In this document: positions 1 to 64,000 of the stretch, one piece after another | Layout: each line of letters opens with the position of its first letter | Numbering within the stretch: the first letter of the stretch is position 1 | DNA from: Lepidostoma basale | Taxonomy: Eukaryota; Arthropoda; Insecta; Trichoptera; Lepidostomatidae | Reading direction: 5' to 3' | DNA length: 64,000 nt | Assembly: GCA_022606425.2 (NCBI GenBank) | Contig: JAHDVF020000016.1 | Span: 5,424,501-5,488,500, forward strand | Position numbers and translations under genes: made by a program | Notes under the pieces: model-generated | Told to the model about the DNA's origin: nothing | Seen by the model: only the letters and a program-made list of their open reading frames with translations | Database searches by the model: none

Positions 1-91
1 TATTGTATTATATTGAAAACTAGGTTTTTTGATTACATTACCACAGTATCACACATACTTTATTATCTTCCTATATAAAAAGTAAACAAAA

Positions 92-633
92 GCCTATCCA
101 AAAAAGCTAAGATGGCAGTGCACAATGGTGTTCTTGTGCCGACCCTTATGTATGGAAGTGAAGCATGGAACTGGCAAAAGAAGGATGAAAGTAGAATAAA
201 TGCAGTAGAAATGAGATCTCTAAGACGAATGTGTGGCAAATCTGTTTATGATAGAGTGACAAATGCAAGTATAAGAAGTGAATGTGGTGCGAATGAAAGT
301 GTTATGAACAAAATAAGGAAAGGGTCATTAAGATGGTTTGGACACATGGAAAGAATGAGTGAAAACAGAATGGTAAAGAAGGTATATGTAAACGGCGTGA
401 ACGGAGCTAGAAATAGAGGAAGGCCGAGGAAAACGTGGCACGATCAAATCAATCAAATATTGAATGTCGGTCACGTGAGGAGTCGGAAAAATCGACGTGC
501 GTGCATGACAAGATGTATGAATGTAGAGGAAGCGAGAGGCGTATGTCAGGACAGAACAGTGTGGCGTTCCATTCTTTCTGCCTACCCCTCCGGGGAGACG
601 GCGTGATGGTAAGTTAGTTAGTTATTTTTTTTT
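92..633 (+). mobile_element. LINE-A non-LTR retrotransposon, 3' fragment with open C-terminal frame
   Basis: An open frame at 112-606 (164 codons) ends at a natural stop. It matches the C-terminal end of the reverse transcriptase ORF of non-LTR retrotransposons: a LMYGSEAW block near residue 13, then RRMCGK, then RWFGHMERM near residue 75, a GRPRKTWHDQ block near 103, and a YPSGETA end. The catalytic YxDD region lies upstream of what is kept, so this fragment cannot work alone. The stop is followed by a tail of TTAG repeats at about 608-627. Homology to the copy at 15025 begins near 92, so the initiator methionine is only an internal codon. The frame is intact, which suggests a fairly young insertion. 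The LINE clade was not assigned; RTE-like is a guess. Confidence 0.85.
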
Positions 634-738
634 AAAAGTAAAAGTGGTATTTACGTGGTTCAACGGGATGTTAGGTATAAAATATAACATAAACACGAAG
701 TGATCCCAGTAATGTCAAGGGAGCCGTATCTGCTAGAC

Positions 739-780
739 CAGTGGTCGGTAAACTCATTTGTTATAAGAGCCAAATAACTG
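739..780 (+). repeat. hAT-like miniature element, left end
   Basis: The stretch begins CAGTGGTCGGTAAACT and continues into an AAGAGCC block. This resembles the left end at 12569 and, inverted, the end at 2262-2318. CAGNGGTCGG-type ends are typical of hAT miniature elements. No matching right end was found nearby, so this is a decayed or truncated copy. The AT-rich sequence after it up to about 1000 contains nothing else recognisable. Confidence 0.35.
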
Positions 781-1087
781 TAGTACAAAGATTTAAATTT
801 CTCTTGGGAACCAAATTTCTTAACATGAACCCTATTTTATTTAATTCGACTAAAACAAGGTTCACTGAATTAAACAAATAATATAATTTATAATAATCTG
901 ATTTTACAAAATACACATTTTTATTATAAAATTTTGAACGTTGTCATGTTTAATCTGATCGTTGGCCTTTTTGATTAAACATTAAAATTAAAAAGTTTGT
1001 GAAAATCAAGAAGACTGACAAATGGAACGCATGGATGAAGAAAAAATGGTTGAGAAAGTACCTATACATTAACGATGTGAATAGAGT

Positions 1088-1435
1088 ACTCAGTTTCAGT
1101 TTATCAGTTTATTTATTCACTCAAAAGATATTACAAACATAATTACAGTTTAAGGCATCTATTTGAAAAAGGGTAAAAAATCAGGAACGCATAAGAGATG
1201 GGTTAACTTTAAGAAGACAAGAAACTCTCTAAAGTTAAGAGTATTTTTCTTCTGAACGTACTTTCACTAATATGAAAGACGTCGATCTCCGAGGAAATCT
1301 TGTTCAGCAGACAGATTGCTCTTCCCACCGGCATTATTAGAGGCAGGTTGGTTTAAAGAACAATCTATGCTGGCGCTGTCGGAGATATCTGTCGGGAACA
1401 AAAATACCTAAACCCTTCAGCACAGCTGAGTTTTG
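1088..1435 (-). mobile_element. LINE-C 3' fragment
   Basis: On the minus strand it reads the LINE-C C-terminus, including FVPDRYLRQRQHRLF, then a 3' UTR ending in GAATAAATAAACTGATAAACTGAAAC-type sequence next to 1088. It matches copies at 16141, 26396, 38005, 43028, 50307 and 55052. The frame is broken after the RQRQHRLF motif. LINE-A sequence follows directly at 1438 on the opposite strand. Confidence 0.8.
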
Positions 1436-1437
1436 AG

Positions 1438-1620
1438 TTGTGGGAGACCGAGGAAAACTTGGCACGACCAAATTAATATAATTTAAAAAATCGGCCATGT
1501 TAGAAATCGGAATCAACGTGCGTGTATGAATGTGAAGAAATCTATAAAGGTATGTTAGGATCGAGTAGTGCGGCGGTCTGTTCTCTGCGTACCCCTCCGG
1601 AGAAATGGCGTTATGATTGT
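1438..1620 (+). mobile_element. LINE-A 3' fragment, 5'-truncated
   Basis: Holds a degenerate GRPRKTWHDQ to YPSGEMA coding end (gggagaccgaggaaaact onward) and stops at the pyrimidine-rich end just before the LINE-B copy. Frameshifts are present. Its usual TTAG tail is replaced by TTATTGTTGT sequence. Confidence 0.75.
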
Positions 1621-1639
1621 TATTGTTGTCTATAGACTG

Positions 1640-2215
1640 ATGATTATTGAATTGACGAAGAATGTCCAAGAATATACATACCTGGGACAAAATTTTCGAT
1701 TGGGCCGAGATAACCAAACCGCAGAGCTAAAAAGAAGAATTGGACTAAGCGTGGCAACTTTCGGAAACATGGGTTACATCCTTAAAAACCGGAAAATACC
1801 GATCAACCTGAAACGAAAAGTCTATGAAGTCTGCGTTCTGCCAGTTATGGTCTTGAAACTGTAACATTGTCCAAACAAAGTGCCGAGAAACTACGAGTGA
1901 CCCAAAGAATCATGGAAAGAGCCATGTTAGGAATAAGCCTAAGATACAGAGTCAGAAACGATACGGTGAGAGAAAAAACAAAAGTGACTGACATCATCCA
2001 CCGGGTGGCGACTCTAAAATGGCAATGGGCAGGTCACGTAGCCAGAAACTAAGATGAAAAATGGACAAGAAGACAGCTAACTTGGAAACCGTGGACGGCA
2101 AAGAGCAGATACGTCGGAATAACCTGGATGCAGTCTGCACAAGACAGAGTGACATTGAAGCGAATGGAGGAGGCCTTAGTCCACGAGTGGACGGGAATAT
2201 ATTGAAGAAGAAGAA
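1640..2215 (+). mobile_element. LINE-B reverse transcriptase C-terminus, broken
   Basis: Two frames, 1655-1862 and 1867-2052, together cover a typical insect non-LTR reverse transcriptase end. The first has YLGQNFRLGRDNQ, ELKRRIGLS and LKRKVYEVCVLPVM. The second has AQR-like TQRIMERAMLGISL, VREKTKVTDI and WQWAGHVAR. A stop at 1861-1863 replaces the usual YGAETLTLT region, and another stop follows GHVARN. The end near 2200 reads HEWTG-like and finishes in GAAGAAGAAGA. Several stops make it a pseudogene copy. LINE-B is related to, but distinct from, LINE-A. Confidence 0.85.
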
Positions 2216-2261
2216 GATTGAATTAATTTGCCTTTCCTAAAAAATCCCAAATAAAATGTCT

Positions 2262-2318
2262 TTTCCTATAAAGGGACGCGTTCTAATGGCTCGCGAACCG
2301 CAGTTTGCCGATCTCAGA
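2262..2318 (-). repeat. hAT-like miniature element end
   Basis: On the minus strand it reads GATCGGCAAACTGCGG then TTCGCGAGCCATTAG. This is nearly the same as the left end at 12569 (TTCGGCAAATTGCGGC then TTGCGAGCC). The partner end was not found. Confidence 0.45.
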
Positions 2319-2509
2319 GTAAGACCATCCCAGGCCACGCACGTCCAGGAGATGATACCGTGTAAGCGGCCCGAACTTCCGCAATTCCCACGATAATCAA
2401 CATGTCATTTACATTGTGTCCCATGCCACTGTACCTAGGCGAGAACCTCGCACCACGCTATTGTATAATATGTTCCATTTCCACTGAAGCGAAGATGCCA
2501 ATACATAAT

Positions 2510-2750
2510 GACGACCTTCGTGGCAGATGATGGTAAGAGCTCTGACTTCCATACCGAAGGTCCCGGGTTCGATTCCCGGCGATGGCAGGGTGATTGTCAC
2601 ACTCTCTTTGGTCTGGTGTAGAATTCACGTGAAAATAAAATGACGATAGATTGGCTACCTATCACATGAGAATCAATATAATAGCTAAAAAATAAATTGT
2701 ATAGAGAAATTGGGTTCGAACGACCTGTTGTACGAGTATACATAAAAAAA
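2510..2750 (+). mobile_element. tRNA-derived SINE, copy 1 (type A tail)
   Basis: The 5' head is tRNA-like. A box A region (TGGTAAGAGC, here with a 3-base insertion before it) is followed by a perfect box B, GGTTCGATTCC, at 2566-2576. A conserved body follows (GTCACACT, AATTCACGTGA, ATAAAATG) and then the type A tail GGGTTCGAACGACCTGTTGT and an A-rich end. It abuts a LINE-A fragment. The head carries no anticodon arm that would fold as a functional tRNA, so it is a retroposon and not a tRNA gene. Confidence 0.9.
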
Positions 2751-2751
2751 C

Positions 2752-3077
2752 TCTGATGTGTGGAAGTGAAGTTTGGATCTGGCAAAAGATAAATGAGATC
2801 ACTGAGAATAATGTGCAGATAGCGATGTCTGATAGAATACGGAACGACGAGAATAATAATTTTTAGGGCAGATGATTACATCGTAAGTGAAATTAAAACA
2901 GAATTCCTGAGATGGTCGGCCATGTGGGGAGTTGAAGAAATCAACGTGCGTGCATAACACGATCTATGAATGTTGAGGAAGCGATGTGTATATCAGGAAA
3001 GAATAGTGTGGCGGTCCGTTATTTCTGCTAACCTTTGGGGAGACGGCTTGATGGTTAGTTAGTTAGTGAGTTGGTTA
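2752..3077 (+). mobile_element. LINE-A 3' fragment
   Basis: Starts at the LMYGSE block (tgtggaagtgaagtttgg) and runs to the pyrimidine-rich end and a TTAG tail at 3053-3072. An internal deletion removes most of the GHMERM to GRPRK region. Frameshifted. Confidence 0.75.
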
Positions 3078-3104
3078 AATACTACGGAGTGTACGAAACG
3101 GGTA

Positions 3105-3170
3105 CAAATACCCGCCCCGCTTATAGACGGCAATCCGCGAAGCGAGTACTAATACTCGCCCCGCTTATAG
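3105..3170 (+). repeat. Imperfect tandem duplication, about 50-bp unit
   Basis: The block CGCCCCGCTTATAG occurs twice (about 3112 and 3151), each time preceded by a TACNAATAC sequence. It resembles the GCGGGAA-GGTATTAA blocks at 36700-36840. No function is visible. Confidence 0.5.
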
Positions 3171-3874
3171 GGTTTTAATTTACATTATAAATAGTATTAT
3201 AATATTGTAATAAAATATTGTATATAATACATTATACCGTACAAAGCCAGGCATTCAAAGAAGCCAGATAAGGTTCAAGTGTGCGATTCTAAAACAAAAA
3301 GCTGAGTAAGAAAACAAAGTAATTAAGTACTCTAACACACCCCGCGTGACTTGGAGAGTGGGAAAGGAAGAAGCAAATAGGACGCAGGCACGACTACACA
3401 TCCTACAATAGAAACAACAAACGAAAACTTTTCAAGCCGACATAATTGAAGTCTTAAACGTTAGTGAAATATCTATAGGATTCTATGAAGAAAGCAATGG
3501 CAGAGAATGGTACATAATAACAGTGTTAGTTATGATTTATACAATGTATTAAACACTATGTATCCATAGTTGAATACATTTTTCTCTATATTTCTCGAAA
3601 ATACTTTCAAAGTCGGCAAAACTATAAACTAGCCGAAATAAAAGTAGATAGAATAATTATATTTGGATATTCTTTCTTATTATTTAAGATTGTTTCTTCT
3701 ATATTCGCCATCACTTTGTATTGTGAATTCACATTTAAATATATTTTTAAAAACATTGTATTTTCTCTGTGGCCCAAACATGTATGTGAAAAGTGCAAGA
3801 GAGGATGGACTGCCAAACTGTTCTAACCTGGCATAACTTTTGTGCATCTTCTATATTCAAATAACGTGATACGC

Positions 3875-3990
3875 ACGCTCGTCAATTATTCCGACTTCGG
3901 ACATGTCCGCCTTTTATTAATTGATTAATTTGGTCATCCCATGTCTTCCTTGGCCTTTCTGCCAATCCATTCGGTGAAATCGTGTAAAGG
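3875..3990 (-). mobile_element. LINE-A internal fragment
   Basis: On the minus strand it reads the GRPRKTW-HDQINQ to NRRACM region of LINE-A in degenerate form. It is flanked by AT-rich sequence on both sides and carries no tail. Confidence 0.65.
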
Positions 3991-4109
3991 TTAATTAATT
4001 GATTTTTTTTAATAAAACATCTAATTGACTATGCGTGAAGCATATGCCATTGTTTTCTTTAATCATTGATAGGATCACACGTGGTCGGGGGTAAACCTTG
4101 GAATTTGTA

Positions 4110-4365
4110 CGGCTTTAAAGCTCATTCCCACGTGTTGGCGGCACGGCATACCGATCTTGACCAAAACCACCCAACATCACCGACAACATCGATAATAGTA
4201 AATGTTTTTCCAGCAACGCCAGAAGAGCGCTGGTCAATTTAAGTACTCGTATGTCGCACGACCTAGCGGGATCGAGTGGGGATTCTCGCCCCACTGACCG
4301 AGAAATGCGCCACCGGTTGGGGTTAGTGTAACAACACCCCACAACACCTTTCGCCCACAACACTG
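4110..4365. other. GC-richer island of unknown nature
   Basis: It is richer in G and C than its surroundings and has one open frame of 82 codons on the minus strand (4115-4363). The frame encodes no family I recognise and begins at an arbitrary methionine. It may be an unclassified old repeat or a non-coding island. I see no splice or promoter signal. Confidence 0.3.
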
Positions 4366-5104
4366 TTACTGTTAAAACAAGGGCATGGTGGTGAGATTTG
4401 CAGGATTCGAAAGATGACTTAGATTGACGTATGGTAAATAATTATTAGAATAAATCTCATTTATTCATTCCATATGTCCAAACTATCAAAGGGATTATTT
4501 TTTAACCTTACTTACGTAAATACATAGTTAAATAATATAATAAACTTATGAATACCCTTTTCATCAATAAAAAATATATTTTCTTGATGTTTTGTATATT
4601 CGTATACCAATTCAACCATGTCCAATATTTTTTTTGAGCTAAAGTGCTTAGTACGTTAGTTTTTAAATATCGAAGAAAATTCAGATTCTATTGGGAAAAA
4701 CGTCCATTCGATTTAACTGAAAACTAGTGGGTGTGGAAAAGGGAGATTAATAAAATTAAGGTTCAAAATATTGAAAGGGTTTCCAATAACACCAGCAGCC
4801 GGTTCCCAATACACAGCGCCCAGTTTGGGGTTGTATAGGGATAGGCAAAGAACGAGATTATCTGTTAGGTCGGGTGTATCGGAAAGAATATCAACAACGT
4901 AAACGGGAAGCGGGTCTAGGGCAACTATTAAACAAATCCACTGGCGACTCGTGAAATTTGTTAAATAAATCAAATAAAAAATCGAAAAATCACAATGAAT
5001 TATGTTGAACATAATGTATTATATAAAATTTGTTGACGCCTTGAATATTGTTTTATTAAATTAATATTATTATTATAAAGAATGTTTGCCATTACGCATA
5101 TTTG

Positions 5105-5270
5105 GACGACCTTCGTGGCAGAGTGGTGAAGGGCTCTGACTGCCATAACGAAGGTCCCGAATTCGATTCCCGGCTATGGCAGTATGATTGTCACAATGTC
5201 TTTGGTTTGGTAATAGCTAAAAACAAATTGTATACAGTAATTGGGTTCGAACGACCGGTTGTATACAAAA
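5105..5270 (+). mobile_element. tRNA-derived SINE, copy 2 (internally deleted)
   Basis: Has the head GACGACCTTCGTGGCAGAG, a box B with one change (ATTCGATTCCC) and the type A tail GGGTTCGAACGACC. About 70 bp of body, including the AATTCACGTGA block, is missing between TTTGG and AATAGC. Confidence 0.85.
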
Positions 5271-5289
5271 TAAATTAAAAAATAAAAAT

Positions 5290-6480
5290 ATTGAAGTGCG
5301 GGTGGCAGAGATGCGGAAGCTGAGGACAAAACCAGGAAGGATTCTTCGAGATAGGAATGGTATTGTTTTGCGTTGTATGTTCTGATGCTTACAGAGTTAC
5401 TAAAGATGAACTAGTAATTCAGTCAATGTTAAAAAACTTTATGGGCTACCGCTGAATCGGAGGGTTCATCTTATTTACATTAGTCGATAACGATTTGAAA
5501 AGCTCTCGAGCTGGTTCGGTCCTTGAAAAGGAAAAGGGAAAATATATCAATGGTCAGCGCGAGGTGCGGTGGAGGGGAAGCAGGGAAGTAGTGGGGGGCA
5601 TCGATAATGATGAATACCTTCTTGTACAGGCTCGAGGAGGCTTCAAGCCTCTTGTGATAAATTGGGGGAAACCGTGAACGAAACGGGTGGTTGATGCGCG
5701 GGAAGAAGCTTTTACGTAAAACGCAAACTTGTGAAGAAGAAAAAAAACCAACGCCATAAGAATAAACAAAGGATTTAACAGGAAAAAACACCACTTCCAA
5801 ATATTTATTTTTTTAACTCTTGAACGATTTTTTTACTTGATATAAAATAGGTATAAAAATAAACTTTTTTAACACAGCCATTATATATATAATAATAAAA
5901 TAATCTTTATTTTATACATGTACATAGTAATTTTATAAACAATGTACAATATTAAATATTTTTTTAAAATTGTGTCGGAGATACAAGCGGATATGTAGAG
6001 CCATGTTTTGAAAATCTTCGCTGATGGTGTATGTAATTTCTTTATAATGCATTATCCGAAATCAAAAAAACAAATTGTTTATTATTAAGAATTGTAATAG
6101 CTATCGGGTAACATAGGGAAATGGATTTATTTATTTTTAGAAATGGCAACTGTTTGAAAAAAAAAATGTTCAAATTTTGAGTTTAAAAAATTATAGCTTT
6201 TGAACATGATGTCCCCTGATTCCATTTGATCTCCTCTGATTTTTTGATAATTTCAGGGTGATGTAACCCCATTTAACTGGTAAAAAAGGAAACCTACTTC
6301 ATCCGCATTGAAATGCCCTTCTAGTTATGTTGTTACTAAAAATAAGTAGAAATCCATATTGCATGGAAGAAACGAAAAAAGCTCTAATTATAATGCTAAA
6401 AATATGTTTATACTACTGAAATATGAGTGAATTAATGTATATATATATTTTTATCGATTGTTTGAAAAATGAAAAAAAAA
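5290..6480. other. AT-rich sequence, no feature recognised
   Basis: A 106-codon minus-strand frame (5480-5800) and a partly overlapping 71-codon frame lie in a locally GC-richer patch. They show no motif, no paired splice sites and no repeat copies in the window. Treated as chance frames. Confidence 0.5.
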
Positions 6481-6487
6481 TGTACAC

Positions 6488-6612
6488 CTGATGATGTCAA
6501 CATAGGTTGACGGAACAGCTGTCGCGTAAAATTGTGGTACATAAAACAAAGTTTTTTAATTTAACAGTTAATAATGTTAAATATCATAGTGGTTCGGCCT
6601 AAATAATGGATT
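6488..6612 (+). ncRNA. Hammerhead-like motif (CAGCTG type) with downstream repeat
   Basis: Positions 6488-6494 are CTGATGA. Stem II is GTCAAC/GTTGAC with loop ATAG, and the end is CAGCTGTC at 6516-6523. One change hits the second core: GGAA where GAAA is expected (A13 to G), which should abolish or weaken cleavage. Stem I can form from TACAC and GCGTA with one C-A mismatch. The ~90 nt after it (AATTTAACAGTTAATAATG and a TAGTGGTTCGGCC block) recur at 28970-29040 and 36890-37005, and inverted upstream of 13011. Confidence 0.7.
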
Positions 6613-7254
6613 TTTTTATTGCCTAAAAAAATAGATAGTTAGGTTAGGTTATGAATGGAAAAAATGTTAATGAAACGAACATACAGGACTGTACAAAGAA
6701 AATATCACATATATTTTAAAATTATTAGTCTAAATGCCAACATTTACGGTTGTAAGACTAATAACGACTTTGTTTGAAAAGAAAATAATTGCAGAGGGAA
6801 AAAAAACAGACAAGTTCAAGTGATACTTTAATATCTTAATCTTGTTAGAGATCTGGCATTAGTCTCGGCGGAGCGTGTTTGAAAGCATAAAATATTTTCG
6901 GAACTAAGATAAAATCTAAGTTTACGAAGGAATACCTAAAAAAAAGAGGATTCGAGATTGTAATAGAATTACTACAGTTCGCTAATTAACCACAAGGTTG
7001 AGCCACCATCTTTTTTATATAAATTATCATTAAAAACAAACGAAAAGTCAGGATAAAAATTCACGTAAAAACTACTATTGTAGTGGTCAAGGAAAATGAC
7101 TTCTGATACGGTTCAAACCTGGACACGATCTGGTTCCTTTTTCATAATAATGAGGGATTTTTTCTTCTCATAATTATAAATATAAAATAAGGCTTAAAAG
7201 TAATCAATGATTTTAAAAAGACGAAAGTAAAATGGCTCAAATTGCGTGCTCTTT

Positions 7255-7570
7255 CCGGAGTGCTTTGTGGCAATAAATAAAATTTATGGACAGTTGTACA
7301 AAACTACAGTGAGATCAGCCTTACTCTACAGATCAGAATTTTGAGATAAAAGACGCCAAGAGGAAGCACGTTGCAGAAATGAGGATGTTGAGGAGGACCG
7401 CTAGAGCGACAAGGCCCAAGAATAAAACGAGTATAGCTTCACTGGGATGGAAAAGTCAAACGAGGGTCGTCTATAGTACGGGCATGTATGCAGAAGATGT
7501 AAAGACCCCATCATCCACAGTACCTACGCGGAGAGACGAGGACTGGGTCGGCCTCGGGCAACTTGGTTGT
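7255..7570 (+). mobile_element. Degenerate LINE reverse transcriptase fragment
   Basis: Two overlapping frames keep the pattern of a non-LTR reverse transcriptase end: TTVRSALLYRSEF (the YGSE block) and then KHVAEMRMLRR near 7365. A stop and frameshift lie between them. The last part (7440-7570) is weakly similar at best. The family was not resolved; it is related to LINE-A. Confidence 0.6.
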
Positions 7571-7996
7571 CAACCGGCAGAAAAAAATATAATACTTTCA
7601 TCATATTTTGTAAAATATCATAATTTCATCTGAATCTAATCCAAATATATTTATTTATCCACACTAACATACATTGTTACCATGTTGAATATTTGAAGAA
7701 TATGTTCCTATTATTTGCTTAGCGGGATTTTTCTTATGAATTTTCCACCCGACCTCCGTACCATGGGGGCGCCGATCGAGTGCTAACGTTGGCACACACA
7801 AACTGACAAAGTATTATATATTTCAAACTTTTTAAGGACACTCGAAGAAAAATCTAAAACCCACAAAATAAATATTATTTTTGAAAATGTTGTTCTACAA
7901 AACTAAAAATAATTTTACAGGTGATCGATTGAATAAACGAATGGAAATTTAATCCCAATATTTTTTTAATATGGAAACACAACCTCATTTTTTTCA

Positions 7997-8029
7997 CTAA
8001 AGAAGGACATCTAAGGTCCGAAACATGAT
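7997..8029 (+). ncRNA. Degenerate hammerhead-like motif
   Basis: The core is CTAAAGA (G5 to A), then A, stem II GGAC/GTCC at 8005-8008 and 8016-8019, then GAAACATG. The UC at the cleavage site has become AT. Flanking TTTTCAC and GTGAAA can still pair as a stem I. Probably a decayed copy. Confidence 0.5.
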
Positions 8030-8162
8030 AGTGAAAGCTGGAAAAAAGTATTGTGAAAATACAATATGTTTCAATTACAGTTACCGTCATAACCGAGATA
8101 ATAATAAAAAAAACAATAAATTAAAACGCCTAATTAAAAATGCATATTATAAATAAAAAAGA

Positions 8163-8268
8163 CAGTTTTCTAGAAGTTCATTTTATTTTACTAAAAATGC
8201 CCTTATGCCCTAGCAAGACCAAACATGAGACACGTTTAAAATATAATAAAACTTCTTGAAAAATGATA
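8163..8268. repeat. Family-B hairpin repeat, degenerate
   Basis: Left arm TTTTCTAGAAGTT and right arm AACTTCTTGAAAAA face each other about 100 bp apart. In between is a decayed GACC-AAACATGAGAC block matching the CGAAACATGTC core of the better copies at 22392, 28612 and 63815. Confidence 0.5.
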
Positions 8269-8269
8269 T

Positions 8270-9364
8270 TTTTATCACGATAAAATTTCCATATTAATAA
8301 TCTCATATTGAGTAAAACGAACGTTTGATACTAAAATATATCCTAAAAAGCCATATGTTGTTTAAATTAAACTTCTAGAAAATGTAGGTTTTAAAAAAGT
8401 AATTTGATCATGACGTTGAAGTAAAATAAAATGGAATAAACAACGTTTTGTTTAATGTTTTAAATATAAAATGTTATGTATAAATTCACTGTACACAAGC
8501 TGATACAAAGAAAATATCATACATGTTTCGTTATTTAATTTTTTTTTACATTATATTACAAGAGCGTTATAGAAACATAAAACCGAATTTTTCATAATGA
8601 CATCCTGGGAAACGGTTGGTAAAAATAAATTAAAACACAACATCCAGCGTACTTAAAAAAATAACGACGTAATAAGTATAGGGTTCTGTGCACAAAAAGA
8701 AAGTATTTTATTTACTCAAAGGCTGAGAAAAAATCTGGAGTAGAGGTACGGCGGGAAAAACAACCGAATTTTAATTACCTTTTACAACATTTTCTTATGG
8801 GCATCGAATTTAAGGAAGGGCGGAGGAAAGCTAAGGGAACCAAACTCGGGACATAAAAACAAAATGAACTAGTAACGGTTTGTGCCGAGTAACCAGGGTG
8901 GCATGGCGGTGGGGTTTTAATCAGCGGCCCGTGTCCGAGCTTTTATATCGGAGGACTAAACTTTTTATAAGGCGCTTAATTAATGTTGATCTTGGGTAAG
9001 ACGGAAGTCGGACGGAGCCCCAAGAAAATTACTCCAAAAATAATAAGAGCCCCATTTCGGTTATGGCGGGTAAATATTTAATTCAGCGCGGAGGGCTTGA
9101 TTTTTAGATCATTCATCACCCTAAGACCACTAGCTCGAATCAAATTAATTTATAAATTTGTTCATTTTGACTTTGAAAAAACATTGAAAATTATATGTTC
9201 CTCTTCTATATTCGCCATCACTTTATGTTGTGGATTCACATTTGAATTACTTTATGGAAAAAACGTATTTTCACAAAACTTTTTTGAACTTTTCACGAAC
9301 ATAAAATTTTTCACGGGACACAGAAGCCCTTCCGCAGTGTAGAATTTTTAAAAATAAACATACC
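8270..9364. other. Non-repetitive stretch with GC-richer island
   Basis: The first half is AT-rich and featureless. From about 8800 to 9075 the base composition rises, with runs such as GGGTGGCATGGCGGTGGGG and TCAGCGGCCCGTGTCC. No open frame covers it and no other copy occurs in the window. It could be a conserved non-coding element. Confidence 0.35.
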
Positions 9365-9490
9365 GTCACGCCGTTTCGAGTAGGTAGAGAGAATGGACCG
9401 CCACACTACTCTGTCCTGACATACCTCTATAGCTTCCTCCACATTCATACAGCGTGTCTTACACGCACGTCGATTCTTCCGGCTTCTGAC
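9365..9490 (-). mobile_element. LINE-A 3' fragment
   Basis: On the minus strand it reads NRRAC to the YSR-type end of LINE-A in a broken frame. It faces the opposite-strand copy starting at 9553. Confidence 0.75.
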
Positions 9491-9552
9491 ATGTCAAGTC
9501 ATGCAGAAATTTTAATTTATTAAAACTTCTGCATTGAGAATGAGAAAATTTT

Positions 9553-9905
9553 CTTAAATGAAAATGAGATCACTGAAAAGAAAGTGCGGGATATATTATA
9601 TGATAGAACACCGAACGACGATATAAGGAAGAAATGTAGGGCAGATGATTGCATCATAAGTAAAATTAAAAAAGGATTTCTAAGATGGTTTGGGCATATG
9701 GAACGAATGGACGAGATAAGAATGGTTAAAATGTTGTATACGAGTAGTGTGAGTGCAAAAAGAAGCCGTGGAAGACTAAGGAAAGCAACGTTAAAAAAGG
9801 TACAATCGACGATAGTGCATGTTACGATGTATTAATGTAGAGGAATCTAGATAGGTAGGTCTGGACAGCATTATGGCGGTCCATTCTCTGTCTGCTGATG
9901 GTTAG
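9553..9905 (+). mobile_element. LINE-A 3' fragment
   Basis: The frame 9584-9835 keeps RKCRADDCIISKIKKGFLRWFGHMERM-like sequence and then GRLRKA. It is of the same sub-lineage as 36140-36655 (KCKADDC). The end is TGATGGTTAGTTAGC. Confidence 0.8.
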
Positions 9906-10289
9906 TTAGCTATTTTTTCCACACTGAGAAAGCGCTTCTGTGTCCCGGAATAAGTTTTATTGTTAATTCGACAAATATTTATTTTATTTCTATAAATACG
10001 AACAGCCTATCACTAAAAAAAATCATTGTGCAAAATATACCTGATTTGATTTTGAGATTTCCGTAAATTTAAATTAAAATGTACGCATTTTTATATAAAA
10101 AAAAGACCACGACAGTTTTGCTGACAAATAGTACAGATAAATATTTTTTTAAATATAAATATTATATATAGCGTAGATTTTCACCGATATCTACACTGAA
10201 GATGAAGACCGCAACGATCCCCGAAACATCGGTCCGGAAAGACGAGCTACACGGATTTTTCTAAGATTCCAAAATTAATATACATATTA

Positions 10290-10452
10290 TACTAACTAAC
10301 AAACCATCATGCCATCTCCCCGAAGGGGTAGGCAGAAAGAATGGACTACGACACTTTTCTTTTCTGACATATTTCTCTCGTTTCCTCAACATGCATACAT
10401 CGTGTCATGGACGCGCGTCGATTTCTCTGACTCCTCACGTGGCCGACATTCA
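10290..10452 (-). mobile_element. LINE-A 3' fragment
   Basis: An inverted copy of the last ~160 bp of LINE-A. It begins with the CTAACTAAC tail and a CATCATGCCATCTCCCCGAA block, then the coding end. It is cut at the GGCCGACATTCAAT block and joined to unique sequence. Confidence 0.8.
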
Positions 10453-10559
10453 ATTTATACGTATTATTATTTATACAAAATGTGTCATTTGAGTAGGCCT
10501 ACGTTTCACCCAAAAATCCATTTTTCTATGCCTGCAACGAAAAAATCCAATAGACTTTA

Positions 10560-11040
10560 ATAAAGAAATGGTTCATGGACATTATTTAAAATCTGAAAAT
10601 CGTTCCACTAAAGAGCGCTTAAGCAAAATGAACCAATACGGTGAAATTATACAAAGCACCCGATACAAAATGAGTATTTCTTTGCGACAACTGCGCTAAT
10701 GGGGAAAATTTCGAATCGAATTTCGAACGACATTTTCCAGTGACGGAAAGTGCTCCCTCCGAATGCCGTCATTTAACGGCAATAAATATTGTGGAACGCT
10801 AATAAATATTGCGCGTATTATGGTAATATGGTGATACACGGGGCGCCATTTGCATTTAACGAGCCTGTTTATTCGTTTTATATCGCGCGCTAACCAAAAA
10901 CGAAAAATACTGCACCGCGATACACGGTTATTACCTCACTTATATCGTGTCACAACAATATATAAAACTTCCTTCGGAGTTAAATGATAACAAAATACTA
11001 TAAAAATATTCGTGGAGGTCGAGAGAAACACACTATTTTA
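10560..11040. other. Non-repetitive stretch, locally GC-richer
   Basis: No frame, repeat copy or motif recognised. It includes AATAAATATTG repeated twice (10781 and 10801) and a GGGCGCCATTTGC block. Confidence 0.35.
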
Positions 11041-11047
11041 AATATAA

Positions 11048-11455
11048 CTAACTAACTAACCATCACGCCGTCTCCCCGAAAGGGTAGGCAGAAAGAATGG
11101 ACTGTCACACTTTTACTGATGCGGCACTCCATCCTTCTGTTTTCGCCCCGCAGGAGACGCGGTGTGACGGGTTGCGAACCTCATCGCCACCAATAGGCAT
11201 CTCCCGCGCACACTTCGATCGTCCAACACCCACAGAACAAATCTAAAACAAATAATATAAAATACAATGATATAAAATAAAATAACAAAATAAAAATAAT
11301 TTAACACAAAATGTTATTTTTAGATGGTTCATATTGTCTATTTAATTTATGTTCTACGTATTCACTGTTTTTTTAATTAAGCACATAATGTAATAACACA
11401 TAATGTTTTTTTCGATGTTGCACATGTTGACATGGACGATCCGGACTCTTGTGTT
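11048..11455 (-). mobile_element. SINE-like element with LINE-A tail
   Basis: Read on the minus strand: a head with AGTCCGGATCGTCCA, an AT-rich middle, a GC-rich box (GTGCGCGGGAGATGCC, ATTGGTGGCGATGAGG, TTCGCAACCC), then the last ~55 bp of LINE-A and its TTAG tail. The same arrangement recurs at 31350, 57785 (truncated) and 62279. It has no coding capacity. GGTTCGCAACC resembles a pol III box B with one change. Confidence 0.75.
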
Positions 11456-11671
11456 TAATATATGATCTGATAAAAAAAAACTTAAATCAATTGCTCCAGT
11501 CCAGCTATTCTCAAAGTGATCAAACTTTATGAGATTATAATGAGATAATTAGCATAATTTATAATGTACATATTATTGAATGATTTAAATTAAACGATCA
11601 TCCAACGTCGGTCCGGAAAGACGAGCTACACGGATTTTCCCAAGATTCCAAAATAAATATACATATTATAC

Positions 11672-11935
11672 TAACTAACTAACCATCACGCCGTCTCTCC
11701 GAAGGGGTAGGCAGAAAGGATGGACTGATACACTTTTCTTTCCGGACTTATTTCTCTCGCTTCCTCAACATTCATACATCGTGTCATGCACGTGCGTCGA
11801 TTTCTCTGACTCCTCACATGGCCGACATTCAATATTTGATTTATTTGATCGTGCCACGTTTTCCTCGGTCTTCCTCTATTTCTGGTTCCATTTACATTGT
11901 AAACATATATTTTTTTACCATTCTTTCATCATTTT
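11672..11935 (-). mobile_element. LINE-A 3' fragment
   Basis: Inverted copy covering the tail to the GTRNRG region. It is highly similar to 21172-21560 and 37015-37490 but cut within the ASN-GTRN codons. Confidence 0.8.
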
Positions 11936-12179
11936 CATAATTATTTCTAAATAAATCAAATATGTTAATCGCTGAAACACTATCATAAACATTTAAATTC
12001 TTTTCTGATTTATATAACGTCATTTAAGTAATTTCCTACGCAAAAATGTATTCATAAATTAACTAATTCCAGGTAATACTTTCCAGTATTCTGGGGTTTA
12101 TCCCGTTTTCAATAATGTATTGGGCTATGTCAGTTATCTTAATTATTCTATTCTGCTCCTTTTTTAACTAACTCTACAT

Positions 12180-12210
12180 TTGATAATGCCTTAGACAGGC
12201 GAAACATGTC
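12180..12210 (+). ncRNA. Hammerhead-like motif (family B)
   Basis: Core TTGATAA (C3 to U, G8 to A), one extra T, stem II GCCT/AGGC with loop TAGAC, then GAAA, CATG, TC ending at 12210. Stem II has a different sequence from the GGAC/GTCC copies but is fully paired. The two core changes predict an inactive copy. Confidence 0.55.
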
Positions 12211-12568
12211 ATTTTCGGTCGTTTTTGTACGTATTGATTGTTTAATGCGGAGGTTTACATCATTGTTCAAGAAACGACAAATATGTTTCAATACTATTTT
12301 CAGTAAAATAATATTAACCTAACCAGAAACAATTCACCGCTCGTTTCAGTTTAGGTCAGGCCAACCTCGCTCGGAAAGTTCGAGTGCTTCTATTTCGACG
12401 GCGGATAAAATTCAATACACATAATTCTATTGGGGCGCTCATACGTGAAGCCTTTTCGGCGAACGCCGGAATATTGGAGCGCACCGTATCATTTTGTACC
12501 AGTTTTAGAAATAGGCATAGTGAGTTTATATTTCAGCGTGAAAGGTGAATTTTACTTATAGACTACGC

Positions 12569-12640
12569 CAGTGTTCGGCAAATTGCGGCTTGCGAGCCAA
12601 AGGCGGCTCTTGGCTACTAGAATGCGGCACTTCCAGGAAA
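12569..12640 (+). repeat. hAT-like miniature element, left end
   Basis: Starts CAGTGTTCGGCAAATT, continues GCGGCTTGCGAGCC and AAAGGCGGCTCTTGGC. The same family occurs at 739 and 2262. The right end was not found, and the element may run into the repeat before 12955. Confidence 0.5.
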
Positions 12641-13010
12641 AACATGGTGATAATACTTTTTTTAAATGTAATAGTATTGAACTCGAAAATCAACCAGTCT
12701 TATTGATAACATAGAATCATGTATGACGCCATAGGTTAAAAGGTAAACGCCATAGGTTAACTGGATGTATGAGATTAATCCTTCTACTCCCACAATACTA
12801 TAAAATGTATTTTTTTATGAATTAAATTATTATTATACAAAGTATAACATCAGTGAACCTGGATTTCAACGAATTAAAAAAATGTTTTTCTAAAGTAATT
12901 TGGCACATAAAAAATGTGTTAATCTTTGTTCATGTGATATTAATTTTATTATAAACTGTTAAATTGAATAATTTTGTTTTATGTATCACAATTGCATTTT
13001 TATTTTACGC

Positions 13011-13046
13011 GACAGCTGTTTCGTCAACCTATGTTGACATCATCAG
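13011..13046 (-). ncRNA. Hammerhead ribozyme, intact core (CAGCTG type)
   Basis: Read on the minus strand from 13046: CTGATGA, one extra T, stem II GTCAAC/GTTGAC with loop ATAG, GAAA, the six-base palindrome CAGCTG, then TC, with the predicted cleavage after the base at 13011. Every conserved core base (C3 U4 G5 A6 N7 G8 A9, G12 A13 A14, A15.1-U16.1, C17) is present. Stem I is weak (G-C, C-A mismatch, G-C, U-A). Related, damaged copies lie at 6488 and 36854. Stem III is too short for a stable hairpin in one molecule, which suggests action as a dimer. Confidence 0.75.
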
Positions 13047-13450
13047 GTGTTACAATAATATATCAAATGTCAAGTTTTCGTGATTTTTCGAACCATTATT
13101 TGATCCTATGGCAATTTGAATAATTTCTTTGATATAATTTTGAAGTTCTTGCTGGAGTTGAGTTAGGTACCTAATTATTAATTAAAAGAACGGTTAGTTA
13201 CTATTTATAGGAGAAAATATCATAATAATAATAAAAACAGTAATTAGAAGGAACAATTACTCATAATATAGAGTCAAAAACGATGAAACATAATAAATTA
13301 AAGACGATAAACAATAAAAGGAAGTAGATTACATTAATAAGAAAGGTGATAAAAATTTAAGGTAGAATTTTTTTTGTTGTTGCTAGATTGTATAAAGGAA
13401 AGGTTTTTAATGTACTATATACTAATGGGGATATTTATTTCTTTTAACTA

Positions 13451-13803
13451 TTAAGTTTGCCTACCTCTGGACTGCGCAAACAAATGCCACCGCTGTGAGA
13501 ACGGCTGTACGACTTCGAGCGGGCCGTAAAACCGCTCTAAAAAGGTCGCCACGCACTTAACCGAAGGTTTATTAGAAATCATATCTAGCCCTTTGAACGG
13601 TATCGTAAATTTTCGCATAAAATATAATGTAAAAACCTCCGAGCCGTTCCCGGTAGAAGAGGGCACCACTCCAGAAAACGACAAAACGCGCCCATTGACC
13701 ACATGGAAGTTCTCATAAAAATATGTTTTTGATTAAGTGCCCATTTGCTTTTCACGTAACAAGAACTTGTAGACGAGTACACGTTGAAAATAGTGATTTT
13801 CAT
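13451..13803 (-). other. Open frames of uncertain origin, perhaps an old retroelement pol remnant
   Basis: Two overlapping minus-strand frames (83 and 72 codons) sit in a GC-richer patch. The first ends with RFYGPLEVVQPFSQRW, which loosely recalls the GPYEVV motif near the end of LTR-retrotransposon integrases. No flanking LTR, no other pol motif and no second copy were seen, so the similarity may be chance. Confidence 0.25.
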
Positions 13804-14030
13804 ACAATGTAAAAATGCGAGATCCTACATAAAGATGGTATGAAATTCACAGTCAACTAAACTACGAGTAACATAACGAAAAGTTGAAAAACTTTTGTTG
13901 AGTTCAAGTACTCGTATGATTCTTTGCTATGAAGGAATATTGTTATTAGTAACGATAGCAAAATTTGTAGATAAATATATTGTATTCACAAAAAATATAT
14001 ATTTCATATATTGTATAGACTTTTAAGAAA

Positions 14031-14359
14031 CAGTAGAACGTCGTTTATCCGGACGTCAATTAACCGGAACGTCAATTATCCGAACAAGCCAAGATGATGA
14101 AGCGCAAAAAAGATGAGAATATCTTGTTAAAAAAATCTTGGATTATTGAGCCGTTTTATATACGAGTACATGAACTACCTACATACATACTTGTTTTTTC
14201 TGTAAAACTTGTAATTTCATAATCAATAAATGATCCGAGGAAAAAAACGGATTTACACCTCATTTTGCTAAAAGAATTAACACCTGTTTGATTATCCAGA
14301 AAAATCGGTATGCGGAACACCTCCGGCCCCAAATAGTTCGGATAAAGGACGTTCTATTG
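14031..14359. mobile_element. Pogo/Tigger-like miniature inverted-repeat element
   Basis: The left end CAGTAGAACGTCGTTTATCC and the right end GATAAAGGACGTTCTATTG are imperfect inverted repeats of about 20 bp. The CAGTARAACNTCGTTTATCCG start is the pattern of pogo-group (Tc1/mariner superfamily) ends. The 329-bp inside has no long frame, so it is non-autonomous. A clean TA target duplication is not visible, suggesting age or a misplaced boundary. Confidence 0.7.
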
Positions 14360-14567
14360 TATATCGAAAAAAAAAAACATTTTTATTAAGTTTTGATATG
14401 TTTTATAGTAAATGACGTATCGCTTTGCTGAGACACAACCAAATGTCTACCCTAACAAGGCATGACACATCCCGTAAAATATAATAATATTTCTACAAAA
14501 TGGACGTTTTCCTGAATGTTAAATGAGTTTATTTTAAACGCCACAATTCTCAAAATAGAATATAACT

Positions 14568-14793
14568 ATATTTTTCTTTTTCTTTTTTATATACTTTGTA
14601 TACAACACTAACTTTATTATGTTACAACATCTGTCAAAACTGATCATATTGGTAAACAATTTAATAATATTTTAAATAATCTTTATAATATCACTGATGA
14701 AGGACCGGGTTGTTCGAAACATGTCTGATATTTAATTTTAATTGTTTTAAAAGTTAGTGTTGTATACAAAGCATACAAAAAAGAAAAATATAA
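14568..14793 (+). repeat. Inverted-repeat element carrying a complete hammerhead motif
   Basis: The left arm (14568-14612, with ATACTTTGTATACAACACTA) and the right arm (14754-14793, with GTTAGTGTTGTATACAAAG) are inverted copies about 40 bp long. The ribozyme-like motif lies just before the right arm. It belongs to the family of 23368-23640, where both arms keep a ribozyme. There is no coding frame. Confidence 0.75.
14687..14733 (+). ncRNA. Hammerhead ribozyme, complete with stem I
   Basis: The 5' strand of stem I (AATATCA, 14687-14693) pairs perfectly with TGATATT after the cleavage site (14726-14732). Between them are CTGATGA (14694-14700), one extra A, stem II GGAC/GTTC (one G-U pair) with loop CGGGTT, GAAA (14716-14719), the palindrome CATG and UC (14724-14725). 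Cleavage is predicted after 14725. All core bases match the hammerhead consensus. It is the best candidate for activity in this window. Stem III is A-CATG-U, minimal in one molecule and six base pairs in a dimer. Confidence 0.85.
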
Positions 14794-15024
14794 AACATCT
14801 AAAACACATAGTATGGCAAACATAAAAGTAATAGAAAATAACTGTTTATGTTATAAAAGATTTACTAATTATAAAAAAAATATCATTCTAAATCTCGTGT
14901 TTTTCTATTCATTTATGAGTCTTGCAAATAACTCAATGGCTTACATAGTAAATAATAAATAAATAAAGTACACATATTAAAACCGAATTGATGTCGTGTT
15001 TATACGATATATAGTTTATTTAAA

Positions 15025-15575
15025 CCTATCCAAAAAAGCTAGAATGGCAGTGCAAAATGGTGTTCTTCTACCGACCCTTATGTATGGAAGCGAAGCATGA
15101 CCCTGGCAAATAAAGGATGAAAGTAGAATAAATGTAGTAGAAATGAGATCTCTTAGAGTTCTTAGACGAATGTGTGGATACTCTGTGTATGATAGAGTGT
15201 CGAATGAAAATATAAGAAGTGAATGCGGTGCGAATGATGGTGTCATGAACAAAATAATGAAAGGATCATTAAGATGGTTTGGACATATGGAAAGAATGAA
15301 TGAAGAAAGAATGGTAAAAAAATTATATGACAATGATGTAAATGGAACCAGAAATAGAGTAAGACCGAGGAAAACGTGTCACGATCAAATAAATCAAATA
15401 TTGAATGTCGGCCATGTGAGGAGTCAGAGAAATCGACGCGCGTGCATGACACGATGTATGAATGTTGAGGAACCGAGAGAAATATGTCAGGAAAGAAAAG
15501 TGTGGCAGTCCATTCTTTCTGCCTACCCCTTCGGGGAGACGGCGTGATGGTTAGTTAGTTAGTTAGTTAGTTTAT
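15025..15575 (+). mobile_element. LINE-A 3' fragment
   Basis: The frame 15143-15547 (134 codons to the natural stop) has RRMCGYSVYDRV, RWFGHMERM, RPRKTCHDQ and a YPFGETA end. An upstream part (15046-15100) keeps the MAVQNGVLLPTLMYGSEA block, but an in-frame TGA (15099-15101) replaces a tryptophan codon. The tail is four TTAG repeats. The 5' limit coincides with that of the copy at 92 (CCTATCCAAAAAAGCTA). Confidence 0.85.
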
Positions 15576-16140
15576 TTTGAAGATACTCGTACAAAGGACA
15601 AATAAAATCATTTCACGTCGACTCAACGAATCATCTCATGCAGGATTACGATTTTCTCAATGGACTTAATTTATAAATCAGCGGATAAAACACAAGACAG
15701 CTCATTACCCCCGGCTTATCGAATACGAGAGATTTCCACTGCCACGGACGACCATAAACGTCCCACTGTTTGCGAGTATAAAACGTCGTAATGTTTACTT
15801 TTGTGAGGCTTTAATACAGCCAAAGGTCAGAGGAATGTTATAATCTTAGTCAAAATTTACGAGACACTCGGTTCGTCGATAGGAATCATAAAATTTTCAA
15901 TTATTAACATCAGTTTACTCATAAATTACAACCATTTTACGAGGAGATAATATTCCAATCGAAGCGTGAGAATGTGTCCATGACTTCATCAAAATGTATC
16001 GTCAAATAATCATTTCGGCAACACTATGCATATCTGTAGACTGAAACGTAAATCCCCTTTCATGAGAGTCATAAAGTCTTAAGTAATATTTTGGTCGAAA
16101 TGAGTTATGATGGCCATGACAGAATTTCATAATGCTTTCA
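15576..16140. other. Apparently unique AT-rich sequence
   Basis: No repeat copy, frame or motif recognised between the LINE-A tail and the LINE-C copy. Confidence 0.4.
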
Positions 16141-16440
16141 AATCAAATCAGTTTATTATCTCAAAAGATATTGCAAACAACAATTATAGTTCAAGGCATC
16201 TATTGAGAATAAATAAAATATAATATAATACCAGGAACGCATGAGAGATCGTTCGACTTTAGGAATACAAGATACTCTCTAAAACCAAGAGTATTTGTCT
16301 CCTGAACGTACTTTCACGAATTTGAAAGACGTCGATCTCCGAAGCGACCATGTTCAACAGTTTGATTGCTCTCCTCAACGGAGAGGCAGGTTGGTTCTGC
16401 ATATTGGGAGATAAAACAGCTAGGCTGTTTTAGATGACGG
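16141..16440 (-). mobile_element. LINE-C 3' fragment
   Basis: Inverted copy holding the 3' end (AATCAAATCAGTTTATT at the left) and the coding end on the minus strand (RTNLPL, FKFVKVRSGDKY-type end). The right limit is near the NLPLR codons. The frame is interrupted. Confidence 0.8.
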
Positions 16441-16822
16441 AATTCTCAAAGAATCCTCTGATAAGTCTGAAGAAATGGGTAAAAGTGAACCCCTGCCATC
16501 TTATCTGTATGATGCCGAGGGATGCAGTGGGATAAAGCCACGTTTTAGTGCATCGAGGGTAATTCTCTGTCTTATTGTATGGATACTGCTTTCTTACTGG
16601 ATATTTTATGCTGGATATACTATAATATATTGCCGCACTTCGAAGTTCTTCTGGATTGAAAGCGATTCGCCTTTAAAATGAGGTTGTAAAAGAGATAGAC
16701 CTCTTTGGATGCAATTATGGCGAATTCGTGAATACCCTTACGATAAAGGCGGCAAGGAAATAACTGTCATATTCTTATTCATAAGGTTCTATGTATATTT
16801 CCTTTAACATTATTTTTTTTTT

Positions 16823-16895
16823 CACCCTTTACATCGATTTGGCTCGCGCTGTAATGATGTAAGGAGTTTTTTCAACAAAATAATAATAATAATAT
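16823..16895 (+). repeat. SINE type B tail with (AAT)n
   Basis: ATTTGGCTCGCGCTGTAATG and ATGTAAGGAG, ending in an AATAATAATAAT run, match the tail of the SINE at 49211. No tRNA-like head precedes it, so it is a 5'-truncated SINE or the 3' end of the partner LINE. Confidence 0.6.
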
Positions 16896-17099
16896 GTGTA
16901 CTGGATACTGTGTCGATGATCACAAAATACTCGTATGATCACACATTAATTTAAAACTTTACAGCTCTCAGGTCTCAAAGATATTCATTGTCATTCATAA
17001 AGAATATCAATACATTATTAATAAACAATAATAAAAATCCTTAAAAATATATGAACTGGAAATGAACTGCGCAATCCCATTATTTATTACTCCTGGAAT

Positions 17100-17400
17100 T
17101 TCCACGGTCGTTTGTTTCACCCGTTGCTGCCTTTCGTTTGTTTTGCTTTATTAAATAAAAATAGAAATAATGAATTTATTGCGCAGATTTATGATACACA
17201 CACAGTATAATTTAAAGCACGTGCTAAAAGCGCAATCAGCGGAGGCTGTAGCGTATACCCCCGCCCCGGTCGCGCACACAGCGGGATGAGATTACCGAGA
17301 GGCCACTCCTCCCCTAATCTCCATCGCAATAATTCATTTAACGCATCCCTTATTCTCGTGTAACAGAGGCGCTTAACACAGCTACACAGCTAAAATACAC
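17100..17400. other. Non-repetitive GC-richer island
   Basis: Between about 17215 and 17370 the composition rises (ACCCCCGCCCCGGTCGCGC and GAGAGGCCACTCCTCCCC). There is no frame over 60 codons and no second copy in the window. Candidate regulatory or conserved non-coding sequence, on composition alone. Confidence 0.35.
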
Positions 17401-17559
17401 AGAAACTCGAGATAACCAATGTTATTCTTTAATCTTGGTGGTTGAACAAATTTGTAAAGAACACTTAACCTCGATTCGTATATCTCTATGAATCTACGAG
17501 TTACTAAAAACTATAGGTACGAGTACTTAACATATATTATTACAATATTAATATAGATA

Positions 17560-18060
17560 GGAGTGGACAGGAATGACAAGAGTTCAGATCCTGTTCCAAG
17601 TGGCGCAGGGCAGAGATGCCTTTGCTGCAGTGATCGCCAACGTTGAGGGGACCTGACACAATTAATAGAGAACAGAAGTTCTAACGAGTAGTAGAGCGAA
17701 TGGGATATGATCTACCGGAAAGAAAACCTCTAGAAAATATATTAATGCGCCATGTTGCATTGATACCAGCAACACTACAACCAAGTCCAACTATCTCAAG
17801 TCCATGAGTGGTCTCTTAGATCTCACGAACCCAGGGAAATATGACTACTGACATTATCCTCAGTGTCATGGCAATTAGAAAGTGGAAGAATGGCGAATTT
17901 CCAGCGTCATAAAAATGGATTCACCCGGCTTAGGGAAGGCAACCTTAACAGGAAATCCTCTAGAGAAGGCAAGAGGAAACTACTCTCGATATCATTCTCA
18001 GGTGAAGAGGGATGCCTATTCTCATGTGATAGTCAACGTCGAGGTGACCTGACATGACAG
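17560..18060 (+). mobile_element. LINE-E 3' fragments, two adjacent
   Basis: 17560-17665 holds GGACAGGAATGACAAGAGTT to CGCCAACGTTGAGGGGACC, the recurrent end also at 46320 (inverted), 51190 and 56545. A second decayed piece of the same end lies at 17985-18060 (GTGATAGTCAACGTCGAGG). The sequence between has no certain match. Confidence 0.65.
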
Positions 18061-18434
18061 CAAGATAATAGAGAATAAATCTTAAAAACAATTATTATCC
18101 AAGACCATGTCTATTCGGCGCATAGAACAAAACCTACCATATATGAAATCACACAGACAGGAACACCACTTCTCACTTTCTCACTTTTTACTTATTTCAG
18201 CCATCTCTGGCCATCCCCCCCTGATAATAAAGTTAGATTATTTCTTAGAATCGCTATTGACCCATTCATCGCCACGTGTTTTTAGAAACAGCGCGCCGGT
18301 ACGCCACGTATTTTCTTCCAAACTATCGAAAAATATCGATCCTTTTTGGTGTGTTAATATTTTAAAATATTCATAGATGTCGTTATGAGAAAATCGGAAT
18401 TATTTTGAAATACATCTTTCGAATATTGCGAAGC

Positions 18435-18505
18435 GCGCACAGCTACGCTTATGGCGATCGTCTATGTAGAGCGCACATGTGTGCTTACGGCGATCATCGG
18501 GTTAA
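18435..18505 (+). repeat. 36-bp imperfect tandem duplication
   Basis: GCGCACAGCTACGCTTATGG then CGATCGTC (from 18435) is repeated 36 bp later as GCGCACATGTGTGCTTACGG then CGATCATC. GC-rich in AT-rich surroundings. Function unknown. Confidence 0.6.
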
Positions 18506-18509
18506 ACAT

Positions 18510-19730
18510 GTCCACACCGCCCTGAAAATTAAAACGCAGGGCATCAATAATAAAGACAACCCAAGTAAAAAAAAAAAAATTAACATGTATTATATATGCA
18601 ACATAAATTAATATAAATATTTTTCCTGGGGTAAGCGTAATTTAGACATTGTCTTGAATATTATTTGGTCAACTTGTTCAAGGAAATATTTTTAAAATAT
18701 ATTTTTTCAATAATCGTTTAAAATATTTATAAATAATATTAGCATGTACGATTTTTTATTATAAAATTCTCAAGAACAGCTCACGTCTAAAAAAAAATGT
18801 CGCAAACTTTTCTTTTATCATTTGTTAAACTAATTGTGTTCATGCGTTTGGGTAGTGACCAAGTCATATCATACTGAATATTTGAATCAATAAAGGCGAA
18901 AACATATTCATAAACATAGGTTAAATAACATAATGTTATGAAGTTCTTAATTTGACCAGAGTAAAACATACACAGGACAAACGATGAAAATTTTAAATTG
19001 TTAACATAGACCATAGGAAAAAAACTTCTTTCTCGTCAGAATTCATCAGCTTTTTCGCAGACGGAAAGTTTTGTGAACTCTGCAGGTACTACGACATGAT
19101 AGTATTATGTATATGGGAACACCGACCCCCGCGCTCGAATAACAGTACCCTGCCGGAGCTTTATCTGTTCCCGGAATGCAAAATTGCATAAGGATAAAAG
19201 TGCTAAAAACAAGCGAATTTGTTCGGTATGTTCTTGTAAGCGCGACCAACTATGTGTTAATTTTAAATGTGTTAACTTTTTAGGAAAAAGAGGATGAAAG
19301 CAAAAATGCTATATATCAAAAAAGCTCGCGAGATACTTATGAATTATACGTTATATTTTTATACACATTTAATTTCATAAATATAACGCTGTTTTACTCA
19401 TTTTAATAATATGACAAATATCAAAAGATAATCTCATAGATGTCCATGTTAAATTTAAGAAGAAAATCAACTATTTAAAATATTATCTAGTGTTTGTGGA
19501 ACTTTATATTTCTTCTAAAAGGTAACTCATATTATAATATAATTGTGACCATGTCCATTAGTGTCGCTAACGTTAATTAATTAATTGAAATACCATAAAT
19601 ACAAATAATTGTTTACCTGAATAAAGGCACAGTAAATTAAATATACCTATATAATATATTAACATGTGAATTATTAAATTGCACGTTAAATAGATACAAA
19701 TAATGCAAAAGATATAACACGTCGAGTGCT
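18510..19730. other. AT-rich sequence, no feature recognised
   Basis: Short frames on both strands (75 and 67 codons) show no motif. No repeat family of the window was recognised here. Confidence 0.4.
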
Positions 19731-19732
19731 GA

Positions 19733-19807
19733 GTACGCGCTAGGCGCGCACTTCCGAAATCTGGTTATACGAAAATCTCGTATGCTCAATACGCACCTAG
19801 CGCGTAC
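19733..19807. repeat. Inverted repeat / hairpin
   Basis: Arms 19733-19750 (GTACGCGCTAGGCGCGCA) and 19790-19807 (TACGCACCTAGCGCGTAC) pair at 16 of 18 positions around a 39-base loop. The mismatches are C-to-T-type changes. No second copy was seen. Confidence 0.6.
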
Positions 19808-20217
19808 ATGGTTATTGAGAATGCTTACCGACGTGAATAATATACATTTTTTTTTTTAAATTATTAATTAGATATTTTTATCTCTAACGGTTATACTCTA
19901 TATTTAAATGAGACATAATTTGAGCATCTTACCAGATAACTTGAAAAAATTTCGCAACTTAAATTGCCTTAGGATGTTCGTAAATTCGTTATAAAGTAAT
20001 CCACATAGAATTCTTTGACCAGAAGAATTGCCTCTTCGATACAGGTGAGTTTTGAAATGCTTCCGTCCGGCAATTTTCGAGCATAATGAAGATCGTGGCT
20101 CCATGTTCTGTTGAATCTGCAGGGAACGTATAAAGTGTACTTGAGTTTTAACTATAAATAAACTAGAATTAAAAATAAATCCGTATTATTTTATTAAATA
20201 GTACAATATTACTCCTA

Positions 20218-20446
20218 ATGATGGTGTTATGAACAAAATAATGAAAAGATCATTAAGATAGTTTGGACATATGGAAAGAATGAATGAAGAAAGAATGGTA
20301 AAAAAATATATGATAAAGATGTAAATGGAACCAAAAATAGAGGAAGATCGAGGAAAACGTGGCACGATCAAATAAATCAAATATTGAATGTCGGCCGTGT
20401 GAGGAGTCAGAGAAATCGACGCGCGTGCATGACACGATGAATGAAT
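20218..20446 (+). mobile_element. LINE-A 3' fragment, part 1 (split by a SINE)
   Basis: Reads the GANDGVMNKIMK to MTR region of LINE-A with frameshifts. The element continues after the SINE at 20686 with the next codons (NVEEAR), so the two parts were one insertion. Confidence 0.85.
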
Positions 20447-20685
20447 GACGACCTTCGTGGCAGAGTGGTAAGAGCTCTGACTTCCATACCGAAGTGCCGG
20501 GTTCGATTCCCGGCGATGGCAGTGTGATTGTCACACTGTCTTTGGTCTGGTGTAGAATTCACGTGACAATAAAATGGCGATAGATTGGCTACCTATGACA
20601 TGTCACGAGAATCAATATAATAGCTAAAAAAATAAATTGTATACAGTAATTGGATTCAAACGACCTGTTGTATACATAAAAAAAA
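20447..20685 (+). mobile_element. tRNA-derived SINE, copy 3 (inside LINE-A)
   Basis: Full-length head (TGGCAGAGTGGTAAGAGC box A and GGTTCGATTCC box B), body and type A tail. It interrupts LINE-A between MTR(C)MN and VEEAR codons. AATG occurs at both edges as a short target duplication. Confidence 0.9.
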
Positions 20686-20797
20686 TGTTGAGGAAGCGAG
20701 AAAGCAAGAAATATGTCAGGAATAAAAAGTGTAGCAGTCCATTCTTTCTGCCTGCCCCTTCAGGGAGACGGGGTGATGGTTATTTAGTTAGTTAGTT
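20686..20797 (+). mobile_element. LINE-A 3' fragment, part 2
   Basis: Continues the interrupted LINE-A with GTTGAGGAAGCGAG through the FSAYPF-type end and a TTAG tail. A duplicated GAAAGCAAG lies near the junction. Confidence 0.85.
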
Positions 20798-21171
20798 ATA
20801 GTACAATACCTAGTGGAGTGCATAGAGATGGAGCACTTTCTAGATTACCATATTTATTATGGTTCGCCATGGACTCGGCCCGAGAACTAATGAGCTCGGC
20901 GGGGGTGTGATAAGAATAATCCTCTGCATTTGAATGGGAATTGTGAATCTGAAGCAGTCACCGCGAACAGCGGAGCGCTGGCGGCCCCATTCATTTCCAC
21001 CAGACGGTTGTTATGTCAAAGCCCTGTCTCATCAGCAGCCAAAATCTGTAAGTCCATGCCAAGTTAGCGAATGGCCTTGGGTTGAAATAGTTGTTTTGAA
21101 CCTAAACGAAAAATACGTCTAAATGAAAAATGGTCTTAGTAAATTTTAATTCAATAATCGTTTAAAGAAAC

Positions 21172-21560
21172 TAACTAACTAACTAACCATCACGCCGTCT
21201 CCCCGAAGGGGTAGGCAGAAAGAATGGACTGCCACACCTTTCTTTCCTGACATATTTCTCTCGCTTCCTCAACATTCATACATCGTGTCATGCACGCGCG
21301 TCGATTTCTCTGACTCCACACATGGCCGACATTCAATATTTGATTTATTTGATCGTGCCATGTTTTCCTCGGTCTTCCTCTATTTCTGGTACCATTTACG
21401 AGTACATCATTAACATATAATTTTTTTACCATTCTTTCTTCATTCATTCTTTCCATATGTCCAAACCATCTTAATGATCCTTTCATTATTTTGTTCATGA
21501 CACCATCATTCGCACCGCATTCACTTCTTATATTTTCATTCGACACTCTATCACACATAT
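21172..21560 (-). mobile_element. LINE-A 3' fragment with open frame
   Basis: The minus-strand frame 21558-21190 (122 codons) runs from CDRVSNENIRSECGAND to YPFGETA with a natural stop. It closely matches 15025-15575, with a 3-codon difference (YVNDVLVNGT). The CTAACTAACTAAC tail is at the left edge. Confidence 0.85.
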
Positions 21561-21909
21561 CGTTTAAAGTGGTTCATTAAATTAACAGTACATTTTCAGA
21601 CCTCGTCATAGTTATACAATTAAGTATAATATACACATCGCACTTGTAATCTTAAAGTGACACAAGCCTAAAAATGTTTTGTACTAATTTCATAGAAATG
21701 CTAGTTAAGAAATGCTCATAACTGTTTTGAGTACGTACTCTTATTTTAATACAAACAAAAAAAAATTATAATGAATATATAGAATAACACTTTGTATTAT
21801 TTTTTTTTACTTTTGACTCGATTGAAAGAAATTATTATTTTCATTCATAATAATGGATTTCAACAATTGAATACATCAAAAAAAAAATTTAATGAGTTTT
21901 TATTATATT

Positions 21910-22213
21910 TTTTGTGAATGTATACTTATACTTGAGATAGATAAAAGATTAACATATGTAATCAAAATCTGCATAGATGGCATATTGAAACTGACATGTG
22001 AAGTTAAGCATAGATTTGTAACATATATACAACCTCCAAAAATTTGTCTTACATGGTCTTAAAAAAAAGGTGGAATGGGGAATGTTGTAATTACATAAAG
22101 CGTGCGCTTAACCCAACCAATGACAGGTCATAAGTCCTGTAAACACCTTGATCAACCATATTCAGTTTCCAATTTGCATCTTCGTCTCTATTGAGATACA
22201 ATTAAATTTCATG
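21910..22213 (-). repeat. Four-copy dispersed repeat (R4), copy 1
   Basis: Shares with 28112, 47474 and 51466 the blocks ATACAACCTCCAAAAA, GGAATGGGGAATGTTG, AATGACAGGTCATAAGTCC and CATCTTCGTCTCTATTGAG. Strand here is the one opposite to the copies at 28112 and 47474. No frame and no clear terminal repeats. Confidence 0.7.
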
Positions 22214-22391
22214 AGTTTTTATTGTTTATAAATGGTACAAAAATGGTTTAATATAATACTACAAATAATAATGTATCAAATTTTTTTATTTTTTATTTAT
22301 TTTGTTTCTCTTACTTTCCTTATGAAGGAAATTTGTGCTACGGAGAGGATATAAATATATAAGCAATGTATGAATAATAATAATAATACAA

Positions 22392-22535
22392 ATGAAAACG
22401 TTTGTTTTCTAGAAGTTTTTTATATTTTGTGGAAATGACATCTTTCGCCCTGCTAAGGCATTTAATAATGCCTCAGCAAAGAGTAACATGCCATTCCCGT
22501 AAAAAAAACTTCTAGAAAATTAAAGATTTTTTTGT
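22392..22535. repeat. Family-B hairpin repeat
   Basis: Arms TTTTCTAGAAGTTTTT (left) and AAAAAACTTCTAGAAAA (right) face each other. Inside are GGAAATGAC and GCCATTCCC with decayed hammerhead-like cores: on the minus strand GCCTTAGCAGGGCGAAAGATG, with a matching inverted block on the plus strand. Non-coding. Confidence 0.65.
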
Positions 22536-22539
22536 TAAA

Positions 22540-23365
22540 TAATAAAACTATTAATAAATAGCTAGTTTTACATAGTTTTTCTAGAAGCAAACAACATTAT
22601 ATAATAGATGCAAAAAATAGTACTTGAACCAAAACTCAATACTAGGGACTTTATTGTACTCTGTTTTGAATTTTAAAAATCTTGTGAATTTATCTGATTT
22701 GAAATGAGGGGGTGTTAGTTGATTTCAAAAGATGTCGGCGCGTAATGCGATTCTAATTATATCGAATATCAAAGTCACGAATAATGGAATGCATATAATG
22801 ACGGCTATAATTATATAGCTTGCACGTAAGATAAAAAGTAATTAGTTTCCTTTGAGAATGGCGAGAAAATAACACGGTACAAAATTGTGTTTACCCAACA
22901 ATAATTGCACTTTTCAAAGTGGTTAATTTGTGCGCAAGCTTGGCAGTAAAAGAACTCATTACATTTCATTGGGTTAACAGTTTGAACCATTTTGAAGGGT
23001 TCGTGAACATTCTTATCGGAGACAGGTGGATACGTACGAGTACATTAACCCTTCATTGCATGGTAAAGAAAATTTGCTTAATACAAACCGAAACATCAAT
23101 TTATATTTGTACAGAATATTTTAATTTCATACACATTTTTGTTGTACGCTACACTCTACAATCCCATCTACCAATTAAGGTGCACAAGCGATCGCCAGTG
23201 CCGCTAGTTTACAAATAAATTTTACTTTAATGTTTTGTTGACGGTTGACCTGTATCTTTTACTGCCAGTTCATTAGATACATTTTGAGTTTAATACAAAA
23301 AAAAACTTTTCAAATAAATAAAAACTATATTTCTTCTATATACGCCATACTTTGTGTTGTTATGA
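22540..23365. other. Unique AT-rich sequence
   Basis: A 99-codon plus-strand frame (22919-23218) has no recognisable motif. Nothing else seen. Confidence 0.35.
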
Positions 23366-23439
23366 TGGTTTATTTCTATTTTTATTTGTTTATATACTTT
23401 GTATATACAACACTGATATTTAAAAAATATAATTATATA

Positions 23440-23470
23440 GACATGTTTCGGACAAACAGTCCTTCTTCAG
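23440..23470 (-). ncRNA. Hammerhead ribozyme, intact core (CATG type)
   Basis: On the minus strand: CTGAAGA (the N7 position is free in the consensus), one extra A, stem II GGAC/GTCC with loop TGTTT, GAAA, CATG, TC. All core bases match. Stem I is only partly pairable, so activity is uncertain. Confidence 0.7.
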
Positions 23471-23540
23471 TAATAACATCTGTCAGATCATGTGAACAAC
23501 AACAATTTTATAATATTTTTTTTATAAATATGTATCTTTA

Positions 23541-23571
23541 CCGAAGAAGGACTGTTTGTCCGAAACATGTC
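23541..23571 (+). ncRNA. Hammerhead-like motif, one core change
   Basis: CCGAAGA (U4 to C), extra A, GGAC/GTCC stem with TGTTT loop, GAAACATGTC. Otherwise identical to the partner in the opposite arm. Confidence 0.65.
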
Positions 23572-24064
23572 TATATAATATTATTTTTTTAATATCAGTA
23601 TTGAATATACAAAGTGTATAAAAAAATAAAAATAGAAATAAAAACCACTTAACAAAGTGAGTATTTATATCATGTTCAATAATTTATTGTACGTAATTTA
23701 GCTTTCTGGTAAATTTGCTACCAACACATTTTTATCGATATAGGAATACTCGTATATTGCAAAAAACGTAATTTATTTTTTAAATTCTTTTTCACATTTG
23801 TATTTATTTTAAAATATTATTTTTGTTAAAATTTAACAAAATCGTGCAATGAATGGTTAAAACAAGTATTATACCCGTAACAATGGATAACAAACAAACA
23901 TGCGGTGTTAAGTGTAGGCAATTTAGAGATTACGGCAATCGTGATCTCGTTAATTACCCCCCGGGAAAGGTCAGTGCCATCAACGAGCGTACATTATAGA
24001 ACAAAAAAAAATGACACAATATTTTCTGTTATATAAATTATCTTTATGCCGATTATGTATGATT

Positions 24065-24450
24065 TAAGGAAAGGCGAACTGAAGTAGTAGTGGGCTGGCG
24101 AGTTTTGTCGGAGTTGGATGTCCCCCTACACGCTGGACCGACGATACTGGTTGATAAAGATTGCTGGGACAAAGAAAAGGAGTGTCGGGAGGTCACCTAA
24201 AAGATGGACTAACGATATTGCTAAAAAAGCTGGAGGGACCCTGAATGCGGAAAGGACAAGACAGGGACGAATGAAGGAAAATAGAAAAGGCCTATTATAT
24301 CCAGCAGTCAGTGGAGGGAAGAAGGCTAAAGAAGAAAGATTGCTAGACGGGTGGATGAGATTGGATATGGATAAGGGGCAATGGCGTGTTTTGGGAGAGG
24401 CTTACGTTTAGCAGTGGACGACAGACAGCTGATATGATATGATGAATTAT
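24065..24450 (+). mobile_element. LINE-B-type reverse transcriptase end with simple tail
   Basis: The frame 24118-24411 keeps GRSPKRWTNDIAK, a degenerate middle and a WRVLGEAYV end, the usual final residues of this LINE type. It is followed by CAGTGGACGACAGACAGCTG, shared with 49060, then GATAT repeats. The upstream part (24080-24117) keeps DVP-P-TLDR only loosely. Confidence 0.7.
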
Positions 24451-24892
24451 GTAAACATATATCCATTAATGCCGATATGTAATTAATGGTGTCATGAAAA
24501 CAATCTGTGAAATGTGAAACAAAATATTGACCCAAAGAGGTACAATAAAAGAACATATGGTATTATATATTCAAGTTTACTTTGCAGGACTATCGTCACA
24601 ATATTAAAAAGTTCTAACACGGAGAGCTATCTTAACCTCAATTCAACATCTGGGATCGGCTCTACCTGTACGCAGATTCCACACTCTTCAATCATGGGTT
24701 AATCCTGACACAAGTTGTACGTAGTACGTTGTTATATGAAGATCCTGGTCAACCATTTTGTCGGAGGGTGATCCCTACCCCTTAATACGGTTAAGATGTA
24801 GATCGTTTTATTAATAAGGTGGTCGCAGTCTCGACAAATCCCTTGAACAAACAATCGGAGTCGCGTCTCTTTCAGTATTTCTGTTAATGGGG

Positions 24893-25350
24893 CACCTTTC
24901 GGAAATATGGGTTAAAATAAAATAAAAACGGAAAATACAAATCACCCTGAAAAGAAAAGTTTATAAAACGTGTGTGCTGCCAGTTGTTACATGGCATCGA
25001 AACTGTAACATTGTCCAAACAAAATGCCAAGAAACTACGAGTGACCCAAAGTTAGGAAGAAGCCTAAGAGACAGATTCAGAAACGATACGGTGAGAGAAA
25101 AAACAAAGGTCAGAATGGTAAAAAAGTATATGTTAACGATGCGAATGGAACTAGAAATAGGAAAAGACCGAGGAAAACGTGGCACGATCAAAGAAATCAA
25201 ATATTGAATGTCGGCCACGTGAGGAAATCGAAGTGCGTCCATGACACGATGTTTGAATGTTGAAGAAGTGAGAGAAGTATGCCAGGAAAGAAAAGGGTGG
25301 CAGTCCATTATTTCTGCCTACCCATTCGGGAGGGACGGCGTGATGGTTAG
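24893..25350 (+). mobile_element. Chimeric LINE: LINE-B part fused to LINE-A 3' end
   Basis: 24893-25110 follows LINE-B (KRKVYKTCVLPV, CNIVQTKC, RDRFRNDTVREKTKV). From about 25112 the sequence switches without a gap to LINE-A (RMVKKYMLTMRME for RMVKKVYVNDANG, then RPRKTWHDQ and the end with TTAGTTA). Both parts are on the same strand. The copy has frameshifts. It could reflect template switching during reverse transcription or an insertion-deletion event. Confidence 0.75.
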
Positions 25351-25354
25351 TTAA

Positions 25355-26390
25355 TTAGTTTTTAAACTCACAACCATGTCCTGATTTTATCAGCATATAA
25401 ATCTGCAATGCAGTTCGTTTATTTATTATTTCCTGATAATAAACATTTATTACTTAACGTAAAAATATTTATGTTTAATAAAAAAATCATAAAATAGTAA
25501 TAACTTACATTTTAACAAGTAAAAAGGTGTATTACTAGAAAAAATAAAATATTTAAAAGTTTAACTATCTCACATACAAATTACATAAAACGAAAACCTT
25601 TGTGGGTTTATTTTTGGCCTTCGCATTTCGGTAAAAAATTCGTATAAAAATTAAATAATTGACAAAAAAAACAAATTTAATTTTCATTATGAATGCAACC
25701 ATTTTTCAGTAGAAAATGTATTATGGAATCATTGTTTACTCTACAAATAATAAACAACGATTTACCGTTGTTTGCAAAACCACGTAGAAATGCAAACAAT
25801 GATCATCGTTGCCTAAATGATGGCTCATACATGCTCAAATTAGAATACTTTCTGTGCGATAATTAGTGCATCTCACTCGTATGAACAAGAAAGAGATAGC
25901 GCATAATCGGTAGACGGTCCGTAGTACCTACCTACTCTATCTCTCATAAGTAGGAACTATGAATCTTTTATTTTTTATTAATAACGGATGCTAATAAAAA
26001 CCAATCGGCATCATTACTTTAAAAAATTAATACATATTTTATTATTCACATACATTAAAGAAGGTAGGAATATAAAAAAACAAACAATGCAATAGTATCC
26101 CAATGTACAGAGTTTGTAGGAAGTTGTATTGCGATTACGGACATAGAAAAACTAGAACAAGAAATATTTAAATTCATAAATGATGGTCACAAAAAAAAAA
26201 ATTTAAAAAAACTAGCCTCCAGATAAATAAGACAATGGAGAATAAAAAAAATGCGAGACATACCGCGCTAGGAGACACGCCCTGACCGTCAACTGTGACA
26301 AAGTGATTCGCGCATTACCTGAAAAGAAAAATTATTTTATTATAACATTGCTTCAAAACCATTAAATTGTTCAATTTTCAAAAAAAAAAA
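25355..26390. other. AT-rich sequence, no feature recognised
   Basis: Contains a small hairpin AACAACG-ATTTAC-CGTTGTT near 25753 but no repeat copy or frame of note. Confidence 0.4.
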
Positions 26391-26395
26391 ACATT

Positions 26396-26960
26396 TCAGA
26401 ATAATACCAATTCCAAATCGTTTATAATCTCAACATACAAAGTAATAATAACAATTAAAAAATAAAAATAAAAACAAAAACAAAGAATATAATAAGAAAA
26501 CAAACAGAAGACAATAAAAATATATTCGAGAACAAACTTTCTGAGGGTAGCCTCACTATCGTGAAAAATGTCCACATCCGAAAAGATGCAGTTTAATAGG
26601 ATTATTGCCCTGCCCACGGGCATCACCTTAGTTTGATTGGTTCTACACAGTGGCAGGTGAAATAATCTATGTTGCCTTTGTCTCAGATAATTGTCGGGGA
26701 CAAACACAAAGTCAAATCATTCAAAATATCAGGGTTATGTATTCGACCACGAATCAGTTGAAAAAAAATTAACACCCAGGTGGATAGTTCGTCTAATTTC
26801 CAATGATTGGTAGTCCAGCATACCCAGCAAGAAATCAGTTGGGTGCAGCCGGGGGTAGTAACCGTTTTCTTTGAGGTACAGAAAGCGTAAGAACTTTTTC
26901 TGTACCTTCTCGAAATATATTATGATGTAGGTGTGTATATTATGAATGCATGTATGTATG
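26396..26960 (-). mobile_element. LINE-C reverse transcriptase C-terminus, frameshifted
   Basis: The minus strand reads first FEKVQKKFLRFLYLKENGYY and LGMLDYQSLEIRR (26920-26770), the conserved block before the end of many non-LTR ORF2 proteins. After a frameshift comes FVPDNYLRQRQHRLF and NQTKVMPVGRAI (26700-26600). It is the longest LINE-C copy here. Several stops follow. The left part (26396-26520) is degenerate 3' UTR. Confidence 0.85.
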
Positions 26961-26979
26961 TATGAATGTATGTATGTAG
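26943..26979 (+). repeat. TGTA/TGAA microsatellite
   Basis: ATGAATGCATGTATGTATG and further TATG-type units. It lies between two LINE-C copies in opposite orientation. Confidence 0.8.
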
Positions 26980-27002
26980 AGAAAAATATACATAACAGTG
27001 GA

Positions 27003-27247
27003 AAACTGGTGACAAGGGTGGGAAGAGCAATCGACGGCTGACGATCTCTTCGGAGATCGACGTCTTTAATATTAGTGAAAATACGTTCAGAAGACAACTA
27101 TTCTCGAGTAGTACTCGAGTTTATCTTGTCTCCCTAAAGTCGTATTATATATTATATTATATTTGAACAGTTCTCAACGGATGCTTTAAACATTAATTGT
27201 ATGTAATGTAATGTAATATCTTTAGAGAAAATAAACTGATTTGATTG
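27003..27247 (+). mobile_element. LINE-C 3' fragment, opposite orientation
   Basis: Plus-strand copy from GGGAAGAGCAATCGACGG through the degenerate coding end (GAGATCGACGTCTTTAATAT) and the 3' end AATAAACTGATTTGATTGAT. Head-to-head with 26396-26960. Confidence 0.8.
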
Positions 27248-27249
27248 AT

Positions 27250-28110
27250 TGATTAATAGGATTTCAATTAATATAATTAAAATTATTGCGTTTCAGTGTA
27301 AACATCTTATGTATAAAAAATTAACAAAATACAAATGGCATCGTTTAATTTTCCTTATTGTAAATATTGTTGAATTGTAAGTTACGTATAAAAAAAAATC
27401 ACTAAAAATGTACAGAAAATTGCGAAGCAAGGCTAATAAATAACATTAAAAATAATTATCACATAATTACTTAGAATTCAGAAAACTAACAAGAATGAGG
27501 CATTATACCGCACAGTTTGTAATTATCTAAAGGTCATCTCTCCCCAACAATGCGCTGGTAATTGTGGGCAAATAGAAAAACAAAACGGCGGAATCCCCCA
27601 TATAATTGCCGTGCAAAAACCTGTGAATTTTCAGTGAGGTAGTCGCAGGTCTGCCGTAGCAGCGCAGTCGGTTCCGAGACCCGCCACAAAGAAACTACGA
27701 ACGTGAGCAATCCGTGTACAAACAAATAAGTACCTTTTGTTGAATATCGTGCCGCGAGGGATGTCGGTTGTCACTAAGGATATTCCTAAAGCCATTACCG
27801 AGTAGTAGGAAGATCACGCTTCCAATCTGGCCAATGAACATGGAGAAGTGGCCGCGAGCCGTGAGCTGGTACACGCGAAGAGTGGAAACGGGTGGAACTA
27901 ATACAAAAAAGGTTTATACTTTCGTATAAAGCATTTTACTTGTTTATTTTTTTATTTATTTATACATTATACACAAATGAGACATTACAAACGATAAAAC
28001 ATTTAGGCGACTCATTTGGACATGAAACGGTATTACAAAGATAAAATAAAACAAAACAACATGAGACCAAAAAATCATACATATCAGAAGGAATCCAAAT
28101 ATGTCGACGT
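27250..28110. other. Unique AT-rich sequence
   Basis: A slightly GC-richer patch lies at 27570-27900. Frames of 63 and 88 codons on the minus strand show no motif. Confidence 0.35.
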
Positions 28111-28111
28111 C

Positions 28112-28345
28112 AGTTTGTTTTTTTAGGAGGATTAATTGTATCTCAATAGAGACGAAGATGTAAATTGTTTTCTGGGAACAGAATATGGTGGCCGAGGCCT
28201 TACAGGACTTATGACCTGTCATTGGTTGGGTTGAGCGATCGCTTTATGTATAACAACATTCCCCATTTCGTACTTCTTACGACCACCACGTCTGACAATT
28301 TTTTGGAAGTTATATATATGCTAGAATGCTGCGCATTTTATTTGT
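28112..28345 (+). repeat. Dispersed repeat R4, copy 2
   Basis: Keeps ATTGTATCTCAATAGAGACG, GACTTATGACCTGTCATTGG, GGGTTGAGCGATCGCTT and ACATTCCCCATT. Same strand as 47474 and opposite to 21910 and 51466. Confidence 0.75.
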
Positions 28346-28611
28346 GATGCGGTTTGTATTAAAATTAATTAAAAACCTTTTTATACTTTTTAAGATTATC
28401 TTTCGATTTACGTGAAATCTCTTAAATAAAAACCAGCTGTTGTCTGTTGATGCCAGCTAGCTTAGTTTAGTCCATGAATGGAAGTAGTTCATAAAATAAA
28501 TCGTTTATTTGATATTTAAAGAAATATTTAATAATCACCTTTATACTTATTAATCTTTGCTTGAACAATGATATACAATAAAACTATATATTAAAAAATG
28601 AATACTAATGA

Positions 28612-28955
28612 AGATGTCTCCTTTCTAGAAGTTTTATAATAGATTATGGATTATAGGAATGACATATTTCGCTATTTTTTTTCTTCTAAATTCAATATAA
28701 GGAGACACTGTTTGGCGATTAGGTTCAGTTTGAGAATGCCCTCACAAGGTGAAACAAATTTGCCACAATTTATATAATTTATATAAATTAAATCCAAGTA
28801 AAACCAATCATGTTCACTATTATAAATTAATAATGGAGTTTTTCAAAATTAATACCTCAACCATCAATGACATATTTCGCCTTTCTAAGACATTATCAAA
28901 TAAGGCGAAGCATGTCATTCCCATAAACTATAATAAAACTTCTAGAAAATAGACA
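28612..28955. repeat. Family-B hairpin repeats with hammerhead-like core
   Basis: A partial left arm (TTTCTAGAAGTTTTATAAT, 28621) and a later block with arms AATGACATATTTCGCCTT (28866) and AAGGCGAAGCATGTCATT (28902), ending AAAACTTCTAGAAAAT (28936-28951). The inner arms are 16 of 18 complementary. Confidence 0.7.
28869..28899 (-). ncRNA. Hammerhead-like motif (family B)
   Basis: Minus strand: TTGATAA, extra T, stem II GTCT/AGGC (one U-G pair) with loop TAGAA, GAAA, TATG, TC. The core shares C3 to U and G8 to A with 12180, so these changes mark the family and are not private decay. Confidence 0.55.
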
Positions 28956-28959
28956 TAAA

Positions 28960-29650
28960 TTAAATGTGATACAACGGTTTTCCAAATTAAACAGTTAAAA
29001 CTGTTGAAGTATAGTAGTGTTTCTGCCAAAACAATGGATTATGTATATATGTTGTCTAAATCTGTCTATATAAAATATCAAAATAAATAATGGCACGAAT
29101 GGATACGCAAATATAAAATGGTTATTTTGGCAGATCGTGTTTATAGTTTCTTCCTCGGTACCCTCGACCCTGGTATTTCCTACAAAATGCACCGGTGAGA
29201 AATTTCTTAGCAAATTCTCTTGGGATACCACAAGGATAAGAACACAATACGCCCGCTCGAGGAGTTGAATAACTCGAATCAGTTTTGCGCGAGTGTGTCA
29301 AAACACAACAATGAGACTGATGGATAAGGTTAGCTGGTGAATGAGTTAAAATCTTTGTGATGGGCACTAAAAGAAAATAATAATCTCATCATCTTCTTCA
29401 GAGGACCGAAGGTCACGAGTAACAAGGCTGAAAACTACTAAGTACCGAGTTGTAGGGTGATTTATTGATTACTTGGTCGTTTCTGAATAAATTTATGACG
29501 TACAAAGTGACTATAAGCGTACTTACTACTGGTGCATAATATAATCAAATCTATAATGTCTGAAAACTTTTATGTATTTATATAAAAAAAATGTTGGTTG
29601 ATGCCGTATATCCTATCCTAATTCATAACACAAATGGTAGTTCAATTTAA
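28960..29650. other. AT-rich sequence with one repeat piece
   Basis: 28970-29040 matches the repeat downstream of the hammerhead at 6488 and 36854 (AACAGTTAAAACTGTTGAAG, TAGTGTTTCTGCCAAAACAA) but the ribozyme part is missing. The rest is unique. Confidence 0.5.
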
Positions 29651-29654
29651 ATAA

Positions 29655-29790
29655 TAATAAAATGAAACGTTGTTTTTTTAACTACTTCTAATTTTTGTCT
29701 TTATTTCGACAGCGACCGGTTTCGCCAGGCCAGCTGGCATCGACAGACTGGGACCAGACCGGTCTAAATGATATTTAAAAAAACATCGTT
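29655..29790. repeat. CCGG-type hammerhead element with partial inverted copy
   Basis: Contains AAACGTTGTTTTTTTAACTA (29664) and TTTGTCTTTATTTCGACAGC, shared with 34153-34253. It is followed by a partial inverted copy (GACCAGACCGGTC and AAAAAAACATCGTTTAAT). Confidence 0.65.
29714..29746 (-). ncRNA. Hammerhead-like motif (CCGG type)
   Basis: Minus strand: CTGTCGA (only A6 to U departs from CUGANGA), extra T, stem II GCCAG/CTGGC of five pairs with loop CTGGC, GAAA, palindrome CCGG, TC. It shares the A6 change with 34215. Confidence 0.6.
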
Positions 29791-30183
29791 TAATTTCATT
29801 GTTTTTTGGAATTTATGTATGATTAATACTTTATAGTAGAAATAAATGTTCCTAAAGTGATTCGTTTAAGATTTAAGGTAAAACTATACCCGTATTATCG
29901 GGTACAGGTGTATGGAGCGAATATGGTGCTCGATAATCTTTTTGACGGTTAAATGGGATTTGATTAATGGACGGATACGTCGTTTTTGCGGTCCCATTTG
30001 ATTTTTTTTTCTTTGTTTTTACCTCCACGCTCAGTCGGTCCGTCCGCGAGGATTTACGCTCGAGATGAGACAGGATAGTCGATAGCGGTGATTCAAACAG
30101 AACGGTCGTCTGCAAAAACTGCATGGATAGATTGTCACGCAAAAATTTAGCCCACAATATGACAGATAATGGCATAAATTACA

Positions 30184-30515
30184 TAAACATTATGAAAATT
30201 AAGAAAACTTATGAATATTTAAAAAACTTATTTACACTTAGAAAACTTATGAAAATTAAGAAAACTTACGAACATTATAATAATAATAATTAAGCTAATT
30301 TGTATAGCGCCGTTTTCGCGAATAGTTCACCTCAAGGGCGCTTTGACAATGTTTTTAGTCGTGAGAGCTGCATGTGATACCAGCAATCAGATAACCGTTG
30401 CTTATCTTTTATGGGATATTTTGAAAAGGTGGGTTTTTAGGTGAGATTCAAAGTCTGTCGGATTGTTAAGAAAACTTATGAATATTAAGATAACGTATGA
30501 ACATTTAAAAAACTT
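30184..30515. repeat. Minisatellite interrupted by LINE-D
   Basis: Units like GAAAACTTATGAANATTAA repeat at 30184-30265 and again at 30466-30510. The LINE-D fragment lies between them. Confidence 0.65.
30270..30470 (-). mobile_element. LINE-D 3' end fragment
   Basis: Inverted 3' UTR: left edge AATAATAATAATTAAGC, then TAGCGCCGTTTTCGCG, TCACCTCAAGGGCGC and TTCAAAGTCTGTCGGATTG. Matches 33046 and 60900. 5'-truncated just inside the coding end. AAGAAAACTTAYGAAYATTA lies on both sides. Confidence 0.75.
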
Positions 30516-30519
30516 ATTA

Positions 30520-31345
30520 CTGAATTACCATTCACAGAGTAAAAGCACACGATCCTAAATGAGATGTAAAGCAAATATGACGACACATCAATAGTTTTAC
30601 TGTCGTATTTTGCATATATTAAAAAAAATTAAAGACAATACTCGTATAGAAATACCAATTAAAATATCGTAAATTTTTATTTTATTAAACAGTTATAATA
30701 TATTTTTTATTAATCAATATAATAAAAATTATACACAGTATCACAATTAAAATATTGAAAAACAGATATTTGTAAAAACTGTAAAAAATACAATAGTTAT
30801 TGAAATACTAATAAGACAATGCCTTACTTCAATCAATATAAGAATTATTTTACATTGATACATAGATAATTTATTGTAAACACTGGTTACATTTACTACT
30901 GACCGATTTGGTTATTATTCGTATCTTCAAAAAGTTCAAGTTTAAAAAAAAATCAAGTATGTATTTTTGGACAAAAAATATTCAAAACTCTGTTTACCTA
31001 GTAATAGCTCATTATGGTGAAGTGTGACGTGGTTCCTACTTCACCATAATGGCTTATACTTCTGCTCACGATGAGTATTGCATAACAATACTAAAACCAC
31101 CCGTTTAAAACTATTTGTAATGAAATGTACAAGTAATCAAATCAATCAATACATTTACATTGTTTTATGACGGTTTTATAACAAAATATATTAATTCTAA
31201 AAAAAAGTCAAAAAGTAGAATATAAACAATATGGAAATACATATTTGATAATATTTTGAAGTTCTTGCTAAAGTTGGATTGTTTTAAGTGCCCAATTACA
31301 GTTATTTAAAATAACGATGGATACGTGGAATATAAATTAAATAAA
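30520..31345. other. AT-rich sequence with a perfect hairpin
   Basis: The hairpin is at 31010-31051. The rest has no recognised feature. Confidence 0.4.
31010..31051. repeat. Perfect 14-bp inverted repeat
   Basis: CATTATGGTGAAGT (31010-31023) and ACTTCACCATAATG (31038-31051) surround a 14-base loop. AGC/GCT extends the stem after one unpaired base. No T-run follows, so it is not a terminator-like structure. Confidence 0.8.
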
Positions 31346-31349
31346 CACA

Positions 31350-31648
31350 AAAGTCCTGATCATCCAGCTGACAACATGTGCACCATCTAAAATAACATTG
31401 TGTTATATTATTTTTATTTTATATCGTTATATTTCATATAATTTGTTTTAGATTTATTTTATAGATGTTGGACGATCGAAGTGTGCCCGGGAGATGCCAA
31501 TTGGTGGCGATGAGGTTCGCAATTCATCATTCTTTTCGCGGGGGCGAAAAGAGAAGGATGGAGTGCCGTATCGGTTAAAGTGTGGCAGTCCATTCTTTCT
31601 GCCTACACTTTCGGGGAGACGGTGTGATGGTTGGTTAGTTAGTTAGTA
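31350..31648 (+). mobile_element. SINE-like element with LINE-A tail
   Basis: Head AAGTCCTGATCATCCAGC and ACATGTGCACCATCT, AT-rich middle, GAAGTGTGCCCGGGAGATGC, GTGGCGATGAGGTTCGCAA, then the LINE-A end (GTGGCAGTCCATTC) and TTAG tail. Same order as 11048 (inverted) and 62279. Confidence 0.8.
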
Positions 31649-32388
31649 ATATAATACATACGAATAATTTCAGTGAGTAAAAACGTCTATTTTCTAAAAG
31701 TTTATTTATTTTAATGGGAATGTCATATTTCGTCTTGTATTATAAAATCACATTCTCATCAAATTAAAAGTTTATGAAAAATAAGTTTTCATTCGTATTA
31801 ACAATTTCATGTGGAGTTTTGCGTCATTGTTCAAGAAACTACTCTATGAACATATATAATATTATACAATTCACAGTGACAAAAACTGAATAAAGAATAT
31901 TCTGTCTTTACTTATCAGATTAATCTCGTATTGTAATAATAAAAAATGGGATGGCATATTTAAACAAAATATATTCATAAATTAAGCACTCGGCAATCAA
32001 TAATGTTATAAAAAAAATTATCTTATCCAAACTTGGCTAAAAACGTTTATTATAAATCATTCGTGGATTTCTTCCTCTTATCTAGAATGTTCGAATGAAA
32101 AATGTGGAGTGCAAGAAACTGGTTTAAACTCTAATTAAAATAAACACATAGTTCGTCCGTCGGTGTGTGTTTAAACTAAAGATTGTCCGAATGCGCATGA
32201 AGCTGATTGCTTTGATCAGCAAACTGAACGAGGTTAACCACAATGCTGAAATGATAATACAAAATACCGCATTAGTACAATTCAATGTAAAAATATTACA
32301 ATCGAAACACGGTTTACCAAAAACAGGGGTTAAACCAGGGATTAGTCTTGAAAAGGGATCCGATTGAACCAGGATTATTTTATAAATA

Positions 32389-32955
32389 ACTAGCTGACCC
32401 GGCGAACTTCGTACCACCTCAGAATCAATAAATGTTGTGTTCACTTATTAGTTGAATTAAATTCAGTTATTTATTAAGTTAAAATGAATACTCAAAATGA
32501 ATTAAGTTAAAATAAATGTGCAAAATCAAAATGAAAAGTATTTGGAATTTCATAATGACCAATTTTTATGAATTAAAACATCGTTCTTCCGATGATGAAG
32601 GTGTACGCATTCGAAACATGTCGAGAAAAATAAACTCAAAAGTGAAAAAAAAAAACAGTGTTTTATTTCATAAAAAAGTATTTGAATTACATTGATATGA
32701 ATTTAATTCACGTGGCAGCAATGGATTTGCGTTATTGAAGCGAATCGAAATGATTCGCGTAGCATTGTTGCACTACTTTCTGTTAAATCATTATATTTGC
32801 TGGATGGGATGCACTCGGGTCGATTTTTTCCGATGTTTTCATAGTTATTCTGCTATTCGGGACCGAGACAAATCCAACAAATCAAAGATCATCAAAATCG
32901 GTCTAGCTGTTCTTGAGGATGGTGGAACTAACACGACTTTGTTTTATACATAGAC
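32389..32955 (+). repeat. Dispersed insect repeat, interrupted by a hammerhead unit
   Basis: Begins ACTAGCTGACCCGGCGAAC and ends with ATCAAAATCGGTCTAGC, ACTAACACGACTTTG and a TATA-rich tail. These end blocks are common in arthropod non-autonomous repeats; I cannot name the family. A 124-nt insert is at 32550-32673. Confidence 0.6.
32550..32673 (+). mobile_element. 124-nt mobile unit with hammerhead-like motif
   Basis: The unit is flanked by AAAAGTATTTGGAATT (32534-32549) and AAAAGTATTTGAATT (32674-32688), an apparent 15-bp target duplication. The motif at 32589-32622 is CCGATGA (U4 to C), extra T, a 16-nt stem II hairpin with GAA/TTC base, GAAA, CATG, TC. After it come TCGAGAAAAATAAACTC and an A-run, shared with 54514. 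Confidence 0.7.
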
Positions 32956-33045
32956 TATTTCAAAAGTCGTATCTTTAAACAGGTAGGTAGACAAGGTGGA
33001 TTATAACACTGTCCTTTCATTATATCATACTATAGTTTCATATAA

Positions 33046-33620
33046 TAATAATAATAATAATATGCTAACTTTTAAAGCGCCGTTTTTGTGATGTAATCAC
33101 CTCAAGGGCGCATTAAGACGTGTTTTAAATCTAAAAATCTAAATGTGACCGCTTAAAAAGCGATCGGTTTAAAAGTATAGTAGAACAAAGTATAAATGTT
33201 TAACTTGGGTATGAAATATGAAAAAGATGGGTTTTCAATTTAGATCTGAAATCTGTCGGATCATTTATGCATCTAAGGTGTGAAGGGAGATTGTTCCAAG
33301 CTGATGGACCGGCTACCGCGAACGCTCGATTCCCGAAATTTGTACTGGGGCGACGCTTCGGCTCAACTAATCTTCCTATTGCTGAGGAGTTCGCCGAGCG
33401 AAGTGTGGATTTCCTTGAATTTTGGCTGTCCGTTATACAGAGTTCAGATATATAACTTGGTGCCATTCCATGTAGCGCTTTGAAGACTGTCCAGCAGAGT
33501 TTATACTGGATTCTTTCTGGACTTTTAAGCCAGTGAAGTTCTTTGAGATGTTGTGTTATATGAGACTTTTTTGGAATGCCTTTAATGAGCCTTGCTGCTG
33601 TTTGCTTAAATATGTTACCA
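33046..33620 (-). mobile_element. LINE-D (CR1/L2-like) C-terminus and 3' UTR
   Basis: The minus-strand frame 33466-33200 (88 codons) reads MAPSYISELC, LRSANSSAIGRL, FGNRAFAVAGPSAWNNLP and FRSKLKTHLF. This is the characteristic end of CR1/L2/Rex1-type ORF2 proteins (APxYLxxL, GxRxFxxAxPxxWNxLP, FKxxLKTxLF). The 3' UTR runs to (TAA)n at 33046-33062. Upstream coding sequence (33480-33620) is degenerate. The frame is intact to its stop, so this is the best LINE-D copy. Others are at 30270, 53930 and 60900. Confidence 0.9.
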
Positions 33621-34152
33621 TTGTTTAATAGTTTGAAGTTTTCAGTTTGTTTTTATCTTGTTTTTTATCTCTATAATAACTAACTAGATCTAATAATAAC
33701 TAGGGCCCAAAATAGTGTTTTATTTAGCCAAACACTGTCAGAATACAACTATTTTTAGCTGTAGCTAGTGTTGTTTTAAAAACAAAATAAATATAATATA
33801 ACAATTTTTAAGAATTCCCAAAGAACAAATTATGAAGTAAGTTTACCAGGAGCACAGAAGTGATAGCGCTAAAGTGGAGTCAACAAACAAACGAACAAGT
33901 TTACTCTTCGCTGAAATAATAATCACTTGCTTCTTATTTCATATAAAAGGCTAAGTGGCCCCGCGATGTAGGGGAGTAAGCACCTCCCGAGTCCCTGCTT
34001 CCAGCGATACTATCCTTTAAACCTTATTCATTCCGCACGAAAAGCAAATTACACTTTAATATAATGCAGTATGGAAGAATGTGATATGACCGGTTTCAAA
34101 AATGTTGTTCACCAAAAAAACAGTAATTGACAGCGTTTCAAGCCAATACTTT

Positions 34153-34253
34153 GTTAATAATTAAATAAAACGATGTTTTTTAACTACTTCCACTTTTGTC
34201 TTTATTTAGACAGCGACCGGTTTCGCCAGGCTCGCTGGCATCGACAGACTGAT
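34153..34253 (-). mobile_element. 101-nt mobile unit with CCGG-type hammerhead
   Basis: CAATACTTT flanks both sides (34144-34152 and 34254-34262). On the minus strand the unit starts six bases before the ribozyme core. The core (34215-34247) is CTGTCGA (A6 to U), extra T, stem II GCCAG/CTGGC with loop CGAGC, GAAA, CCGG, TC. Stem I forms CAGT/GCTG with one G-U pair. The 3' part is GACAAAAGTGGAAGTAG and a T-rich end. Confidence 0.7.
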
Positions 34254-34529
34254 CAATACTTTTTTGTAAAATGTGTATTGGGAAATTAATACTATAATGC
34301 AATGGCATAAATTATCAATATCTAAATATATAAAATTTATAGAATAATGATGCAAAATTCCGTGCCATGTATTGAAATTGATGAAAACGTACGTTTTCTA
34401 AAAAAAATATTAATTTATTCAATATCATTTTCTTGTGGATTTACATTCAACACAAATTTCTTTGAAAAAAAAACATTGTATTTACACAACCTATATTGCA
34501 ATTTTCACAAACATGTTTCACAACAAAGA

Positions 34530-34831
34530 CACTGAGGACGATAGCAGGAAAGACACTGAGAGATCGCGTGAGGAACGCCGGAATAAGAGAGATATGTGAG
34601 GTTGATGATATTATAAGATTGAGCAGACAGCAAAAAGGGACTGGTACGGTCATGTTCAAAGAATAGACACCACCAGACTTCCTTATATAACACTACATAA
34701 TCAGCCTCATGGGAATCGTCCTCGTGGAAAACCTAAAATATGAAAGGACAGCTGGGAGTCTACCTCACAGGAGGAGCAACACTCTGGAGAACAGACCACA
34801 TAGGTCTACAACAAGGCAGAAGAAGAAGACA
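34530..34831 (+). mobile_element. Degenerate LINE end with AGAAGAAG tail
   Basis: Reads KTLRDRVRNAGIREICEVDDI, the region matching LYDRVRNxxIR in LINE-A/B, then frameshifts into GHVQRI-like and GRPRGKP-like codons. The tail AGAAGAAGAAGAC is at 34818. Family distinct from LINE-A. Confidence 0.7.
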
Positions 34832-34864
34832 AACATGTTTCGGACCGCAGACGTCCTTCCTTAA
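34832..34864 (-). ncRNA. Degenerate hammerhead-like motif
   Basis: Minus strand: TTAAGGA (C3 and G5 changed), extra A, stem II GGAC/GTCC with a seven-base loop, GAAACATG, TT. Adjacent sequence (AAGTTTTAACAATAAAATGA) resembles that beside the motif at 56288. Confidence 0.5.
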
Positions 34865-35009
34865 TGTAGAAGTTTTAACAATAAAATGAGACTAAATCGG
34901 TAATTATATACTTAATGAAAGAGTGAGGCCAGGAGTCAAGTCTAAAGGCAGGGATAATTGCAATTTAACTAAGATTGTAGGTAAATGGGAACAAATTAAT
35001 AATTGGAGT

Positions 35010-35150
35010 AGAAAATAAGTTAATTAGGTTATTTACGATAATGGCTTAAGTTATTTTTTTAAACTCAGACTATTTAATGGGAGTGACAAAAAGTTTCGCC
35101 TAGCTAAGGCACGACACATCCAATAAATATGAAAAACTAAAACAAATCAC
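35010..35150. repeat. Family-B hairpin repeat, degenerate
   Basis: GGGAGTGAC, TTTCGCCTAGCTAAGGCACG and ACACATCC. On the minus strand GCCTTAGCTAGGCGAAAC keeps the stem II plus GAAAC block of family B. Confidence 0.5.
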
Positions 35151-36138
35151 ATTTTTGTGTCAATAATAAAAACTTAGTGTAGAGATTTATGTATTTTTTC
35201 AAGGAAACAATAAATAAATCACTTGTGCCTGTAACATTATTAAAAACAGGTTGATGCTGCATAATTGGCAGTGAATCAGTCGATACTAACATTGAAGCAG
35301 TACTCGTATATGCAAATAGCAGTGAGAAAAATATACGAACGATGTTAGAGAGATGCAATAACAGGATCCAAATATGAGTTTTCCAAGTAAAATTTTCGTA
35401 TTATAGTTTGTTTGCAGGATGAGTCAACCAGTAAGGCAAGCCCTTCCAACTTTCTTGTGTTATAATATTAGCATGAGGGTCACGATAATGTATTTTCCGG
35501 ATTAAAAGAGTTTTATCTTTCTAAATTAATTTCGTGAATTAATTTATTTTAAATCCCAGTTTAGGCGCATTTTAAATTTATACAAAAAATAAATTTCTGC
35601 GTCATAACATACTTCAGAGTGATAAAGCCCGGCTTCAAATCTATACAAAAAAATGTAGATATCTGCTGGTATATATGAACCTAGCTATATGATTACAAGC
35701 TAAAAATACGTAAGTGCGACAAGACCCTTTTACATTTCGCAAGCCCAATAAGAAGCCCATCGAAAACATGAAACAAAACATGTGGACGTAGGCGTAGACT
35801 CAAACGCTCAAAAAACATCGTTTTGTTTTAGATTTTTTAAGGCAAGCCCGGCTTTTCGGCTTGTATGGAAGTACCGCCACTGGTGTCAGTATATATAATA
35901 TTATTGTCCCAACTCGAGCATAATCCGGGACTGAATCCGCTCGTCGGAGCGCTGAAGAACGAATCGGGCTATTATTTTTTACGATTGCCTCTCCGAGTCA
36001 GGTGTGAGGGGCGATTCAGCTTCTCCTTGCACTCCTGCACTTCATAAATAATTAATTTGGGAGGAGTTGTTCATCTATAAATTCTCCGGGAGTATCAACG
36101 TAAAAATTGCACTGAGCGGATTGGAATAATATGATTGT
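35150..36138. other. No feature recognised
   Basis: A 73-codon minus-strand frame and a 60-codon plus-strand frame lack motifs. A GC-richer patch at 35920-36050 has no copies elsewhere in the window. Confidence 0.35.
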
Positions 36139-36139
36139 T

Positions 36140-36655
36140 GTATACTAACTATCTAACTAACCATCACGCCATTTTCCCGGAGGGGTAGGCAGAGAGGATG
36201 GATCGCCACACTGGCCTGTCCTGGCATACCTCTTGGGCTTCCTCTACATTCATACATTGTACCATGCACGCACGTCGATTATTCCGACTTCGAATGTGGC
36301 CGCCTTTTAGTAATTGATTAATTTGGTCATACCATGTTTTCCTCGGTCGTCCTCGGCTTCTTTTCCCACTCACGCTGCTTGTGTACAACTTTTTAACCAT
36401 TCTACTCTCATCCATTCGTTCCATATGTCCAAACTATCTCAGGGATCCTTTTTTAATTTTATTCACGATGCAGTCATCTGCCTTACATTTCTTTCTTATT
36501 TCATCGTTCGGTATTCTATCATACAACGTTTTCCCGCACATTCTTCTCAGTGATCTCATTTCTACGGCGTTTATCCTGCTTTCATCCTTCTTTTGCCAGC
36601 TCCAAGCTTCACTTCCATACATGAGGGTTGGCACTAGAACTCCATTGTGTACTAA
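36140..36655 (-). mobile_element. LINE-A 3' fragment, frame nearly intact
   Basis: Minus strand: PTLMYGSEAWSWQKKDESRI, RRMCGKTLYDRIPND, KCKADDCIVNKIKKGSLR (36634-36434), then after a frameshift near 36430 MERMDESRMVKKLYTSSVSG and a YPSGKMA end (36424-36164). One frameshift separates two long frames. The tail CTATCTAACTAACC is at the left edge. Sub-lineage shared with 9553 and 41445. Confidence 0.85.
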
Positions 36656-36699
36656 TAATAAAAATATAAAGCATAGAAATTAACATTATCACGTTCACC

Positions 36700-36840
36700 G
36701 CGGGAACGGTATTAATCAACACATTGTCTGCGGGAAGGGTATTAAAACAATGTTTGCAGAAATTATTAAATGTCAGTTTTTCTGGACTAGCAGTGGCCGG
36801 AGGGAATGGTATAAATACCCATTATGCGGACTTGCATAAA
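36700..36840. repeat. Loose tandem array of GCGGGAA-GGTATTAA blocks
   Basis: GCGGGAACGGTATTAAT, GCGGGAAGGGTATTAAAA and GGAGGGAATGGTATAAAT recur every ~40-90 bp. Related to 3105-3170 on the other strand. Confidence 0.5.
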
Positions 36841-36853
36841 CCGTTGTAAGTTT

Positions 36854-37005
36854 ATGATGATGTCAACATCGGTTGGCGTAACAGCTATCGCGAAACTCTC
36901 AGCGAATAAAAATAAATTTTGATATTACAACAGTGTTAAAAAATTTAACAGTAATAATGTTGAAATAATATAGTGTTTCCGCCAAAAGAAAACAATGACT
37001 ATTGA
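36854..37005 (+). ncRNA. Degenerate hammerhead-like motif (CAGCTG type) with downstream repeat
   Basis: ATGATGA (C3 to A), extra T, GTCAAC/GTTGGC stem with loop ATCG, GTAA for GAAA, CAGCTATC. The downstream part matches that after 6488 (ATTTAACAGTAATAATGTTG, ATAGTGTTTCCGCC). Confidence 0.55.
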
Positions 37006-37014
37006 CTTAAATTT

Positions 37015-37490
37015 AAACTAACTAACCGACCATCACGTCGTCTCCCCGAAGGGGTAGGCAGAAAGAATGGACTGCCATATTTTCTTTTCTGACAACTACT
37101 ATCGCTTCCTCAAAATTCATACATCGTGTCATGCACGCACGTCGATTTCTCCGACTCCTCACGTGGCCGACATTCAATATTTGATTTATTTGATCGTGTC
37201 ACGTTTTCCTCGGTCTTCCTCTATTCCTAGTTCCATTTACATCATTAACATATATTTTATTTTAACATTCTTTCTTTCCATGTGTCCAAACCAACTGAAT
37301 GATCCTTTTATTATTTTGTTCATAACACTTTCATTCCCACCTATATCACTTCTAACATTTTCATTCGACATACACAGTTTTTCAACACATTCATCTCACT
37401 TCTACTTCATTCATTCTACTTTCAACCGTCTTTTGCCAGTTCCATGCTTCGCTTCCATTTATAAGGGTCGGTACAAGAACACCATAAACA
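37015..37490 (-). mobile_element. LINE-A 3' fragment
   Basis: Inverted copy from the AACTAACC tail to the MVFLYRPL-type start of the retained region. Several frameshifts on the minus strand. The long plus-strand frame 37067-37612 (181 codons) is the antisense of this copy and not a gene. Confidence 0.8.
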
Positions 37491-37494
37491 CATT

Positions 37495-37958
37495 AAATGT
37501 ACATATTTGTACATTATTTGTAAAGTTCCATTTGGAAAATAATGATTTAAAAATTTTAACTCCAATTTTATATATGTACCTATATCACACTAAACGAAAG
37601 AGTAAAAAATGATAAAAGTCAGTTTGTCTGCGAAGAGTCATTTATCCTACAAAAAGGTCGAACTCGAAGAGAAATAACGAAACCGAGCCGTCACAAGATC
37701 TGCCGACTATTCTTCGGACTACTCTAAAGAGCAGAGTGCCGGTGACATCTTCTTCGAGTTTTTTCCATCGTTTTGCCGATATGCCCTCGATCACAATAAG
37801 CTGCCGCAGGGCTCCAACACCAGGTCGGAGGCGGTGGCGGTGGTCCACCCCACCTTTAAGGCGAAATCACACGTAGAGCTTGCGTTTTTCAATCTAATAT
37901 TAATTTATTTTATATAAAAAAATTAATACATGCAAATAATATTATTGATAACAATAAA
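37495..37958. other. No feature recognised
   Basis: A GC-richer patch at 37660-37860 holds a 68-codon minus-strand frame without motifs. Confidence 0.35.
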
Positions 37959-37959
37959 T

Positions 37960-38562
37960 TTAACCCTTAACGGACGTAAGTCACCTCTGACGTGACAACA
38001 AAACTATGTCGCTGCGGTCGTATGGCACATGTAAGGGATGGTACGGATCAGATACGGAGGGATGGGTTCACACTTACCCATTTCATCAGACTTATTCAAT
38101 TCTGCCATCTCGGAGGGTATTCATCTTTATGTTTCGTATGGTCTCGTATGGTCTTCGACAGCGTCAGCACAGACTGTTTTATGTCCCAACATGCAGAACC
38201 AACCTGCCTCTGGTGATGCCGATAGAGAGAGCAATCAAACTGCTGAACATGATCGCTTCGGAAATCGACGTCTTTCATATTAGTGAAAGCACCTTCAGAA
38301 GCCAAATACTCTTGACTTTAGAGAGTATCTTGTATTTCTAAAGTCGAACCATCTCTCATTCCTTCCTGGTATTATATATTTTATTTTTACCTGTTCTCAA
38401 TAGTTGCCTTAAATTATAATTGTTGTTTGTAATATCTTTTGAGAAAATAAACTGATTAAACTGAAAACTGATCATTTTGAATTTTGTTGTATGTGGAATC
38501 TGCGCGTAATTACTATGTTCGAATAACATAAACAAAAGCTAGTTAAGTCCTTTAAGGGTTAA
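37960..38562. mobile_element. TTAA-target (piggyBac-like) miniature element
   Basis: Left end TTAACCCTTAACGGACGTAA and right end (inverted) TTAACCCTTAAAGGACTTAA. TTAA duplications and a CCCTT start are the mark of the piggyBac superfamily. About 16 terminal bases match. The inside is mostly a LINE-C fragment, so the element either captured it or was its target. Confidence 0.75.
38005..38465 (+). mobile_element. LINE-C 3' fragment inside the TTAA element
   Basis: Plus strand: RQRQHRLFYVPTCRTNLPLV, MPIERAIKLLNMIASEIDV and FHISESTFRSQILLTLESI in frame (38006-38341 for the longest frame), a stop, then the 3' UTR ending AGAAAATAAACTGATTAAAC. Best-preserved LINE-C end. Confidence 0.85.
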
Positions 38563-38686
38563 AACGTGTACCTATGTCTACAAAGTAGATGATTCTTACA
38601 TGGACAACATATCTTGACTGATGTTGCTGTTGTCATATTTATTAATTGTTGCTTGAACAAATATTTAAAACACTATATTAAATATT

Positions 38687-38918
38687 CGGCCTTCGTGTGA
38701 GAATAACAACAGCTATGACTGCCACACCGAAGGTCCCGGATTCGATTCCAGACGGCGACGATGACAGCGTGAAAAACAAATTTCAAGATCTCTGGTCTGG
38801 TACAATTCACGTGACAATAAAAATAGCGATAGACTAGCTACCTATCACATGTCATAAGAATCAATAGCTAAAAAGTTGTATGAGGTAATTGGGTACAAAT
38901 TGCCTGCTGTATACAAAC
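38687..38918 (+). mobile_element. tRNA-derived SINE, copy 4 (diverged)
   Basis: GGCCTTCGTGTGAGAATAAC replaces a normal box A. Box B is GATTCGATTCC. Body and type A tail (TTGGGTACAAATTGCCTG) are recognisable. An older copy. Confidence 0.8.
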
Positions 38919-38956
38919 ATATGGAATGTCGTAAAAATGCCTGAGACCAGATTCCT

Positions 38957-39999
38957 AAAAGGCGGGCCACACTGTTATAAACAAGCTCTCCACAACGGGT
39001 CTCCACCAACGGTTTTAAACTGTGTAGACACTTGTTTGAAACCAAAATTCGTTTGACCTTCAACAAACTTTGTGGACGGACGTGCGTTTAAACACGCATT
39101 CCACGTGTTAAGAGCTTATTTAACCCTTAACGTACCGTGTTCAAAACAAAACGCTTGCTCCCATGTGGTAAGTTCAGTTTACCGCTAACTTTATCTAAAT
39201 ATCAAGCATATGACTAGATGAATCAAAATTTAATTTATGTCATCTTGTAGGGAATTTCATTAGGAATAGATCGATATCTATAACATACATGGATTATTTG
39301 AAAAACATATCATTATTAATTTTTTTCTGGAACCATGCGATTTCTGATATGTAATGCGTCATAGCATACAGGCGACTGGACATAAACTTGTCTGCGGGTA
39401 TAAACTTGTCTGCGCGCAGCGGCGGGCGGGGCGAAGATAAAGGCACCTAGGCAAAATGTATAGTACGTTCAAGACAACGAGTACGTATTAATATTTGTCC
39501 CTTTTGGTAAAGTGTTAATATTTTAACAGTTCTGATATTATTAAGTTACGTGGTGCGTTTTCATCCAGTCGGTATTATTACGTACCTATTGAAAAGGTCA
39601 AAGATATAATTTATAATATGTTCAAAACAGCGAGTAAGTATTTGTCACTTTTGATAAAGTTGTAAATATTAGCAAAACAAATTCTACCTTAACACGAATG
39701 AAGGTGAGGGCAGTCTTAGAAAATATTTTTTTTTGGGATGAAGGAAGTAATTTTTTGCTTTTTTTTTATTATGAAATATTGAGAACACTTCAATGGAGGA
39801 TCACAATTTTTTTTATAATATTAGGGTCCATAGGTTTTAAGAAAATCAACTTTAAATTGGCAGTGGAAACTCAATTGACCACATGGCAACGCGACGGTTA
39901 AAAACCAAGTGTGGACCCTAAACCAACCGCGGGCTCCACAGCTCCCCACCAAGGTCACCCCTGCGGAGAGTTTGTTTCAAACAGTGTGGCCCGCCTTTA
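38957..39999. mobile_element. Inverted-repeat element (CTCTCCACA family), interrupted
   Basis: Ends AAAGGCGGGCCACACTGTT and AACAGTGTGGCCCGCCTTT are perfect inverted repeats. The inside matches 63279-63563 inverted, with GCTCTCCAC repeated. A 778-bp insert at 39124-39901 splits it. The superfamily is not certain. Confidence 0.8.
39120..39901. mobile_element. TTAA-flanked insert
   Basis: TTAA stands at both edges (39120-39123 and 39898-39901), at the point where the intact relative at 63279 reads TTTACAAC. The left end begins CCCTTAACGTACC and the right end (inverted) CCGTCGCGTTGCC, only weakly alike. It holds an imperfect internal direct repeat (39465 and 39615, GTTCAARACARCGAGTA). No transposase frame. 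Confidence 0.6.
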
Positions 40000-40061
40000 A
40001 AGAAAAATCTGTATTCTCAGCTGATCCAAGAAAAACGTTCACCCGGAGGTCGGGGGATAGT

Positions 40062-40185
40062 TTCAATAAAATGGCGATAGATTAGCTTTACAGGTAGATC
40101 ACATGTCATGAGAATTAATATAATCAAATAAAACAAATCGTATACAGTAATTAGGTTCAAAGGACCTGTTGCATACAAAAAAATG
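40062..40185 (+). mobile_element. tRNA-derived SINE, copy 5 (3' half)
   Basis: Starts at the AATAAAATGGCGATAGATTA block and runs through the type A tail TTAGGTTCAAAGGACCTGTT. The tRNA-like head is missing. Confidence 0.75.
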
Positions 40186-40192
40186 GCATTAC

Positions 40193-40490
40193 AATCAATC
40201 AATCAATCAATCAATCAACCATCACGCCTTTTCCCCGCAAAGGTAGGCAGAGAGAATGGATCGCCATACTACTCTATCCTGGCACACTTCTCTAGATTCC
40301 TCCACATTCATACAGCGAGTCATTCTTTCCTCGCCCAACCTTTAATATTTGATTAATTTGGTCATGCCATGTTTTCCTCGGTCTGACTTGACTCCGTACT
40401 CCATTTACATCGTAAACGTATGCTTTCTTAACCATTCTTTCTCCATCCATGCGCTCCATATGTCCGAACCAACGCAGCGATCCTTTCATA
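40193..40490 (-). mobile_element. LINE-A 3' fragment with CAAT-type tail
   Basis: The minus-strand frame 40489-40292 reads MKGSLRWFGHMERMDGERMV and VRPRKTWHDQINQILKVG. A deletion removes the GHVRSRRNR region. The tail here is (AATC)n in place of TTAG repeats. Confidence 0.8.
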
Positions 40491-40499
40491 ATATGGCAT

Positions 40500-41440
40500 T
40501 ACAAAATTAAAATAAACGAGTAAAATGTAATATTACAGAGATAACTTGCACTTTGTAAATCAGCGACGCGAGAGAGTTTAGTTGCTTGTTTCCGCGCGTG
40601 CAGTACGGCGAAGGAAGCTTGTAGTGTGTGTCCGCCTTTAGATTGGGAGGACCACATTCCGCTTATTTCTTTATTTGCTCTGCAGCGCGGGCGTTCTCCG
40701 GGATTCTGTACAAGGAGTTTCCTCCGATACAGGAGAATAGCGCTTTATAATGCGTATGCATTTAAGATAGTATCCACCACTCTTTCCATATATCGCCAAA
40801 GATGCTGCAAAACGTGTAATGCAGGGGACGTGTAGACTTTCAGAGTGTCGACATACAACTAAAAAGTAAACAAACGCATATACATTGACAAGAAAAATCT
40901 TACCTTGTAACAACTGTTCAATGAAATAACGTGTTACAGAGGAAGTATGAATATATAACTCGAACATATTATTTTCATGCAGTGGCGGTTGGTGCTTTTT
41001 TTAGGAAAGATTTTTTTCTTACCAAATGGTATAAAATTTAAATCTCGTTTATGGTGTCTTTAGTCATCATCAATTGTATGAAAATATGGTATTCGTAAAA
41101 TTATTTCGCAAACTTTATTCCTGGCAAAAAAAAGAAAATATTATAATATTTTCCGGTGATAGGAGTTAATTAATTTTCATTTTACATGATTGAATCATTT
41201 GATTTGAAGGTAATTACACCAACATCGTTGACCGAAAAATATTTTGAAACAGTAATTAAAATAAATAAAAAATTTATTGAAAATTTTAAATATAAATTTT
41301 ATGTATAGTTCTGATTCAAAACACATCATTTCACTTTTATAAGTTTATTTGTGTGGACAGGTTTCTGAATACGATAGTAACCTACTTTATATAGATCTCC
41401 AGAAACTAAATATGAAACTTGTCCAGATAAATGAACTAAT
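40500..41440. other. No feature recognised
   Basis: 40560-40800 is less AT-rich, with a 69-codon plus-strand frame and a 98-codon minus-strand frame. Neither shows a motif or flanking splice signals strong enough to call. Confidence 0.35.
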
Positions 41441-41444
41441 CTAA

Positions 41445-41935
41445 CCTACTAACCATCACGCCGTCTCCCCGGAGGGGTAGGCAGAGAGGATGGACCGCCA
41501 CACCGTTCTGTCCTGACATACCTCCCTAACTTCCTCTACATTCATACATCGTAACATGCATGATCGTCGATTCTTCCGACTGCGAATGTGGCCGCTTTTC
41601 AGTATTTGATTAATTGGTCATACCATGCTTTCCTTGGTCTTCCACGACTTTACTTCCCACTCCCACTGCTTGTATACAACATTTTAACCATTCTTCTCTC
41701 GTCCATTCGTTCCATATGTCCGAACCATCTTAGGGATCCTTTTTTAATTCTACTTATGATACGTATACAAACATCTGCCTTACACTTCTTCCCTATTTCG
41801 TCGTTCGGTATGCTATCATATATCGTTTTCCTCCACATTCTTCTCCGTGATCTCATTTCCACGGCATTTATCCTACTTTCATCCTTCTTTTGCCAGCTCC
41901 AAGCTTCATTTCCAAACATAAGTGTTATATAATAT
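41445..41935 (-). mobile_element. LINE-A 3' fragment
   Basis: The minus-strand frame 41919-41650 reads MFGNEAWSWQKKDESRINAV, KCKADVC, RWFGHMERMDERRMV. The later part is frameshifted. Tail at the left edge. Confidence 0.85.
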
Positions 41936-42136
41936 CATATAATGTGGAATCATACATACAAGTCTCCTATACGTAAATAAATATTTTATAAATAAAATGA
42001 CTAAATAGGAAAAAAAAATTATGATGAATAAAAAAAATCATGGCGCACTTACGTAAAAGGGTGCACGCGCAGCTCTCAATTTTAGCCTCTACTAAGCGCA
42101 CCAATAGAAAGACAACTTCAATAATAAAAAAAAAAT

Positions 42137-42260
42137 TAACTAACAAACCAACCATCAAGCCGTGTATCCGAAGGGGTAGACAGAAAAATCAACCGCAACA
42201 CTGTTCTTTCCTTATATACTTCTCTCGCTTCCTCAACATTCATACATCGTGTCTGTATGT
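42137..42260 (-). mobile_element. LINE-A 3' end, short
   Basis: Inverted tail AACTAACAAACC, then CATCAAGCCGTGTATCCG and the coding end to the CMNVEEAR region. Confidence 0.75.
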
Positions 42261-42261
42261 A

Positions 42262-43025
42262 AAATATTGTACGTTTGAATATATTTCTTCGGGCAGCTCT
42301 TTCGTAGAACGGAAGAGTATTCGATTAGATGTGTATTATTTTTCCTAAAGTATTATATAATACAATTATGAAAAATAACAATGCTGTCGTATTATATATT
42401 TGATACAATCACTTCATAAATACGCTCGATTATTTATTGGTGTTCGATGCTTCGCGGATTATGAATTCGAAACAATTCGATTCATCAAATCGGTAACCGA
42501 TATCCTTCACAGTGGACCACGAGCCCCCGGGGTTGGTCATAAATGGGCCCCTTTCAAAATCGGACGATGGTCCTCATCAAAAGCCCACTTTATTTTATGG
42601 TGTATCTCCGATGCGCCAATAAACACTGCCTCCCCTCCCCCGCCACCAGCTAGTTCCCCGTCACAAAACGCCAGAGAGGGTGTCGGGTAATACGAAGAAG
42701 AAATGAAATTAGGCATTTTATTGCTGCCATTTTCTGCTGTGTCGCACAGACCCACGAGAAGTCTACGTTCGAATTTTGAATTCGGAATTAAGTATGGTAT
42801 AATTCCTTTCTTCGTTTCGCAAATTTGTATTTAATTTTAAGTTTAACGTGCAAAGAACTCGCTTATAAACACAAGGACACTTGTGGATACTGATGACACT
42901 ATAGAACTACTCCATACTAGTTTTAAAAATAGAAAATTTAAATCCTTTTAAGGAAAAAATCACTTATAATATACAGGTATTTTGTTTAATACTACATGAT
43001 TTTATACCTGTCGAAACTATTATTA
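42262..43025. other. Non-repetitive, locally GC-richer
   Basis: 42480-42700 has frames of 96 and 72 codons on opposite strands with proline- or glycine-rich composition caused by a CCCCTCCCCCGCCACC run. No domain recognised. Confidence 0.35.
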
Positions 43026-43027
43026 AC

Positions 43028-43320
43028 CAGGATAGATTGTTATATATGCCGGCCGCAAGAACCAATTTGCCTTTGGAAATGCCGGTGGGAAGAGCAATTA
43101 GTCTCCTAAACATGATCACCTCGGAAATCAATGTCTTTCACATAACTGAAATTACGTTCAGAGGACGTACTTTATAGAGTATCTTGTCTTACTAAAGTCG
43201 AATTATCTCTTATGCGTTCCTGGTATTACATATTATATTTTACCTGTTCTCAATAGATTCCTTAAACATAAATTTTGTTTGTAATATCTTTTTAGAAAGT
43301 AAACTGATTTGATTCGTCGA
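43028..43320 (+). mobile_element. LINE-C 3' fragment
   Basis: Begins at AARTNLPLEMPVGRAISLLN, has EINVFHITE and a premature stop (TAG in CTTTATAGAGTATC), then the 3' UTR ending AAAGTAAACTGATTTGATT. Confidence 0.85.
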
Positions 43321-43324
43321 TTAA

Positions 43325-44100
43325 AAAGACTCTCTTCACATCCTAACCCCACAGTAAAAGACCTCTCAAATTACGACCCAAACACCTCCAGCCGCCACAA
43401 GCGCCAAAAATCGATCCTCCTTCAGAGGAACATTCCAGGCCACACAGATCATGACCTCGCATAAACTAACAACCCACCAAATTACCTTCCAACAATGTTC
43501 CCATCAGACGTAAGAGGAATAGCCACATGAGATGAACCTCTGTAAGTCCAAGTTGATTGATTGAAAATCAAGTGAAATTAAACTAAATATACATAGTAAA
43601 GGAATTTTTTGAATAAAATAAAAAATATTTTAATTATTTAATGAACTTCTAAAAAAAAATTATAAATATGTTAAAAAAATCATTAAATTACAAAGATATA
43701 TTGATCTCGCAAAATATTGTCTTTAAAATTAATATAGTTGTAGAGGAAGATGTGGCAAAGACGCAAGTGATATTTTTGTATTGAAGAAATATAAAAATAA
43801 ACGTATATAAGATTGGAATTATAATTAGCATTATAAAAGATAACAAATTCGTACACAGGATTTTTTTGTAATATAAAGGTTTTTGTCGCGTGGGTTTAAA
43901 CAAACTGTCTTCGGATTGTCGTTTCTACATAATTGAAACCGGAGAAGATTGTTACGAAACACTCAACATATGAGAAATAAAATACACAATACATAAGAAA
44001 AAAACATCTTACCCATATGTCTTCCCTATTTCTTTGTCTATTCGCATCGTTAGAATATGCTCTTTTAAACTTTTTTTTTTTCATTATTTCTTTCCATGTA
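43325..44100. other. No feature recognised
   Basis: 43325-43560 is C- and A-rich without copies in the window. The remainder is AT-rich. Confidence 0.35.
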
Positions 44101-44112
44101 CAACATATAACA

Positions 44113-44777
44113 TGGAAATAAACAAAGGTAAAACTATGGTAATGACCGTGGGTAGAGATGAGCGCCAAATAAATGTGGAGATGGCTGGAACTGCGATCAA
44201 GAATGTAAAGACTTTTGTTTACCAGGGGAGCAGTATTACATGGGACGGTCGATCCAAGAAAGACGTCGATAGTCGTATCCACCAGGCTAAACTTGCCTTC
44301 AACAAAAAATCTAATATATTCGAGTCCAACAACATAGACCTGAACCTCCGAAAACAGCTTATAAAAACATTGGTGTGGAGTGTTTTACTGTGCGGCGAGA
44401 CTTGGTGCCTGGGTGAAAGAGAGCGCAAAAGGCTGGAGGCATTTGAGATGTGGACCTACCGACGATTTGCCCATGTTTCATGGAGGGACCACATTACAAA
44501 TGAAGAGGTTCTCAGCAGAGTTAAGGAGAGTAGGCACATGTTGAACACCATGGCGGAGAGGCGCGCGAGATGGATTGGTCATGTGTTGCGACACGAATGT
44601 TTCCTGCATGAGGGAATGGTCGAGGGATCGATTGGCAGAGGACGACCTCGCCAGGAGTACCTAGACCAGATTTGCCGAGATATGGGCTGCACCTCTTATG
44701 CGGAGTTGAAGAGAGTTGCCGAGGACCGAACGGAATGGAAGAGGAGATGCGTCGCCTTGATGCAGACCAATCATTAG
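44113..44777 (+). pseudogene. LINE-F reverse transcriptase C-terminus, frame open to the stop
   Basis: About 221 codons run without a stop to TAG at 44775. The frame begins with EINKGKTMVMTVGRDERQI and VYQGSSITWDG, the block just after the reverse transcriptase palm. It continues RIHQAKLAFNKKSNIF, LRKQLIKTLVWSVLLCGETW, RLEAFEMWTYRRFAHVSW, HITNEEVLSRV, RRARWIGHVLRH, GRGRPRQEYLDQI and EDRTEWKRRCV. This order is typical of invertebrate endonuclease-reverse transcriptase elements. The catalytic YxDD block is absent because the copy is 5'-truncated in or before the AT-rich stretch at 44070-44112. It is a single copy in this window with no disabling mutation in what remains, so it may be the youngest LINE here. 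The true start is not at any methionine in view. Confidence 0.85.
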
Positions 44778-44804
44778 ATTGAGACCGGAAAAGAAGATGT
44801 GTCC

Positions 44805-44965
44805 AAACCAAATGAACTTTTAATTATTTTGTACATAACGCTCTTTTTCGTACCGCATTCACTTCTTATATCTATATTTGACCCTCAATGATATATTTAT
44901 AAACTCAGTTATTCTACTGACATTCTTCTTTTACTAGTTCCATGCACATTTCCATACATACATTT
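44805..44965 (-). mobile_element. LINE-A internal fragment
   Basis: Inverted, degenerate region from the GHM codons (ATGTGTCCAAACC, inverted) to the SEAWN block (CTAGTTCCATGCAC). It carries no tail. Confidence 0.6.
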
Positions 44966-45029
44966 CGAGTATATTATGCCAATACGATAGCGGACACAAC
45001 ATTCGATAATTAGTATTTTATACGTTTAT

Positions 45030-45245
45030 ATATTGAAAAAGACCGAGGAAAATTAAGCATGATCAACTCAATCAAATATTAAATATCGGCCACGCGAGTA
45101 ATCGCCACGCAATCGACGTGCGTGTATGATACGATGTATGGATGTTGAGGAATCGTGAGAAGTATGTCAGGAAAGAATAATGTGGCGGTCCATTATTTTG
45201 GTCTACCCCTTCAGAGAGACACGCGATGGTAAGTTAGTCAGTTTT
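45030..45245 (+). mobile_element. LINE-A 3' fragment
   Basis: From GRPRK (AAGACCGAGGAAAATTAAGC) to a degenerate YPF end and GTAAGTTAGTC tail. Frameshifted. Confidence 0.75.
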
Positions 45246-45639
45246 AAGTAAACATATGAAGAGTAAAAATAAAACATAATTAAATGAAAGAGCAAATTGG
45301 GTTCAAAGGAGTGTAGCTTTTTTATTATCTACACGAACAGCATCAAGCAGTAAGTAACAAAGTGGTACTAATTGCTTTCACGGCAGCGCGGACCTCTCAT
45401 CGCCGCGGACGGGCAATATAATGTGCGCGACTATCACACCGTGCGCTGATTAACGGGCTGCATGGAGCGTCCGCACGTCAGCACTAACGAGGAATGTGGA
45501 CAGCAACATAAAAAACCTAAAGTAAAAATGTAATTTTGTGATGATTCACTGAAAAAATATGCGTAGGAGAAACGATAGCCTTTTTTATGAATCTGACTGA
45601 AACTAATAATTATCAAGCACAATATAAATTTAAAAAAAA

Positions 45640-46165
45640 AAACAATTAACTAACCATTACACCGTTTTCCCGAAGGAGTAGGTTAAAAGAAAGGACCGTC
45701 ACACTGTCCTCAACATTCATGCATCGTGTCATGCACACATTGCACGCTTAATAAAACACTGGCTTAACTAAAAAAAAGCAAGTTTTGCTCAATCTGACAT
45801 GAGTCGGTGTTTTAACAAAAACAGTCGAAAAACACGTACGAATGAAAAAAAAACGATATAGTGTAATAGAGGTCAATTGGCGGAATTTTGACTTAATTTT
45901 AACGCGAAACGATGGATAGCGTTAACACAAGCCTCTGTCTAATGTTAACTCAATTATGACCTAAACCATAATCGGTCAGTTTACTATTAAGCGTGCGACA
46001 CGTCGATTTCACCGACTCCTAGCCATTAATATTTGACTGATTTGATCATGCCCCGTTTTCCTCTGTCTTTCTATTTTTCTAGTTCCGTTAACGTTATTTA
46101 TATACACTATCTTGACCATTGTTTCTTCATTAATTCTTTCCATGTATTCAAACCATAGTGTAGTT
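45640..46165 (-). mobile_element. LINE-A 3' fragment, split
   Basis: 45640-45750 holds the inverted tail and coding end up to the ATGCACAC block. 46000-46165 continues with CGTCGATTTCACCGACTCC through the GTRN and GHMER regions. About 250 bp of AT-rich sequence lies between, with no recognised family (it contains TTAACAAAAACAGTCG). Confidence 0.65.
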
Positions 46166-46319
46166 ATTTAAGGTATTTGAGCAAATATATTCAAGAAAGT
46201 TGATTACAAAAGACAGATGTTCTTCGAAAAGCGATCGAAACTCTATAATAGACTAAATTATCGCTCTTTTTCTTTTATCTTATGTTTGTGTTGGATGTTT
46301 GTTATTCTTTCTTCTTTTG

Positions 46320-46430
46320 GTGTCGTGTCAGGTCCCCCAACATTGACGATCACCGCATCGAAAGCATCTCTGTCCTGCGCTACTTAGAACTCTCTACTTT
46401 GCTTATTCCTGTCCACTCTTTTATATTTCG
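46320..46430 (-). mobile_element. LINE-E 3' fragment
   Basis: Inverted: GTCGTGTCAGGTCCCCC, ACGATCACCGCATCGAAAGC and TTGCTTATTCCTGTCCACTC match the end at 17560 and 56545. Confidence 0.7.
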
Positions 46431-46431
46431 C

Positions 46432-47470
46432 AGTCAGCACAACTGCCTTCTGCCAACTTCCCGAAGTGACACTATTTTGGCTTTGATAATCAGTCGAAGG
46501 AGGGAGTATCTATCTCTCTTTAGCACATGGATATTTGTAGTGGACTCCTTTATCTTTTTACCGATTTTTCTAAGAATTGTTTCAATTATTTGTTTATACT
46601 GTTGGCATCACGTTAATGTCTCCCAAAAATGTACATTTTAAAAATAAATAAAAATATAGAATTGCAAAGAGAAAAAAAATGTTGTTCCTATTTGATAATA
46701 CGTTTGAAACCCTTTCGCCTTTCAAGACGAATATAATGTGATGTTATTATATAAGCCTATTATCATGCTAATTACCAACAAAAATACTTCTCACACTACA
46801 GTAATCAATGCTTTCAAAGCGGTCGCCACATTTTGATAACACGCTAATAATACGAAACGCGTAAAACCGTTATTTAATAATCAAAACACCATATATTGCA
46901 TTCCAATGAGTAATATAACTCGTTATTAATAACAAGGGCTCGGAGTTGGCTTTTCCCTGGGTTTCCCTTTCAAAAAGACGCCATTAAAAATCTTATTTCA
47001 GGGTTTGGCGAATATTTAAGAATATTTCAGGGTTGTCGGGGTGAGAGCAATTTAATGGCATATATTGTATATATTGTAAGTAGTCTCATTTTCGAACTTG
47101 TTACTGTTGTGGCAAGGAAAACTAGACATGGCAGATAAGATATGCACCCTGATATGAGGCAGTTCAGCCTATATGTTGAAAGCCAGAAACTGTTTGAAGG
47201 TGTTTTATACTGAAATGGTTTACGTCACTTGTTTATCCCACAGGGTGCAAAAAATCATCTTCTGCATCAGTGCATATTATAGAAAATAGACGTTTTAATT
47301 TTTATTTTATATTTAATATGGAATGCAACAACATTGTTCGAGAAATAACAAAAACGAATGAAAAAAAATGTGAATAACAAACCGAAACATGTCATTCGCA
47401 TCGAATATAATAAAACAGACGATTTCATTTGTATTTATTATATAATATGGAGTTTTACATAATTTGTTTT
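46432..47470. other. No certain feature
   Basis: Mostly AT-rich. 47375-47420 holds an isolated GAAACATGTCATTCGC plus AATATAATAAAACAGACG, a remnant of the family-B right arm without a recognisable stem II. Confidence 0.4.
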
Positions 47471-47473
47471 TGA

Positions 47474-47690
47474 ATGTATACAAATACTTGTAGACAAATA
47501 CTGGATTTTACCCATTGCGGATTAATCATTTTTAAGGATTAATTGTAACTCAATAGAGACGAAAAAACTGTTTTTTAGAAACAGAATATGGTGGTCGAGG
47601 CGTTTACAGGACTTATGACCTGTCATTGGTTGGGTTAAGCGATCGCTTTATGTTAAAAACATTCCCCATTCCACCCTTCTTACATAATTT
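47474..47690 (+). repeat. Dispersed repeat R4, rearranged copy
   Basis: The head block AATGTATACAAATACTTG and TTTACCCATTGCGG is followed directly by GGATTAATTGTAACTCAATA and the GACTTATGACCTGTCATTGG body. In 51466 the same head is followed by the body in reverse orientation. Confidence 0.75.
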
Positions 47691-47691
47691 C

Positions 47692-48460
47692 TCAAAAAAC
47701 AACAAATGAAAATATATTTCATTGCGGATTTGCATACAAAAGTTATTTTTCGAGGAGTAAAAATTTTTAGCACTTGACACAGTGTACTTAGCTTAATAGC
47801 TACAGGCTTTGTATGAAAAATATTTTGAAGACGTATTATTATATAAATTTTGAAATTCGAACGAAAATTTCAACCACGTAATACTCATAATGTGTTATAG
47901 CGTATTCAAAATAAATAAATTGCAGGGTTTCGCACGGTGCACATGCGCCGCGGTCCAGGATGCCCATAAAATATATTCAGTACCCACGGCACCATAAAAT
48001 CTATAATCTTCTCCAAAGTACGCAAGTGCACTTATAAATAAAAATTTACGATCGATTTTTCAAGGAGCAAAACGATATCGAGCGCTATAATACAACGTAA
48101 TAAAACATATGAAAGTAATGCGGGGCACGCGAAAAGGACCCTTGGACACATTGATTGCGGCGATAATATACGATCCTTTTGACTGCATTACAGACAATGC
48201 CGGGCGGATAGCCGAAGGGTTGCGGCTGACGTATGGACCCTCAGCGCGGCTCATCCGGGGGGCATGGCGGCAAACTGCACCCATGGAGATAAAGTGCGAC
48301 TCACCGATTGGTTACTCCCAAATATAAATGTCGCTAATCGGTAAGAGTCTCATGTTCTACCGACTGAGACTCCTAAACCTCGTCCTTTGTCCTACATGCC
48401 AAAAACTGTACTCCACATTTTTTTTCCTATCCCGCATTTGTCTTCTCTGCCTCTCCTAGT
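47692..48460. other. Non-repetitive, with a GC-rich island at 48100-48330
   Basis: The island contains GACAATGCCGGGCGGATAGC and CTCATCCGGGGGGCATGG. Two opposite frames of 72-74 codons cover it and neither shows a motif. Its sharp edges against AT-rich flanks make it a candidate conserved non-coding element or a decayed gene piece. Confidence 0.35.
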
Positions 48461-48764
48461 ATTCCCGCTGTATATTCCTGTGGTGTATCATTATTTTTAT
48501 CTTTTATATAATGTTCCTAAATAGTTCATGTATTAAATATTATGTTTATTTATTCAATAAAGTACAGCGGAGCATAGAAGTAGGATGGAGTAGATTAAAT
48601 GTGGTCTGGCACCCCCTTGTTGTTGCCGTCTTTAAATGTAAGTCCCGGATGGACCGGGGACAGGCCCATGGAGTGTACGAGCGAGGCTGATAAAAGGGCG
48701 ACGCTACGCCCTATAACAGCCTCGGGTACGTGGCGGGAACTTCTATGTTCCTTTCCAATCGGTA
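48461..48764 (+). repeat. Dispersed repeat D, copy 1, with structured hairpin
   Basis: Nearly identical to 52883-53180. Blocks: CCGCTGTA and TACAGCGG as an inverted pair 90 bp apart, GGTCTGGCACCCCCTTGTTG, GTCCCGGATGGACCGGGGAC and a hairpin at 48682-48724. It runs straight into LINE-B sequence and shares an open frame with it by chance or by history. Confidence 0.75.
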
Positions 48765-48765
48765 A

Positions 48766-49096
48766 GGAAAGAGCCATGCTTGGAATAACCTTGAGGGACA
48801 GATTTAGAAACGAATTTATTCGACAACAAACTAGGGTGACTGAGGTGGCTCTACGGTGGGCTGGCCATATCTGTCGGAGAACCGACAGCCGATGGGGAAG
48901 ACGGGTTCTGGAGTGGAGACCGCGTACAGAATTCCGTAGAGTTGGACGTCCCCCTGCCGCTCGACCGATGATCTGAAGAGGATTGCTGGACATGGATGGA
49001 TGGAAGCGGCAATGGATAGGGGGCGGTGGCGTGCTTTCGGAGAGGCCTAGATTCAGCAGTGGACGACAGACGGCTGATGATGATGATGATGATGAT
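48766..49096 (+). mobile_element. LINE-B reverse transcriptase end with (GAT)n tail
   Basis: In frame with 48599-48976: KERAMLGITLRDRFRNEFIR, QQTRVTEVALRWAGHICRR, RRVLEWRPR, then VGRPPAARP and a stop. The next frame gives DLKRIAGHGWMEAAMDRGRW. It ends CAGTGGACGACAGACGGC and (GAT)n at 49076-49096. Confidence 0.85.
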
Positions 49097-49210
49097 CGGT
49101 AAGAACCCTAGTTCCACGACCAGTGCTTTCTCTATTTTTCTCGATTATTATATTCCTTCATTTCAAATTTTCTCTTCCATTTCTAACTCTATCCCACCCT
49201 CACCAATATT

Positions 49211-49465
49211 CGACCTTCGTGGCCGAGTGGTAAGTGCATTGACTGCCACCCCGAAGGTTCTGGGTTCGATTCCCGGCAAGGGCAGTGTGATTGACACACT
49301 GTCTTTGGTCTGGTGTAGAATTCACGTGACAATAAAATGGCGATAGATTAGCACCTACCTATCACATGTCACGAAAATCACTGTGATAGCTATAATACCC
49401 TTAACATGGATTTGGCTCATGCTGTCATGATGTAAAGAGCGATTTAAAATAATAATAATAATATT
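49211..49465 (+). mobile_element. tRNA-derived SINE, copy 6, with type B tail
   Basis: Head CGACCTTCGTGGCCGAGTGG, box B GGTTCGATTCC at 49263-49273, and the shared body to about 49390. The tail is different: ATTTGGCTCATGCTGTCATG, ATGTAAAGAG and an AATAATAAT run, as at 16823. Confidence 0.9.
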
Positions 49466-49589
49466 TGAAATAATTGTATACTTGGCCACAATATTTCATT
49501 TTTATTTTAATAAAGATGTTTTGTGAGATTGAGACCCAGAAGTAAAAAAAAATTACATTTTTCTCGGAATGTTGGATTCCCCAGTTAAC

Positions 49590-49700
49590 GTAAGTCCCAT
49601 ATGGATCGGGGGCAGGCCTAAGTTTTGCATGAGCGAAGCTGACGAAAGGGCGCCGCTGCCTCCTACAACAGCTTTGGGTAAGCGGTGGGTAACCTTCTAT
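49590..49700 (+). repeat. Dispersed repeat D, degenerate copy
   Basis: AAGTCCCATATGGATCGGGG to AAGCGGTGGGTAACCTTC. Holds the third version of the hairpin (49634-49676), with CGAAGCTG paired to CAGCTTTG. Confidence 0.7.
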
Positions 49701-49704
49701 CTAT

Positions 49705-50290
49705 GATCAGTTGTAAATATCACGTGGAACAGTCATTGTTACATTAATACAGTTTAGCAAATTTAAACATTATTTCGCTGTCATCGTAGGGAGAACAGAA
49801 TTGTTCAGCGAATGTCTTCTATAGGATTATATCCTATATATAATGAACGAATATATTATATAATAAACTTCCGCCTAGAAACATACATTACCAAGAAAAA
49901 CTGTATTGTGATTTATTCTCATTAAAAAGCTCTTCAACAACTTCATGTTGCTGATTATATCGGTTTAAGGACATGGAAATTCGCGTTATAAATTGCTTAA
50001 GTTTATTGAAAATTAATTAAAAGTAATAAATTAATAATTAATGATTATTTACCAATATTCTACCGAAAACAGTTTCCTGTAGACGAAAATCCAGAGTATC
50101 TTAATTAGTAAGTAACATAAATGAACCAGACTCCTTTCCGGAGATAATGAGATTTAAGTTTTTATTATACCTACAACGAATTTCTTCGGCGCTAATTAAA
50201 AAAAATACACTTTTCGATTCATCAGAGCAATCGCTAGATGATGACTTCCTAGTTACTGCGAGCCATTTCTAAAATACCCCTGATATATTA
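49705..50290. other. AT-rich sequence, no feature recognised
   Basis: No frame or repeat copy recognised. Confidence 0.4.
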
Positions 50291-50293
50291 TAT

Positions 50294-50825
50294 AGGGTGT
50301 TTTTTTTTTCAAATCAATCAAATCAAATCAAATCCGTTTATTTTCTCAAAAGATATTACAAACAACAATAATATTATAGTTTAAGGCATCTATTGAGAAC
50401 AGGTAAAACATAAAAAATATATAATACCAGGAACGCATGAGAGATGGTTCGACATTAGGAATACAAGATACTCTCCAAAGTCAAGAGTATTTGTCTTCTA
50501 AACGTACTTTCACTATAAATAAGGGTGTTTTTTTAGAGGTATACAAATTTAAAAAAAAAACACATTAAAATAATGTTAATGTCTATGATATTGTTTAAAT
50601 AAATATTTTTATGCCATTATTGTTTAAGTACGATTTCGGGCAAATGAGCGCCACGGTTAGCTCGAATGAAGCGCAATCGTTTAATCCAATTTTCAATACC
50701 TTTATTGAGCAACTGAGTGAAATGGCAAAACGTACTGACTACAAATCAACTGTCAACTGTCAAATTGACACTCTGTATTAACAATGTTGCCAATTTAAAA
50801 ACCAAACCTCTAAAAAAAAACACCC
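50294..50825. mobile_element. AGGGTG inverted-repeat element, split by LINE-C
   Basis: Left end AGGGTGTTTTTTTAGAGGT (50522) and right end ACCTCTAAAAAAAAACACCCT read inverted at 50806-50825 are ~20-bp terminal repeats. The inside (50560-50800) is non-coding on inspection. The LINE-C piece at 50307-50521 duplicates the first ~13 bp of the element. Confidence 0.75.
50307..50521 (-). mobile_element. LINE-C 3' fragment inserted in an inverted-repeat element
   Basis: Inverted copy whose 3' tail is repeated AAATC (left edge, AATCAATCAAATCAAATCAA). 5'-truncated in the coding end after FTIMK-type codons (ACGTACTTTCACTATAAAT). AGGGTGTTTTTTT stands on both sides. Confidence 0.85.
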
Positions 50826-51189
50826 TTTATTTTCCAATCTGAATTATTTCCTGTTGGTTTGCGATGTTTGTGTTATTCCATTATACTGAGATAATAAATC
50901 TCTATAGGTATATGTAAAGCATGCGCGAGAGCTTATATAAAAGATGAAATGATAGTTCAGCATTAATTAGTTAACAGTTGCTAAAAGACACAACATCCGG
51001 ATGCTAAGGCGGTAACCAAGTAGTCGATTCTAGATCATAAGTGAACGATCTGTTAATAGTCATATTTATTTTTAATATTGACAAATGTATCGTATTAGCA
51101 AAAGCAGATAAGTTTTGGAAAAAAAAATATTTAAAAATATATGTCACAAAGACATTAAACACATTTGTTCACTATGTTTTCAACAATGA

Positions 51190-51320
51190 TGGAAATAAGG
51201 GATTGGACAGGAATTAGGGGACTTGAGAACCTGTTCCAAGTAGCGCAGGACAGAGATGCTGTAGCTGCAGTGAACGCCAACGTTGAGGGGACTTGACACG
51301 GCACCAGAAAGAAGAAGAAT
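51190..51320 (+). mobile_element. LINE-E 3' fragment
   Basis: GATTGGACAGGAATTAGGGG, CAAGTAGCGCAGGACAGAG, CGCCAACGTTGAGGGGACTT and an AAGAAGAAG end. Confidence 0.7.
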
Positions 51321-51465
51321 GATGGAAAACTTAATATCAAATCAGACGCAATGAAATTCGCTAAGTTTTTAATGCATTATCAATCATGTAACATAATTCG
51401 AAAATGCTCCCTATTTTATTAACATTAACTTGGTGGTCACACATTATAACAATATATTGTTTACA

Positions 51466-51740
51466 ACATTTTGAATGTATACAAATTCTTGTAGACAAAT
51501 ACTGGATTTTACCCATTGCGGATAAATGCAGCATTCTAGCATATATACAACTTCCAAAAACTTGTCAGACGTGGTGGTCGTAAGAAGGGCGGAATGGGGA
51601 ATGTTGTTAAACATTAAGCGATCGCTCAACCCAAAAAATGACATGTCATAAGTCCTGTAAGCGCCTCAGCCACCATATTCTGTTCCCAGAAAACAATTTA
51701 CATCTTCGTCTCTATTGAGATACAATTAATCCTTATAAAA
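51466..51740 (-). repeat. Dispersed repeat R4, most complete copy
   Basis: Head AATGTATACAAATTCTTG at the left edge (plus strand), then AGCATTCTAGCATATATACA, GGCGGAATGGGGAATG, GACATGTCATAAGTCCTG and CATCTTCGTCTCTATTGAG. About 275 bp. No frame. Confidence 0.75.
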
Positions 51741-51741
51741 A

Positions 51742-52350
51742 ATATATTGTTTAATTTATATTTAAACTACAAATCACGTTTACTGATGATCGCTTTTGAC
51801 TCAATCCACATCTTTGTCAGATATAGGTATTGAATCTGATCGTCAGAAAAAGTGGCCAGAGGTTGAAACAAACAAAACAAAATACAAATCAAAGAATAGT
51901 TGCAATTCAATAAAAACATAATACATTCTTTGTTGTGCGTTATACCGATAAGCAAAAATTAAAGTGCGTAACAGGATGCAATAGAATACAAAATATGCAT
52001 TACGTATAACTAACTACATACACGTTTTGGACGAAGGTGTCAGCGGCACGGCAACGTCAAAGGGGGGTACCTATCTTTATCCAATAAAGTTAAGGAGAAT
52101 GCTCTCCCGGTTTATCCACCGTTTAGCCGCAGCATCCGGGCTCGTCGAGCATTGACCCCGTAAAGATTATGGACCTTGCATTACACTCCGAATCCACATA
52201 AAGTTATATAAATTACAGCATTCTCCTGTCGGGGGACACGACGCCATCATGCGATATATCGTTCGCGGTGTCCTCTGTCTTAACAGAAGACGAAGCATTT
52301 TTTTGGTTGTCTCAATTTGAAAAGAGAACAATTTCGCATTCAACACACAC
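51742..52350. other. No feature recognised
   Basis: 52030-52300 is less AT-rich. Frames of 79 codons on both strands lack motifs, and the right part runs into LINE-A antisense. Confidence 0.35.
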
Positions 52351-52354
52351 ACAG

Positions 52355-52825
52355 AAACCATCACGTCGTTTCCCCGCAGGGGTAGGCAGAGAGAATGGAC
52401 CGCCACACTACTCTATCCTGGCACACCTCTCTAGCTTCCTCCACATTCATATAACGAGTCATACAAGCACGTCGATTCCTCCGACTTCTAACAAGACCAA
52501 CCTTTAAAATTTGATTAATTTGGTCGTGCCATGTTTTCCTCGGTCTGCCTCAACTCCGTACTCCATTTAAATCATTAACGTATACTTTCTTAACCATTCT
52601 TTCTCCATCCATGCGTTCCATATGTCCGAACCATCGCAGCGATCCTTTCATAATTTTGTTCATAATACATTCTTCCGCTCTACATTCCTTTCTTATATCA
52701 GCATTTGAGATTCTGTTGTATATCGTTTCAACACACATACGTCTTAGGGACCTCATCTCTACCGCATTTATTCTGCTTTCATCCTTCTTCTGCTAGTTCC
52801 ATGCTTCGCTTCCATAGATTAGGGA
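52355..52825 (-). mobile_element. LINE-A 3' fragment
   Basis: The minus-strand frame 52756-52550 reads MRSLRRMCVETIYNRISNAD, CRAEECIMNKIMKGSLRWFG and MERMDGERMVKKVYVNDLNG. A TAG interrupts the QKKDE block. The tail is ACACACACAG in place of TTAG repeats, and the left end is CCATCACGTCGTTTCCCC. Confidence 0.85.
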
Positions 52826-52882
52826 TTGACATTCAACATTTAAAAAATAACAGATTTGCACAATTCTTTAAACTTTCCTGTT

Positions 52883-53180
52883 CTTCCCGCTGTATATTCC
52901 TGTGGTGTATCATTCTTTTTATATTTTTTTTATATAATATTTCTAAAATATTCATGTATTATATATTATGCTTATTTATTCAATAAAGTACAGCGGAGCA
53001 TAGAAGTAAGATGGGGTAGATCAAATGTGGTCTGGCACCCCCTTGTTGTTGCCGTCTTTAAATGTAAGTCCCGGATGGACCGGGGACAGGCCCAGGAACT
53101 GTACGAGCGAGGCTGACAAAAGGGCACCGCTACGCCCTATAACAGTCTCGGGTATGTGGCGGGAACTTCTATGTTCCTTT
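52883..53180 (+). repeat. Dispersed repeat D, copy 2
   Basis: About 300 bp nearly identical to 48461-48764, including the inverted pair CCGCTGTA/TACAGCGG (52887 and 52989) and the hairpin at 53108-53150. It ends at TATGTTCCTTT, where the first copy goes on into LINE-B. Confidence 0.8.
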
Positions 53181-53181
53181 A

Positions 53182-53680
53182 TAAAAAATAAAAATAAAAT
53201 TACTAAACAATTCTTCTAATTGTTATTTTCCTATTGGATATTGAGCGCCATAACGGCTACTTCTACTGAGAATGCGCCAGCTCTGAACAAGGATGTTGTA
53301 CTGCATCTGAACCGTTCTAGTTTTTAGCCAGGATTTTCATATTCTCCTGACACTTCGTCTTCGTTCATTCTTGCTTGACAATTGCTTCATATTTCTCGTT
53401 TCTCATAATGTGTCCGAAGTATTCACATTTCCTGCGCTTTAGTCATGATAATTTATTTCACTTTATTGCGTTCGTTATTACTTTGGCGTTCGTGTCTCTT
53501 TCTTCCCATGATATTTTGAATATTCTACGTTACATCCACATTTAAAAGGTAACCACCCAATCAGTTAAAGCCAATTTTAAAATAAATATAAACAAACATA
53601 CAAAAAAACGATTATCCAAAAACAAAAAATGCTACAAACTTACAAAAACCTATTTTACAAGGGTATCTTTTGACCAAGAT
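53182..53680. other. Degenerate sequence, possible LINE remnant
   Basis: 53230-53530 contains pieces that read, inverted, like a decayed reverse transcriptase end (ATGTGTCCGAAGTATTCAC resembles the inverted GHMER block). Too diverged to assign. Confidence 0.3.
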
Positions 53681-53805
53681 AGAAGTCGACGTGCGTGTAT
53701 GACGCTGTATGAATGTGGAGGAATTTAGAAGTGTGTCAGGATCAAGCAATATGACGGTTAATTCTCTCTCCCTACCCTTTCGGAGAAACGGTGTGATGGT
53801 TTGTT
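53680..53805 (+). mobile_element. LINE-A 3' end, short
   Basis: AGTCGACGTGCGTGTATGAC, ATGAATGTGGAGGAATTTAG, and CCCTTTCGGAGAAACGGTG; the tail is GTTTGTTGTTGTTG. Confidence 0.75.
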
Positions 53806-53929
53806 GTTGTTGTGTTGTACAAGGGTTATTTAATTTTAATGTTCCGTGTTTAGTTCTTGTGATCCGTTTGAATAATATTAATAGTTAACTATACATCACT
53901 TTCCCGGTGGTGGAAGTATAATAAACACC

Positions 53930-54215
53930 TTCGTGGAAACCGACCCTTCAGCCTGGAATAATCTTCCAGCAGACCTCAATTGCATTAATCCGTCAAAGTT
54001 TAGATCGAGACTCATAACGCACCTATTTAAATTATCCTTTCCTGATGTAGGTTGTGATGTGTTCCTAAATATTGACCGACTGCGTTAGGTGCGGTCCTCG
54101 TACTATTTTTTTAACTAGTTCATAAAACGGAGCATTTTCTACAGCGCCCTTGAAATGATAAACTCATAAAAATGGCGCTCTATAAATTATCCGATTTATT
54201 ATTATAATTATTATA
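53930..54215 (+). mobile_element. LINE-D 3' fragment
   Basis: Reads PSAWNNLPADLNCINPSKF and RLITHLFKLSFP, then the 3' UTR with CAGCGCCCTTGAAATGA and GGCGCTCTATAAATTA, and ends in an ATTATTATAATTAT tail. Confidence 0.85.
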
Positions 54216-54254
54216 TTCGAAACATGTAAGTATTAATTATTATTATTATTATTA

Positions 54255-54500
54255 TTATTCTGTATGGTGGGCGGGCCATGTGGAAAGAATGCCTGGGGGA
54301 ACACCACAAATTATATCCAGATGGGTGCTCCGCGAAAAGAGACCCAAGAGGCAGACCGAGGAAAAGATGGGCAGATTGCGTGGAAGAAGATTGGGAGAAA
54401 ATGGAAGGAGCTGGGGAAGAGACAGAAGTCAGTGGAGGACCGTTGTGGAGGAGGCCAAGTCCCACACCGGGATATAGCGCCGAGAGATGAATGAATGAAT
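54255..54500 (+). mobile_element. LINE end with (GAAT)n tail
   Basis: WWAGHVERMPGGTPQII, then in the next frame GRPRKRWADCVEEDWEKM, then frame 1 again RSQWRTVVEEAK. Two frameshifts. The tail ATGAATGAATGAATGAATGA is at 54487-54506. It is preceded by (ATT)n at 54237-54257 and belongs to another LINE type than A-F. Confidence 0.75.
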
Positions 54501-54502
54501 GA

Positions 54503-54545
54503 ATGATGAATTCGAAACATGTCGATAAAATAAACTCAAATGTGA
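54503..54545 (+). ncRNA. Truncated hammerhead-like remnant
   Basis: ATGATGA, then only ATTC in place of stem II, GAAA, CATG, TC (54522-54523), followed by GATAAAATAAACTCAAA as after 32622. A deletion has removed most of stem II, so it cannot fold as a hammerhead. Confidence 0.4.
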
Positions 54546-55051
54546 AATTGTTTCAATTAATAAAAATTGTTACAAATAATTTTCGGGTTGTTATTTATAA
54601 GGTCGGAACATTTCAAGGACAACTAAGCTATTCGTGTAATCGCAATATTTACAAACGAGTATCACTGATATTGGGTCAAAGGCCGAGATATCGGGCGAAA
54701 CAAACCAAAAATTATACAATGTGTTAGTTATTAATTCGCAAGAGAGAAAAAAAACTGTTTAATTATATCGGGAATCCGGTTGACTAGCATAGATAGCGGA
54801 TTGTAGCTGCACAGAAAGGAGGGAAGCGCAATATTGGCTATCTTTAGAACTACAGTAATCTCCATGTTGATTCGAACAAAAAAAAGCTTCTTAAATCACT
54901 TGAAAAAAAATTCGCAACAATGAAAACAAATATGATGTGTGATCACTTAATAATAATTATTGATATTATTATTATGCAATGTAAAAACTATAGGGATGTG
55001 AATTGGATACCGAAAATTAACAACTTTATTCTTCATTTTTCAATATTATCA

Positions 55052-55432
55052 AATCAAATCAGTTTTATTAACTCAAAAGACATTACAAACAGCAAAATGT
55101 TTAAGGCATCTATTGAGTACAGGTAAAATATTATAAAAATACGACATAAAACCAGGAACGAATTAGAGATGGTTCGACATTAGGAAGACAAGATACTTTC
55201 TAAAGTCAAGAGTATTTGTCCCCTGATGGTACCTTTACTAATATGAAAGACGTCGATCTCCGAGGAGACCGCGTTCAGCAGACTAATTGTTCTTCTCACC
55301 GGTGTCACCAGAGGCAGATTGGTTCTGGCGGCCGGTAGGTAAAACAATCTGTGCTGTCGGTGTCGGAAATATCTATCAGGGACAAAAAGACCAACACCCT
55401 CTAGCACGGTCGAGTTCTCTTATATACTCGTA
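55052..55432 (-). mobile_element. LINE-C 3' fragment
   Basis: The minus-strand frame 55407-55180 reads GLFVPDRYFRHRQHRLFYLP, AARTNLPLVTPVRRTISLLN and AVSSEIDVFHISK. 3' end AATCAAATCAGTTTTATT at the left edge. Confidence 0.9.
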
Positions 55433-55434
55433 TA

Positions 55435-56285
55435 TCTTACTATTAAATTGAAGAAAGAAGCTTGTTAATTTTCAAAAACCTGCTTTTAATACTTTTTTAA
55501 AAACTGCTTTGTATTCATTTTATTCTACTTATTTTTTAGTTTTAACCGGTTTTCTGGTTCGTTTGGTGAACTCAATAATGAACTTCATTGTAAATTTTGA
55601 ATATTTAAAATGAACTTCTACCAAAAATTTTTTTACAATTTTTACAAAGAAATATGACAAAACAGATCGATTTCGCCGTTTGAATATTATGCAGCAGACT
55701 GTACAGTAGAACATTAGTCGTTTGCCCTACATACAGCGGAAGCTCTGAAGCGGACTTCATAGTGCTCGAAGTTCCGATTGAACAACCAGTCGACAATCAT
55801 AACAATACTCCCAGCAGATACGCGTTGTACGTTGATCACGTAACTTATTTACAAGACGTATGTTGTAATAATTGATATTTGATATTACGTTATAAAACCA
55901 CAAATATATAATACTTTAACACGAAATATAGTATACTTTTGGTTGTGCGATATAATAATTAAACATAATATGAGTTAGTACAAAAACCCTTAAATTAGTT
56001 CGACATTTACTTAACTCATTAAAGAGCTTGGTGATTCTAAAATGAATTCATTTTTTATTAAAGAAAGTCAATATGAAAAAAAAACTCTATTATTTGAAAA
56101 TTATCATATTTCTATAACACAAATAAAAATAAACATTTGATGATGACGATGATATAAATATAACGGTGAAAGTCAATCACGATAAAAAAAAGTTTATAAA
56201 AAATCGTAAAGAAATTTAAAACGTGTCTGATTTTAATAACTTTTAAAAAACATCGTGTTCCCACAATACTTCATTACACCTTTTA
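55435..56285. other. AT-rich sequence, no feature recognised
   Basis: Short frames of 61-63 codons on the minus strand without motifs. Confidence 0.4.
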
Positions 56286-56287
56286 CA

Positions 56288-56320
56288 GATAATTTTCGGA
56301 TAGATCTCATCCTTCATCGG
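56288..56320 (-). ncRNA. Hammerhead-like motif with altered stem II
   Basis: Minus strand: CCGATGA (U4 to C), extra A, stem II GGAT/ATCC with a seven-base loop, GAAA, ATTA in place of CATG, TC. The last stem II pair is T-A where the others have C-G, a paired change on both sides. Confidence 0.55.
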
Positions 56321-56394
56321 TGTACAAATTTTAACGATAGAATGAAAAGAAATGGAGTTAAGTCTAGAGGTACGGGTAGTTTTATTTAATTAGG

Positions 56395-56672
56395 ATTGTT
56401 ATTGTATTTGGTCAGTAATGCAGACGTACTACAGAGAGCCAGAGCTAATAGAGAGCTGTTGTCGAGTGTGAAAATGAGAGAGGTCTCATATTTGGGTCAT
56501 GTGCTAAGGGGAGAAAAATACCACCTCCTTCGACTGATATTAATGGGTAAAGTGGACAGGAATTACAAGAGTTCAGAACCTGTTCCAAGTGACGCAGGAC
56601 AGAGATGCCTTTGCTGCAGTGATCGCCAACGTTGGGGGGATCTGACACGGCACCGAAAGAAGAATATTGTAT
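56395..56672 (+). mobile_element. LINE-E coding end and 3' fragment
   Basis: RARANRELLSSVKMREVSYL and GHVLRGEKYHLL (the GHVxR block), LILMGKVD, then the shared end CAGGACAGAGATGCCTTTGC, CGCCAACGTTGGGGGG and GAAAGAAGAA. Longest LINE-E copy. Confidence 0.8.
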
Positions 56673-56674
56673 TT

Positions 56675-57780
56675 GGGAAATGTCTTTTGATCAATGGTAA
56701 TCATAAATTTCTATAATTATTAGGTTTGGTCACATTTAATTCATTTTTATCTTATTTGGTTAATAATATTTGAGGTAAAAAAGTACACAGCTATGATACA
56801 TTTATAAAAATATATGTGTTTTTAAATATGTTCGAATTTTCTACATATTAATTTTTCTTGGATTATTAATTATTGTGGGTAGGAATCAGGAAAATGTGAA
56901 ATAATAAGAGCAGTACATTCTGAATCAGAAAACAAAATCCCTGTGTCATGCGCAATTAAAAGTATTACCGAATGTACTGCAAGTCATGTGCAGTGCATTG
57001 AAGAAGCTGCCGTCATGTTTTCCTGACCGAAACATCAGTTAATACAAATTGACATTTCAATTGGGTTCTTAGCCCCAAGAGCAATAAACCATTGGCTACG
57101 CGCGGATACCGTTGTGTAAATTCGACACAAAAAAACTTTATAACTTTGTACGGGATTATTTTATACTATGTGCCTCTTAAATTAACGGTTTAAGAATACA
57201 CATAGACACGAAGTAAGGCTTCCAATATGTTTTTAAATAACATTCAGTCCAAAGGGTTCAGATTATTAATAACCTAAACAAAAACTATTGGAATTTGGAA
57301 CTTAGATCTTCTGGCTTACAGAGGTTCAGCTCTAATGGGTATTTGTTGGACCTCTTACATCTGTTGGAAATATTGTTGGAAAAGTGGGGTTTTTTTATGC
57401 GGGGGCTATATGTGTGGCCCGGAATGCTCCTATGAAAGAAGCGCGAGGAAGGATTTAGGGTTTACTCTAAAGTCCTATATTTTTCTCGGCCAGGGAACGG
57501 AAGACCAGTTAAGGTTCGCATTGTAGAGTATGATGGGATCAGTCTTATTATTTTAGAAAAGAAGCTACGAGCTACGAAGAAAAGAAGCTATGAAGCTCAT
57601 ATTTCTGAGCGGAAGATTTGGTTTTATGAAAAATTAATGAAATAAACTGTATGTGTCTTATGTGAGACGCGATTATTTAACCTATTCAGACGGAATAACA
57701 AGTCTGACTCGTAGTGTGTAACCAGATCCAAAAATACTAACTAGAAGTCATTTTTAAAATATACGTTAGCAAGTAATTAT
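56675..57780. other. Mostly unique AT-rich sequence
   Basis: A 63-codon frame at 57335-57526 is cysteine-rich but shows no family pattern. Nothing else recognised. Confidence 0.35.
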
Positions 57781-57784
57781 AATA

Positions 57785-57960
57785 AATAATGTGCGCGGGA
57801 GATGCCTATTGGTGGCGATGAGGTTCGCTACCCATCACACTGCGTCTCTTGCGGGGGCGAAAAGAGAAGGATGGAGTGCGCATCGGTTAAGGTGTGACAG
57901 TCCATTCTTTCTGCCTACCCTTTCGGGGAAACGGCGTGATGGTTTTAGTTAGTTAGTTAG
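57785..57960 (+). mobile_element. SINE-like element with LINE-A tail, 5'-truncated
   Basis: Starts at TAATGTGCGCGGGAGATGCC, has GGTGGCGATGAGGTTCGC, GCGGGGGCGAAAAGAGAAGG, then the LINE-A end and TTAG tail at 57945-57962. Confidence 0.8.
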
Positions 57961-57964
57961 TAAT

Positions 57965-58765
57965 TACAAAAATGCAGGTAGGCCGAGTAGGTAAGTACTC
58001 AGATATCATCATGGCTCAATGCAAAAAAAATATGAGGATATTTTTAGACACATCGCACCGACAACAAAAAATTGCACCCTAGAGGGGCCTTGAAAGTGAG
58101 TACAAAAAAAATTCAATATGGGATTGCATATCATGTTTAGTTCCTCTACGTGTTCCTTGGGTATTACAAAATATATAACACTATTATAGATAATTAAATT
58201 TCAGATTATCGTCCCTTAGAGCTATACCAACCCCTATTCATTACGTAAGAGATGCAAATATTTTTATTTAACTAGTTTAACCTTTGTATATGTACCGCTA
58301 TGAAATTCTGAATATTTGTTTCGTCACTTATACCAGAAAAAAATAAATGCTCCACAAATTTCAACAATGGGGACCAACACACTATAAATTAATATTTTTT
58401 TAAACAAAAACAAAGATACACGTTTCGAATGATTCGTTAATATCAATGTTAAGTTTTTAACAACTAGACATTGTTCAAATTCGTTTCTCTCATAGCAAAT
58501 AATAGGGATCCAGGATGTAGAGCTTGTAGTGGTAATTGTTATTAAATAAAGATTGTGGGTATTTCATATGAATGAAAACGGGTGTGACGTGCATAGTTAG
58601 GGAATTCTCAAAAGCGGCATTTCGACATACGAACATGTCATTTCCATAAAATATATTATACTTTTAGAAAATGTCTGACAAACCATGTTTGATGAAATTT
58701 TTATCATTTTAATGCGTACAGAGAAACTCAAAATAATAATTTTGTTCAACAAACCAATTTTTTAA
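57965..58765. other. AT-rich sequence with one family-B remnant
   Basis: 58615-58680 keeps GCATTTCGACATACGAACATG and CATTTCCATAAAATATATTA, a remnant of the family-B arm. The rest is featureless. Confidence 0.4.
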
Positions 58766-58769
58766 AAAT

Positions 58770-59315
58770 AGTACTGAGCAGAGAAAACCAAACCGCGGAA
58801 ATCGCCCGAAGAATTGGTTTGGGTTGGGCTGCCTTCCGTTAATTAGATCATATTTTGAAAAATTCACGAACCCCCATCAACCTCAAACGGAAGGTGTTCG
58901 ATTGCTGCGTCCTACCGGTGTTATCTTATGGGTTTGAAACCATAGCGTTGTCTCAGAGAAGCGCAAATTAATTAAGAATTGTCTAAAGAGCTATGGAAAG
59001 AGCGATGTTGGGAATCAGTATAGCGGACAGGGTGAGAAACATTAAAACTAGAACAGGAGTGTCTGACAACATCGGAAGAGTGGCAACACTAAAATAGCGC
59101 TGGGAAGGCCATGTCGCTCGCAGCTTACGATAGATGGACAAAACGCCTCCTCTGCGGGTGTCCTAGAACTGCAACCTGATACCCAGGACGCCCTCAACTT
59201 AGATGGAGGGACGACATTGAAGAAACCGCTGGTACGACGTGGATGCGTGTTGCCCAGGATCGACAGACATGGAACCAGATAGAGGAGGCCTACGTCCAAG
59301 AGGGCTGATGATGAT
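58770..59315 (+). mobile_element. LINE-B reverse transcriptase end, broken
   Basis: RENQTAEIARRIGLGWAAF-like start, then VFDCCVLPVLSYGFETIALS, RAMERAMLGISIADRVRN, TGVSDNIGRVATL, a stop for K-W-R, WEGHVARS, then DPRTPST-like and AQDRQTWNQIEEAYVQEG; tail (GAT)n. Several frameshifts and stops. Confidence 0.85.
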
Positions 59316-59384
59316 GATTGAAAATATGAGTAAATTTCTTCTAACATATAGTAAATAAAAATACATGATTACGCTAGTTTAACT

Positions 59385-59480
59385 TGTTATTCTAGTTCTG
59401 ACCGATTTCGGCAACTCGCTCCCATCTTCCAGTAAGAAAATGAAAGCGAGCTGCCGAAACCGGTCGGAACTAAAAGAACA
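59385..59480. repeat. Inverted repeat of two CCGG-type hammerhead-like motifs
   Basis: Minus-strand motif 59400-59432: CTG-G-AAGA (one inserted base), extra T, stem II of about four pairs, GAAA, TCGG, TC. Plus-strand partner ends GAAACCGGTC at 59456-59465. The arms TTCTGACCGATTTCGGCA and TGCCGAAACCGGTCGGAA form a long hairpin. Confidence 0.6.
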
Positions 59481-59484
59481 AGAG

Positions 59485-60585
59485 GAATACAATTAAATTT
59501 GTATTATAAATTAATTTTAATACAAAAAATATATTTTCATTATTTATGTATAGAGCCGTTCGCAATGCCAGTAAGTAATCGAAAATGTATTATATTTTAT
59601 ACAATACGTTACGAATACAGATGCGAAACGAAAAGCAAAGCAAAACGGGGGCTACACCAGAACCTGGAAGCGAAGCAAGGAATAATGGTGATTTACATAC
59701 AATCGGCATTTGCAGACGCCAAAATCTGCGAAGAAGTGGACCGGTGAAGCCGAGATGAGATAATTAATATTCACCGCGCGGTCCTCTTGCCGAATGTATT
59801 CAGCCAATCGGTTCGTTGCAAAATTTGATACATTTTTTTGCTACCGCTAATTTATCCCCAATAAGTAAAAGTTTGATGTAGAGGATGGCTATAGATCACC
59901 TTCGTGTTCACAGTTGATATCATATTCTGATTGTTTGTATTTTTCTTTGCATTGTTTCGATCGGTAACGATCAGCCGTTTGTATGCTTGTTTACCATATT
60001 TGAATGCAAATGAATTGGTTTGTTTGTGGTTAAAGAAAAAATAATAATTGAATAACACTAATAAGATATCGTTCATCTTGGGAGTCATTTTGCAGTAGTG
60101 TAAGTAACAGTACGTTTACTAAAACCTGTCGTTTTATTTTTTTTAATTAAGCGAATAAAAAATACCTCAATATTTATTCTAACCTTGAATTGTAAACAAT
60201 TTATTTTAAACGTGGTCATTGTGATAATAATAACCATATAAATAAAATGAAAGCAGGTTTACTATATTTTTTATTGTATGATTTATAAGAAAAATAAATA
60301 TCATACATAAATGTAATTAATGCTACGACAGATTTTAGGAAACATTCAATAACAATTATGGAATTACAAGTACATTACATATAATAAATAAAAGTACAAC
60401 ATTAAATAAACTCGAAAATCTACATATTTCAAAATAAAAGAAACTTAACAATATTACAAATAACCAAATTCCAGTTTTAAATAACCAATTAAGTTACTCA
60501 TTGGATAAGTTTGAGAAAAATATTTTTAACTAATTCAGAATTATTTTTATATCACCTTTAATTTGATATATTGAAATTAATTTAG
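59485..60585. other. No feature recognised
   Basis: An 82-codon plus frame (59499-59747) and a 78-codon minus frame (59852-60088) have no motif or second copy. Confidence 0.35.
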
Positions 60586-60589
60586 AACT

Positions 60590-60870
60590 TGTAAGGAGGA
60601 TACCCAATGAAGAAATTCGCAAATCCTGCAAAATTGAAGACATAGCGAGATGGAGTAGGCAGAGAAGACGATTCTGAAGGGACCACATCGAGAGAATGGA
60701 TCCAGCAAGAATTCCTAAGATCGTGATGCACGAGACTCCAGAGGGCCGTCGATCACCGAGACGACCACCAAAGAGATGGATAAAAGGCTGGTCGTCTTCA
60801 TCACATGAAGAAAGTTGATATCCTGCATAAACAGATCGCAAGATCTACAATCAGAAGAAGAAGAAGGATG
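60590..60870 (+). mobile_element. LINE end fragment with AAGAAGAAG tail
   Basis: EEIRKSCKIEDIARWSRQRR, RDHIERMDPARIPKIV, RRSPRRPPKRWIK give the pattern of a non-LTR reverse transcriptase end, with a stop in place of W in the GHIERM block. The tail GAAGAAGAAG is at 60855. Single copy. Confidence 0.7.
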
Positions 60871-60899
60871 TCATCAACTATACTTTGCAGTAGTAAAAA

Positions 60900-61180
60900 T
60901 CTCCCTTCATAGCTTAGATGCATAAATGATCTAAAAGATTTCACTTCAAAAGTGAAAACCCAGATTTTTCATGTTTCATACCCAAATTAAAACCCAGCCT
61001 GTAAATTTATTTTATGTTATTTTCTCACCGATTGCGAATATCAGATGCAGCGTTAATACTCGTTATAGATTTTAAGATTTAAAACACGTCTTAACCTTTA
61101 AAACGCGCCCTTGAGGTGATTACGTCACAAAAAACAAGGTTTTAAAAGTAGGCATATAATTATTATCATAATAACCATAA
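60900..61180 (+). mobile_element. LINE-D 3' UTR fragment
   Basis: Matches 33046 read inverted: GATGCATAAATGATC, ACCCAGATTTTTCATGTTTC, AAAACGCGCCCTTGAGGTGA, then ATTATTATCATAAT. Confidence 0.75.
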
Positions 61181-61181
61181 T

Positions 61182-61608
61182 CTATTGCGTATTTAAAAAG
61201 CCTTTTTTAATACTTAAGTAATACTAAAAAAATCTCGAAATAATCAATGCTTACTTAATATAATATATATTTTTCATCAACAGCGTTGAAGTTTCCCCCA
61301 CTCAAGGCCACTCCTTCCCTACCCAGGTCAGCTCCAAATATTGAACGCAACCCACCACATCCTCCAAGAAACCCTCCTCTCACCATCCAACAATATCCAA
61401 CATCAATACCAAAGATTTTTTTTAAATATGTGTGGAGCAATTGTTTCCGGGCTAGTACTCCAGATTAAGACATGATCGAAGTTCAAATCTTCTTTAACAA
61501 GTTTACAGTTTCAATTGAGAAGGTTATTAGTTCAATTTTATATTTAAAAAAAATACCAACGTAAATAATCGATCACCGGCCGCGTTCCAAAATCAATTTA
61601 TCTTTAAT
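61182..61608. other. No feature recognised
   Basis: Includes a C-rich patch (61290-61400). If the following exon is part of a gene, this would be intron. Confidence 0.35.
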
Positions 61609-61610
61609 AG

Positions 61611-62175
61611 GATACAGGTCTTTTTGATAGAAAATATTTGATTGGCTATGATTGGTTCTACACCTGCAAGGAGAATGCTATATTCAAAAGTAATAAGTTA
61701 ATTGAGGAAGCTGTCAACCCCAACCGAACTCGACCAATGGTGGAAATATTTGACGAACTCTCTGATACCCTCTGCAAAGTGGCTGATCTTTCAGAGTTCA
61801 TCAGGATAGCCCACCCCAGTTCCTACTACCGCTATGCCGTAGAGCAGCGGTCGGGGAACTGGGGTAAATTACCCCAAATGGGGTAAAAATGAATTTTTTG
61901 GGGTTATAAGAAAATTTTCTAGTTTGCTATTTCATAAACGTGTTAGTATTTTTACTTACTATTTTCGTGTATTTTATTTTTATTTTCCGTGTAAATTAAT
62001 TCCATATAATAATGTTAATTTAACATATACATTGATTGTCTTCTTTCCAAAATGGGTGGAGGGGGTAATATCGACTTACGCAAAAATATTTTGGGGTAAT
62101 GGTTAAAAAAGTTCCCCGACCGCTGCCGTAGAGGATGCTTGTATCACTATCTCTGGACTAGTAGAAAAATATTAA
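61611..62175 (+). pseudogene. MIPEP: Mitochondrial intermediate peptidase (MIPEP) exon, interrupted
   Basis: The plus strand reads GLFDRKYLIGYDWFY, KENAIFKSNKLIEEAV, then FDELSDTLCKVADLSEFIRI and AHPSS (61617-61844). After the miniature element and its target duplication it continues DACITISGLVEK (62134-62169). From my memory of the family, FDELSD-LC-VADL-DF--IAHP and EAC-SI--MVEKLN are a conserved stretch in the N-terminal half of MIPEP, a mitochondrial matrix metallopeptidase that removes octapeptides from imported precursors. An acceptor-like TTTATCTTTAATAG precedes the first codon. The HExxH zinc motif would lie in later exons, not seen here. A 289-bp insertion shifts the frame and adds stops, and TAA follows VEKY. 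GTAGAA at 62161 could be a donor. It could be a real exon disrupted in this haplotype, or a duplicated dead exon. Confidence 0.65.
61845..62125. mobile_element. hAT-type miniature element with 8-bp target duplication
   Basis: Ends CAGCGGTCGGGGAACT and AGTTCCCCGACCGCTG are 16-bp perfect inverted repeats. CCGTAGAG stands on both sides (61837-61844 and 62126-62133). 281 bp, rich in GGGGTAA blocks, without a transposase frame. Eight-base duplications and CAGNGGTC ends are typical of hAT elements. Perfect ends and duplication suggest a recent insertion. Confidence 0.92.
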
Positions 62176-62278
62176 TTCAATAAATCAAAAAACTGTAAAT
62201 TATCAATTATATATAAACAGAGACCGTTGCAACCATCCAATATTACTAATATTACAAACACTTGATATGCAATAAACA

Positions 62279-62560
62279 AAGTCCGGATCGTCCAGCCTAC
62301 AATATGTGCACCATCTACAAGAACATTATGTGTTATTTCATTTTTAATCTGTTATTATATTTTATATCATTGTATTTAATATTTTATATTATTTGTTTAA
62401 GATTTATTCTGTGTCGAAATGTGCGCGGGAGATGCCTATTGATGGCGATGAGGTTCGCAATCCATCACACCGCGTCGGCCGCATCGGTCAAAGTGTGGCA
62501 GTCCATTATTTTTGCCTACCACTTCGGGGAGACGGCATGATGGTTAGTTAGTTTAGTTAG
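62279..62560 (+). mobile_element. SINE-like element with LINE-A tail
   Basis: Head AAGTCCGGATCGTCCAGCC and ATATGTGCACCATCTACAAG, AT-rich middle, AATGTGCGCGGGAGATGCC, GATGGCGATGAGGTTCGCAA, then the LINE-A end and TTAG tail. A short deletion removes the GCGGGGGCGAAAAG block. Confidence 0.85.
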
Positions 62561-62564
62561 TTAC

Positions 62565-63275
62565 CAACGTAAATATTTGTAAAAAAAACTTATAATGCCT
62601 TTTTTCCTCGACTCTCTTCAATGTATGTAAAAAATATACATTAAGATAAAAAAAAAAACTATAAATAATTGCGAAGCAGACTACAGACGATACAGGTTTA
62701 GCGTTAAACGTTAAAATTTGTTATAGGCGATAAAATTGTATAATGTTTGAAGATGGAAGTAAAATTGAATTATAATAAAATTAACATCTTTATTCCCCGT
62801 AAACCGAGAGCAAATCCATGGGAAACGACTGATTCTTATAATCTTTAATGGCTTTTTAAGTTTTATGTAATACCTACATAAATATTATATAATTAATACG
62901 TTATGAACTTAAACGTGATTCAACATTAACTTTAACGATAAGTATTACTTTCAACAAGTTCATGAACAATCGGAAATTACAGAGAAATGGGATACAATCG
63001 TGAAAAATCCAACCAACGTTTTACAATTTTTATTTTTTTATTCTGCGGGTCTTGATTGATTTACACGCCTTCATTAAATATTACAATCTTGTAAAATACA
63101 CGTTTTCTGTGTCATAAATCAACCATATGTATATATGCATGCCTAGTATTATAAATGATATTATTGGACTCTAAACCAACGAAATAATATTATTTGAAAT
63201 ATCATTGTAAATAAAAAAAATCAATTAAAATTTTCTTAATTATATATATTTAGTTAAATTCCATTTAAGTTGTTA
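62565..63275. other. AT-rich sequence, no feature recognised
   Basis: No frame or repeat copy recognised. Confidence 0.4.
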
Positions 63276-63278
63276 GCT

Positions 63279-63563
63279 AAAGGCCGTGCCACACTGTTTG
63301 AAACAAGCTCTCCACAGGGGTGACCTTGGTGGAGAGATGTGGAGCCCACGGTTGGTGTAGCGTCCACATACTGTTGTAAACAAGCTCTCCACATGTGGAA
63401 TGCGTGTTTAAACGGTGGATCCACACGTATACTATGCGCGTCCGTCCACAAAGTTTGTTGAAGGTCAAACGAATTTTGGTTTCAAACAAGTGTCTACACA
63501 GTTTTAAACCGTCGGTGGAGACCGATGTGGAGAGCTTGTTTAAAACAGTGTGGCACGGCTTTT
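63279..63563. mobile_element. Inverted-repeat element (CTCTCCACA family), intact
   Basis: Ends AGGCCGTGCCACACTGTTT and AAACAGTGTGGCACGGCTT are inverted repeats, with inner arms AACAAGCTCTCCACA. GCTCTCCACA-type blocks recur four times. TTAGCT and TTAGGCT flank it as a possible target duplication. Non-coding; the minus-strand frames over it are chance. Confidence 0.85.
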
Positions 63564-63814
63564 AGGCTTAACCTAAGTAGAATTTTACTAAATACTCATA
63601 AAATTAAGAATTTTTACTTTTTTATTTAATTTTATTTTCATTATTGAAAATGATATGATATATTCTAAACATAATACTGATTTATTATGTCAGAATTTAA
63701 AATATATAAAACAAAGGTTTCGCAGGTAAAAACAATCGACATTTTAAATTATATGAATCCTACAGTGTTCGACCAAATTTGGAAAATAGTTCATATGAAT
63801 GAAAATCACTAGAA

Positions 63815-63925
63815 TATGTTTTTTTTGGAAATCACATATTTTGCCATGCGAAAGGATTATCAAATGTTGCGTTTGATAAAACTTATATGAGGGGAAACAT
63901 GTCGTTTCCACAAAACATTTTTATT
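63815..63925 (+). repeat. Family-B repeat with hammerhead-like motif
   Basis: GGAAATCACATATTTTGCC faces GGGGAAACATGTCGTTTCC. The motif at 63873-63903 is TTGATAA, extra A, a weak stem II (CTT/AGG) with a five-base loop, GAAA, CATG, TC. Same TTGATAA core as 12180 and 28869. Confidence 0.55.
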
Positions 63926-64000
63926 CATTTAACCATCCAGAGACCTAGGGACACGTAGATGATTCAGTGTAATAGCGTCTTACAAAGAAATGGCTTGAGT

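Follow-up and report, generated by a model that had tools for sequence, protein, structure and literature searches.

The question raised by this locus is whether a hammerhead-like motif, found in a 64,000-nucleotide stretch of the Lepidostoma basale genome (contig JAHDVF020000016.1; the whole stretch is referred to as the window), belongs to an element of its own and whether the RNA that carries it would be cut. An earlier note on this DNA had described a complete minimal hammerhead in a ~226-bp inverted-repeat element without a protein and had pointed to Penelope-like elements (PLEs) as known carriers of such motifs.

Results and Discussion

Layout of the motif

The motif lies on the plus strand at 14687–14732 and was assigned as a minimal type I hammerhead from its sequence, pattern counts and covariation between families, with a predicted cut after 14725. 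Stem I consists of seven perfect pairs (AATATCA, 14687–14693, with TGATATT, 14726–14732) and encloses the core segment C3 to A9 (CTGATGA, 14694–14700), an unpaired A between A9 and stem II (14701), the four pairs of stem II including one G-U (GGAC, 14702–14705, with GTTC, 14712–14715), the GAAA core segment (14716–14719), CATG (14720–14723), U16.1 (14724) and C17 (14725), which satisfies the core order CUGANGA ... GAAA ... UH at 14694–14725. Evidently, the conserved core bases in their right order, the perfect 7-bp stem I and the stem II with one G-U are present where the earlier note had placed them, and the cut site predicted here, after C17 at 14725, coincides with its own.

The claim of a complete minimal hammerhead stands with respect to the minimal motif and fails with respect to completeness, as a stem III of the monomer is lacking and an extra A14701 is present. 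In a canonical hammerhead stem II directly adjoins A9; this adjacency is absent from the window motif, in which A14701 intervenes. The base at this position is A in 54 of the 55 family copies described below, and T in 24 and A in 13 of the 37 distinct motifs taken from the first 30 listed genome places. It may lower the activity. Furthermore, the palindrome ACATGT (14719–14724), the would-be stem III of a dimer, has no space for a loop, so that stem III is not possible within one molecule and could form only between two copies. The dimer pairing proposed earlier for CATG is possible, whereas the one to two pairs proposed for a single molecule are not. In other PLE families ACCGGT or ACAAATTTGT is found in place of ACATGT.

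Pattern counts and model searches

The pattern CTGANGAN{6,30}GAAACATGTC matched twice in the window (the 14687 motif, and 23440–23470 on the minus strand) and 0 times in each of 100 dinucleotide shuffles of it. Genome-wide, CTGATGAN{6,30}GAAACATGTC gave 706 matches (336 + 370) in 769 Mb, compared with 0 + 1 for the reversed-pattern control. These pattern and control counts refute the explanation that a hammerhead-like string was assembled by chance in AT-rich DNA; Rfam is silent and the fold energy is ordinary, which would fit such an assembly, but the stem II covariation and the presence of the motif in intact PLEs (see below) speak against it as well, which makes its probability negligible. 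The hammerhead-like motif is real.

Over the whole window Rfam gave no family at its cut-off, and at 14560–14830 no hammerhead family at E ≤ 10; the lack of a match in the Rfam hammerhead covariance scan is one of the two outcomes that the earlier note had named as counting against its claim. The match to JPX_2 at 14647–14720, whose 3' part holds CUGAUGAGG...GAAAC, was rejected as chance (20.9 bits vs a cut-off of 48). Our own model R1 scored the window copy with E 1.2e-13, a circular value because this copy was in the R1 alignment. Outside its alignment R1 matched three further stretches of the window with E 6.7e-9 or better: a third-family motif with a GAAGG/CCTTC type stem II at 32580–32631 (plus strand, E 2.2e-12), and two head-to-head motifs at 23431–23479 (minus) and 23532–23580 (plus, with CCGAAGA in its core), which form a second such end in the window and of which the minus-strand one also matched the pattern. 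A search of literature text for the motif strings returned no ribozyme or transposon paper, as judged by title and abstract.

Folding and covariation

The 61-nt fold is unremarkable (z 0.21; 115 of 200 shuffles fold as well or better), and its MFE structure pairs part of the core with CATG. For the window copy as a monomer the hammerhead pairing amounts to −4.8 kcal/mol vs an optimum of −7.4 kcal/mol, and for the family consensus it is itself the optimum (−7.7 kcal/mol). The double hammerhead (−13.6 for the window copy, −19.4 for the consensus) is weaker than the best alternative dimer (−26.9 and −22.7, respectively). Within the 264-nt window element the probability of stem I is 0.43–0.53 and that of stem II 0.34.

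Covariation was evaluated free of any alignment for 38 distinct motifs, i.e. all 39 motif rows (37 distinct) plus the window motif. Stem II was paired in 84.9% vs 70.7 ± 2.4% after shuffling (0 of 2000 shuffles) and in at most 63.2% when slid; stem I was paired in 63.9% vs 50.5 ± 2.8% (0 of 2000 shuffles), with 62.1% when slid by +2. In the alignment A1, comprising the window motif and 21 of the 39 motif rows, 73.4% of the cells pair vs 59.2 ± 2.2% shuffled (64.9% for stem I in this hand-chosen alignment), and the covariation score, which the hand-picking can flatter, is 0.467 vs 0.230 ± 0.029 shuffled and at most 0.206 slid. Double-sided changes (10 vs 8.6) and further pair types (22 vs 21.7) in these 22 motifs were not above the shuffles. 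Based on the shuffle and slide tests, stem II is well supported by covariation between families and the support for stem I is weak.

The insertion unit

The unit that holds the motif measures about 262 bp (14568–14829) between its target-site duplications and not ~226 bp as described before. The left duplication, AATAGAATATAACT (14554–14567), and the right one, AATAGAAAATAACT (14830–14843), are identical at 13 of 14 positions. Between them lies the direct pseudo-LTR (pLTR) arm of a PLE (14622–14829, plus strand), recognised by the family alignment and by alignment to the pLTR/ORF start of an intact PLE at C853; it ends in an ORF-start tail, ATGGCAAACATAAAAG (14813–14828, plus strand), which corresponds to the ATGGCGAATATAGAAG that opens the 818-aa ORF at C853. 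The short left arm (14568–14615, minus strand) repeats the 3' part of the same element in inverted orientation, as recognised by arm complementarity: 14571–14615 and 14750–14794 are 91% complementary over 45 nt. What had been taken for a separate inverted-repeat element without protein thus appears instead to be a strongly 5'-truncated PLE insertion, and the earlier pointer to PLEs is borne out by the homology to intact PLEs, the ORF-start tail and the target-site duplication. Judged from these sequence relations, the window feature is very probably a PLE-derived solo end carrying a minimal type I hammerhead motif.

Among other candidate classes, a DNA transposon or MITE was rejected on account of TSD-like matches that vary in length and a 3' end that lies inside the PLE ORF, and a retrozyme on account of the lack of a tandem repeat at 14400–15000, where 0 direct repeat families were found.

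As a further observation in the window, 15101–15547, 79–606 and 21190–21558 hold repeated C-terminal fragments of one protein (SLRWFGHMERM...), which we take to be non-LTR-retrotransposon-like.

The family of related ends

A DNA search with 14580–14800 reported 112 matches, the best 40 of 3375 candidates having been scored. Thirty-nine of those places were taken as loci, together with the surroundings of the second motif in the window; L001–L008, which repeat the window's place and L009–L015, were left out of the family counts. The family motif reads CTGAGGA-A-GGAC-CGGGTT-GTCC-GAAACATGT-C/T with the same stem I as the window copy. Within 55 copies (41 distinct) the core is intact in 45 and broken in 10, and 24 have the core together with all 11 pairs. 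Position 7 is G in 50, T in 3 (window copy included) and A in 2 of the 55; at position 17, 31 copies have C and 24 have T, and either base is cleavable under general hammerhead rules. With a divergence of 3.0% within the family vs 4–5.5% elsewhere, the core is barely more conserved than its surroundings.

In several family copies two arms, each with its own motif, are inverted head-to-head; others, the window copy included, have a short inverted left arm only. The right ends mostly lie directly after ATGGCGAACATAGAAG. The left junctions of the 12 short-armed copies are all different by eye, which suggests that every insertion generates the short form afresh. Target-site duplications were assessed in the 23 arrangements with both ends recognisable (L009–L047 and the window; L048 left out): a score of at least 9 was reached by 10 of the 23 vs 13.6% of swapped pairs, and the mean score was 8.70 vs 7.05 (largest of 21 swapped sets, 7.71). 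No duplication above this threshold was present in 13 of the 23 arrangements, and some listed matches lie away from the ends. The clearest cases are L024 (14/14), L042 (13), L043 (12) and the window copy (13/14). A scan of the loci L001–L088 for the PLE C-terminus found it on the strand of the motif, and upstream of it, at L013 (which L006 repeats), L022, L038, L040 and L054, 54–78% identical to C853; the match ends ~170–180 nt before the motif, or ~340 nt before it at L040.

These data also bear on the alternative that the unit is a separate non-autonomous inverted-repeat element, akin to a MITE or a retrozyme, that carries a hammerhead, multiplies itself at 250–400 bp and has its RNA processed by this hammerhead. 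The many copies (112 matches reported, best 40 of 3375 candidates scored) and the sizes of most of the 23 two-ended arrangements (~240–260 or 335–395 bp) would fit such an element. Its left junction, however, differs among the 12 short-armed copies, other copies extend into the PLE coding region, a direct repeat family is absent at 14400–15000, and stems I and II have a probability of 0.0 in 16 of 16 head-to-head arms, so that we regard this alternative as very unlikely and retain the reading as a PLE-derived solo end.

Intact PLE relatives

A GIY-YIG search of the genome gave 62 matches, with the best 150 of 541 candidates scored. Eight of ten GIY-YIG places carry PLE-like frames; the other two, L097 and L098, look bacterial and were set aside. 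The latter lie on contigs C102 and C729 within compact gene strings and have frames of 623 and 621 aa, presumably UvrC-like as judged from the GIY-YIG match; both contigs are perhaps of symbiont or contaminant origin. The 758-aa ORF at C742 holds RVT_1 and GIY-YIG, and a search with it gave 59 matches (59 of 3702 candidates scored) with many frames of 750–870 aa at 39–42% identity. The 818-aa ORF at C853 starts with MANIEEI and has RVT_1 and GIY-YIG above the Pfam cut-offs. In a search for PLE relatives (best 7999 candidates scored, 128 passed, 120 listed) the named ones among the matches listed include records from moth, beetle, locust, ant, leafhopper, scorpion and rotifer. Against solved structures only insignificant telomerase matches (E 0.48–0.79) were obtained.

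The flanks of seven PLE places (C853, C1406, C887, C956, C308, C499 and C454) were scanned for the motif. At C853 and C1406 CTGAAGA-A-GGGGCTTCTGTGTCCC-GAAACATGTC was found 3' of the ORF, and at C1406 also inverted upstream; C887 and C956 hold CTGAGGA-A-GCTCGGTTGTGAGC-GAAACCGGTC. The same pattern scan found no motif in the flanks of C308, C499 and C454, where TTTGAAAATGCCCTCGCAAGGCGAAACAAATTTGT, with U3, A8 and the palindrome ACAAATTTGT, was read by eye (at C454 on the other strand). R1 matched only C853 and C1406 (27.5 bits) and the L099 remnant (14.6 bits) among these PLE loci. The stem III palindrome differs by PLE family, being ACATGT, ACCGGT (L102 and L106, i.e. C887 and C956) or ACAAATTTGT (L103, L104 and L109, i.e. 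C308 and C499). Aligned to the C853 pLTR/ORF start, the window right end scored 45 and the family consensus 74; 500 mononucleotide shuffles averaged 18.8 (maximum 33) for the former and 19.0 (maximum 30) for the latter. The intact parent of exactly the window subfamily is not among the elements found; C853 is a relative.

Two structural details of these elements were also recorded. At C853 (L099, bases 365–400) the inverted and direct pLTRs join inside the hammerhead, near the palindrome and the predicted cut, with an ACA overlap; this is one case, read by eye. Tandem PLE copies with a unit of ~2.95 kb were seen on each strand, at C308 2096145–2107985 and C502 3014–14849.

A U3-A8 variant of the core

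In the active hammerhead, position 3 is paired with position 8. At 12180–12210 and at 63873 of the window TTGATAA (U3, A8) replaces CTGATGA; the stem I of the motif at 12180 looks weak by eye. Genome-wide, TTGATAAN{6,30}GAAACATGTC gave 18,530 matches (9224 + 9306) with 3 + 4 for the reversed control; the C3-G8 form gave 706. The stem II of the places listed is of two or more kinds, among them GCCTT..AGGGC and GGTTA..TAACC. In a local sample of 341,407 bases the combinations at positions 3/8 with a stem II of at least 3 bp were C/G 59, U/A 4, A/G 2, U/C 1 and G/A 1, and with a shorter stem A/G 21, C/G 15, U/A 3, C/U 2 and one each of C/A, U/U, A/U, A/C, U/G and A/A; these counts are biased, because much of the sample was fetched by C3-G8 patterns.

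The sequences point to a possible natural exchange of the core pair from C3-G8 to U3-A8. The U3-A8 families may share one U3-A8 ancestor, and their copies do not count as independent events. That the genome holds a natural PLE hammerhead series, in which stem II, the dimer stem III and the core pair 3-8 change in concert, is a tentative reading of these sequences. In the lizard PLE, C3G/G8C partly restores cleavage (PMC11167929). Literature on hammerheads naming a C3-G8/U3-A8 pair was not found in the partial collection that was searched, which says little.

Would the RNA be cut?

The arrangement of the window copy could have arisen as follows. On a tandem transcript, the PLE reverse transcriptase would initiate within the beginning of the ORF, traverse the pseudo-LTR backwards together with a hammerhead that had not been cut, and stop early; a fold-back or template switch would then give the short left arm. 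The parent RNA would be cut after C17 (14725 here), between tandem units, most likely by a double hammerhead with a 6-bp stem III formed jointly by two ACATGT, or with the PLE protein assisting. We consider cleavage by the parent RNA, be it as a dimer or aided by protein, about as likely as not or slightly more so. The window copy is most likely inert, because a lone transcript can form stems I and II and not III.

The copies at hand are arranged head-to-head and not in tandem, and a double hammerhead in a single transcript needs a same-orientation pair. In the head-to-head copies the probability of stems I and II in the element context is 0.0 in 16 of 16 arms (10 loci), because the other arm pairs with them, and the hammerhead is predicted to be buried there; in a short local context the stem probabilities of the same arms range from near 0 to 1. 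Both arms of these copies run, by eye, ~70–100 nt past the cut site, and their templates were therefore uncut there. This agrees with the lizard PLE, whose main substrate was unprocessed RNA (PMC11167929).

The hairpin could also be a PLE RNA signal for protein binding, template choice or translation start that resembles a hammerhead and does not cleave. Such a role is consistent with the extra base (A or T) that all 37 distinct motifs have next to stem II, with the lack of an Rfam match and with the extension of the head-to-head arms past the cut site. Furthermore, the study of the lizard PLE reports that hammerhead mutants left in vitro insertion unchanged, that the RNA was uncut without protein and that no reads were bounded by the cut site (PMC11167929). 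A non-cleaving signal does not, however, account well for the catalytic bases all being kept in 45 of 55 copies, for position 17 being a cleavable base throughout (C in 31 copies, U in 24), for the compensating changes in stem II, for a stem III that is altered yet palindromic between families, or for the possible C3-G8 to U3-A8 exchange. We hold this role to be a serious candidate that is nevertheless less probable than not, and cleavage by the parent RNA is slightly favoured over it.

Comparison with known systems

As described in work that cites them, the PLE hammerheads of Cervera and de la Pena (2014) and Lunse, Weinberg and Breaker (2017) are minimal, lack helix III and may cleave as dimers, and they have a palindromic loop III and tandem motifs. 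The motifs described here are like these published ones in their pseudo-LTR position, in being type I without helix III, in the dimer model with a palindromic stem III and in occurring as thousands of dispersed copies in an animal genome. The additional A or U next to stem II in the motifs examined here may set them apart. A review calls the in vivo activity and role of PLE hammerheads a mystery (PMC7761336).

Penelope of Adineta vaga has head-to-head inverted pLTRs, a tail into the ORF and target-site duplications of 8–10 bp (PMC3846280). The elements found here share the head-to-head pLTRs, the optional 3' tail into the ORF and the solo pLTRs, whereas their TSD-like matches are often longer (9–14 bp vs 8–10 bp; PMC3846280), and the motif is present here while the word hammerhead is absent from the Adineta vaga paper (PMC3846280).

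In the Poseidon PLE PAc of Anolis carolinensis, reverse transcription starts inside the ORF start, the hammerhead cut only with the PLE protein, and cleavage needs C3 and G8 (PMC11167929). The hammerhead lies near the ORF start in both elements; in PAc stem II marks the start of the ORF, with the cut 26 bp inside this frame (PMC11167929), whereas in the window element 88 nt separate the cut site (14725) from the ATG that follows it (14813). Amphibian type I hammerheads have a one-pair stem III and a palindromic tetraloop and are more active as dimers (PMC7229834). Animal retrozymes and newt satellite 2 likewise carry type I hammerheads, but in direct tandem repeats and with circular RNA (PMC7229834), whereas the window unit is a PLE end and not part of a tandem array.

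The PLE class is already known to carry hammerhead motifs, and the window end exemplifies this class well and does not represent a new type of element. What looked like a ribozyme element lacking a protein is thereby recognised as the end piece of a PLE and tied to intact relatives in the same genome, which provides a large natural variant set for testing the cutting and dimer action of PLE hammerheads. Should the U3-A8 form prove to cleave, the base pair to which the general acid G8 belongs would have been exchanged in nature and amplified on a very large scale, and this would speak for PLE hammerheads being retained because they cleave as dimers.
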